Virus record (IMG/VR): IMGVR_UViG_3300042465_001831
Coordinates: 1-34,694 of that record
Direction: 5' to 3' (one strand)
DNA: 34,694 bases
From: a virus
A model generated the notes under the pieces. The model was not told the origin of the DNA. It ran no database searches and saw nothing but the letters and a program-made list of their open reading frames with translations. This document shows positions 1 through 34,694 of this stretch, piece by piece. How positions within the stretch are numbered: position 1 is the stretch's first letter; every line of letters begins with the position of its first letter. The translations under genes were made by a program, and so were the position numbers.

Positions 1-66
1 GTTTATACCACGCTTGTTTAAGCAACTTTATACCCGTACCCAGTAGTGCCACGGGGGGGTGATGTG
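1..66. other. Non-coding left end, possible packaging-site region
   Basis: These bases carry no ORF. They contain a G7 run (53-59) in CACGGGGGGGTGATGTG, two TTTATACC copies (2-9, 28-35) and a small GCTTGTTTAAGC hairpin. On joining the ends, this lies just upstream of the HNH start region and beside the right-end structured DNA. Confidence 0.4.
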
Positions 67-372
67 CTATGAGTTTCCTTTGCGGGAATTGTGCATCCGA
101 CAAAGCACTTTTAAGTTTGTAATCTCTAGGCGTAGGTGGGGTGCATCACTTAAAGGAATTATGTGATCGACTGTTAAATCTTTGTTAGTGCAACCTGGAA
201 TAGAACAATAAGGTTGCTGCTCTCTTAAATACTTACTTAACTTGTTCCAACTGTAGTCGTAGCCACGCTGGGTGCGGGTAGGGCGGGCGCGGTCTTTAAC
301 GCGCTGACACTCAACACATCTACTTGCTCGGACTACTCGACCACATCCTGCACACGGTCTAGGCAATACCAT
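67..372 (-). CDS. HNH endonuclease, probably packaging-associated
   Basis: This 101-residue protein is a small zinc-binding HNH nuclease. Pairs of cysteines near residues 7/10 and 19/22 and again at 56/61 suggest zinc knuckles. The core shows the D69-H70 pair in LTVDHIIPL, N86 and a final CRMHN (H94), the usual H-N-H order. I start it at the internal ATG because GGAG lies 8 bases upstream; a longer in-frame start at 414 has less support and would overlap the neighbour more. If the ends join, the next minus-strand gene is the small terminase, the classic HNH-TerS-TerL order of cos phages, where the HNH protein helps the terminase cut DNA. Family assignment is firm; the packaging role is inferred from position. 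Confidence 0.85.
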   Translation of the reverse strand: MVLPRPCAGCGRVVRASRCVECQRVKDRARPTRTQRGYDYSWNKLSKYLREQQPYCSIPGCTNKDLTVDHIIPLSDAPHLRLEITNLKVLCRMHNSRKGNS

Positions 373-730
373 CGTAACGCTCCAAGTATTCGATTGCATA
401 AGATAAGAACACAACAGAATCTTTAAACTGGCCTAAGCCTAAGTTGCAACTGTTGCACAACAATCCACGCACCTGATTGGTTTCGTGGTTATGGTCAACA
501 CTTAGCTTTCTTTTGAGTTCTTCTGCATTGATTCCGCAAATAGCACAAGAGTTATTTTGTTCCTTAAGCAAATCTTTTCTATGATTTGATGAAATGTTGG
601 TAACTCTTTTGTGTATGTTTCTGCAGTCATTGCAAGTAGTTCTTCTTTTGTTAGGTGTTCGCTTATCCTTATGAAACTTCATTAAAGGTTTATCAGTATT
701 ACATTTACGGCAAATCTGTGTGTTATTCAT
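359..730 (-). CDS. Endonuclease VII-like (recombination endonuclease) protein
   Basis: This 123-residue protein matches the phage T4 endonuclease VII family (gp49-like). An N-terminal zinc knuckle has C7/C10 and C33/C36. The nuclease core has C62-x2-C65, the D79-H80-N-H82 motif, the family signature VRGLLCNSCN at about 87-96, then GLG. Enzymes of this family resolve branched DNA and Holliday junctions before packaging. It overlaps the upstream 59-residue ORF by 8 bases (ATGAATAA) and the downstream HNH gene by 14, so all three are probably translated together. It could instead be a free-standing homing-type nuclease, but its place in the operon argues for a replication or packaging role. Confidence 0.85.
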   Translation of the reverse strand: MNNTQICRKCNTDKPLMKFHKDKRTPNKRRTTCNDCRNIHKRVTNISSNHRKDLLKEQNNSCAICGINAEELKRKLSVDHNHETNQVRGLLCNSCNLGLGQFKDSVVFLSYAIEYLERYDGIA

Positions 731-902
731 CTTCCTCAGTTAAAGATTCAAAATCTTCATTCACTACTACATAACGATTGTAGGCATCAAGAGTTGAGTT
801 AGTTGCTCTTGTTAATATCGTTTCAATAGCATCAAAAGATAACTGCTGATCAGTCATAATGTCTGTTGATACATCACCAATTGTTACAGAAACGCTGAAC
901 AT
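723..902 (-). CDS. Small hypothetical protein (59 aa)
   Basis: A short ORF starting MFSVSVTIGD and ending in the acidic tail ESLTEEDE. It has no cysteines, no membrane segment and no motif I recognise. It fills the space between the upstream 52-residue ORF (19-base overlap) and the endonuclease VII gene (8-base overlap), and its open frame spans the gap exactly, as expected in this tightly packed operon. Function unknown. Confidence 0.5.
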   Translation of the reverse strand: MFSVSVTIGDVSTDIMTDQQLSFDAIETILTRATNSTLDAYNRYVVVNEDFESLTEEDE

Positions 903-1042
903 CTAGTTAACTCCAATCGGCTATCGAGTAAATCATCAATGAACTTATCAACGATGTGCTTCTTAGAATCAATTGTTTTAGCGCGTGTATCAATAGCGTG
1001 CGATAACGCCTCATCTATTTCTTGTATTGTCTCGGTATCCAT
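884..1042 (-). CDS. Small hypothetical protein (52 aa)
   Basis: An ORF starting MDTETIQEID, rich in charged residues and probably largely helical. It has no recognised domain. A GGATAGG sequence just upstream could serve as ribosome binding site. It is the first gene after the hairpin at 1064-1086, so it may head a small transcript with the next two or three genes. Its end overlaps the start of the 59-residue ORF by 19 bases. Function unknown. Confidence 0.45.
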   Translation of the reverse strand: MDTETIQEIDEALSHAIDTRAKTIDSKKHIVDKFIDDLLDSRLELTRCSAFL

Positions 1043-1051
1043 ACCTATCCC

Positions 1052-1086
1052 ATAAACAAATAAAGCCCAAACCTATTGGCTGGGCT
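1052..1086 (-). terminator. Hairpin with U-rich tail after the zinc/HTH gene
   Basis: On the minus strand AGCCCA and TGGGCT form a 6-bp stem (1081-1086 with 1064-1069) around an 11-base loop. It is followed by a T-rich run read from 1063 to 1052. This fits a weak intrinsic terminator or attenuator after the gene ending at 1153. A candidate promoter lies just upstream of it on the same strand, so it could also act as an attenuator. Confidence 0.45.
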
Positions 1087-1117
1087 GATTAAGTGGATGG
1101 CAATACCTGTTAACGAA

Positions 1118-1149
1118 AGTGTAGCAAAGGATTTAGAACTTTGTGTCAA
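1118..1149 (-). promoter_or_regulatory. Candidate promoter (TTGACA, extended -10 TGCTACACT)
   Basis: Minus-strand TTGACA (1149-1144) matches a consensus -35 box, and TGCTACACT (-10 hexamer at 1123-1118) resembles an extended -10. The spacer is 20 bases, longer than the ideal 17, which lowers confidence. It starts four bases after the stop codon of the zinc/HTH gene and would serve the left-end genes (1042 down to 67). Confidence 0.3.
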
Positions 1150-1152
1150 GTT

Positions 1153-1887
1153 TTAGCGGTTAGCAATCACTGCCGCTAAGTCATACAAACTACCACGGCG
1201 TTCAATACTGTGAGCCTTAATAATCTTATGCACCTGGCGTTGGCTAATGCCAAGCCATAAAGCTATTGCCTCTGCATCTAAAAAGAACTTACGGTTGGGA
1301 TTGCTCATCGCCAATGCCACCAGTCGCAATACAGTCCACGATTGCTTACACCCGAAACAAGTAACATCACTCATAAGGTTTTCTGCATCAATGACTACAT
1401 ATTTGCCACACTCATCAGTTGGGCAAGGAATCCGCCGGGGTTGCTCAACAAATTGCTTTGCAGCAGCCATACCCTTTGCGTGTTGCTCTTTAATCTCACC
1501 ATAGAAATCTGCTGCCCAATCTTGGCCTAATGTCCATTCAAGGTGATGTAGTTGGAAATTGCAGGCAACCTCAACCTCACGGTCAATACTTGATTCCTTC
1601 TTCAGTAGCGCGGGCGGTGTCAACTGCCTAGCGCTGCGAATCTCGGACTCCCAACTGTGTAGGATTCCTAGCAGTTCATTGCCCATTGAGTAATCGAGTG
1701 CATTGACATTGACCCCGATGGATCGCTCGGCGCTGACACTGCCACTGCCTGACCTACCTGGTGCGATGAAATCTTCAGCTTCGCGGCGCAGGAATGGGAT
1801 AGCCATAAGCCAACCAGTTATTGCCTTATGGCATCCACGGCATACGACTAATTCATTGGCTGGGCGCAGGCAGATGTTGCAGTTCAA
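1153..1887 (-). CDS. Zinc-ribbon protein with C-terminal helix-turn-helix
   Basis: This 244-residue protein opens with a CxxC pair (C3, C6) and a second (C16, C19), a typical zinc ribbon. Another Cys cluster near residues 154-180 (CPTDEC, then CFGC) forms a second ribbon. The C-terminal 40 residues (AIALWLGISQRQVHKIIKAH) look like a helix-turn-helix of the kind that reads a tandem or primosomal site. The domain set suggests a DNA-binding protein working with replication or transcription. Its start overlaps the stop of the 113-residue gene by four bases (ATGA), so the two are probably co-translated. I recognise the architecture from actinophages but no assigned function. Confidence 0.7.
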   Translation of the reverse strand: MNCNICLRPANELVVCRGCHKAITGWLMAIPFLRREAEDFIAPGRSGSGSVSAERSIGVNVNALDYSMGNELLGILHSWESEIRSARQLTPPALLKKESSIDREVEVACNFQLHHLEWTLGQDWAADFYGEIKEQHAKGMAAAKQFVEQPRRIPCPTDECGKYVVIDAENLMSDVTCFGCKQSWTVLRLVALAMSNPNRKFFLDAEAIALWLGISQRQVHKIIKAHSIERRGSLYDLAAVIANR

Positions 1888-2225
1888 AATGGCACCTTCT
1901 CACTGGTTGTGGATAACTTTGGGCGGCTGAAGTATTCAGGGGGTTGCTCGGCAAATACCGTGAGCGCCCTGCAACTATGGGTGGCAAGCACAATGGGATC
2001 GGCAACACCCATTCGCGTTGCCGTTCTTCGGGTTGCTTCAAAGGATAGGGCGGTGCGATGGATTTGGTAGGTGCCAACCCCATTAGTGAGTGCAATGACT
2101 TCTTCGACAAGGTTGAGTCGAGCCGTATCAAGTTTGATGTCGCACCGACTGGTTGCAGAGACACCTGCCCAAATCAGATTGCCACATTTTTTGCAACTGA
2201 TAGGTTTGAAATCTAACTCACTCAT
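1884..2225 (-). CDS. Hypothetical phage protein with N-terminal zinc knuckle
   Basis: A 113-residue protein starting MSELDFKPIS, with CKKC at residues 11-14 that may bind zinc with a later cysteine. The rest is helical and basic (TRRTATRMG) without a motif I can name. It directly follows the palindrome and repeat spacer after the primase-helicase gene and is coupled (ATGA overlap) to the zinc/HTH gene downstream. Position and zinc knuckle suggest a nucleic-acid-binding accessory to replication, which is inference only. AGGA lies about 9 bases before the ATG. Confidence 0.65.
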   Translation of the reverse strand: MSELDFKPISCKKCGNLIWAGVSATSRCDIKLDTARLNLVEEVIALTNGVGTYQIHRTALSFEATRRTATRMGVADPIVLATHSCRALTVFAEQPPEYFSRPKLSTTSEKVPF

Positions 2226-2262
2226 CGTAGGCGTTCCTGTACCGAGATAATGGTGTTCCTTT

Positions 2263-2286
2263 TTCCGTATCTATATAGATACGGAA
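2263..2286. repeat. Perfect 24-bp palindrome
   Basis: The half-site TTCCGTATCTAT is followed at once by its exact reverse complement, with no spacer. The outer bases belong to the GTTCC/GGAAC repeat family of this spacer. A spacer-free dyad suits a dimeric DNA-binding protein better than a transcript hairpin. Confidence 0.75.
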
Positions 2287-2318
2287 CGGAACGAACACCG
2301 ATTACGCTCATTTCTACC

Positions 2319-2345
2319 TGTGTTCCCTTTTTAAAAAGGAACACA
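2319..2345. repeat. Imperfect palindrome with GTGTTCC/GGAACAC arms
   Basis: Arms GTGTTCC and GGAACAC flank a TTTTTAAAAA core. One extra C interrupts the left arm. It carries two of the GGAAC-type repeats of this spacer. Confidence 0.65.
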
Positions 2346-2366
2346 AAAGGAACAGAACGGAACACC

Positions 2367-4469
2367 TCAACCCACCACCAAATGTGTGATTTCGGCATCC
2401 AAAAGGTTGAAATGGCTCTTTCCATCATCGGTGATATACAAAATAAAGGACCTGTCATTGCCCCGATTCTCGACCCAGCCACCTGCCAAAAGGTCGTTGA
2501 GGTGATCCCCAATGACTTCTTTGGACCCGTGGACACCTTCTTGAATCAATCGGCGAGTGCAACCAGGATGATTGTGGATAAACTCAATAACCTCTTTTGA
2601 CTTCTTAAACTCTTTGTTGGCCTCTAGCTCGTCCTCAAGTAATGGCACACCAATCACATATTCCATCAATGCCCTAGTCGAATCAATGGTGAAAACTGCT
2701 GCCTCTTGGGTTCTATCTGACTTTCTCCACATTCCAGCAATCTTGCGGATGAATCCAGGGCGGTCCTTAGTCACTCTCATTGTCAGCGTTCCTGTTCGCC
2801 CAGGGGCAAGTGCCTCAAGAGGCTCTACGAGATAGGCAGCGCCGTCAATGGTGGCAAGTTTTGCTTGCCCGCCGATGGCAAATCGCCCCCGTGTCTCTGC
2901 GTTCTTTGTAATGTGGTCAATAAGCACAACGGCAGCGCCTGAGGCGGTTGCTACTGTTCTTGGGAATATGCGCATCCAACGGGTAATGGCATCGTTATCT
3001 TTTGTCTCGCCACCCCACATTGTCAGGGATTCGGTTACACCGTCAATGATGATTAACTCTGCCGATTGTGGCTCAAGGATGGCTTGCCAATATGGATCGT
3101 CAACATCGCGTGGACCATCAGGGCGAATATAAGTAAAGTATTGGAGCAGATTTGCCCGTGATACGCCTAGTGATTTCATACGCCCAACCACATCTGAAGC
3201 ATCTGATTCAAAATCAATGTAGATAACCTTTTTGTCAGCCTTGAGGCACTCGGCGCTGGCAATTTGTGCTACCCACGATTTACCTGACTCAGATTCACCA
3301 TAGATAGAGTGAACACGGCCAGTGTAGATAAGGCCGTGACCATCTGAGCGCTTGAGGATGGTTGCAATCGGTGCCTGGAATAAGCCGTCAAAGTAATCCT
3401 TTAGGGCGATTGGTTTCCAACTGGATTCATCTTCATTGGATGCTTTTACCAAAGGTTCCAAAAGGTTACCTGAAGGCATCAGATTATTGCTTACATCAAA
3501 AGAATTAAGAGATTGCGCCCCGTAGCCTTGATTGCGTAAATCATTGGCTGCTGCCTTGAAATCTCCGCCGTGTTTGATAGTTGCAAAGAAGGCAAACTTG
3601 GAATATGAAGTTTCTGATTCAAACTGCGTTGAAGTAGTAAATACATAGAACTTATCGTTGCCATTGAAGTTGGTGGTGGCTGATATGCCTTCGGCCTTGC
3701 CTGGTCTGCGCCACACTGTTGCTTCGCCTTTGCGATAGACGATGCTCCAGCCAAGTGGCGTAAGTAATTCTTCCCAAGTGGTACGGGCATTGTAATCATC
3801 ACCAGGGGTCAGGATGCCATCGTGTTTGGTTGCTACTTCTTGTTGGATGCTTTCAGCTTTAGGCATCTCATCAAACATTGCAAAGATATTGTGCAGTGCG
3901 TTGCGTTGTTCCATTGTGATTGTTGGAATTGTCTCTATTGATCCGCCAATGAGAACCCAATTGCCCCCTGAAGGATGAGTGGCACCGCCACTGGGCGCGG
4001 TGATTGTAAAGCCACCTTCGCTTCGCGTTTCGGCCCATACATCCACACCGCCGTTTTCACCGGGCTTTCGGGCTAACTTAGTATTGCCTGGTAACTCGCC
4101 ATTGGATACACGATAAAGCCAATGAAGCCCGCCTGATGGTGTAATCTCGACATAACCAGCATTAAGGGTGTTCCACAAATCGCCAAGCCCTGAGTTATTG
4201 GCAATCTCTGCAATGTCAAGGTGCATCTTCTCGGCAACTGCTCGGCCTTCAAGTTCTAGCATCTCTAAATTGCCCGATACCTTGCCAGTAATAACTCCAA
4301 TGCCATCAACACCATCTTTGAACCACATGAGTAATTCATCTGCAACTGGCAGTTCTTGCTGAAATCTCTGCCAAGCAAACGCAGGTCGCTTGGAACCGTC
4401 ATTGGCAACTGGAACTACAGAGATGCCTTGCTTGAGAAATCGCAGAGAGATTGGTAGTAGTTCACTCAT
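2367..4469 (-). CDS. Bifunctional primase-polymerase / RecA-like helicase
   Basis: This 700-residue replication protein (counted from MSELLPISL) has an N-terminal prim-pol domain of about 190 residues, with DGSKRP, an LELEG strand and TPSGGLHWLYR followed by GVDVWAETRSEGGF. A RecA/AAA-type ATPase follows: Walker A GESESGKS at about 391-398 and Walker B LIIIDG at about 472-477. The C-terminus ends in a winged-helix-like segment (HPGCTRRLIQEGV). Together these make the primer and unwind DNA at the phage fork. I use the second ATG of ATGATGAGT, which overlaps the stop of the methyltransferase second half; a longer frame begins at 4505. The usual acidic DxD strand reads E-x-E here. No separate DNA polymerase was seen, so the phage probably borrows the host replicase. 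Confidence 0.85.
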   Translation of the reverse strand: MSELLPISLRFLKQGISVVPVANDGSKRPAFAWQRFQQELPVADELLMWFKDGVDGIGVITGKVSGNLEMLELEGRAVAEKMHLDIAEIANNSGLGDLWNTLNAGYVEITPSGGLHWLYRVSNGELPGNTKLARKPGENGGVDVWAETRSEGGFTITAPSGGATHPSGGNWVLIGGSIETIPTITMEQRNALHNIFAMFDEMPKAESIQQEVATKHDGILTPGDDYNARTTWEELLTPLGWSIVYRKGEATVWRRPGKAEGISATTNFNGNDKFYVFTTSTQFESETSYSKFAFFATIKHGGDFKAAANDLRNQGYGAQSLNSFDVSNNLMPSGNLLEPLVKASNEDESSWKPIALKDYFDGLFQAPIATILKRSDGHGLIYTGRVHSIYGESESGKSWVAQIASAECLKADKKVIYIDFESDASDVVGRMKSLGVSRANLLQYFTYIRPDGPRDVDDPYWQAILEPQSAELIIIDGVTESLTMWGGETKDNDAITRWMRIFPRTVATASGAAVVLIDHITKNAETRGRFAIGGQAKLATIDGAAYLVEPLEALAPGRTGTLTMRVTKDRPGFIRKIAGMWRKSDRTQEAAVFTIDSTRALMEYVIGVPLLEDELEANKEFKKSKEVIEFIHNHPGCTRRLIQEGVHGSKEVIGDHLNDLLAGGWVENRGNDRSFILYITDDGKSHFNLLDAEITHLVVG

Positions 4470-5202
4470 CATCTGCAACCATGCGCGAGATAATCCACTC
4501 CACAACAGGAACCGCTACCGCGTTTCCCATTTGCTTATATCGGTTTGAATCTGCCTGCCCATCGGTCCAATCATCAGGAAACCCCTGAAGGCGCTCACAT
4601 TCCATTGGTGTCAATCGGCGCACGACACCAGTTTCACGCACCATTGCATCAACTTGAGCAGTTATCTCACTTGATTGTGGTGATCGCGATGGATTATTTG
4701 ATGCTGAAAGTGTTGGTGCTACAATCTTAGGCTGAAATAATGTATGAAAATTTGATGTGGCTAAAGTAAAGGCCGTATCTGAAATCAATGGACCTTTGCC
4801 ACCACCCGGCTTGCCTTCCCTATCGCGCATTACTAAAGGTTCATCTGTAATAACAACTGCAGGTGCCTGTTGCCTATCTAATGTGTATGCAGGTGCGCCT
4901 TCAGCACCAATGCCAGTTCCATTTTGGTGCTTTTCTAACTCTCTTGCATCATCTATTGGAAATACCATCGGCACATTCCCCCCGCCTGTTCCATATCTTG
5001 AAATAACTGTTGGCACAATGCCATCTTCATACACCCGCACATCATTTACGCGAGTGCCATCAATAATAAGTACGGTGGCAAATGCTTCGCCGTTGTTATC
5101 CATTGCGTTCAATGTTGGCACTACCCCCCCCGCAATCCAAGTTTCGTAATCTTCATTTGTCTGCGCCCGCTTAGCTTTCGTGAATGACAAGATCGGTTGC
5201 AT
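4462..5202 (-). CDS. C5 cytosine methyltransferase, C-terminal part (target recognition and motifs IX-X)
   Basis: This 246-residue ORF has no catalytic motifs but ends with motif IX (RRLTPMECERLQGFPDDW, residues 195-212) and motif X (GNAVAVPVVEWI, 226-237) of C5 DNA methyltransferases. The first 190 residues are the presumed target recognition region. It completes the N-terminal half encoded just upstream in another frame, with a 32-base overlap. An AAGGG sequence 9 bases before its ATG means it can be translated on its own. The two halves may therefore work as a two-chain enzyme or arise from a one-base deletion in a formerly fused gene. Methylation would protect phage DNA from host restriction or mark it for other uses. 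Confidence 0.85.
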   Translation of the reverse strand: MQPILSFTKAKRAQTNEDYETWIAGGVVPTLNAMDNNGEAFATVLIIDGTRVNDVRVYEDGIVPTVISRYGTGGGNVPMVFPIDDARELEKHQNGTGIGAEGAPAYTLDRQQAPAVVITDEPLVMRDREGKPGGGKGPLISDTAFTLATSNFHTLFQPKIVAPTLSASNNPSRSPQSSEITAQVDAMVRETGVVRRLTPMECERLQGFPDDWTDGQADSNRYKQMGNAVAVPVVEWIISRMVADDE

Positions 5203-5899
5203 CCTTGTAATCCCTTGCTTTAAGTGCAGATGATTTTGAATCTACTTCGTAATCTCCGAATCCGCGCATACGCGCAACGCTTGCTCCAGTTGCGGTGGCA
5301 GTGTCTTTTCCCTTCGATTTGCTCTGCGCAAGATACCCAGCGCGGCCTTCGGCGATAGCGAGTATTTCTTCAGGTGATCTCCCTGTGTCTCCAAGACATC
5401 CGACAATGAACACTCTACGGCGGCGTTGGGGAACTCCGAAGTGTTGAGCATCAAGTACCCTGTAGGCAACGCGATACCCGCGCTCGACCAACGCTTCAAG
5501 AACAACGGCCATGTCTGCACCGTTGTTCGAGTTAAGTAAGCCAGGCACATTTTCGAGGATAAAATTTTGCGCTCTTGTTTCGTCAAGCAATCTGCAGATT
5601 TCCCAGAAAAGTCCTGATCGAGTACCACCCAATCCTGCTCGTTTTCCAGCCACTGATAAATCTTGGCAGGGGAATCCACCTGTGATGATTCCTGATCCTG
5701 GAATAAATCCTGCTGCGATAAGTTGTTCACCTGTTACCCCCGTTATGTCTCCAAATATGGTTGATTGTGGAAAATGTTTCTTCAATACTTCTTGTGCTTT
5801 TTTATCTATCTCAACTGATGCAACTACTTTTACCCCATTGCGTTCTAAGGCTAAATCAAAGCCACCAACGCCAGCAAATAATGAAACGGCAGTTCTCAT
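5171..5899 (-). CDS. C5 cytosine methyltransferase, N-terminal catalytic part
   Basis: This 242-residue ORF (from MRTAVSLFAG) carries motif I (SLFAGVGGFD), the PCQ catalytic motif IV with nucleophile C78, ENV motif VI at 116-118 and QRRRR motif VIII at 158-162. It stops (HES) before the motifs that bind the target and close the fold, which follow in a +1 frame as a second ORF. I choose the ATG at 5899 because it overlaps the FmdB stop as ATGA and has GGGGTGG just upstream; an ATG at 5911 also has an SD. A third ORF (5242-5730) is overprinted on it. Family identification is firm. Confidence 0.88.
   Translation of the reverse strand: MRTAVSLFAGVGGFDLALERNGVKVVASVEIDKKAQEVLKKHFPQSTIFGDITGVTGEQLIAAGFIPGSGIITGGFPCQDLSVAGKRAGLGGTRSGLFWEICRLLDETRAQNFILENVPGLLNSNNGADMAVVLEALVERGYRVAYRVLDAQHFGVPQRRRRVFIVGCLGDTGRSPEEILAIAEGRAGYLAQSKSKGKDTATATGASVARMRGFGDYEVDSKSSALKARDYKDATDLVIHES
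5242..5730 (-). CDS. Overprinted ORF within the methyltransferase gene (162 aa)
   Basis: A second open frame of 162 codons lies on the same strand, shifted +1 inside the methyltransferase. It starts with GTG, and a strong GGGGG ribosome binding site sits 6 bases upstream (5737-5741), which argues that it is translated. Its C-terminal half reads LNTSEFPNAAVECSLSDVLE, then KYSLSPKAALGILRRA and a basic LPPQLEQAL tail. From memory this closely resembles a short phage protein family usually found as a separate gene near Dcm-type methyltransferases. The motif-VIII DNA (FGVPQRRRRVF) encodes the NTSEFPNAAVECS stretch in this frame. Function unknown. It shares its frame with the methyltransferase second half, separated by a stop. 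Confidence 0.55.
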   Translation of the reverse strand: MNNLSQQDLFQDQESSQVDSPAKIYQWLENEQDWVVLDQDFSGKSADCLTKQERKILSSKMCLAYLTRTTVQTWPLFLKRWSSAGIALPTGYLMLNTSEFPNAAVECSLSDVLETQGDHLKKYSLSPKAALGILRRANRREKTLPPQLEQALRVCADSEITK

Positions 5900-6063
5900 T
5901 TGCCACCCCATCCTTCACCCTTAAAGATTGAAAGGATTGGCGTGTAGATACGCACCAATGGCTTTTCACAATCTTCACAAAATGGCAATTCTTTATTATC
6001 TATCGGCAAGTTCAATTCAAATGTTTGCTTGCATTGTTCGCATTTGTAATCGTAATTTGGCAC
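5896..6063 (-). CDS. FmdB-family zinc ribbon protein (55 aa, GTG start)
   Basis: A 55-residue ORF with a GTG start and a GGGGGAAC ribosome binding site just upstream. It opens MPNYDYKCEQCKQTFEL, the hallmark of FmdB-type zinc ribbons, with C8/C11 and C29/C32 as the zinc ligands. It ends IYTPILSIFKGEGWGGK, matching the usual FmdB tail. These small proteins are often called regulatory, but their function is not well established. The stop overlaps the ATG of the methyltransferase (ATGA), so the two are translationally coupled. The non-ATG start makes it easy to miss. Confidence 0.85.
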   Translation of the reverse strand: MPNYDYKCEQCKQTFELNLPIDNKELPFCEDCEKPLVRIYTPILSIFKGEGWGGK

Positions 6064-6089
6064 CGTTCCCCCGTTCGCTAGTCTTGCGT

Positions 6090-6160
6090 GGCGTTACAGG
6101 AATCGAACCTGCAGTTGCATCCCCCGATGCAATCCCTCACCTGTGAACCATCACAACGCC
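6090..6160 (-). tRNA. tRNA-like element, possibly a degenerate tRNA
   Basis: The 5' GGCGTTG pairs with 3' TAACGCC as a 7-bp acceptor stem. The T arm is canonical (GCAGG, TTCGATT loop, CCTGT), which includes a perfect B-box. A middle hairpin of TTGCAT and ATGCAA resembles an anticodon arm with a G-rich loop, which would give GGG (proline) if read conventionally. The loop is 6 or 8 bases, the variable region is about 2 bases, and no normal D stem forms. At 71 bases it is short, and CCA is not encoded. It lies between two early genes inside the operon. It could be a degraded tRNA or a tRNA mimic. Confidence 0.5.
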
Positions 6161-6195
6161 GTTCTCTTGGTCAGAAAGGACAAACAACCAAGAAA

Positions 6196-6648
6196 TTATT
6201 TAACTGGTGTTGCTCCCAATTGTGCAAGCAATGCTTGAACTGCAGGGTCATTGATACTAGCAGATTGCGCAGGCGCAGCCGTAGCAGGCGCACTGGCACC
6301 TGCAATAAATGCGTTTGCCTTAGCCACTGCATCAGCATCGCCAGTTGCATCGAGCAGAATCCACGGCGCAGACTTTCCAGGCTTTGCCGTTCCCTGACCA
6401 ATGCGTGCCAATACCTTTTGGCCAATCTTAGTTTTCAATGCGTTCTTTAAAGCTACATTGAAGAATAATACTGAATCGTGTGTGAATCCAGTATCTAAAT
6501 CATTGATGCGTACTTCGATTGCATCGGCATCACCGTGAACTGTTGCAATGCCTGTTTTGTATTCAATTGCTTCAAGAATCAATAGGTGGCCGTTGAGATC
6601 GGCAACCTTCACTGATTCTGTATTGCTACTTGGTGCTGAAAAAGCCAT
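6196..6648 (-). CDS. Putative ssDNA-binding-like early protein
   Basis: This 150-residue protein starts MAFSAPSSNTESVKVADLNG, with a beta-rich core (HLLILEAIEYKTGIATVHGD, VLFFNVALKN) of the kind seen in OB-fold single-strand binding proteins, and an Ala/Pro-rich linker before a short C-terminal helix (AVQALLAQLGATPVK). I recognise the gene as a common actinophage/prophage neighbour of Cas4-type exonucleases, but not as a proven SSB, so the role is inferred. It follows the recombination nuclease and precedes the tRNA-like element. Its start codon sits in a hairpin beside a GGGGG ribosome binding site, which suggests translational control. Confidence 0.6.
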   Translation of the reverse strand: MAFSAPSSNTESVKVADLNGHLLILEAIEYKTGIATVHGDADAIEVRINDLDTGFTHDSVLFFNVALKNALKTKIGQKVLARIGQGTAKPGKSAPWILLDATGDADAVAKANAFIAGASAPATAAPAQSASINDPAVQALLAQLGATPVK

Positions 6649-6661
6649 TTGGCTTTCCCCC
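6641..6661 (-). promoter_or_regulatory. Hairpin over the start codon, next to a GGGGG SD
   Basis: On the minus strand AAAGCCA (6656-6650), a two-base loop and TGGCTTT (6647-6641) form a perfect 7-bp stem that includes the last two bases of the ATG at 6648. The SD GGGGG (6661-6657) adjoins it. This could hide the start codon unless opened, a plausible site for autoregulation by the ssDNA/RNA-binding-like product. A two-base loop is tight, so the end pairs probably open. Confidence 0.35.
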
Positions 6662-6679
6662 GTTTCTTTTTGTTTGGTG

Positions 6680-6787
6680 TTAGTTTGTTTCTAACTCTGT
6701 TGGTGGTGTGAGTTCAGCCAATTCTTTGGCAATGTCATTGATTGTTTTAGCGGGAAATCCGCAATCGCAACCATCACGCTCACACAT
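6680..6787 (-). CDS. Small cysteine-rich ORF (35 aa)
   Basis: This 35-residue ORF starts MCERDGCDCGFP, with cysteines at 2, 7 and 9, and ends in a short helix (IAKELAEL). It fills the gap between the Cas4-type nuclease and the next gene. Its ATG overlaps the nuclease stop (ATGTGTGA, 8 bases), and a GGTG lies just upstream. It is too short to judge a family; three cysteines in nine residues suggest a metal-binding peptide. Confidence 0.5.
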   Translation of the reverse strand: MCERDGCDCGFPAKTINDIAKELAELTPPTELETN

Positions 6788-7520
6788 CTGTATCACCATT
6801 GCAAGCAACTGATAAATCATTGCTATAAGGTCGGTAATAAGGGCAATACATACACATTCTTGATGGTGTTGAAGGGATTAGTGGCCACATGGCGGGATTC
6901 TCCTCAACATCAATGGTAGATAGCAATGAATACACCGAATCAAGGCGAGCAAGAGCATCAAGTGCTGCCTGCTCGTCATAATCAAATAGTTCAATGTGCA
7001 TATCTTCAATTGACCCGCCAGTTGGCAGGTAGATAAGTCCAACTTTGTTAACAGTTACGCCAGTTTGTGCTTTGCCGTAACCATAAAGCTGAACTTGAGT
7101 AATCTGTTGGCTGGTGGCACCTTCACTGCGCTTGGCTTTGACACCTGCAGGTGATGTGGTTTTCCAGTCCAGCACATAGCCTTTTTCAATATCGTAAAGG
7201 TCAATGGTGCCTGAAAGGTTGGCTCGAATTTTAACCTTTTGCTCAACCTCATATTTTTCAGGCATCTTGGCAAAGATTTCTTCAAGAAATGAATGGATGG
7301 CGGTTCCGACATTGGCAGCCCAGGAACCGCCACCCGATTCATTTGCCTTATCCCAATCCAGCAACTTGTAAGCAAGTCTGCGAACACACTCTTGGCCAAC
7401 TTCACTAGGTCCGATATAAACCTGTTGGCTTCGTGGTGACCATTTACTTGCTTCACTGATTATGCCGCCAAGTTCAACGGCTAATTGTTGTGCTGGCGAG
7501 TTCAAAGGCGTAAAAGTCAT
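6780..7520 (-). CDS. Cas4/RecB-type PD-(D/E)XK exonuclease with Fe-S cysteines
   Basis: This 246-residue nuclease shows the Cas4/AddB-like layout. C45 sits in GPSEVGQECVRRLAY, H76 in the first core helix, D107 in GTIDLY, and D118-x-K120 in LDWKTTSP, the PD-(D/E)XK catalytic triad. QVQLYGYG follows at 142-149. Three more cysteines (C223, C226, C240) complete a likely 4Fe-4S cluster with C45. Such enzymes process DNA ends in recombination-dependent replication and may work with the ssDNA-binding-like protein downstream. It begins three bases after the stop of the 105-residue gene. Confidence in the fold is high; the exact role is inferred. Confidence 0.85.
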   Translation of the reverse strand: MTFTPLNSPAQQLAVELGGIISEASKWSPRSQQVYIGPSEVGQECVRRLAYKLLDWDKANESGGGSWAANVGTAIHSFLEEIFAKMPEKYEVEQKVKIRANLSGTIDLYDIEKGYVLDWKTTSPAGVKAKRSEGATSQQITQVQLYGYGKAQTGVTVNKVGLIYLPTGGSIEDMHIELFDYDEQAALDALARLDSVYSLLSTIDVEENPAMWPLIPSTPSRMCMYCPYYRPYSNDLSVACNGDTDV

Positions 7521-7523
7521 TTG

Positions 7524-7841
7524 TTAATCGTCCTCGTTCACAATAGAGAATCTTCGAGAAGTGGATACTACCTCAAGAGCATCTATAACTTGAGCAGGCA
7601 GGATTTCACGGGCGCGTTTGGTATCAAAGCGCCTTGTTTCAACAAATGTATAGCGAACAACAGGGCGGTTTAAGAACATACCCAATTGATTATCGCCCAA
7701 TGCTCGCTCGATGTGTGCGCGAGCAACATCTGCAACTTCTTGCAGTTCTTTGATCTTGACTTGTGCAGATTTATATTGCTCAAGCCAAGCGGCGGTGTTG
7801 GCATCAAAGTCCACCACGCCTGTTTCTATTTCTACGCTCAT
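7524..7841 (-). CDS. Hypothetical protein paired with the recombination nuclease (105 aa)
   Basis: A 105-residue protein starting MSVEIETGVVDFDANTAAWL. Its middle is helical and charged (QYKSAQVKIKELQEVADVAR). I start it at the internal ATG at 7841 because GGGGG lies 5 bases upstream; the frame opens at 7853 but lacks an SD there. It sits directly before the Cas4-type nuclease, a gene pairing I recognise from many actinophages, so it may be a partner or substrate-binding protein. No catalytic motif is visible. Confidence 0.65.
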   Translation of the reverse strand: MSVEIETGVVDFDANTAAWLEQYKSAQVKIKELQEVADVARAHIERALGDNQLGMFLNRPVVRYTFVETRRFDTKRAREILPAQVIDALEVVSTSRRFSIVNEDD

Positions 7842-7852
7842 ACTAACCCCCA

Positions 7853-8224
7853 TTAGTAATAGTTATTGCGTTTAAAATGTTCCCACGCCCCGCAAGGACC
7901 GCTGGAACCATATCTTCGGCCTATGTAGGCCAGTGCTGCAACAGTTTGAGCAACAGTAGATTTACTGCGCTTCATTCCTAGATTGCGATAAGTGCCATCC
8001 AATAACTGCCCAACACCTGATGCGGTGCTATTTGGATTCTTCTTATCTTGCCAGGCGCTTTCTTTGCCCATTAGGGCTGAAAAACACTTGAACTGTTTAG
8101 TTGTAAGTAGCTCGCGGGCTACTTCTTTGGCATTTACCTGCATCAACGCCGGGCGATCTTTGTAAATCACCAATTCGGGTATTGCAGGCGGTGCCATTAT
8201 TGCTTGAACCACCAATGAAGTCAT
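7853..8224 (-). CDS. Lytic transglycosylase-like (SLT) protein
   Basis: This protein (123 residues from the ATG at 8224) matches small transglycosylase/resuscitation-type domains. ALMGKESAW contains the likely catalytic Glu, followed by STASGVGQLLDGTYRNLG and a C-terminal RRYGSSGPCGAWEHF. Such domains cut peptidoglycan. The annotated start gives a short hydrophobic leader (MTSLVVQAIM). The frame extends 20 codons further upstream to encode KRLIKRLALIVSVSVM, a better signal peptide, but no ATG, GTG or TTG is seen there; an ATT at 8284 with GGAG 7 bases before it is a possible rare start. Its location among early DNA-metabolism genes is unusual for a lysis enzyme. Confidence 0.75.
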   Translation of the reverse strand: MTSLVVQAIMAPPAIPELVIYKDRPALMQVNAKEVARELLTTKQFKCFSALMGKESAWQDKKNPNSTASGVGQLLDGTYRNLGMKRSKSTVAQTVAALAYIGRRYGSSGPCGAWEHFKRNNYY

Positions 8225-8241
8225 AACGCTAACCGAAACGA

Positions 8242-8712
8242 TTAGTGCAAGCCTTTTGATGAGCCTTTTATCTGTTGGTGTAATGGTTCTGCTCCTTGTT
8301 CAGTTGCTGCCAACTTCTTCAACACTCGCTTGGCATAACCAGGTGAGGTATCAAGTTGGGCGGCAATTTCGTTGGCAGAAATCCCTTTTTTATGCAATTG
8401 AATAATTGATAATGCAATCCCTTTGAAGGCATAACTTTTATTCTTTGCGATAACTACGGAATCTCGATCTGCAGGTGTTGACCCGCCCCAAAATCCGTGG
8501 GGAATCTGCTTTTCTAGTGCGTACTCCAAACACTCCTTTTCGTGAATACAACTTGCGCATATTGCTTTAAGTTGGTGCAGTCTTTCTGCCTCTTGTGTTC
8601 GGTTATCGGGAAAGAACAAGTCCTTATCCTCAACATCTGAACACTTTGCTTGAGCAAATCGTGGCAAATCAACAAAGAAGTCAAAACTTTTCAATGCTTT
8701 TCTGCTAACCAT
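8242..8712 (-). CDS. WhiB-family transcriptional regulator with C-terminal helix-turn-helix
   Basis: This 156-residue protein has the four WhiB cysteines (C24, C52, C55, C61) and the GFWGG turn at residues 73-77, which bind an Fe-S cluster and allow interaction with the host sigma factor. The sequence then extends to about residue 140 with a segment (ISANEIAAQLDTSPGYAKRV) that looks like a helix-turn-helix. WhiB proteins occur only in Actinobacteria and their phages, so this gene identifies the host phylum. It overlaps the Holliday-junction-type nuclease gene and probably redirects host transcription or controls early/late switching, as inferred from family behaviour. Confidence 0.9.
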   Translation of the reverse strand: MVSRKALKSFDFFVDLPRFAQAKCSDVEDKDLFFPDNRTQEAERLHQLKAICASCIHEKECLEYALEKQIPHGFWGGSTPADRDSVVIAKNKSYAFKGIALSIIQLHKKGISANEIAAQLDTSPGYAKRVLKKLAATEQGAEPLHQQIKGSSKGLH

Positions 8713-9041
8713 TGCTGCAAATCCTGGATTACCCAGGCTTGTTCAATCCCAGCGTTTCGGCGCTTGAGAATGATGTAATGCAATGGCACCTCGGATAAAC
8801 CGCGAGCCTTTGCATAGTTTTCTGCCTCAACTTCAGCTTCACGCCAAAATTCAGGCAAACTTATTGTTTTACGATTCTTGAGTTCAAGAATGTATTGCTT
8901 GCCAGCGATGATTGCGACTAAATCGCCTTCATCATTCTTACCCGCCTTCACCAAACGCTCACACAAGGCACCAGCACCACGAAGCCAACGCATAACATCG
9001 GTTTCAAATTGTGCGCCTTTGCGCCCGTTTGGATTAGCCAT
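8691..9041 (-). CDS. Holliday-junction-resolvase-like PD-(D/E)XK nuclease
   Basis: This 116-residue protein begins NPNGRKGAQFETDVMRWLR, with E13, then D40 in DEGDLVAI, and E53-x-K55 in ILELKNRK. This is the archaeal Hjc-like (PD-(D/E)XK) arrangement for a dimeric structure-specific nuclease. Such proteins resolve recombination intermediates, complementing the endonuclease VII-type gene near the left end. It starts one base inside the stop of the 125-residue gene (TAATG), and its end overlaps the WhiB start by 22 bases. Resolvase role is inferred; VSR-like functions are possible. Confidence 0.75.
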   Translation of the reverse strand: MANPNGRKGAQFETDVMRWLRGAGALCERLVKAGKNDEGDLVAIIAGKQYILELKNRKTISLPEFWREAEVEAENYAKARGLSEVPLHYIILKRRNAGIEQAWVIQDLQQWLAEKH

Positions 9042-9418
9042 TAAAAGTTTGGAACTCCTTTGAGTCGTGGGTAATTGTCTTGAGCCTCGCGGCCAATGCG
9101 GGCAAACTTAACTGCTCGAATCAAATCTTCAGCCAAAATCAATGCTTCCTGTTCAGTCATACTGCAAAGTAATGGTGCGCCATCGCCTAGATTCTCGCGT
9201 GCCGTTTCCAGTCGGTCAAAATGGCCTTCGGCCTTTACTGATTCTGCGCAGATTCCCTGCAGTTCCATCAGCATTTTGTGGTCAAAATTGCCCACCACAT
9301 CTTCAAGCATATCTTTTACCGCATCTTGTTCTTCAAGATACAGGGCGATATGCCCATCTGAATGATTATGAAGTGAAAATAATGGTTCGCGTGGTTTCTT
9401 AAATTGATCTAAATTCAT
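9041..9418 (-). CDS. Hypothetical early protein (125 aa)
   Basis: A 125-residue soluble protein starting MNLDQFKKPREPLF. It contains an N-terminal SLHNHSDGHIAL segment and is otherwise mainly helical and acidic (EEQDAVKDMLEDVVGNFD). I do not recognise a family. Its start overlaps the stop of the 30-residue membrane peptide (ATGA) and its stop overlaps the nuclease start (TAATG), so the three form a coupled unit. Confidence 0.65.
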   Translation of the reverse strand: MNLDQFKKPREPLFSLHNHSDGHIALYLEEQDAVKDMLEDVVGNFDHKMLMELQGICAESVKAEGHFDRLETARENLGDGAPLLCSMTEQEALILAEDLIRAVKFARIGREAQDNYPRLKGVPNF

Positions 9419-9507
9419 CGGCCTTCACCAATCTCAAAAGCTGAAATTATGATTGCATATAACGCTAAAACGCCAATGATTAAACAAACTAACCCTAACC
9501 AAAACAT
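9415..9507 (-). CDS. Small single-pass membrane protein (30 aa)
   Basis: A 30-residue ORF with a strong AAAGGA ribosome binding site 5 bases before the ATG. It encodes MFWLGLVCLIIGVLALYAII followed by a short polar tail ISAFEIGEGR. The hydrophobic stretch spans nearly 20 residues, enough for one transmembrane helix. The stop overlaps the next start (ATGA). Such peptides are often membrane-active early phage proteins; function unknown. Its very good SD and tight coupling support it being real. Confidence 0.7.
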   Translation of the reverse strand: MFWLGLVCLIIGVLALYAIIISAFEIGEGR

Positions 9508-9520
9508 TTGATTCCTTTCC

Positions 9521-9558
9521 GTTCAAAGTAGGTGCGCACATACTACACACCTTTGAAC
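9521..9558. promoter_or_regulatory. Inverted repeat before the membrane-peptide gene
   Basis: GTTCAAAG (9521-9528) and CTTTGAAC (9551-9558) form arms. The arms extend inward with GGTG/CACC, with a two-base bulge. The repeat sits between the proteasome-like gene and the SD of the next gene, so it may be an operator or a leader hairpin. I see no convincing -35 and -10 pair here. Confidence 0.4.
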
Positions 9559-9569
9559 AGGGCAACCCG

Positions 9570-10118
9570 CTAGACTCGCTGAATCTCAATCTGAAAAGGT
9601 GCGCTGGTGTTTATGTCATATTTGGCAGCAATTGCCAGCGCTTTAAGTATTTGTTCTTTTGCTGATTGAGATTTAGCAAGGTTTGGCAGTTGCCCAGCCA
9701 ATGCGCCAAGCGCGTAGGCACTGCCTGATCCAACTCCATAGAGTCCATCCGAAGATTGGGTGAGGCTCAAATCATCGCCAATTTCAAATATATTGCCAGC
9801 AAATGCCAGCAAATATGAATAACTGATTCCTTCTTTGGTGTAATCAAATCCCTGCAATTTAAAGGCAGCAATAATGCTTGGGATAATCTTGCGGCCAACA
9901 AAAACCGTTGGCTTGGTGCCATCGTAGGCTGGCGGTGTCCAGTTGTAGGTAAGAATGTCACCTGGCCTGCAATCACCGCTAACTGCCAACAGGTACTTTT
10001 TTAACTTCACGATCTTGGGGGTGGCAGGGGAAAGGATACGCTTATCCCCATCAGTCACCTGAGAGTCTGCCCCCAAAATGGCAAAATCAGGCCCCTGGAA
10101 GGCAATCAGCGTGGTCAT
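9570..10118 (-). CDS. HslV/proteasome beta-like Ntn-hydrolase (peptidase)
   Basis: This 182-residue protein starts MTTLIAFQGPDFAILGADSQ, the pattern of HslV and proteasome beta subunits in which a Thr after the initiator Met becomes the nucleophile. D18 and K35 align with the other catalytic positions, and GVGSGSAYALGAL matches the conserved GSG segment. It would form an oligomeric N-terminal-nucleophile peptidase. No phage ATPase partner is present, so a host unfoldase could supply substrates. It is the first gene of the early operon. There is no ribosome binding site, and a TACAAT box lies 6 bases before the ATG, so it is probably leaderless. Confidence 0.8.
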   Translation of the reverse strand: MTTLIAFQGPDFAILGADSQVTDGDKRILSPATPKIVKLKKYLLAVSGDCRPGDILTYNWTPPAYDGTKPTVFVGRKIIPSIIAAFKLQGFDYTKEGISYSYLLAFAGNIFEIGDDLSLTQSSDGLYGVGSGSAYALGALAGQLPNLAKSQSAKEQILKALAIAAKYDINTSAPFQIEIQRV

Positions 10119-10130
10119 TGGGCAATTGTA
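10119..10130 (-). promoter_or_regulatory. -10 box for a leaderless early transcript
   Basis: Minus-strand TACAAT (10130-10125) lies 6 bases before the ATG at 10118, and no SD precedes that ATG. In Actinobacteria, TANNNT boxes 6-7 bases before a start codon commonly drive leaderless mRNAs. This box would start the long early operon. No good -35 element is visible, which is tolerated by such promoters. Confidence 0.5.
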
Positions 10131-10166
10131 GGGTAACGAGCTGAAAAGGGCTGAGAATGGCGAAAA

Positions 10167-10190
10167 GCCACCTCATTCCCCAAAGGTGGC
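10167..10190 (-). terminator. Hairpin in the divergent spacer (possible antisense stop)
   Basis: GCCACC and GGTGGC form a 6-bp GC-rich stem. On the minus strand it is followed by TTTTC, so it may stop antisense transcription entering from the plus-strand cassette region. The divergent spacer 10119-10327 otherwise holds only the two promoter candidates. Confidence 0.35.
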
Positions 10191-10258
10191 CTTTCAAGTT
10201 GAGCCTAACACGCCTAGAAAGCGTTATCAAACCGTTACCCAAAACACCCCCTTTGGGT

Positions 10259-10287
10259 TTGCCCCTGTATATACAAAATGCTATTTT
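10259..10287 (+). promoter_or_regulatory. Candidate promoter for the plus-strand cassette
   Basis: TTGCCC (10259-10264) and TATTTT (10282-10287) are separated by exactly 17 bases. A TG one base before the -10 (TGCTATTTT) gives an extended -10. It lies about 40 bases before the first ATG of the cassette. A short GGGG/CCCC hairpin (10297-10309) follows in the leader. Confidence 0.45.
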
Positions 10288-10327
10288 TATCTCATTGGGG
10301 AACGGCCCCTACAGAACGGATCAGATT

Positions 10328-10681
10328 ATGACAACACAAATTACAGATATAACTACCCGCACAGTTGATTTTTACTTTGAGGGAGTTGACTCATCTACAC
10401 CAAGTAAGTATTGGGATGCACAAAATAAAAACTTTAAGTATGTTGAAAAGAAATTAGTTCGTCTTATCAATAACTACAAAATGAACGCATCTGTTACTTT
10501 CATATCTACAGATGCTGAACATATTTCTGCATTATTAACTTTTGAATATGGTGCTTGCTGGACAAATCAAGAAGATGATAAAAAAATTGACCGCGATTTA
10601 AATCGCATCATCAATTCTCACAAGCAACCAGCACATTTTAGTTGGCCACAAACTTTGACTAATTCAAAGGCAGGTAACTAA
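10328..10681 (+). CDS. Hypothetical protein, first gene of plus-strand cassette (117 aa)
   Basis: A 117-residue protein starting MTTQITDITTRTVDFYFEGV. The core looks alpha/beta (ASVTFISTDAEHISALLTF), with many charged residues in the second half. The frame opens at 10157, but the start here lies after the promoter candidate and shows a weak GGA SD. I do not recognise a family. It heads the only plus-strand gene group, which runs opposite to the main operons and may be expressed separately, for example very early. Confidence 0.6.
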   Translation: MTTQITDITTRTVDFYFEGVDSSTPSKYWDAQNKNFKYVEKKLVRLINNYKMNASVTFISTDAEHISALLTFEYGACWTNQEDDKKIDRDLNRIINSHKQPAHFSWPQTLTNSKAGN

Positions 10682-10682
10682 T

Positions 10683-10919
10683 ATGAGCAACCGCCTATGG
10701 GTTTCCGATAATGGAGATGTTCTTTGCGATGAACACGCAGGGATGTATTTAATCTGCGCAATAAAAGCAAAGCCACAAGCAATTAAACATCGCACACCAC
10801 TTGGAACTTGGTGTGCTTATTACACGCATCTTTTAGGTGGCGAGAATCTAGTTTGCGAAACTTGCGTTCCGTGGAATTCACCAAATCATCCTTACAACAC
10901 AATGAAGGCAGGTGCATAA
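10683..10919 (+). CDS. Small zinc-ribbon-like protein (78 aa)
   Basis: A 78-residue protein starting MSNRLWVSDNGDVLCDEHAG, with a CDEH pair near residue 15 and CETC near residue 59. These four ligands would make a zinc ribbon. It ends in KAGA, a tail dictated by the repeated junction motif that also holds the next SD (AAGGCAGGTG). It starts two bases after the previous stop, and its stop overlaps the next ATG (TAATG). Function unknown; compact zinc proteins of this type in phages often modulate host machinery, which is inference. Confidence 0.65.
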   Translation: MSNRLWVSDNGDVLCDEHAGMYLICAIKAKPQAIKHRTPLGTWCAYYTHLLGGENLVCETCVPWNSPNHPYNTMKAGA

Positions 10920-10923
10920 TGAA
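10905..10923 (+). repeat. Gene-junction repeat, copy 1
   Basis: A 19-base sequence (AAGGCAGGTGCATAATGAA) identical to 11027-11045. It contains the C-terminal KAGA codons, the stop, an SD and the next ATG. A third diverged copy (AAGGCAGGTA) starts at 10667. Confidence 0.8.
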
Positions 10924-11041
10924 GTGTGGATTCTGCGCAAAGCGCATCAGCAAATTCATTGTCTTAATTCAAGGCAAAGACATTCACATTTGCCAAACTT
11001 GCAATAATCGCTGGCAACTAAAAGTAAAGGCAGGTGCATAA
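10919..11041 (+). CDS. Tiny zinc-ribbon protein (40 aa)
   Basis: A 40-residue protein starting MKCGFCAKRISKF and containing CQTC, giving two CxxC pairs spaced as in a minimal zinc ribbon. It ends VKAGA, again from the repeated junction. The ATG overlaps the previous stop (TAATG) and is preceded by AAGGCAGGTG. A longer in-frame start (10808) exists but would run inside the previous gene, so I reject it. Confidence 0.65.
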   Translation: MKCGFCAKRISKFIVLIQGKDIHICQTCNNRWQLKVKAGA

Positions 11042-11045
11042 TGAA
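11027..11045 (+). repeat. Gene-junction repeat, copy 2
   Basis: Exact copy of 10905-10923 at the border between the 40-residue and 66-residue genes. It supplies the last codons, stop, SD and start. Confidence 0.8.
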
Positions 11046-11241
11046 AAAGAAATGTTGTGAGGTTGTGTATTGGAAACACAATGAAGGTTGGGATGCTTAC
11101 AAAAAGGATGATTGCCAATTTGTAAATAATCATTGGATTCCAAATTGGTTTGATTGTTTTATTGTTGAAGATGCACCGACAAAGAAAGAAGCAATCAAAT
11201 CAATCAACGAGTTTCACATTCTAGGGATGTGTCTAGTATGA
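11041..11241 (+). CDS. Hypothetical protein (66 aa)
   Basis: A 66-residue protein starting MKKKCCEVVYWKHNEGW, rich in Trp and Cys (CC, then CQF, DCF) and ending in a helix (KKEAIKSINEFHILG). It is preceded by the AAGGCAGGTG ribosome binding site and coupled (ATGA) to the next gene. No family recognised. Confidence 0.6.
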   Translation: MKKKCCEVVYWKHNEGWDAYKKDDCQFVNNHWIPNWFDCFIVEDAPTKKEAIKSINEFHILGMCLV

Positions 11242-11378
11242 ATCTTCAAGAGATTACAAACTGGCATCTTGAGCAAGTTGCCGAATTACGCCGTGATGGT
11301 GATGAAAACCAACGCAATTTCCATTTGGAGATTGTTGCCGAATTAGTCAAAATTGAACGAGAATTGGAGAATAACTAA
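11238..11378 (+). CDS. Small helical protein (46 aa)
   Basis: A 46-residue ORF starting MNLQEITNWHLEQVAELRRD and ending KIERELENN, almost entirely predicted helix with alternating charged residues. Its start overlaps the previous stop (ATGA). No recognised family; it may be a coiled-coil or dimerising peptide. Confidence 0.55.
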   Translation: MNLQEITNWHLEQVAELRRDGDENQRNFHLEIVAELVKIERELENN

Positions 11379-11379
11379 G

Positions 11380-11556
11380 ATGGGTGCAATGAAGAATCTA
11401 GTAATTGAAGTAGCAGATAATATGTATGCAATCAGCCGTGATATAAACACCGCATCAGAGTCAGGTGATTTTGACGAGATGAAGCAATCACTACGCAGGG
11501 CAATTGTGAACTCTGCACTTGCCATTGCCTTTATTCAGGAATTGCAGCAAATCTAA
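11380..11556 (+). CDS. Small helical protein (58 aa)
   Basis: A 58-residue protein starting MGAMKNLVIEVADNMYAISR. It looks fully helical, with a C-terminal run of aliphatic residues (AIVNSALAIAFIQEL). I use the ATG at 11380, with GGAG about 10 bases before it, rather than the TTG at 11353 inside the previous gene. The stop overlaps the next start (TAATG). Function unknown. Confidence 0.6.
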   Translation: MGAMKNLVIEVADNMYAISRDINTASESGDFDEMKQSLRRAIVNSALAIAFIQELQQI

Positions 11557-11720
11557 TGATTACAAAGCGTGGCAAGCAATTACGAGCAGTTGCAATCTTG
11601 ATTGGCGTGATTCTGATTTGGCAGGTTTCTGCAAATCTTTGGTGGGTTGGCATTGATGCTCCTAGCGCAGAGTTTCTTGGCTGGTGTTGGGGTTCAATGA
11701 GTCAGTGCGTGGTTCTATGA
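11556..11720 (+). CDS. Small membrane protein (54 aa)
   Basis: A 54-residue ORF with a basic start (MITKRGKQLR), a hydrophobic segment (AVAILIGVILIWQV) and an aromatic tail rich in Trp (NLWWVG, LGWCWG). This is one membrane helix with the N-terminus probably inside. The start overlaps the previous stop (TAATG), and the stop overlaps the next ATG (ATGA). Function unknown. Confidence 0.6.
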   Translation: MITKRGKQLRAVAILIGVILIWQVSANLWWVGIDAPSAEFLGWCWGSMSQCVVL

Positions 11721-11845
11721 CACCATTGCGTTCAATCCGCGTTCCTGAAGAACTTTGGCTGGCAGTAAAGGTAAAGGCAAAGGCCAATCACTTTACTGTT
11801 ACAAAGATTGTGATTCTTGCATTGCAGGATTATTTGAAAGATTAA
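11717..11845 (+). CDS. Ribbon-helix-helix (Arc/MetJ-like) DNA-binding protein
   Basis: A 42-residue protein starting MTPLRSIRVPEELWLAVKVK. An N-terminal beta strand (LRSIRVPE) is followed by two helices (ELWLAVKVKAKAN and TVTKIVILALQDYLKD), the ribbon-helix-helix pattern of small dimeric repressors. It ends the plus-strand cassette, just before the strong bidirectional terminator. It is a natural candidate to control the cassette or the divergent early operon, which remains inference. Confidence 0.65.
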   Translation: MTPLRSIRVPEELWLAVKVKAKANHFTVTKIVILALQDYLKD

Positions 11846-11854
11846 ATTAAAAGC

Positions 11855-11898
11855 AACGAAACCCCGCTACCTGGAACGGCAGGTGGCGGGGTTTCGTT
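11855..11898. terminator. Strong bidirectional terminator
   Basis: A 13-bp perfect stem (AACGAAACCCCGC with GCGGGGTTTCGTT) encloses a loop that can itself pair (ACCTG/CAGGT). A T-containing tail follows on the plus strand and GCTTTTAATTT follows on the minus strand. It stops the plus-strand cassette and, on the minus strand, the end of the late operon (gene ending at 11924). Confidence 0.85.
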
Positions 11899-11923
11899 TA
11901 TGGGGGCGATTTCGCGCCTAAAG

Positions 11924-12220
11924 TTAATCTATATGTGAAGCAAGTTCAGCGCAAATGGCGCTATAAGCCGCCAAATCAATTGCACTATCAAGATGATTTG
12001 GTTTTGCAGATAACCTAGCAAGTTTCATTGCAGCCATACATAAAGCTGTAATTTCAGGTGGAACAGGATCGCCCGGCTTTGCACTTTCAACATATCGTTC
12101 TAAAACAATTCCTAAAATTACGCCAATGCGCCGATGGTTAATACGCGGATTATCATAAGAAACATTGCGTTCACCGTATGTAAGGCGCTTGGCCTCATCT
12201 AAAACTTCGCCTCTATCCAT
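11924..12220 (-). CDS. DUF6378-type phage protein (98 aa)
   Basis: A 98-residue protein starting MDRGEVLDEAKRLTYGERN and carrying NPRINHRRIG, the Met/Leu-rich helix ALCMAAMKLARLS and HLDSAIDLAAYSAI, as in the DUF6378 family of phage proteins. The biochemical role is unknown. I start it at 12220, where GGGGGAA lies 5 bases upstream; the ATG at 12250 would overlap the glycosyltransferase more. It is the last gene of the late operon before the bidirectional terminator. Confidence 0.7.
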   Translation of the reverse strand: MDRGEVLDEAKRLTYGERNVSYDNPRINHRRIGVILGIVLERYVESAKPGDPVPPEITALCMAAMKLARLSAKPNHLDSAIDLAAYSAICAELASHID

Positions 12221-13286
12221 CAATTTCCCCCATTTGATACCAGCCATCACCCCAAAGGGTCAAAAGTCGCTGAAAGTATGCCTCGTATTGAAGGCCGATA
12301 GTATCAAGGTTGTAGGTGGAAACTGCCCGATTGCGCACTTGCTCGCGGTCAAGTTGCTTTACATCCTCGGCTGCCTGGATAAATTCAGCCAAAGTACGGC
12401 ATCTAAACCCTGAGATTGAAGGGTTATTTTCAGTAAAAGCGCCCCAATCAGTTGTGATTGTTGGGGTACCGCAAGCCTGAGATTCGATAACTACATTGCC
12501 AAAAGGTTCTACATAGAGAGTTGGGGCAAATGTTGCTATCGCACCGCCCATTAACTCTGCGCGTTGGGCAGGTCCTACTGATCCAACGAACTCGCCGTAT
12601 CCTGATTGCTCGCCAGGACCAGCCAAAATCAATCGCTTGCCTAATCTTTGGCACACTTCTTGGGCAATTCGGTAGCCTTTTCGGTCAATTAACCGACCAA
12701 TAAACAGGTAATACTCGCCATTTTCATCGCCTAAACCATCGCCCATTGGGAACATTTCAGGTTCTAAATACCCAGGAATTACCGCATCGTAGAACTGGCC
12801 ATCGGCAGTTGTTGGGTTTTTCCACCCTGCATAGATTGAGTGCATCCAGGCATACGATTCAAAGACTCGAAACTTGGCAAACACACCGCCGTAGCCAACG
12901 CCAAACTCCACCGCAGTATGCGCTGGGAAGGCATCGGCAATTGGCTTTTGTGCGCTGCCACCGATGAGACAAATGAAATCTTGCTTCTCAATCCGCTGGC
13001 CAATTTCTTTAATCGCCTTTGCATTGAACTTATCCCAAAGCCACCCGTCAAAGGGGAACTGGGTGTAGTGAGGCACAACCTTTACTGCCTCTGCTCGATC
13101 TGTTTCGCTCACGCAGGTAATTAGCTCGCTGACAGGTGCTTCAACTTCTTCGCCAGCATAAAGGAATACTTCGTGGCCTAGATTGTGCATCATTATGCAG
13201 AATCGGCGCACCTTTTCCGTAAAGGCGCACCCTGCGAACTCTTTTGTTACCTGTGTGTGTGGCAACGCCACGATATGAAAGCGCAT
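12213..13286 (-). CDS. Glycosyltransferase, GT4-like (GT-B fold)
   Basis: This 357-residue enzyme has the two-domain GT-B layout: an N-terminal acceptor domain and a C-terminal donor domain with YLFIGRLIDRKGY, LAGPG and the family-defining E-x7-E motif EPFGNVVIESQACGTP (E260, E268). It would transfer a sugar from an NDP donor. Its place among the receptor-binding genes suggests glycosylation of tail fibres or of host surface glycans to block superinfection, an inference from position. It is preceded by the 14-base hairpin GATTCGGGGGAATC that holds its SD, identical to the one before the other glycosyltransferase (27298-27975). Confidence 0.85.
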   Translation of the reverse strand: MRFHIVALPHTQVTKEFAGCAFTEKVRRFCIMMHNLGHEVFLYAGEEVEAPVSELITCVSETDRAEAVKVVPHYTQFPFDGWLWDKFNAKAIKEIGQRIEKQDFICLIGGSAQKPIADAFPAHTAVEFGVGYGGVFAKFRVFESYAWMHSIYAGWKNPTTADGQFYDAVIPGYLEPEMFPMGDGLGDENGEYYLFIGRLIDRKGYRIAQEVCQRLGKRLILAGPGEQSGYGEFVGSVGPAQRAELMGGAIATFAPTLYVEPFGNVVIESQACGTPTITTDWGAFTENNPSISGFRCRTLAEFIQAAEDVKQLDREQVRNRAVSTYNLDTIGLQYEAYFQRLLTLWGDGWYQMGEIDG

Positions 13287-13287
13287 T

Positions 13288-13301
13288 GATTCCCCCGAAT
13301 C
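13288..13301 (-). promoter_or_regulatory. SD-sequestering hairpin before the GT4 glycosyltransferase
   Basis: The minus-strand sequence GATTCGGGGGAATC pairs GATTC with GAATC around GGGG, so the ribosome binding site lies inside the stem-loop. It ends one base before the ATG (13286). The same 14 bases occur at 27977-27990 at the same distance from another glycosyltransferase start. Confidence 0.6.
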
Positions 13302-13307
13302 TGTTAA

Positions 13308-13532
13308 TTAGCCAAGAAGTAGTTTGGCTTCGTCCTCTGTAATGCCTAATTTGGCAAGAAGTTCAGCCTTTTGTGTTGCCTTAGCGATAGCCTCTGCCTC
13401 TGCAGCAACACGCTCAGATTCAGCTTGAGCCGCATCCACCTCGCGTTGAGCGATTTCTTCGCCAGTAAGAGGAATTTCTGCTACAACTCCAGTTGAGCAA
13501 TCAACAACAATCTTTGTAAGTATTTCTGACAT
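13308..13532 (-). CDS. Small coiled-coil tail-associated protein (74 aa)
   Basis: A 74-residue protein with an N-terminal strand (MSEILTKIVVDCSTGVVAEI), a long alanine/glutamate-rich helix (residues about 28-60), and a C-terminal LAKLGITEDEAKLLLG. Small proteins with this tail occur beside tail fibre genes in aquatic phages. They may aid fibre assembly or be fibre components, which is inference. Its start overlaps the upstream stop by one base. Confidence 0.6.
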   Translation of the reverse strand: MSEILTKIVVDCSTGVVAEIPLTGEEIAQREVDAAQAESERVAAEAEAIAKATQKAELLAKLGITEDEAKLLLG

Positions 13533-13822
13533 TAGTTCATTTCCTTTGCTAGTTCGTGATCAGAGTTTGTGCAAATCCATTGCGCAGTTTCTTCATCTAG
13601 TACCGCTTCATCGTGGCATTTAGGTGCAACAAAAGCATCTAAGTCAGGCCAGTATGAATAACCAATACCTGCATAGTTCTTTCTGATATTGCCGTTGTAA
13701 CTTGTCTTGACCCAAGTACCGCCAAGTGCGTTGAAGAAGGCTTCGCCTTCATCTCCGTAGTTAGGTCCTACTAGAACCTGTGTAACGATATTGTTATCGT
13801 CTATCTGCGCCCAATGACTCAT
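13532..13822 (-). CDS. Conserved phage protein beside fibre genes (96 aa)
   Basis: A 96-residue protein starting MSHWAQIDDNNIVTQVLVG and containing GGTWVKTSYNGNIRKNYAGI. From memory this type is common in cyanophages and other aquatic phages, near tail fibre and T4-like structural genes, without a proven function. Cysteines are few (C74, C85 region). It overlaps the start of the coiled-coil gene by one base and the end of the adhesin gene by four bases. Confidence 0.7.
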   Translation of the reverse strand: MSHWAQIDDNNIVTQVLVGPNYGDEGEAFFNALGGTWVKTSYNGNIRKNYAGIGYSYWPDLDAFVAPKCHDEAVLDEETAQWICTNSDHELAKEMN

Positions 13823-15213
13823 ACTGCATACCTCACAATTACTAGACCTGAACCGCCTGATGCTCCGTTTATGTTACTAGAGCCACCACCGCCACCACCG
13901 CCACCTGTATTGGCAGTTCCTGCAACAGGTTGAATTTGTGCGCTTCCACTCCAATAACCTGCTCTACCACCACCACCTGAGCCACCAAGTCCGTAACCAG
14001 TATTTGTTTCGTTAGTTCCACCACCACCGCCACCTGCAACATAGCCACTTGCACCAGTTCCAGTTGTAGAGAACCAAGAAGATAAAGTATTAAGTCCTGC
14101 ACCACCACTACCACCAGTAACGGTAATAGCAGCAACACCAACCGCACCAGCACCACCACCACCGCCTGCACCATAATAAGTTCCGCCTGATGCACCATTA
14201 CCACCAGCGTTTCCTTGTCCTGAAGGAGAGGCGGCACCGCCTATAAAACCTGAACCAGCACCACTGGCACCTGAACCGCCAGCACCACCACCTGATCCAC
14301 CAGCACCACCACTAGTAACTCCATTATTTCCACCTCTACCGCCATAACCGCCACCAGTAGAAGTAATGGTTGCAAATACAGAATTACTGCCTTGAGTTCC
14401 GTCATTAGCCGAACCAACACCGCCAGCACCGATAGTCACTGTGTAATTAGTAGAAGCACTGGTTGAGTAACCAGTTGAAGTCAAATAACCACCAGCACCA
14501 CCACCACCGCCTGATGATGCGCCATTACCACCACCACCGCCGCCCGCAACTACAAGGTAGTCACAAGACAGTGCTTTAGCAGGAGTAAATGTTCCTGATG
14601 AAAGGAAAGCGTGGTACCAGTAAGTACCGTCAGTCATAATGGTATCGCCACCTGTTGCGTATGGAGATATGGCAGGTGTAGTGCCTAGCTTTGCTACGCC
14701 GTAGAGGTAGAAGGTTGAGTATTGCTTAAACTCGGTACCATTTGCCGCATCTAAAAAAATTGAAGTAATTCCAGCAGTATTACTCCACGATGAGGCAGTA
14801 AGTCTCATTCCTACGGGTGAAGCATTGCCACCTGTTACTGAATCAGTAGATATAGGTTTATGAGTAGCACGAGTATAATTTGGAATATAAAGTTCAGCAT
14901 TTCCAAATGAATTAGCAGCATTGCCAGCATCAGAAATCATACCAAATGTTGCAGTATTAGTGCCACTTATAGAAGTAGATGATACAGAACCATCGTAAAT
15001 CTGTATGTATCTTGAGGCATAATTGTTTCCAGTATCAAGATTAAATCTAGCAATAAATTGATCTTCACCATAAGTGCGATTAGTTTTTGCACACATTTTT
15101 ACAACTAAATCAGTGTATCCAGTTTGTGGAATGTTGGTAAAAGTAACACTGGTTGCATTTACTGCGCCAACTACAACTTTTTCTAGGAGTACATAATTTG
15201 CCGCCATAGTCAT
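13819..15213 (-). CDS. Receptor-binding protein with polyglycine adhesin domain
   Basis: A 464-residue protein. The first 170 residues (IPQTGYTDLVVKM, ending FYLYGVAKLG) resemble the two proteins encoded just upstream (15210-15713 and 15716-16297), so it is a paralogue. From about residue 220 it becomes glycine-rich (CDYLVVAGGGGGG onward), with many long Gly runs, and ends with GSGLVIVRYAV, typical of glycine-rich phage tail adhesins. Such Gly-rich loops bind host surface structures and diversify fast. This fusion is probably the tip adhesin. The ATG at 15207 is an alternative start. Confidence 0.75.
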   Translation of the reverse strand: MTMAANYVLLEKVVVGAVNATSVTFTNIPQTGYTDLVVKMCAKTNRTYGEDQFIARFNLDTGNNYASRYIQIYDGSVSSTSISGTNTATFGMISDAGNAANSFGNAELYIPNYTRATHKPISTDSVTGGNASPVGMRLTASSWSNTAGITSIFLDAANGTEFKQYSTFYLYGVAKLGTTPAISPYATGGDTIMTDGTYWYHAFLSSGTFTPAKALSCDYLVVAGGGGGGNGASSGGGGGAGGYLTSTGYSTSASTNYTVTIGAGGVGSANDGTQGSNSVFATITSTGGGYGGRGGNNGVTSGGAGGSGGGAGGSGASGAGSGFIGGAASPSGQGNAGGNGASGGTYYGAGGGGGAGAVGVAAITVTGGSGGAGLNTLSSWFSTTGTGASGYVAGGGGGGTNETNTGYGLGGSGGGGRAGYWSGSAQIQPVAGTANTGGGGGGGGSSNINGASGGSGLVIVRYAV

Positions 15214-15713
15214 GCCGCCTTAATTCCGTATAGAGATACAACTGTATCTGCGTCAAAAGTTTGTGCGCCACTAAATCGCAAAGTTAAACTTGTAATTGCA
15301 TCAGTGCTTCTCCAAGTACTTACAATAAAATCCACACCGCTTACTACTCTATTAGCTCTTGAAATTACATTTTTAAAATGAACGGTAGTTGAATAATTAT
15401 TGAACTGACAAATAGCAAGATGAGTATTATCAGTAGTAGGAGTACCATTCCAGTCTGTTAAAAGCCCTTGTGATTGACCTGAGCCTTTTGGTGCGCCAGT
15501 GGAACTTCCATCACCTGTTAATACTGCATATTGATAATTGGAACCACTGTCTCCATTGACTCTAATCCACATATCTGCTGTGCCACTTATCTTTGCGGTA
15601 GTTATTAAGATTAAATCAGTATAGGTGGCTGGGATTGATGATAAAGTAATAGTTGCAGTTGAACTACTAATGGTAGTAGTTGAAATTGCTTCGTATGTAT
15701 TTCCCGCAGCCAT
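15210..15713 (-). CDS. Fibre/receptor-binding paralogue 2 (167 aa)
   Basis: A 167-residue protein starting MAAGNTYEAISTTTISSS. It has the shared pattern LSSIPATYTDLILI, a Ser/Thr/Gly-rich beta region and the C-terminal VVSLYGIKAA. The neighbour at 15716 ends TIALYGIKGA, and the adhesin's first domain ends similarly. The fold is probably beta-sandwich. As a paralogue of both neighbours it is likely part of a fibre tip or spike. It overlaps the adhesin start by four bases. Confidence 0.7.
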   Translation of the reverse strand: MAAGNTYEAISTTTISSSTATITLSSIPATYTDLILITTAKISGTADMWIRVNGDSGSNYQYAVLTGDGSSTGAPKGSGQSQGLLTDWNGTPTTDNTHLAICQFNNYSTTVHFKNVISRANRVVSGVDFIVSTWRSTDAITSLTLRFSGAQTFDADTVVSLYGIKAA

Positions 15714-15715
15714 TG

Positions 15716-16296
15716 TTATGCTCCCTTAATTCCATATAATGCAATTGTTGAACCGATAGCATAGTAAGTTCCATAATTAACCTTCAAGGCTATTGTATTT
15801 ATGGCAGCAGTATTGTTCCACATAGAACCTTCAAAACCTATAAAGTTTTTAGCCGTTGAATCCATAACACCACACAGGCTTTTAGTAGTTTTATTTTTAG
15901 AAGTGTTAGCATAATCAAGAATATCTACAACACCACTGCCAAAGACACCAGATGTGCACAACGCTGATGCAGCCATAAAGTGATACTGAGCATCTGTTCC
16001 AGTACTAGCACCAGCACTAATTCCACCCGCATCTTCTGTTTCAAATCTGTGGCGATAGTAATTGCTACCAGTATCAGAGTTAAATCTCATACCAATATGG
16101 TCTGCATTAGCATCGCTTCTATCTGTTCTAATAATATATCGCAATTGCAAATGTGTATAAGTTGCAGGAATAGAAGAAAATGTTATTGTTTGAGTTGTTC
16201 CATTGCTAACCGTTGCCGTGGCAATAGAGTCATAAGCACCGCTAGGTGCAAAAAGACGGCCTGAGATTTGTGAGGCAATCACACCTAGAATTGGCA

Positions 16297-16297
<1 letters not shown>
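15716..16297 (-). CDS. Fibre/receptor-binding paralogue 1 (193 aa)
   Basis: A 193-residue protein starting MPILGVIASQISGRLFAPSG, with the same core as the next two genes: FSSIPATYTHLQLRYI, then MRFNSDTGSNYYRHRF and a C-terminal LYGIKGA. An N-terminal segment of about 20 residues may anchor it to the baseplate or fibre. It directly follows the collagen-like Mtd-type fibre gene (shared end base 16297). Confidence 0.7.
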
Positions 16298-16956
<659 letters not shown>

Positions 16957-16975
16957 TTTTGCCTTTTCTTAATTG

Positions 16976-18765
<1,790 letters not shown>

Positions 18766-18766
<1 letters not shown>

Positions 18767-19107
18767 TATCGAGTCACCTCTGCAGAAATGTTAAGTTCAC
18801 CTTGTAGTAAGCGGGTGACGATGCCACCGCTTGATTGCAGTTCTAAGTCATAGACATACTCACCCTTTGGTAATAGGGCAGTTTGTGTTGCAGTTTGATC
18901 TAAGCTGATTGTGCCAGCAGCACCGCCAAGAGTAATTCCAGCACCTGTTGTAAGTGAGAGGATTGTGTCAGTTTCATCAACATCAATGCGTGCCTGTAGG
19001 CGGGCAGTGTAACCAGTAAGGTTCACTGCTACATTGTCAATTCTCCAAGTCATAAGAAGATTGAAAGTTGCCCCTTGTTCAATCGTAAAATCAAAACTGC
19101 CTGCCAT
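18766..19107 (-). CDS. Tail/baseplate protein (113 aa)
   Basis: A 113-residue protein starting [21 protein letters not shown], with a beta-rich core ([14 protein letters not shown]) and ending [14 protein letters not shown]. Small proteins of this kind, with the [11 protein letters not shown] opening, are common beside fibre genes and probably form part of the baseplate or the fibre attachment; I infer this. It ends one base inside the start of the long collagen-like fibre. Confidence 0.65.
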
Positions 19108-19135
19108 TTATTTACTCCAAAATTTAAGGGGTGGG

Positions 19136-19321
19136 TTACTTTGAGCCTCTGCCAAAATCTACGGCTGAAGCATCTAGCCACTTGAGGATTGGACCAGCAG
19201 CGCCAGCAAGGGCGGCATATCCAAGAGTTTTTAAATCAGTCTCGCCAGCAAGGTATAGGGCTACGGCAGATGCAGCAGCAGCGCGAAACCAAGTTAATGC
19301 GATTTGCTTGAATTGTTCCAT
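19136..19321 (-). CDS. Putative holin (61 aa)
   Basis: A 61-residue protein with GGGAG in front of its ATG. The sequence shows two hydrophobic segments: residues 8-27 (ALTWFRAAAASAVALYLAG) and about 33-49 (LGYAALAGAAGPILKWL), with a charged tail ending FGRGSK. The layout matches small actinophage/cyanophage holins, which make membrane holes so that the endolysin reaches the wall. It lies right after the M15-type endolysin. Confidence 0.75.
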   Translation of the reverse strand: MEQFKQIALTWFRAAAASAVALYLAGETDLKTLGYAALAGAAGPILKWLDASAVDFGRGSK

Positions 19322-19333
19322 TTGATTGCTCCC

Positions 19334-19819
19334 TTATTTCTTGCCGTGGACTTTGCAACAAGTGCAAACTTCGGCTTTGTATGCTTTTTTAGCAGGAATC
19401 GGTACGATTTTAGCACCAAGTTGTGTAATTATTTTAGGCTGGTTCATCCACCAAAACCACGGTGAAGTTTCATTGGCAAACTCTGCCTTGATTGAAATAT
19501 GAAGGTGCTTGTTGTGCTGGTTTGAACCTGTGTATTTGCGGTTGCCTTCTTTAGCTCTTGCCTTTGACCAAATCTTGCCGTTGAAAATTAAGTAATCAAC
19601 GCGCTTATCATCTTTCAACTGCTCAAATATGTTGGCACAATCAATGCCGTTCTTAGGGTCGTGGGTCAAGTCCACGGCTAGGCCAGTATTATGATCTGAC
19701 TTTGGATTTTGAACCTGGTGGGCAGCAGATGGCAATAGGCCATCTGATAGTTTTTTTCGCAATGGCCTCAAGGCCGTGGCTTGGCGTAGCACTGCCACTG
19801 CCGCTGGTTTTGCCTTCAC
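19334..19819 (-). CDS. M15-type endolysin (peptidoglycan peptidase)
   Basis: A 161-residue protein with the M15/VanY-like zinc site: H43 and D50 in SDHNTGLAVDLTH and H107 in NKHLHISI. The C-terminal tail carries CTCC near residues 152-155, which may bind metal or form disulfides. It lacks a signal sequence, so it should leave through a holin. It starts with GTG overlapping the previous stop. Expected activity is cutting peptide cross-links of the host wall; substrate stereochemistry cannot be read from the sequence. Confidence 0.8.
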   Translation of the reverse strand: MKAKPAAVAVLRQATALRPLRKKLSDGLLPSAAHQVQNPKSDHNTGLAVDLTHDPKNGIDCANIFEQLKDDKRVDYLIFNGKIWSKARAKEGNRKYTGSNQHNKHLHISIKAEFANETSPWFWWMNQPKIITQLGAKIVPIPAKKAYKAEVCTCCKVHGKK

Positions 19820-20010
19820 TTCTTTGCCAATAGGTCAAGCACAATTTGCATTTGAGTTTCTAATCTCGAAACGGAATCCTTGAGCGAACTGCCCCCGTTG
19901 GGCTTGAGTTCGTTGAGGTAATGCTTTACAAGCCATCGAATTGCCCCTGCAAATCCACTTACGATTGCAATGATAGATACGATTAAGCCTGCCCAGTTTG
20001 CTGGTGTCAT
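19816..20010 (-). CDS. Membrane protein, holin- or spanin-like (64 aa)
   Basis: A 64-residue protein starting MTPANWAGLIVSIIAIVSGF with one hydrophobic helix (residues 6-26), then a basic stretch (RWLVKHYLN) and a coiled-coil-like C-terminus (SVSRLETQMQIVLDLLAKK). It may be a second holin or an antiholin, inferred from its lysis-module position. I start it at 20010; the frame continues upstream to 20100, but that overlaps the small coiled-coil ORF in another frame. Confidence 0.6.
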   Translation of the reverse strand: MTPANWAGLIVSIIAIVSGFAGAIRWLVKHYLNELKPNGGSSLKDSVSRLETQMQIVLDLLAKK

Positions 20011-20026
20011 TTGCGCGGTTCTCCCG

Positions 20027-20143
20027 TTATGAGTTAGTTGATGCCTCAAGTGTTGCTTTGAGGATTGCAATTTCTTGTGCTTGGTTTCCGATGATTTCAC
20101 GCATTGCCTTTAGCACTGCCTGAATGTCTATTTCTTTTTCCAT
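20027..20143 (-). CDS. Small coiled-coil ORF (38 aa)
   Basis: A 38-residue ORF starting MEKEIDIQAVLKAMREIIGN with regularly spaced hydrophobics that suggest a coiled coil. Its ATG overlaps the stop of the S74 fibre gene (TAATG), and GGGGG lies just upstream. It sits directly before the lysis genes and may be a fibre-assembly or lysis accessory. No family recognised. Confidence 0.55.
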   Translation of the reverse strand: MEKEIDIQAVLKAMREIIGNQAQEIAILKATLEASTNS

Positions 20144-21540
20144 TATTCCCCCTTGAGTGTGTCTATTTCAGCTTTAAGTTCTTTAATAAGTTGCAGCAAG
20201 AAAATTGGCAATTTTTCGTATGCAAAGTAATCAGGAACGCCTGTTGAGTCATATTGAATCAACTCATCTAATCCTAGTTCTTGTGCTTCTTCAGCAATAA
20301 AACCATATTGAACGCTTTGTGCTTCATCTATGTCAGGGTTATATTTGAAAGTTTTAACATCAAGATTTAACAATGCGGCAGAATCTATTGAATAGGATTC
20401 AATTTCATGCTTCTTGCGGCGAGTAGATGCAGTAGTTCCATACAATCCCGAACTAGAGATTTGCATTGATCTGCCTGAAACGGCATTGCCGTATGTTGAA
20501 GCAACGCGTACATTGCCAGTTGAGGACAAGAACTCAAACTGTTGTGTGATTGCGCCGAATGTTGCACTGTTGGTAACGCTTAGATTTCCTAGAACGCCTG
20601 TGTTGCCGTTTAAGGCAGATGTGCCAGCGACAATCAAACGCTCACCTGTTACTGCGCCACCACCGATATTGGCGAATCCATAAAAGATTGTTGATGAGTT
20701 GCCACCAGTAATTGTTCCCGATGTTTGTATCACTAAGTTTGTGCTTGAGAATATGGAACTTGCTGAAAGGGTGAATCCACCAATTGTGCCTGATGTGGCA
20801 GTTAATACACCTGCACTTGTAACAGAAAATGTGCTGCCGTTGGTAAAGGTTGTGCCTGAGATAGCGCCACCAACAATGGTGCCAGCACCAACACCAACAA
20901 GTCCTGTAGAGCTAATTGAAAAACCATTGCTAACAGTTCCAAAGTAACCTGAAGTTGCGTTGATAGCACCTGTGATTGTTGCACCTGTTGCAGTCAATAA
21001 ACCGCTTGCATCAATGATGGCATTGCCAGCAATGTTGAGTGTTCCACCTGTAATGGTTGCGCCTGTGACACTGCCTGAAAATACTGCTGCACCTGTTGAT
21101 GCGCTTACAGAGAAAGTTGCAGTGCCACCTGAGTTGAAACCAGCAAGGCCAGTTGAGTTAAGAACAACACGCGCACCGCTTGATGGGGATGAACCTGAAT
21201 AAACTGTGATGCCATTGGCTGCAATCGCAGTCATTTGATTTGAAGCATTAACAATTGTGTTTGCACTTGGTTGCAAAGAACCAATTGCTGCGCTATAGGC
21301 AGTTGCAGCATTGGCAAGAGCCGTATTAGCGGTGCTTTGGGCTGCGCCTGCAGTTGCTGCTGCTGCGTTGGCAGTTACTACTGCTGCTGCTGCTGCCGCA
21401 TCTGCTGCTGCAACTTCAGCATCAAGTGCTGCTAGTTGTTCTGTGTTTGCAGGTAATACTGGCACCACATTTGTAACAGTAAAATCAGCCGTAAGAGTTA
21501 CGGTAATGGGGGTATTGGTGATTTGTGGACACAATGGCAT
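20143..21540 (-). CDS. Tail fibre with C-terminal S74 intramolecular chaperone
   Basis: A 465-residue fibre. The N-terminus (MPLCPQITNTPITVTLTADF) attaches to the tail. An Ala-rich coiled-coil (residues about 34-90) follows, then a beta-repeat region (GTITGGNSSTIF-type turns). The last 100 residues, from STRRKKHEIESYSID through YGFIAEEAQELG, form an S74 chaperone that folds the trimer and then cuts itself off with a Ser-Lys dyad. It is preceded by GGGGG and lies upstream of the lysis module. Confidence 0.8.
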   Translation of the reverse strand: MPLCPQITNTPITVTLTADFTVTNVVPVLPANTEQLAALDAEVAAADAAAAAAVVTANAAAATAGAAQSTANTALANAATAYSAAIGSLQPSANTIVNASNQMTAIAANGITVYSGSSPSSGARVVLNSTGLAGFNSGGTATFSVSASTGAAVFSGSVTGATITGGTLNIAGNAIIDASGLLTATGATITGAINATSGYFGTVSNGFSISSTGLVGVGAGTIVGGAISGTTFTNGSTFSVTSAGVLTATSGTIGGFTLSASSIFSSTNLVIQTSGTITGGNSSTIFYGFANIGGGAVTGERLIVAGTSALNGNTGVLGNLSVTNSATFGAITQQFEFLSSTGNVRVASTYGNAVSGRSMQISSSGLYGTTASTRRKKHEIESYSIDSAALLNLDVKTFKYNPDIDEAQSVQYGFIAEEAQELGLDELIQYDSTGVPDYFAYEKLPIFLLQLIKELKAEIDTLKGE

Positions 21541-21550
21541 CTGCTACCCC

Positions 21551-22696
21551 CTAAATTGTAATTGAATATGGGTTGATGGCTGAAGTTGTGTAAGACACAA
21601 GCCAATTGTTTTGAGTAATAGTATGACCCATACCTTCAACCACAAGGTTCCATTGAATAGTGCGACCATCATAGGTTGTGCGTACAACGCTTACCTGATC
21701 TGCCAATTCTGTTGCTAAAAAGTCAGGATAAAGCAAGCCATAAGTGCCAACTGACAAAGCATTAAAATCAATGCGCTCCACATAGGTATCAGGTGTTGCT
21801 AACTTGCGTGATTCATACAAAGCTAAATTTTGAGCGTTTGAATCAGTGGCAACTGGCGCATCAAGAACAGTTTTAGCAATTCCATAAGCGCTAACACTAG
21901 GATTATATTGTGATGTGTATTGCTTAGTTGTATTGGTACGGCTAATAACTGCCTGATTTACTACATAGTAAGTGCCAGGGTTAGTTAAAAGTTGCATATA
22001 ACTAACAGTGTTGCTTGCCTGATTGTCGGTAAAAAGTAATTGAGTTGGTCGGCTGAACTTATCGGCTAATGGCACAAGAGTTGCAACACCGCTGCGTGAG
22101 ATGTAGAAACGCCCGGCAATAGCATCAACTGCCTGGTAAATCAGCGCCATACAAGAGCGATTTTGAACGGTTGCCAGCATACCGACAGTGCCAGTCAAAG
22201 AGCGTGAAGCCCCACTTGGCCAGCCCACAATATCGAGCATACGCCCAACGCGTGTGGCTGCAGTCTCGGCATTTGCTGCTGCTGCCAGTGCTGGTGCCTG
22301 GGCATCGGCGATGTAGGCAATCCCATCAACAAAAGTCATTGTAGATGTAGGTGCTTCGCCCTGATCAACTTTAGTTTCTTCAAGAAAGCCGTAGTAAAGC
22401 GCGTATGAAGTGCCACCAATTGTGGCCATAACTCGCATTTGTAAGCCATCACGAAGGATGCTTGCACCTGAGACTACCCACGGACTAGATGCAGATGTGT
22501 TATCAGGGTCGTAATAACCGCTTGTGTTATTAAAAACAATAACTGAAATCCCGCTTTGATCTCGTTCACTTTGACGAGTGCGCCCACGGCGAATATCAAT
22601 TTGAATAACATCGGTGGTTGTTGCTGAAGTCCAAGTTCCGCTTTTTAGAAATTGAACTGCTATCGAAGGTGTAGTTACTCCATCAAAGGCCGTCAT
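21551..22696 (-). CDS. Minor tail protein (distal tail/hub-type)
   Basis: A 381-residue protein starting MTAFDGVTTPSIAVQFLKSG, beta-rich, with IDIRRGRTRQSERDQSG and NTSGYYDPDNTSA near the N-terminus. It has the typical layout of actinophage minor tail proteins after the tape measure. It overlaps the tape measure start by four bases. Probably part of the distal tail or the baseplate hub; the exact position is inferred. Confidence 0.75.
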   Translation of the reverse strand: MTAFDGVTTPSIAVQFLKSGTWTSATTTDVIQIDIRRGRTRQSERDQSGISVIVFNNTSGYYDPDNTSASSPWVVSGASILRDGLQMRVMATIGGTSYALYYGFLEETKVDQGEAPTSTMTFVDGIAYIADAQAPALAAAANAETAATRVGRMLDIVGWPSGASRSLTGTVGMLATVQNRSCMALIYQAVDAIAGRFYISRSGVATLVPLADKFSRPTQLLFTDNQASNTVSYMQLLTNPGTYYVVNQAVISRTNTTKQYTSQYNPSVSAYGIAKTVLDAPVATDSNAQNLALYESRKLATPDTYVERIDFNALSVGTYGLLYPDFLATELADQVSVVRTTYDGRTIQWNLVVEGMGHTITQNNWLVSYTTSAINPYSITI

Positions 22697-24189
22697 AGTA
22701 TGTCAAACGCTCCAACAGTTCCAAAGCTACGGCGAGTTGTTCTTTCAATGCCGTTCACAATACTTGTTACAAGATTTTCTTGAGTGATTACTGAACCTGC
22801 ATTGTTAACAATTACATTGACACCGCTTTTTGGCATATAGAGTTTGCCACCTTGACCAACTGCAAGAGCAGTTGAACCTGAAAGTGACTTTTGGCGGGCT
22901 AAGTTTTGGCGTACCGCTTCGGCAGTAATTGCATCTTGCAATTTCTTACTATCTTTTGTTGCTTTTGTTGCTTTATTAAGTCCAGCGGTAAAATCATCAA
23001 GAGCATTTGTAACAGGTGAGTAAGGAGTAATACTAAAATCACGATTATTAGTATTACCACGAGGACTAACTCCTTTTTTGCCACCAGCCACGGCATCGGG
23101 CTTCAACATATTGTTAACTGTATAAGCACCAAGCCCAACTGTTGCAAGTGCAGCGGCTCCTAATGCAATGCTTACACCTGATGTTGCAAATGCGTTTGCA
23201 ATTGCTGCTCCAATTGCAGTTGTTTTTAATAACTTCATTACGCCAATAATTCCCTGGATTGCAGTAATAAAAGCGGCAATTCGACCAACAACAAACATTC
23301 CAGCAATTAGGGCTGCCATACTCTTAACAATGCCCATATTGTTTGCGCACCAGTCTGAAAAGGCAACTGCAGCAAATAATAACTTTACTGCAAAATCTGT
23401 TGCAAGTTGAAAGGAAGCAACAAGTTGCTTTTGATTTGTTTCAACAAAATCATTGATTGCAGGCAAAATCTTTGTAGTTACAACATTTGCAAACTTTTCC
23501 AAAACTGGAATTAGGGCATATCCTAATTTATCAAGAATTTGATTAAATGCTAATTGAAGTTTTATCAATCTAAATTCTAAAGTTTCTGCACGCTTTTCAG
23601 CCTGTCCTTTGAAAGTCGCTCCAAGAGATTTCAAAATTGCGTTAAGGTCTTTTGACTTTACCGCAGCGGCATCAAGCGGAACGCCAAGTTTTGTCAAAGC
23701 ACCAACATTGCCACCAATGGCCTTTGCAAGCGCAATTGAAACTGCGCCTAAATCTTTTGTTGTGCCTGCAGAAATATCTAAAGCAAGAGACTGCAATTGT
23801 TGAGCAACTGTTACATCTTTGGTTGCCTGAGTCAAAATCTGCAAAGAAGGAATCAACTGATTGTTATCAACGCCAACTAATAATTCTAATTTGTCAAGGT
23901 AGGTAACAGTTGCTGCAATAGCTTCATCGGTTGCACCTGTTGTATTACGCAAGGCAGTAGCGAGGGCAATCTGTTGCTTTTGATCTTCTATTGCGCCTTG
24001 AACTGCATCCTTGCCAATTTTTGCCGCAAACGCTGCAGATGCAAGGGCAGCAACTCCAAATGCTTTTGCAGATTTCTTGGCAAATTTATCAATGTTTTTA
24101 CCAAGTTTGTTAATATCTTTTTGAGCAGCCTTTGAGCCTTTATCAGAATACTGGGTGAGGATGCGGGCTACAACTGCGCCAACTGCCAT
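22693..24189 (-). CDS. Tape measure protein
   Basis: A 498-residue protein, helical from residue 1 (AAQKDINKLGKNIDKFAKKS), with hydrophobic segments (AALASAAFAAKIG; MFVVGRIAAFITAIQGIIG) near residues 46-58 and 290-310 and a Gly/Ala-rich middle. This is the profile of a tape measure protein, which sets tail length. From the usual 0.15 nm per residue, the tail may be around 75 nm. A 498-residue tape is short for a siphovirus, which implies a short flexible tail. It follows the frameshifted chaperone and the 187-residue gene, as expected. Confidence 0.85.
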   Translation of the reverse strand: MAVGAVVARILTQYSDKGSKAAQKDINKLGKNIDKFAKKSAKAFGVAALASAAFAAKIGKDAVQGAIEDQKQQIALATALRNTTGATDEAIAATVTYLDKLELLVGVDNNQLIPSLQILTQATKDVTVAQQLQSLALDISAGTTKDLGAVSIALAKAIGGNVGALTKLGVPLDAAAVKSKDLNAILKSLGATFKGQAEKRAETLEFRLIKLQLAFNQILDKLGYALIPVLEKFANVVTTKILPAINDFVETNQKQLVASFQLATDFAVKLLFAAVAFSDWCANNMGIVKSMAALIAGMFVVGRIAAFITAIQGIIGVMKLLKTTAIGAAIANAFATSGVSIALGAAALATVGLGAYTVNNMLKPDAVAGGKKGVSPRGNTNNRDFSITPYSPVTNALDDFTAGLNKATKATKDSKKLQDAITAEAVRQNLARQKSLSGSTALAVGQGGKLYMPKSGVNVIVNNAGSVITQENLVTSIVNGIERTTRRSFGTVGAFDIL

Positions 24190-24753
24190 TTATTTAGCTC
24201 GCTCTCCCTGTAGATGTTTCTGTAGATCGGTTTTTGCTTGTTCAAGCGCACGCGCTACATTTTCTTCAATTCTTGCTCTGTCTTTATCTACAACGCGCCA
24301 TACTACACGCGAAGCCTTGCCGAATCTGTTGCCGATTGTTCTAAGAAATTGCTGACTTGAACCACCGCCAAATCCTGCCTTACTTTTACGGCCAGCCGTT
24401 TCAAAGATTGCACCTGCTGCAGACTTATTAAGCAATGCACCAGCACTTGTTGTGTAATCACCACGAACTTTGCCCTGGGCTTTTGTTTTAGTGATTTTTG
24501 ATTTAATTTCGCCAGCGTTCCATCCAGGCCAACCAGCACCACCGCGAGTGGTTTTGCGGGGTTTAGCCGCATCGGATTTACTCCAACCACTCATCGGCGG
24601 TTCTTCGCTGATTAAACCTTTAGCATCACGCTCTGCGCCTCTTAATTCATTATTGATAACTTTATTGAAGCGTTTAACCGCATCTTTATCAAATTCTTTA
24701 AGTGCATCAAGAGTTTCTTTGATACCTGATAGAACAATTACTTCTTCAGCCAT
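24190..24753 (-). CDS. Tail-associated protein between chaperone and tape measure (187 aa)
   Basis: A 187-residue basic protein starting MAEEVIVLSGIKETLDALKE. It begins with a helix that contains DKDAVKRFNKVINNE, has a Gly-rich middle (GGAGWPGWNAGEIKSK) and ends in a charged helix (RARIEENVARALEQAK). The opening is reminiscent of HK97 gp10-type completion proteins, but its site between the chaperone and tape measure is unusual for that family. I leave the function open. Its start overlaps the stop of the frameshift extension. Confidence 0.55.
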   Translation of the reverse strand: MAEEVIVLSGIKETLDALKEFDKDAVKRFNKVINNELRGAERDAKGLISEEPPMSGWSKSDAAKPRKTTRGGAGWPGWNAGEIKSKITKTKAQGKVRGDYTTSAGALLNKSAAGAIFETAGRKSKAGFGGGSSQQFLRTIGNRFGKASRVVWRVVDKDRARIEENVARALEQAKTDLQKHLQGERAK

Positions 24754-24892
24754 TGGCTTTAGCTCGTTCCTTCATATAAATCGTGATTGCTTCAAGAATT
24801 CCATCAGGCGCATCTAACAAATCACTTACAGGAATACCAGTTTCAACCGCAACGGCTGCAATCGTATAGGTTAAACTGTTGCGGTGGATTCG
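24746..24892 (-). CDS. -1 frameshift extension of the tail assembly chaperone
   Basis: A 48-codon open frame without a start codon, following the chaperone in the -1 frame. It encodes TYTIAAVAVETGIPVSDLL and ends ITIYMKERAKANG, the usual tail of the longer G-T product. A TAG limits how far upstream the shift can occur. The TTC codon at 24894-24892 (minus strand), preceded by T, allows the Phe tRNA to re-pair with TTT in the -1 frame. The slip sequence is not the classic X XXY YYZ heptamer. The fusion would be about 134 residues. Its end overlaps the next gene start. Confidence 0.65.
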   Translation of the reverse strand, partial: RIHRNSLTYTIAAVAVETGIPVSDLLDAPDGILEAITIYMKERAKANG

Positions 24893-25149
24893 AAAGAACT
24901 ATCACTGTCCAATTCGGCAGAAATAATAGTGTCTAAGAATTCAGGGCCAAAAAGTTTAACCACAACTCCATTTACCTGCATTGCTTTCCAAGCCAACCAA
25001 TAGATGTGTTCAATTTTTTGTTGCTCTCCCAAAAGTTTAGGCATCCCTGCACCAAACTGTTGTTCAAATGCAACAATGATACGAGGTGTCAGTTTGTAGG
25101 ACACCTCAACACCTTCGGTTGTCTTTACTTTTACTGCTAATCCATCCAT
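24871..25149 (-). CDS. Tail assembly chaperone (short form, G-like)
   Basis: A 92-residue protein starting MDGLAVKVKTTEGVEVSYKL, with RIIVAFEQQFGAGMPKLLGE and HIYWLAWKAMQVNG. Size, sequence pattern and position between the major tail protein and the tape measure identify the G-type chaperone that coats the tape measure during tail assembly. GGGGG lies before the ATG. A -1 frameshift near its end gives the longer form (see the extension at 24746-24892). Confidence 0.8.
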   Translation of the reverse strand: MDGLAVKVKTTEGVEVSYKLTPRIIVAFEQQFGAGMPKLLGEQQKIEHIYWLAWKAMQVNGVVVKLFGPEFLDTIISAELDSDSSFESTATV

Positions 25150-25167
25150 CTTTTCCCCCTTAGTTGA

Positions 25168-25593
25168 TTATGAGATTGCTTTTGTAATTGCACCTGAAAT
25201 TGGCCAAGTCACACTTGCCGTTACTAACTCACCAACGGCACCTGAAAGTGGCTGCCATTCAGCAATCAAAGCATTAAATGTGTATTTTGGATTGCTGGCA
25301 CTTACTGTTGTGTTGACTGGGCGAATTTCCATTGCCACGGCAGTTCCAACAGTTGATGTTGCAAGTGATGTGCCATTGATAAGTTCTTCAAGGGCATTAT
25401 CTGCAAAATCTTGATTGAACTCAACAGTTAGTTGATTGTCAAACAATCCACCAACGCGTGTACGAGCTGACGAGCCAAGCCCGGTGGTGTCAACCACATC
25501 AACGCTTGATGAAAGTGCAACTGATGTGACATATTGCGAAATGTCATTGCTTGCATACAAGACATAGGCATTTGTTAATACAATGCGTGCCAT
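25168..25593 (-). CDS. Major tail protein, copy 2
   Basis: A 141-residue protein starting MARIVLTNAYVLYASNDISQ, with VDVVDTTGLGSSARTRVGGL, then FNQDFADNALEE and EWQPLSGAVGELVTASVTWP. It is a clear paralogue of the upstream gene (25594-26016), which has the same opening and the same EWQPLSGAVGEL and WPISGAITKAI end. These are tail tube subunits. It ends AITKAIS. One copy may make the tube and the other a specialised or heteropolymeric part. Confidence 0.85.
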   Translation of the reverse strand: MARIVLTNAYVLYASNDISQYVTSVALSSSVDVVDTTGLGSSARTRVGGLFDNQLTVEFNQDFADNALEELINGTSLATSTVGTAVAMEIRPVNTTVSASNPKYTFNALIAEWQPLSGAVGELVTASVTWPISGAITKAIS

Positions 25594-26016
25594 TTATGCA
25601 ATCGCCTTTGTGATAGCACCTGAGATTGGCCAAGTTGCAGAGATTGTTGCAAGTTCACCAACTGCACCTGAAAGTGGTTGCCATTCGGCGCACAAGGCTG
25701 AGAATGTATAACTTGGATTTGCGGCACCAACTGCTGCTGATGTTGGCTTGATAACACAAGTTGTGACTGTTCCAACCAGTGAAGAACCTACTGCGTTGAT
25801 TGTTATTTCAGGACCTGATGTTGCAAAATCCTGATTAAATTCAAATGTCACTGAGTTATCAGCAAGCCCACTGATACGAGTACGCGCACCAGAGCTAGAC
25901 ATTCCAGTTGTGTCAACCACATCTTCGCTGGTTGAAAGTGCCACACTGGTAATAAATTCGCTTAAGTTAATTCCATTGATTACAACGGATGCATCTGTAA
26001 GAACTGTACGGGCCAT
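25594..26016 (-). CDS. Major tail protein, copy 1
   Basis: A 140-residue tail tube protein starting MARTVLTDASVVINGINLSE, with SEDVVDTTGMSSSGARTRIS, FNQDFATSGPEI and EWQPLSGAVGELATISATWP. The downstream gene follows at once with the same architecture, so the pair is a tandem duplication that has diverged through the middle but kept both ends. Its start overlaps the upstream stop by one base (TAATG). Confidence 0.85.
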   Translation of the reverse strand: MARTVLTDASVVINGINLSEFITSVALSTSEDVVDTTGMSSSGARTRISGLADNSVTFEFNQDFATSGPEITINAVGSSLVGTVTTCVIKPTSAAVGAANPSYTFSALCAEWQPLSGAVGELATISATWPISGAITKAIA

Positions 26017-26183
26017 TATTCGGCTTCCTTTTCTGTTGCTGGTTTAGTTGGCGCATTGCTTTTTAGGTGATCGCCAGCAACAAGTGCTTCAGCGTTTAGC
26101 CCAAGTTCAAGCAATTCTTTGTCGGAGATTGTTTCTCCCTTTTTCTTCGCCTCAAAATTATTTGAGGTAACTGTGTAGCTCAT
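26016..26183 (-). CDS. Small head-tail region protein (55 aa)
   Basis: A 55-residue ORF starting MSYTVTSNNFEAKKKGETIS, with AAGGAGAAA right before the ATG. The frame opens at 26201, but the start at 26183 has the ribosome binding site. It is charged and low-complexity at the end (SNAPTKPATEKEAE). It lies between the putative tail terminator and the first major tail protein. Function unknown. Confidence 0.6.
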   Translation of the reverse strand: MSYTVTSNNFEAKKKGETISDKELLELGLNAEALVAGDHLKSNAPTKPATEKEAE

Positions 26184-26191
26184 TTTTCTCC

Positions 26192-26590
26192 TTATCCCCA
26201 AACGGTGAGACGGTAACGGTATGAAAGAAATTCAATTTCACCTGCAACATAAGTGCCAGCCTCTGCAGATGTAACGCGCAAAGTGCTACAGGCACCGCCA
26301 AGTGTCAAATCGGATTCAATCGCTGCCTTGATTGAGTAATCCCCGCTACCTGCGAGGTACTTATCAAGATCATTTTGGCCTGAACGCTCTGTAAAGCGCT
26401 GGACCAAAACAACAACATCAAGGTTTGCCTGGTCTAAACCACGGGCATTATTCAAATCAAAGGTGAAATCCAACTGGCCAACAATGGCTGCTGGTGCTAC
26501 TGGCGTACTTGGGATGAGTTCATAAACCCGCATACCCTGAATCGCCTCTAGGTTGGCTTTTAAGCCGTTTCTGACCTCACTAGGTAACAT
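26192..26590 (-). CDS. Putative tail terminator or head completion protein (132 aa)
   Basis: A 132-residue protein starting MLPSEVRNGLKANLEAIQGM with a beta-rich middle (VGQLDFTFDLNNARG; LDVVVLVQRFTER). Position after the connector and before the tail tube, size, and the opening helix fit a tail terminator or head completion protein. I cannot distinguish the two. The start codon overlaps the connector stop by one base. Confidence 0.6.
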   Translation of the reverse strand: MLPSEVRNGLKANLEAIQGMRVYELIPSTPVAPAAIVGQLDFTFDLNNARGLDQANLDVVVLVQRFTERSGQNDLDKYLAGSGDYSIKAAIESDLTLGGACSTLRVTSAEAGTYVAGEIEFLSYRYRLTVWG

Positions 26591-27198
26591 TACTTAGCCA
26601 AGCCATTGTTCTTACGCAATGGGCGCAGTACCGCCTCAACATCAGCATCTAGCTTTGCAGCCAAACGCACTGTTCCTAAATCTGTATTTCCAGCAATTCC
26701 AAATGGTGACTGGTTACGCAAGAACAGGCGAGATGCTTGAATTTTTGCAGCAGTCTTTACCTCAAAAGGCACCGCTGACCATCCAAAAATACCTTTAACG
26801 CGTACTGATTGTGGCAAGTTCCAGGGGAATACATAAGAGCCAACTGCCAAAATACGAGACATTGGCCAACCGCGTGAAGGATTATTGACTGGTTCAAACA
26901 TTGAATCGTCAGCCGTCCACACTGAGCCATAGGTGCGATCAAAATTATCATCTGTTGCAATCTCGCTGATGCTCACAAAATCATCAACTGGCAAAATGTA
27001 ATAGTCGGTTGGGGTGTAATAACGAGTTGCTGGCGCACCCTGAGTGCCATCTGTATAAAAGAAACGGCCACAATAATCATCTATTTGGCGTGAAGCGGTT
27101 GCAATAGCCATTTCAAGGGCTGCATTGTCCATTGAATCTTCAAGATTCAGCGCAGCCTTTACATCATTGAGTGTCGTGTAACCGTTAGTGATCGCCAC
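26590..27198 (-). CDS. Head-tail connector protein (adaptor)
   Basis: A 202-residue protein with a GTG start, opening MAITNGYTTLNDVKAALNLE and continuing NAALEMAIATASRQIDDYCG. This N-terminal helix set is characteristic of phage head-tail adaptors (gp6-like). Later segments carry SISEIATDDNFDR and PFEVKTAAKIQASRLFLRNQ. It docks onto the portal and closes the head. It lies after the inserted glycosyltransferase and the 41-residue ORF. Confidence 0.75.
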   Translation of the reverse strand: MAITNGYTTLNDVKAALNLEDSMDNAALEMAIATASRQIDDYCGRFFYTDGTQGAPATRYYTPTDYYILPVDDFVSISEIATDDNFDRTYGSVWTADDSMFEPVNNPSRGWPMSRILAVGSYVFPWNLPQSVRVKGIFGWSAVPFEVKTAAKIQASRLFLRNQSPFGIAGNTDLGTVRLAAKLDADVEAVLRPLRKNNGLAK

Positions 27199-27310
27199 GC
27201 TTTATTCTCGTTTCTACTTTGGGAAGCATTGCCTTTTCCAGTTGTGGAATCGCCGTAGCAGTTTCCTTTGATTTTACCTTAATTCTTAAAATTCTTTTTA
27301 TGCGTTCCAT
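27185..27310 (-). CDS. Small basic ORF overlapping two genes (41 aa)
   Basis: A 41-residue, strongly basic ORF starting MERIKRILRIKVKSKETATA and ending KVETRIKRGDH. It overlaps the end of the glycosyltransferase by 13 bases and the start of the connector by 14, and fills the otherwise empty 99-base gap. An AGG lies about 11 bases before the ATG. It may be a nucleic-acid-binding or head-filling peptide, or a chance frame. Confidence 0.45.
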   Translation of the reverse strand: MERIKRILRIKVKSKETATAIPQLEKAMLPKVETRIKRGDH

Positions 27311-27975
27311 ATATCGTGCTGCCTATCATCTAGCCAATAACTCTTTGAGTGAGGAAGTATCGCGCCAGTGTGGGCATAAATTGGAAAACCTAGTGAGCGA
27401 ACTCGGCGGCAAAACTGTAAATCTTCGCCTATCCATTCGCCGTTGATTGGGCCATCCCAAAACCAGCACCAATCTTGCCCCTGGTGTGGGTCGGCATCTG
27501 CTCTAATTGCTTCAAGAACGCTTCGGTGGATTAGCAAACATCCAGTACCTGCTGCATCTACTTGGAAAATTGAATCTTTATCGTACTTATTTAACGGCAA
27601 GAAGCCTTCAGGGGCATCTTGAAAAATCGTTGGCACTGGTTGTGGGTACGGATAACCTGTTTCAAAACTTGCAAACACCAAACCTGCTACAACTGGGCGC
27701 TCTTTGTCATGCGCGGCTTCAATCAATTTATCAAATGCTTCAACAGAAAGTTGCTCATCTGAATCCATCATTAGTAACCAATCAGATTTGGTTTCTAAAA
27801 ATTGTTTTACTAAACGATTGCGTTGCTTTGAAAGCAACCCTGAACCCTTGATTCTAATAAATGGGCCAAGTCGTGCTGATCTTGATTGAGCAACCTGAAC
27901 CAAGCTAAATGCAAACCCACCATTAACTGTTCCTGGGTCACAACTACCAATTGAAACTTTATGTGCCGACTTCAT
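27298..27975 (-). CDS. Glycosyltransferase, GT2-like (GT-A fold), inside the head operon
   Basis: A 225-residue enzyme opening MKSAHKVSIGSCDPGTVNGG, with KQRNRLVKQFLE before the D-x-D motif (DSD, 71-73). GEDLQFCRR lies at 183-191 and H209 in GAILPHSK is a possible metal ligand or catalytic base. This is the GT-A pattern that uses NDP-sugar and metal. It sits between the capsid and connector genes. A leader hairpin identical to that of the other glycosyltransferase holds its SD. The likely substrate is a virion protein such as the capsid; this is inference. Confidence 0.8.
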   Translation of the reverse strand: MKSAHKVSIGSCDPGTVNGGFAFSLVQVAQSRSARLGPFIRIKGSGLLSKQRNRLVKQFLETKSDWLLMMDSDEQLSVEAFDKLIEAAHDKERPVVAGLVFASFETGYPYPQPVPTIFQDAPEGFLPLNKYDKDSIFQVDAAGTGCLLIHRSVLEAIRADADPHQGQDWCWFWDGPINGEWIGEDLQFCRRVRSLGFPIYAHTGAILPHSKSYWLDDRQHDIWNA

Positions 27976-27976
27976 A

Positions 27977-27990
27977 GATTCCCCCGAATC
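27977..27990 (-). promoter_or_regulatory. SD-sequestering hairpin before the GT2 glycosyltransferase
   Basis: GATTCGGGGGAATC on the minus strand, ending one base before the ATG at 27975. Stem GATTC/GAATC, loop GGGG. Identical to the element at 13288-13301. Confidence 0.6.
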
Positions 27991-28000
27991 ATTTAAGAAG

Positions 28001-28040
28001 TAAGAGGCGGGTTAGTCGGGGGAGAAAAACCCGCCTCTTA
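28001..28040 (-). terminator. Strong hairpin after the capsid gene
   Basis: TAAGAGGCGGGTT pairs perfectly with AACCCGCCTCTTA (13 bp) just after the capsid stop at 28058. On the minus strand it is followed by CTTCTTAAATG, a weak U tail, so it is more likely a partial terminator or an mRNA-stabilising 3' hairpin than a complete stop. Either would raise capsid over connector output. Confidence 0.6.
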
Positions 28041-28057
28041 CAATTTTTAACTTTCGA

Positions 28058-29410
28058 TTAGAAAGTTGGTGCTACCAAACCAGTGCCTGAAATGATTGAG
28101 GCTGCTAGTGGGTAACGCTCTGCAGAGAAAGCACCAAATCCATAAACAACAGACTTGATTGTGAGAGATGAAGCACCAGTTGCATCAAATGACAATGCGA
28201 ATGGTGATCCTGGCTGCTCCCAAAGGTGCATTTCAGGTGCTGCTACGCAGTAAATCTGATCTTGGTTTGTTGCTGCACCAAGATTAGTTACAACATTTGC
28301 ATCAGCAATGATTGGCAAGCCCATCATTGAGTAACCTGAGTTGCCGTATCCAACTACGCCTGCACCTGCTGCAGTTGCGTTCATTGGACCATTTGCAGTT
28401 GGAACTACTAATGGGCGGCCTGTTGTGTCCACTGCTGCTAGCAAGAAAGCTAGACGGCGTGGGTGCATAATCCAGTGAGTTGGTGTTTCAAATACATTTG
28501 ACTGAATTTGCTGAATTGCATCAGCCAACTTTGGATATAGAAGTGCAACTGTTGGTGTTGTTGCAGTGAAAGTGACTGCATTTCCACCTGAGTTTGCGAT
28601 TCCCTTGAACTGGCCGTTTGAGCCTGTTCCGTTTAGAACCTGATTATCAACAGTTGTGTGCCATGAACGGATTAGGTCAGCAACAACAAATGTGTCAATG
28701 CCTGTTCCGCGCTCAATTGCCTGGCGTGATAGGTCCTGTTGTCCAGCGATTGTACGAACTGGGATGCTCAAAAGTGTATCGTCAGCATCAGTTTCTGATA
28801 CTGCAGTGTTCTGAGTTTCCTGAACTGCAGTTGATGTACCTGTTGTCATACGGGAAATCTCAAGAGACATTCCAGCAGCAGGTAGTGTGTGCTTTGCAGT
28901 TGCAAAGTCTGCAGTTGGGCGGCCTGCGCGTGCATAAGGTGCAGCGAGGTCAACCAAGTATTGTGGAACAACTAATCCAGCGAAGTTTGATGTACCAACA
29001 TCACGGCGCTCGATTGATTCTTCCTTTGTGTGGCGAGCAAGGCGCTCTTGTGCTGAGTAATCTCCACGAATCTGAGCGTTGAAAACATCCTTAACGAATG
29101 AAACTTCAGCTTCAGGGTTGTATGTGCGAACTTCGCGTGTGATTGATGTGCCACCAACGCGAGGTGTGATTACTGCTGCAACAGATGAGCGCATTTCTGC
29201 AACCTTTGCATCTGCTGCTGCTTGTGTTGTGAACTTTTCAATCTTTGCATCTAGTGCGCGTGCTTCTTCTACAAGAGCATCAACCTTATCGGTTTCCTCT
29301 GCAGTAAGGTCGGTGCGAGATTCTGCGGCTACTGCCTCAAGAACTGCATCCATTTCTGCCTTAACTACATCACGGCGCTCAAGAGCTACATCAAGATATG
29401 ACTTTGACAT
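28058..29410 (-). CDS. Major capsid protein (HK97 fold) with N-terminal delta-type scaffold
   Basis: A 450-residue protein starting MSKSYLDVALERRDVVKAEM, where GGAGAAAA lies just before the ATG; the frame opens at 29461 but that part lacks an SD. Residues 1-110 are helical and charged (TAEETDKVDALVEEARALDA), as in the delta scaffold removed by the protease. The rest is the HK97 capsid: SNFAGLVVPQYLVDLAAPYA, TWIMHPR-like IMHPRRLAFL and GYSMMGLPIIADANVV. The DNA is flanked by hairpins at 28001-28040 and 29498-29517. Confidence 0.88.
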   Translation of the reverse strand: MSKSYLDVALERRDVVKAEMDAVLEAVAAESRTDLTAEETDKVDALVEEARALDAKIEKFTTQAAADAKVAEMRSSVAAVITPRVGGTSITREVRTYNPEAEVSFVKDVFNAQIRGDYSAQERLARHTKEESIERRDVGTSNFAGLVVPQYLVDLAAPYARAGRPTADFATAKHTLPAAGMSLEISRMTTGTSTAVQETQNTAVSETDADDTLLSIPVRTIAGQQDLSRQAIERGTGIDTFVVADLIRSWHTTVDNQVLNGTGSNGQFKGIANSGGNAVTFTATTPTVALLYPKLADAIQQIQSNVFETPTHWIMHPRRLAFLLAAVDTTGRPLVVPTANGPMNATAAGAGVVGYGNSGYSMMGLPIIADANVVTNLGAATNQDQIYCVAAPEMHLWEQPGSPFALSFDATGASSLTIKSVVYGFGAFSAERYPLAASIISGTGLVAPTF

Positions 29411-29497
29411 TTTTCTCCAATGAGTTTGTAATTGTTTTGAGGTGGTGGCAATGCTTTCCACGGCGCTTTTAGGGTGTGGGATTTGCTCCGACTTCGC

Positions 29498-29517
29498 TCT
29501 GCTACTTGTGTAGCAGA
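29498..29517 (-). promoter_or_regulatory. Leader hairpin between protease and capsid genes
   Basis: On the minus strand TCTGCTAC and GTAGCAGA pair perfectly (8 bp) around an ACAA loop, directly after the protease stop at 29521. No U run follows, so it is probably an mRNA processing or stability element in the roughly 110-base capsid leader. The rest of this leader holds only the SD of the capsid gene. Confidence 0.5.
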
Positions 29518-29520
29518 AAT

Positions 29521-31029
29521 TTATTTTGTGTTGTTGATAATTGCTTGCGCTAGGCGCAGGGAAATCTTGCGACCTTCTTCTTCAGTAGCTTCAGGTAGCG
29601 CATCAATGTAACGCAACTCTGACATTTTGTGACCAACTAAAGTTTCAGTTGCTCGGTAGCCATCGCGGTATTCTTCATAAACGCGAATCAAAACGGCTGG
29701 GTCATCTTCTTCGGCTTCAATTGTGAAATCGGTGCCTGGTATGTCAAGGGTTCCTTCTTGTAAAATTCTTTCAATGCGACCTTTAGCAGTGCCACCGCTT
29801 GAATCCCATTCAACATAATCGCCTACCTGCTCGCGGGATTCTTCTTCAATTTCACCTTCGGCACCTGTAAGCATTGCCATCATCTCAACGGCACGCATAA
29901 TGTAATCATGGCCTTCACTTAAATCTTCAAAAATTGTATTCAAAACAACTAAAGATTCGCCTGTAACTTCACGGCCTTCTTTAACTGCATCAATTGCTTT
30001 GCGTAGTGCCTCACGCGCCTCAACTGAAGTTGTTGGGTAGGCAGGATATGTAACAACCGACACATCACCATCAGCAAGTGAAACCTCTGTAAGTGTGCGT
30101 TGGGAACGATCTTCATTATATTTTTGACGAATCACACGGAAAGCAAAACTCATTTGGTCAACATCTCCGCGCTCAACCAACTTGTAAAGGTCGCGCCCCT
30201 CTGATGTGTCTGCAATTGTTGCATCCATATACAAACCACGATCATCTTCGGTAAGTGTAAGAGTGCCATTCTTTGTGCGAGCTAGTGGCAAACCTTCGTG
30301 GTTGATAAGAAGTCGCACATCAGGTGTTTCGCTAAGTGTCTTACGAAACGCGCCAGGGGCGATTGTCTCAATAAATGGCAGTGGAACGCTGGCCTCATCA
30401 AACACTGCTGCGTATCCGCGAAGTGTCATTGTGCCATCTTCGGCCTGTCTTGCTTCAACATCGCGCACTGTAAATGTACGGCGTTCAATCTTTTTCATTT
30501 TGCTCCTTGAATCGGCTTCGGCATCTAGTGCATCAATCTTGCGTTGCGCCCAGTTTTGCGCCCTATCAGAAAAGTTGGAATCTCCACCCCACAACAACCA
30601 AGCAACTAAACCTGCGCCTGGATATTGAGCATCTGACGGATTATTGTTTTTTGGTGCTTGTCCATCTACTTGATGGCGTGCAAACCACGGTGCCATCTTA
30701 CGAACTTTGTTTTCACTTACTCTACCTGCAGCCATCTCGCGTGCTTCACGCTTTGTGCCTTCGGTTAAGCCATCTCCCCCGAAACCTTCTTTGAGATAAT
30801 CTAAACCGCGTTGTGCGTTCTCACGAATAAATGCGGGAACACTTAAATCAACTGCTCGAACTTCTCCACCTGGTTCCATATCTTCAGCAATTGAAACTGC
30901 AACCATCTGATCTATTGCATCTTGTTTTGTGTCGTGACAAGCAAGAGTTGTATAAGAGCCATCTGATTCTTCTTTAACAGTTGCCCATCCTGAACAATCG
31001 GCTTGCTTATCGCTGACAAAATAAGGCAT
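29521..31029 (-). CDS. Multidomain prohead protease (S78) with extra N- and C-terminal domains
   Basis: A 502-residue protein. The central part (about 180-345) is an HK97-type S78 protease: RRTFTVRDVEARQ, H244 in LINHEGLPLARTKNGTL, S294 in DQMSFAF. The N-terminal 170 residues form extra domains (SDKQADCSGWATVKEESDG, then AAGRVSENKVRKMAPWFARH). The C-terminal 402-473 segment (VGDYVEWDSSGGTAKGRIER, ending LVGHKMSELR) resembles a TUDOR/Hva1-type domain. The protease matures the capsid and removes the delta scaffold. The added domains may guide localisation or be structural. The stop overlaps the portal gene end, so production is coupled. Confidence 0.85.
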   Translation of the reverse strand: MPYFVSDKQADCSGWATVKEESDGSYTTLACHDTKQDAIDQMVAVSIAEDMEPGGEVRAVDLSVPAFIRENAQRGLDYLKEGFGGDGLTEGTKREAREMAAGRVSENKVRKMAPWFARHQVDGQAPKNNNPSDAQYPGAGLVAWLLWGGDSNFSDRAQNWAQRKIDALDAEADSRSKMKKIERRTFTVRDVEARQAEDGTMTLRGYAAVFDEASVPLPFIETIAPGAFRKTLSETPDVRLLINHEGLPLARTKNGTLTLTEDDRGLYMDATIADTSEGRDLYKLVERGDVDQMSFAFRVIRQKYNEDRSQRTLTEVSLADGDVSVVTYPAYPTTSVEAREALRKAIDAVKEGREVTGESLVVLNTIFEDLSEGHDYIMRAVEMMAMLTGAEGEIEEESREQVGDYVEWDSSGGTAKGRIERILQEGTLDIPGTDFTIEAEEDDPAVLIRVYEEYRDGYRATETLVGHKMSELRYIDALPEATEEEGRKISLRLAQAIINNTK

Positions 31030-32423
31030 TACTTAACCTCATACACGGCCGCTGGGTCGGCTGGGTCAATTGTTGATACTTGCTGCAATTGGCTAGATGG
31101 AACGCCAGTGTGCTTCATATCAGGTAGGCCAACTGCCTTTGTTACTGCTGCTGGGTCAAAGCCAACTTGAATCAATGCAGCAGCGATTTCGGTGCGTAGC
31201 TTGAGGCCAACATCTTTGGCATCTGTTGCATCAATGTTTTGCAATGGAACGCGGTATTGATCTCCGCTTTCAATTGGTGCCATATCTTCGTAAGCGTGAA
31301 CATCATTGAGTGAAAGAAAACCTTCACGCAATCCCTTTGTGTAAGCATCGTAACGCTCAAGAGTTGTACCGCGCAACAGTGCATCAAGATTAAAACGAAT
31401 GAATCCGTCAGGTTCAGGTAGCAGTGTTGATAGTGACTGCTCAATTCGCTCCAAGATTGGGCGCAATGAGTGCTGAACGAATGAAAGGTTTTGTGCTTCA
31501 ACTGATGCAAATGACATTGCACCCGCTACTGGATGGCCAAGAAGTGATAGTGGAACACGGAAAATGCGAGCGATTTCTTCAACTGAGAAACGGCGAGTGT
31601 CTAACAACTGCGCATCTTGGGCGTTAATTGTTAGTGGCTTGAATGTTGCACCGCCTGAAAGAATACCAATCTTGCCAGCACGGTATGGGCCAGTATGGGT
31701 AAGGTTCCAATCACGGCCAATGTCTGATGCCTGTTCTTCAGTTAACTCACCTGGCACTTCAACGACACCGCCTGGGTTGGCAGCGTTGCCAAAGTATGAA
31801 GCGGCATAAACATCGGCTGCCATTGCTGCGCCTAGCGTTGTACGGCAGGCACCAATTGGTGAAAGTCCATAACGATCACCAGGCAAACGGAAATCAGGGA
31901 TGTGCAAAAGGTCTTTGTCTGTCATGCGTTGTTCATAAACGCCTTCTGAATCTTTAATCTTTACAAAATAAACCAGTGGCTCGCCTGCTCTAAGGCGCTC
32001 AATGCGAACATTGCGAGGATTCAAAACATAGAGTTCTTGAACATCTCCCATATCATCGCGCACTGTCAGGATGTAAGCATTGCCTTCAAGTTTGAATGAG
32101 GTAACAATCTGCTCATAAAATTCAAGGCGTGTTGTTTCAGGGTTTGGTCTTGAAACCCACGCAGGTTGATCTCCATAAATAGTTGAGTATGGCAAGCGGT
32201 TACGACCACGGCGCACATAAGCGCCGACTGGTAATGAACTTACTGTGTCTGCCAATAGGCGCACGCAAGAATAAACAGTGGACATACGAATTGCAGTTTC
32301 AGAATCAACAATGACACCAGCGTTGGTTGAAAATGCTGGTCTGCCTGGAATTAAAGGCTCGATGTATTGATTGTTGGCTGAACGCTTTGTTCCAGTACCT
32401 GCCAAACGCTTTGATAAACTCAT
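31029..32423 (-). CDS. Portal protein (HK97-like)
   Basis: A 464-residue portal with SETAIRMSTVYSCVRLLADT near the N-terminus, KLEGNAYILTVRDDMG and YVLNPRNVRIERL in the middle, and GHPVAGAMSFASVEAQNLSF toward the C-terminal helices, as in the HK97 gp3 family. It forms the dodecameric ring for DNA entry and binds the terminase. The ATG overlaps the stop of the small membrane ORF (TAATG) and its stop overlaps the protease start (TAATG). Confidence 0.9.
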   Translation of the reverse strand: MSLSKRLAGTGTKRSANNQYIEPLIPGRPAFSTNAGVIVDSETAIRMSTVYSCVRLLADTVSSLPVGAYVRRGRNRLPYSTIYGDQPAWVSRPNPETTRLEFYEQIVTSFKLEGNAYILTVRDDMGDVQELYVLNPRNVRIERLRAGEPLVYFVKIKDSEGVYEQRMTDKDLLHIPDFRLPGDRYGLSPIGACRTTLGAAMAADVYAASYFGNAANPGGVVEVPGELTEEQASDIGRDWNLTHTGPYRAGKIGILSGGATFKPLTINAQDAQLLDTRRFSVEEIARIFRVPLSLLGHPVAGAMSFASVEAQNLSFVQHSLRPILERIEQSLSTLLPEPDGFIRFNLDALLRGTTLERYDAYTKGLREGFLSLNDVHAYEDMAPIESGDQYRVPLQNIDATDAKDVGLKLRTEIAAALIQVGFDPAAVTKAVGLPDMKHTGVPSSQLQQVSTIDPADPAAVYEVK

Positions 32424-32563
32424 TAGTTAGCCTTCTCTGTAATCCATACTAGAAAAACACCTGCAACAATTAAAGCTAATGGAACTGAAATCATTGCAAG
32501 GCCAGTTGTTGCAAGCGTTACGCCCACAACTTCAACTGCAACTGATAGGTCAATCTTCTTCAT
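32423..32563 (-). CDS. Small membrane protein between terminase and portal (46 aa)
   Basis: A 46-residue ORF with GGGAG 5 bases before its ATG. It encodes MKKIDLSVAVEVVGVTLATT followed by a long hydrophobic run (GLAMISVPLALIVAGVFLVW) and a charged end. The 34-residue hydrophobic segment could form one long or two short helices. It sits between large terminase and portal, coupled to the portal (TAATG). It may be a membrane anchor for packaging or a holin-like peptide; function unknown. Confidence 0.65.
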   Translation of the reverse strand: MKKIDLSVAVEVVGVTLATTGLAMISVPLALIVAGVFLVWITEKAN

Positions 32564-32571
32564 TATGCTCC

Positions 32572-34101
32572 CTATACCTGAATTGAAAAGAATCTTGCAA
32601 CTGGTGCTGGTGGCTCGGCTGGTTGAGTAGCACGATCATAACCAAAGATTGAAGCAACGGCGGCATCCACCTTACGGCGGCTACTTGCCTTTGCAACCAT
32701 AACACCACGGCTAGATTGTTTTGTTACGCAGTTGGCAATATGGCGGGCAAGTCGTTCATCTCCATCATGGGTAAATGATTCATTGACCACGGCTTCATAA
32801 AACTTTTGTGTTGCTGGAACCATATTCTGCGCACTGTTGGGATATGAAACAACAGGCAAGCCTTCTTCATCCAACACCATAAATGTTCGCTGCCAGCGTG
32901 CAGGGTCAAAGACAATCTCTTTTACATTGAAGCGTTCATCGCGGAATGTATCTACAATTGTTTGCTCAACTTCAGCAACCGGGATATGCCAGCCTTGTTC
33001 AGCATCATCAGGGCGTTCCCATAAGCCAACAACCATTAAGTGTGGCTTTTCGCCACCCAATAACCACATGACAAGGGCGGTTGAGTCATTTGAAAAGGCA
33101 CCATCAAAGGCCAAAATAACTTCTTCACCAGGTTCAGGGAATCTATCTTTATCCTCTAGGGCTTCCCAAGCACCTGTTGGCAGCCATGCAACTGAAGTGC
33201 TTACCCAACAATTAAGGCGCTTGGTTCTAAATTCAGCTTCAGGTGTACGCAAAACTGCCGATGCAATTTCCTCTGCATCCAGCAAATCGTTATACCCTGG
33301 ATTTGATTCAAGCCAAAGTGCTTGGTCACGGTGATCGGCTTCAGGTTGTGTTGGCTCCCACCAAGAAAAGAAAAATGATGGGTCCTTCTTCTCACCCTTT
33401 ACAACCTGTTGGCCGTATTGGTAAAGCGAGTAGCAAAGAGAATCTTGGCCGTTGCTTTGTGTCTTAACGCCTGCAGTTGTGATGCCCAAGAGAAGTGAAT
33501 CAGCACGCGCACCACCAGCAAGGCTAAGAACATTCCAAAGTTCCCAAGAAGGTTGGGCGTGGACTTCATCAAAGATAACAAGCGGGGAAGGATTCAAACC
33601 TTCTTTTGAATATGCTTCGGCAGATAGTACGCGGTACACGCTGCCTTTATCTTTGAATTCGATTGCATCGCGGTAAAGCGTGAACATTGAAGATAGTTCT
33701 TCATCTAACTCAATCATTCGCTTTGCAGTACCAAACACGATTCGTGCCTGGTCGCGGTCTGCTGCGCAAGAATAAATCTCTGAACCGTTGCCGCCAAGTG
33801 TTAAACCAGCAAGGCCCATTGATGCTGCCAATGCGCTCTTGCCATTCTTCCTAGACATTCCGACCAGGGCGGTGCGGTGGCGAAATCTGCCATCTTCACG
33901 GCGGGCAAGTGTGTGCTTGAGTAACTCTTTCTGCCATCCACGCAGTTCAATTAACTTACCTGCAGGTGAGGCTACAGAATCTTTTGTAACTCTGCAAACG
34001 GCTTCGGCAAAGTTTGCATACAACTCGCCATCGCCACGCTCTTGATCTTCAATTGGCACTGGCGTTAACCAGCGTGGTGGCCAACCTGCAACATCAGCCA
34101 T
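32572..34101 (-). CDS. terL: Terminase large subunit (ATPase and nuclease)
   Basis: A 509-residue terminase. Walker A is GMSRKNGKSA (81-90), and Walker B with catalytic Glu is LVIFDEV (174-180). ITTAGVKTQS (207-216) is the coupling motif. The nuclease has D333 (AFDGAFSNDS), D399 (VFDP) and D479 (KVDAAVA), the three metal-binding acids. It is the DNA-translocating motor and cuts at the packaging site. Its start overlaps the end of the small subunit gene (8 bases). Confidence 0.92.
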   Translation of the reverse strand: MADVAGWPPRWLTPVPIEDQERGDGELYANFAEAVCRVTKDSVASPAGKLIELRGWQKELLKHTLARREDGRFRHRTALVGMSRKNGKSALAASMGLAGLTLGGNGSEIYSCAADRDQARIVFGTAKRMIELDEELSSMFTLYRDAIEFKDKGSVYRVLSAEAYSKEGLNPSPLVIFDEVHAQPSWELWNVLSLAGGARADSLLLGITTAGVKTQSNGQDSLCYSLYQYGQQVVKGEKKDPSFFFSWWEPTQPEADHRDQALWLESNPGYNDLLDAEEIASAVLRTPEAEFRTKRLNCWVSTSVAWLPTGAWEALEDKDRFPEPGEEVILAFDGAFSNDSTALVMWLLGGEKPHLMVVGLWERPDDAEQGWHIPVAEVEQTIVDTFRDERFNVKEIVFDPARWQRTFMVLDEEGLPVVSYPNSAQNMVPATQKFYEAVVNESFTHDGDERLARHIANCVTKQSSRGVMVAKASSRRKVDAAVASIFGYDRATQPAEPPAPVARFFSIQV

Positions 34102-34555
34102 TCTTCTTTTGCTGCTCTAACAACTGGGCCAACTTACCCTTAGTCGTTACTTCAGCAACCCCCAACTTACTACGATCAATCGGCGTTAAGCCAAGCAATG
34201 AAAGCAATTTGATAATGTCACCTTCAACGGTGTTTAACATTCCAAACAAAGGATTTGCGTAGGCGTAACCCTTGTCGGTGTAAAGAACAAAATCTGATTT
34301 GGCCATCTTCGCCTGTAGCTCGTACTTCTTGTCCATCTTCTCGCAAAGTTCAATCAGCAACTTGCTATCGCTGGTTGCAATCCACGGTGCTATCTCGCGC
34401 ACATCTGACCACAACTTTTTGCCAGCATCGCTAAGGTGCAATGGCGCATCGCTTTTGATTTGTGGTAATGCAATTACATTCTTGAGATCAGGCAGTTTTT
34501 GTTTGCCTGGGTTTCCGTTCTTTCTCTTTACTTCATTCGGCTTTGGTGCGCTCAC
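34094..34555 (-). CDS. terS: Terminase small subunit (P27-like)
   Basis: A 153-residue protein starting with GTG (MSAPKPNEVKRKNGNPGKQK), with a basic N-terminal arm, then LHLSDAGKKLWSDVREIAPW and a helical KKYELQAKMAKSDFVLY. It matches the P27 family of small terminases in the DNA-binding and oligomerisation segments. GGAAACAA precedes the GTG. Upstream lie 139 non-coding bases to the window end; with the first 66 bases these are the likely packaging-site region. Confidence 0.85.
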   Translation of the reverse strand: MSAPKPNEVKRKNGNPGKQKLPDLKNVIALPQIKSDAPLHLSDAGKKLWSDVREIAPWIATSDSKLLIELCEKMDKKYELQAKMAKSDFVLYTDKGYAYANPLFGMLNTVEGDIIKLLSLLGLTPIDRSKLGVAEVTTKGKLAQLLEQQKKNG

Positions 34556-34694
34556 TTGTTTCCATTCGCTCAGGAATCTAACGCCCCCGTTAGTTTCGAT
34601 TACCTTGCTTTTTTAAAATTCGGACATTTGGTGCAAATCAGTTCAAACCAGTTCAAACCCGCCACCCCCCACACATCGGCGATGTGCGCCCTCA
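34556..34694. other. Non-coding right end, possible packaging-site region
   Basis: No gene is visible in these 139 bases. They contain a 6-bp hairpin with a C4 loop (CTAACG/CGTTAG, 34578-34593), a perfect tandem 10-base repeat CAGTTCAAAC (34639-34658), a C6 tract (34665-34670) and a CACATC-GGC-GATGTG hairpin (34672-34686). Together with bases 1-66 they separate the HNH and small terminase genes. Direct repeats and hairpins next to terS are the expected signature of cos or pac DNA; no cut site can be assigned. Confidence 0.45.
34639..34658. repeat. Tandem 10-base repeat near the packaging region
   Basis: CAGTTCAAAC occurs twice without a gap. The preceding GTGCAAAT is a poor third copy. Short direct repeats near terS are commonly binding sites for the small terminase, which is inference here. 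Confidence 0.7.

Follow-up and report, generated by a model that had tools for sequence, protein, structure and literature searches.

The window analysed here is a virus record of 34,694 nt (IMGVR_UViG_3300042465_001831, positions 1 to 34,694). Based on its terminase, portal, protease, capsid, tail-fibre and WhiB-like gene families, it is assigned to a tailed phage, and its host is probably an actinobacterium. No close DNA relative was found by blastn among 50,697 named phages, the tRNA search of the window was empty, and a scan of genome contigs for cellular relatives returned 18 pattern matches, none of which is a relative. Among the 29 ORFs of the window scanned against PHROGs, which are part of its ORFs, no integrase family and no replicative DNA polymerase besides the PrimPol was matched. 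A repetitive fibre protein gives one stray PHROGs match to a 'DNA polymerase' family.

A spacer of 141 nt lies between a gene for a PrimPol-helicase and a gene for a small zinc-site protein. The sequence-only reading of this DNA had noticed eight pentamers, a spacer-free 24-bp palindrome and a second, A/T-cored palindrome in it, and had located it between the replication gene and a zinc-knuckle gene. All of these were recovered by computation, at the following positions:

1884-2225, minus strand: zinc-site gene, 113-aa protein with a CxxC...HxC site (phrog_10480), adjoining the spacer in relatives too
1908-1916, minus strand: exact DnaA box TTATCCACA, inside the zinc-site gene
2226-2366, minus strand (operon-sense strand): origin-like spacer of 141 nt, from the PrimPol-helicase gene to the zinc-site gene, with an architecture conserved in relatives
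2233-2363, both orientations: eight copies of GGAAC/GTTCC, the proposed iterons, a unit that relatives replace in concert
2248-2304, minus strand: hairpin (dyad 2), nested, with the outer stem GGTGTTC/GGAACACC extended by TAAT/ATTA (dyad search, folding, covariation)
2263-2286, no strand: perfect, spacer-free 24-bp palindrome TTCCGTATCTATATAGATACGGAA, tip of dyad 2 (computed)
2302-2310, minus strand: TGAGCGTAA element between the dyads, of which TGAGCGT is kept in relatives
2319-2345, minus strand: hairpin (dyad 1) with an A/T core (dyad search, folding, covariation)
2367-4505, minus strand: PrimPol-helicase gene (PrimPol, RecA/RepA-like AAA_25 helicase, C-terminal winged helix)
2370-2639, minus strand: predicted C-terminal winged helix, residues 623-712, proposed iteron reader (AlphaFold2, Foldseek, VIA-align 2)
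2481-2561, minus strand: helix 2, turn and helix 3, residues 649-675, where the unit-tracking residues cluster
2573-2581, minus strand: exact DnaA box TTATCCACA, inside the PrimPol-helicase gene

Repeats and palindromes of the spacer

The eight GGAAC/GTTCC units start at 2233, 2255, 2283, 2288, 2322, 2338, 2349 and 2359. In 200 first-order Markov simulations of the window, this pentamer reached at most five copies per 141 nt. The count alone is not unique, since at other places of the real window some pentamers attain 8-12 copies in 141 nt, several of them in the collagen-like fibre gene. The palindrome TTCCGTATCTATATAGATACGGAA is the longest of the window, the next longest measuring 14 bp, and the longest palindrome in 60 simulations had a mean of 15.2 bp and a maximum of 24. 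It forms the tip of a 57-nt imperfect dyad (2248-2304) that the earlier reading had left unmentioned, and the second palindrome, CCTTTTTAAAAAGG at 2326-2339, lies within the imperfect dyad 2319-2345. The spacer folds far above shuffles on both strands, with z scores of -6.9 and -6.6 as ssDNA and -8.2 as RNA.

Both palindromes had been described as lacking a T run behind them. The single match of the terminator search in 1800-2800 (2447-2464) falls within the PrimPol gene, and a terminator reading of the spacer was rejected. A known RNA family was rejected as well, as the spacer is without a match in Rfam. A simple scan for sigma-70-like sites found none in the spacer and none in 1800-2800. A change of GC skew had been suggested as a check, and no clear switch is seen at the spacer.

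Conserved layout and changing unit in relatives

Scans of viral contigs, together with three named phages, yielded 290 loci with the gene, the window included; one contig may give several loci, and 167 of them are distinct in protein end plus spacer. Two loci that are pieces of the window itself (L082 and L083) were taken out of the relatives' set. The co-variation, DnaA and pair tests used the loci whose top 6-mer has at least four copies and which have at least 150 nt after the stop, i.e., 140 loci, or 139 once L317 was dropped. Loci without repeats right at the stop are absent from the co-variation set because the selection demanded four copies, and the distant loci L085, L086, L240 and L241 are excluded from it.

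The architecture is kept in the relatives: several direct repeat units, two hairpins and, in most, TGAGCGT, which 89 of 139 loci and 18 of 22 clusters carry within their first 220 nt, in one orientation or the other. (The spacers of L070-L076 have an inverted TGAGCGT in an uninverted repeat layout, both relative to the clade of the window.) Among the 158 loci that extend for 100 nt or more beyond the PrimPol stop, 147 have one 6-mer in at least four copies within 220 nt of it. At least five copies are present in 134 of the 139 loci, which were pre-chosen for at least four, vs. none of 126 in a control stretch 380-600 nt on. Fewer than four copies at the stop are found in 11 of the 158 loci. 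Ten of these low-copy loci and L317 were examined because their repeats were absent or too sparse at the stop, and in 8 of these 11 the cluster stands further downstream, just before the zinc-site gene, and carries the unit of its protein clade. As to the remaining three, L261 has no cluster in the stretch examined, the PrimPol frame of L075 is shortened, and in L207 a spacer with mixed GTTCC and GTACC stands at the stop.

What changes among the relatives is the unit itself. The types seen comprise GTTCC, GTACC, GTGGTG, CGTTGTG, GTGCCG, GTTTCCC, CCCTTTCCC and AGTTCCC, and further CCTCGTCCC, CCTCGCCCC, CCGCGCC, CCGTTCC, CCGAACC, CCGATCC and AACCCTTCC, with copies standing in both orientations. 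The unit differs by clade and sometimes between close relatives, and a switch affects nearly all copies of a spacer, the unpaired direct repeats too. In the mixed spacers (L015, L028 and L207), GTACC repeats occur along with either a TTCC...GGAA tip or one GTTCC copy that leads the series. Conservation of the pentamers had been named as a check; it holds for the spacer architecture and fails for the pentamer sequence, which is replaced, and simple conservation of the pentamer was thus rejected. The sequence-only reading had also stated that an unconserved spacer or an undetected gene in related genomes would count against it; neither was found.

Evaluation of the hairpins used the GTTCC/GTACC clade, with 37 distinct spacers. 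In the two-hairpin structure 94.1% of cells are paired, vs. at most 56.5% when it is slid, and the outer and inner helices of dyad 2 are 99.8 and 98.6% paired over the 37 sequences with double changes present. Cells changed on both sides number 86 compared to 29 in shuffles, and none of the 500 shuffles reached 86. The pairs that show a double change are in modest excess (9 vs. 6.8; 18 of 500 shuffles), and further pair types are not raised (14 vs. 15.8 in shuffles). A stem-loop downstream of the gene is conserved despite sequence change. Mismatches in paired columns, read on the operon-sense strand, are G.T in 43 cells vs. A.C in 2, stemming from few independent inherited changes; this excess hints that it is the operon-sense strand, as ssDNA or RNA, that forms the hairpins.

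Sites matching the DnaA box also gather at the locus. The only two exact TTATCCACA sites of the 34.7-kb window lie one on each side of the spacer. Over the 139 loci their density is 0.511 per kb near the PrimPol stop (-700 to +900 nt) vs. 0.0067 per kb elsewhere, an enrichment of about 75-fold (109 near, 6 far; 120 near and 13 far over 162 loci). For 100 permuted 9-mers the near density has a mean of 0.008 and a maximum of 0.145 per kb. An exact box near the site is present in 10 of 22 clusters and missing from 12, and the offsets vary between clusters. DnaA boxes cluster at the candidate origin. A second exact TGAGCGTGA is located at 6774-6782 (minus strand), by an exonuclease gene and distant from the spacer.

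Several loci deviate in their surroundings. A gene with MKHIVMFSGGIGSW..., which we take from this motif to be PP-loop-like, stands between PrimPol gene and spacer at L012:5855-6703 and similarly in L025 and L318; a 170-aa ORF with DPFCG/DPPYSL occupies the same place in L287 and, judged by its start, in L278 and L317; and L314 has a tRNA-Gly there. The slot before the candidate origin spacer seems to be an insertion hot spot. In L154, L160, L161, L162, L163 and L168 a copy of the clade's own unit is embedded in the start of the zinc-site gene. Among the distant loci, the gene of L240 and L241 (about 27-28% identity) is followed by dense repeats, which are GGGTAAATTACCC-like and GTGCACGG-like. 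Arthrobacter phage Peas (L086) has AGTGAC repeats and inverted copies behind the PrimPol gene, some of which lie in the next annotated gene, and Streptomyces phage KimJongPhill (L085) lacks repeats of this kind at that place.

Co-variation of the repeat unit with the flanking proteins

The PrimPol-helicase gene counts 712 codons. Its listed start is a TTG, and the true start is probably an ATG at residue 12 or 13. In Pfam, the PrimPol domain (PF09250, residues 21-174, E 2.6e-10) and an AAA_25 RecA-like helicase (residues 390-536) both score above the cut-offs. The KaiC and RecA models also match the helicase part, where an SF3 helicase is not matched, and the Pfam listing to E 10 holds no DUF927 or D5-type (Primase_Cterm) model. 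The PrimPol domain is of the ORF904 family, and PDB matches to ORF904 are weak (E 0.2 and 0.3). An AlphaFold2 model of the C-terminal 113 residues predicts a winged helix with a core pLDDT of about 90, in which helix 2 spans residues 651-657 and helix 3 residues 662-675. The closest solved folds among the matches listed by Foldseek and VIA-align 2 are MarR-type winged helices, the best VIA-align 2 match having Z 11.2 and an rmsd of 5.7 over 84 aligned residues. The C-terminal domain of the P4 alpha protein is absent from the best 50 VIA-align 2 and Foldseek matches, which excludes nothing.

Repeat dissimilarity, taken from the shared 5-mer profile, was compared with the distance in 40-residue windows of the protein while the rest of the protein was held constant. 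Within the winged helix (residues 621-700) the partial r amounts to 0.24-0.52; it is 0.08-0.26 in the 601-640 stretch that reaches into the domain and at or below 0.17 everywhere before residue 601. For residues 632-680 the observed value is 0.39, vs. at most 0.105 in 500 label permutations. The top 13 protein columns all fall in residues 629-694, with E663, Q655 and V658 leading. The strongest unit-tracking columns lie where helix 2 of the model ends, in the turn, and where helix 3 begins, which are the positions that winged-helix domains usually read DNA with.

Because of the need to limit shared ancestry, pairs with non-overlapping paths were chosen on a tree of residues 13-620. Residues 649-675, the helix-turn-helix (HTH), differ at 43% of sites in 21 different-unit pairs vs. 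7% in the 40 pairs that share a unit. As the core also diverges more in the former (12.5 vs. 5.4%), the ratio of HTH to core divergence was used: its median is 4.33 for different-unit and 0.77 for same-unit pairs (p = 7e-7), and 2.91 vs. 0.98 in a second length range (p = 4e-5). The flanking residues 622-648 and 676-710 are raised in different-unit pairs too, less so than the HTH. The close pair L165/L238 has six differences in the 27 HTH positions.

Individual residues follow the unit in one clade. The CG-containing units CCTCGTCCC and CCTCGCCCC go with E655 and R666 in all eight sequences, Microcystis phage MinS1 among them, whereas with other units in the same clade I655 is found in 11 of 11 sequences and R666 in one (L234, despite a unit without CG). 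In the 140-row alignment used for this phage, the helicase of MinS1, which has the CCTCGTCCC unit, shares 95-98 of 254 residues with the same-unit group and 91-101 of 254 with the other-unit group, while its winged helix shares 21-23 of 56 vs. 16-18 of 56. In the clade of the window, no single residue splits GTTCC from GTACC, and L067 (GTACC) and L053-L057 (GTTCC) all read KEAIGER.

Third codon positions at identical residues also track the unit across codons 641-680 (partial r 0.38), and those of codons 681-712, nearer to the spacer, do not (0.06). Synonymous sites of the former stretch tracking the unit indicate that exchange of winged-helix segments together with matching spacers contributes. 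In our reading this weakens a stepwise point co-evolution and leaves the matching of unit and domain intact. By co-variation, the repeat unit tracks the C-terminal winged helix of the PrimPol-helicase, its proposed reader.

The zinc-site protein behaves differently. Its family keeps C11, C14, H83 and C85, and its gene adjoins the spacer in 134 of 139 loci. Its partial r with the repeats is at most 0.10, and in the path-disjoint comparison different-unit pairs (2.43) hardly depart from same-unit pairs (2.15; p = 0.17). The proposal that the zinc-knuckle protein is the partner of the repeats found no co-variation in its favour, and the protein was rejected as repeat reader on these two results. 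Foldseek with its model returned no solved fold at E <= 0.001.

A candidate replication origin

We propose that the spacer is very probably the replication origin of the phage, in which iterons would be read by the initiator's own C-terminal domain and hairpins would serve primase loading. The possible origin named in the sequence-only reading gains support from the conserved architecture, the clustering of DnaA boxes and the co-variation of unit and winged helix; the concerted change of the unit and the pairing of the hairpins are seen in the sequences as well. Binding, DnaA use, helicase loading, hairpin priming and origin activity are what we infer. In such a mechanism, the C-terminal winged helix of the PrimPol-helicase would bind the short repeats, possibly assisted by host DnaA from the flanking boxes. 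The RecA-like helicase ring would then be loaded and open the duplex, and the PrimPol domain may be loaded, or start priming, at hairpins extruded in the single strands. Since no replicative polymerase is found among the scanned ORFs of the window, host replication enzymes would extend the PrimPol primers.

Other functions can be weighed on the same data. A transcriptional operator, through which the PrimPol-helicase or another regulator controls the operon via the repeats, is unlikely. It would agree with short direct and inverted sites that adjoin a regulator-like winged helix, the closest listed folds of which are MarR-type repressors, and the sites could have both roles here, just as in many iteron plasmids the same sites serve as origin and operator. 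Yet, the spacer lies between two genes of one direction, the simple scan gives no sigma-70-like promoter in 1800-2800, exact DnaA boxes surround the spacer, the reader domain belongs to a replication enzyme, and no result specifically favours an operator. It is very doubtful that the hairpins act as an RNA element in the mRNA of the replication operon, in processing, stability or translation of the zinc-site gene: the RNA fold, the G.T over A.C mismatches on the operon-sense strand and the pairing-preserving changes in the hairpins fit such a role, but few inherited changes account for the G.T cells, direct repeats that are unpaired switch along with the paired ones, unit identity tracks a DNA-binding domain, and an Rfam match is absent.

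Joint exchange of neighbouring DNA might by itself make the winged-helix end and the spacer co-vary, without binding. The tracking of the unit by synonymous sites of codons 641-680 is what this would produce. We nevertheless regard it as quite improbable, considering that codons 681-712, nearer to the spacer, do not track the unit, that the zinc-site gene across the spacer shows no tracking, that unit and domain also match where another gene separates them, and that MinS1 shares unit and HTH residues while its helicase is no closer. A role in packaging, recombination or attachment (as a cos, pac, attP or resolution site) is disfavoured and extremely improbable. AttP and resolution sites consist of a palindromic core with repeated arm sites, an anatomy that the spacer resembles; however, the terminase genes are at the opposite end of the record (32572-34555), no integrase family was matched among the 29 ORFs scanned against PHROGs, and DnaA boxes and the coupling to the primase-helicase argue against such a role.

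As a candidate replication origin, the spacer resembles the origins of SaPI/SCC elements, pRN1 and RSF1010 by analogy and exactly matches none of them. PMC7581432 describes, for SaPI and SCC, iterons directly downstream of the initiator helicase gene that are read by the helicase C-terminal domain, and direct repeats that Cch2 of SCCmec needs for binding. Similar to SaPI Rep and SCC Cch2, the short direct repeats here are directly downstream of the initiator gene. The C-terminal winged helix predicted here co-varies with the unit and may be specific for the repeats. The SaPI/SCC helicases are of the DUF927, D5/Primase_Cterm type, whereas here a RecA/RepA-like AAA_25 helicase is fused to a PrimPol; the spacer here also differs from SaPI/SCC by its pair of covarying hairpins, by DnaA boxes on both sides and by the many types of unit. 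For the Sulfolobus plasmid pRN1 (ORF904), PMC4234260 reports a required stem-loop just downstream of the PrimPol-helicase gene, of which the structure is kept and the sequence varies; stem-loops of this kind are also proposed there for Bordetella phages. The likeness would consist in a PrimPol-helicase with a C-terminal winged helix and a stem-loop downstream; in that account pRN1 has an SF3 helicase and one 100-nt stem-loop without iterons, whereas iterons and two hairpins occur here.

The layout of the P4 origin differs from the spacer studied here. The P4 alpha protein, as outlined in PMC4234260, likewise joins primase, helicase and winged helix in one chain and binds origin repeats, with a Toprim-type primase unlike the PrimPol here. 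The same source describes RSF1010 oriV as iterons with priming hairpins, served by an iteron binder, a helicase and a primase; these are three separate proteins (RepC, RepA and RepB') compared to one chain here, and the helicases are likened by description. Iteron and hairpin anatomy is present as in an RSF1010-type oriV, with a putative use by the primase. In geminiviruses, according to PMC12548392, repeat positions are conserved while a unit of 5-6 nt differs between close relatives and has its cognate initiator. These are rolling-circle ssDNA plant viruses with an initiator unrelated to the PrimPol-helicase. Among the titles and abstracts listed by literature searches in a library without most subscription papers, none describes this origin family.

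Ordinary in principle, the candidate origin is unusual in that it brings these features together on a RecA-like helicase and offers a strong natural series of unit changes. In this series, formed by the relatives, domain and unit have repeatedly changed in concert, with the rest of the enzyme and the layout conserved. This renders two questions testable: the base-specificity code of the winged helix, and the reason for the continual turnover of iterons at the origins of related replicons. On the core tree, path-disjoint branches account for at least 21 unit differences. Tentatively, and with the odds somewhat against it, winged helix and iterons could make up an exchangeable origin-specificity cassette under diversifying selection, by which lineages escape origin sharing with co-infecting relatives, satellites or origin-sensing defence. 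If true, its diversification would be the tailed-phage counterpart of geminivirus iteron diversification. Many uncultured phages would also gain a candidate origin from this work, and bacteria with few genetic tools might gain small replicons.

Elsewhere in the window, an HslV-family peptidase PHROG protein is encoded at 9570-10118 (minus strand), between the early genes and the fibre genes. The N- and C-terminal parts of a C5 cytosine methyltransferase are found on two overlapping ORFs, 4462-5202 and 5171-5911 (minus strand), which may represent a frameshift, a split gene or an assembly error.
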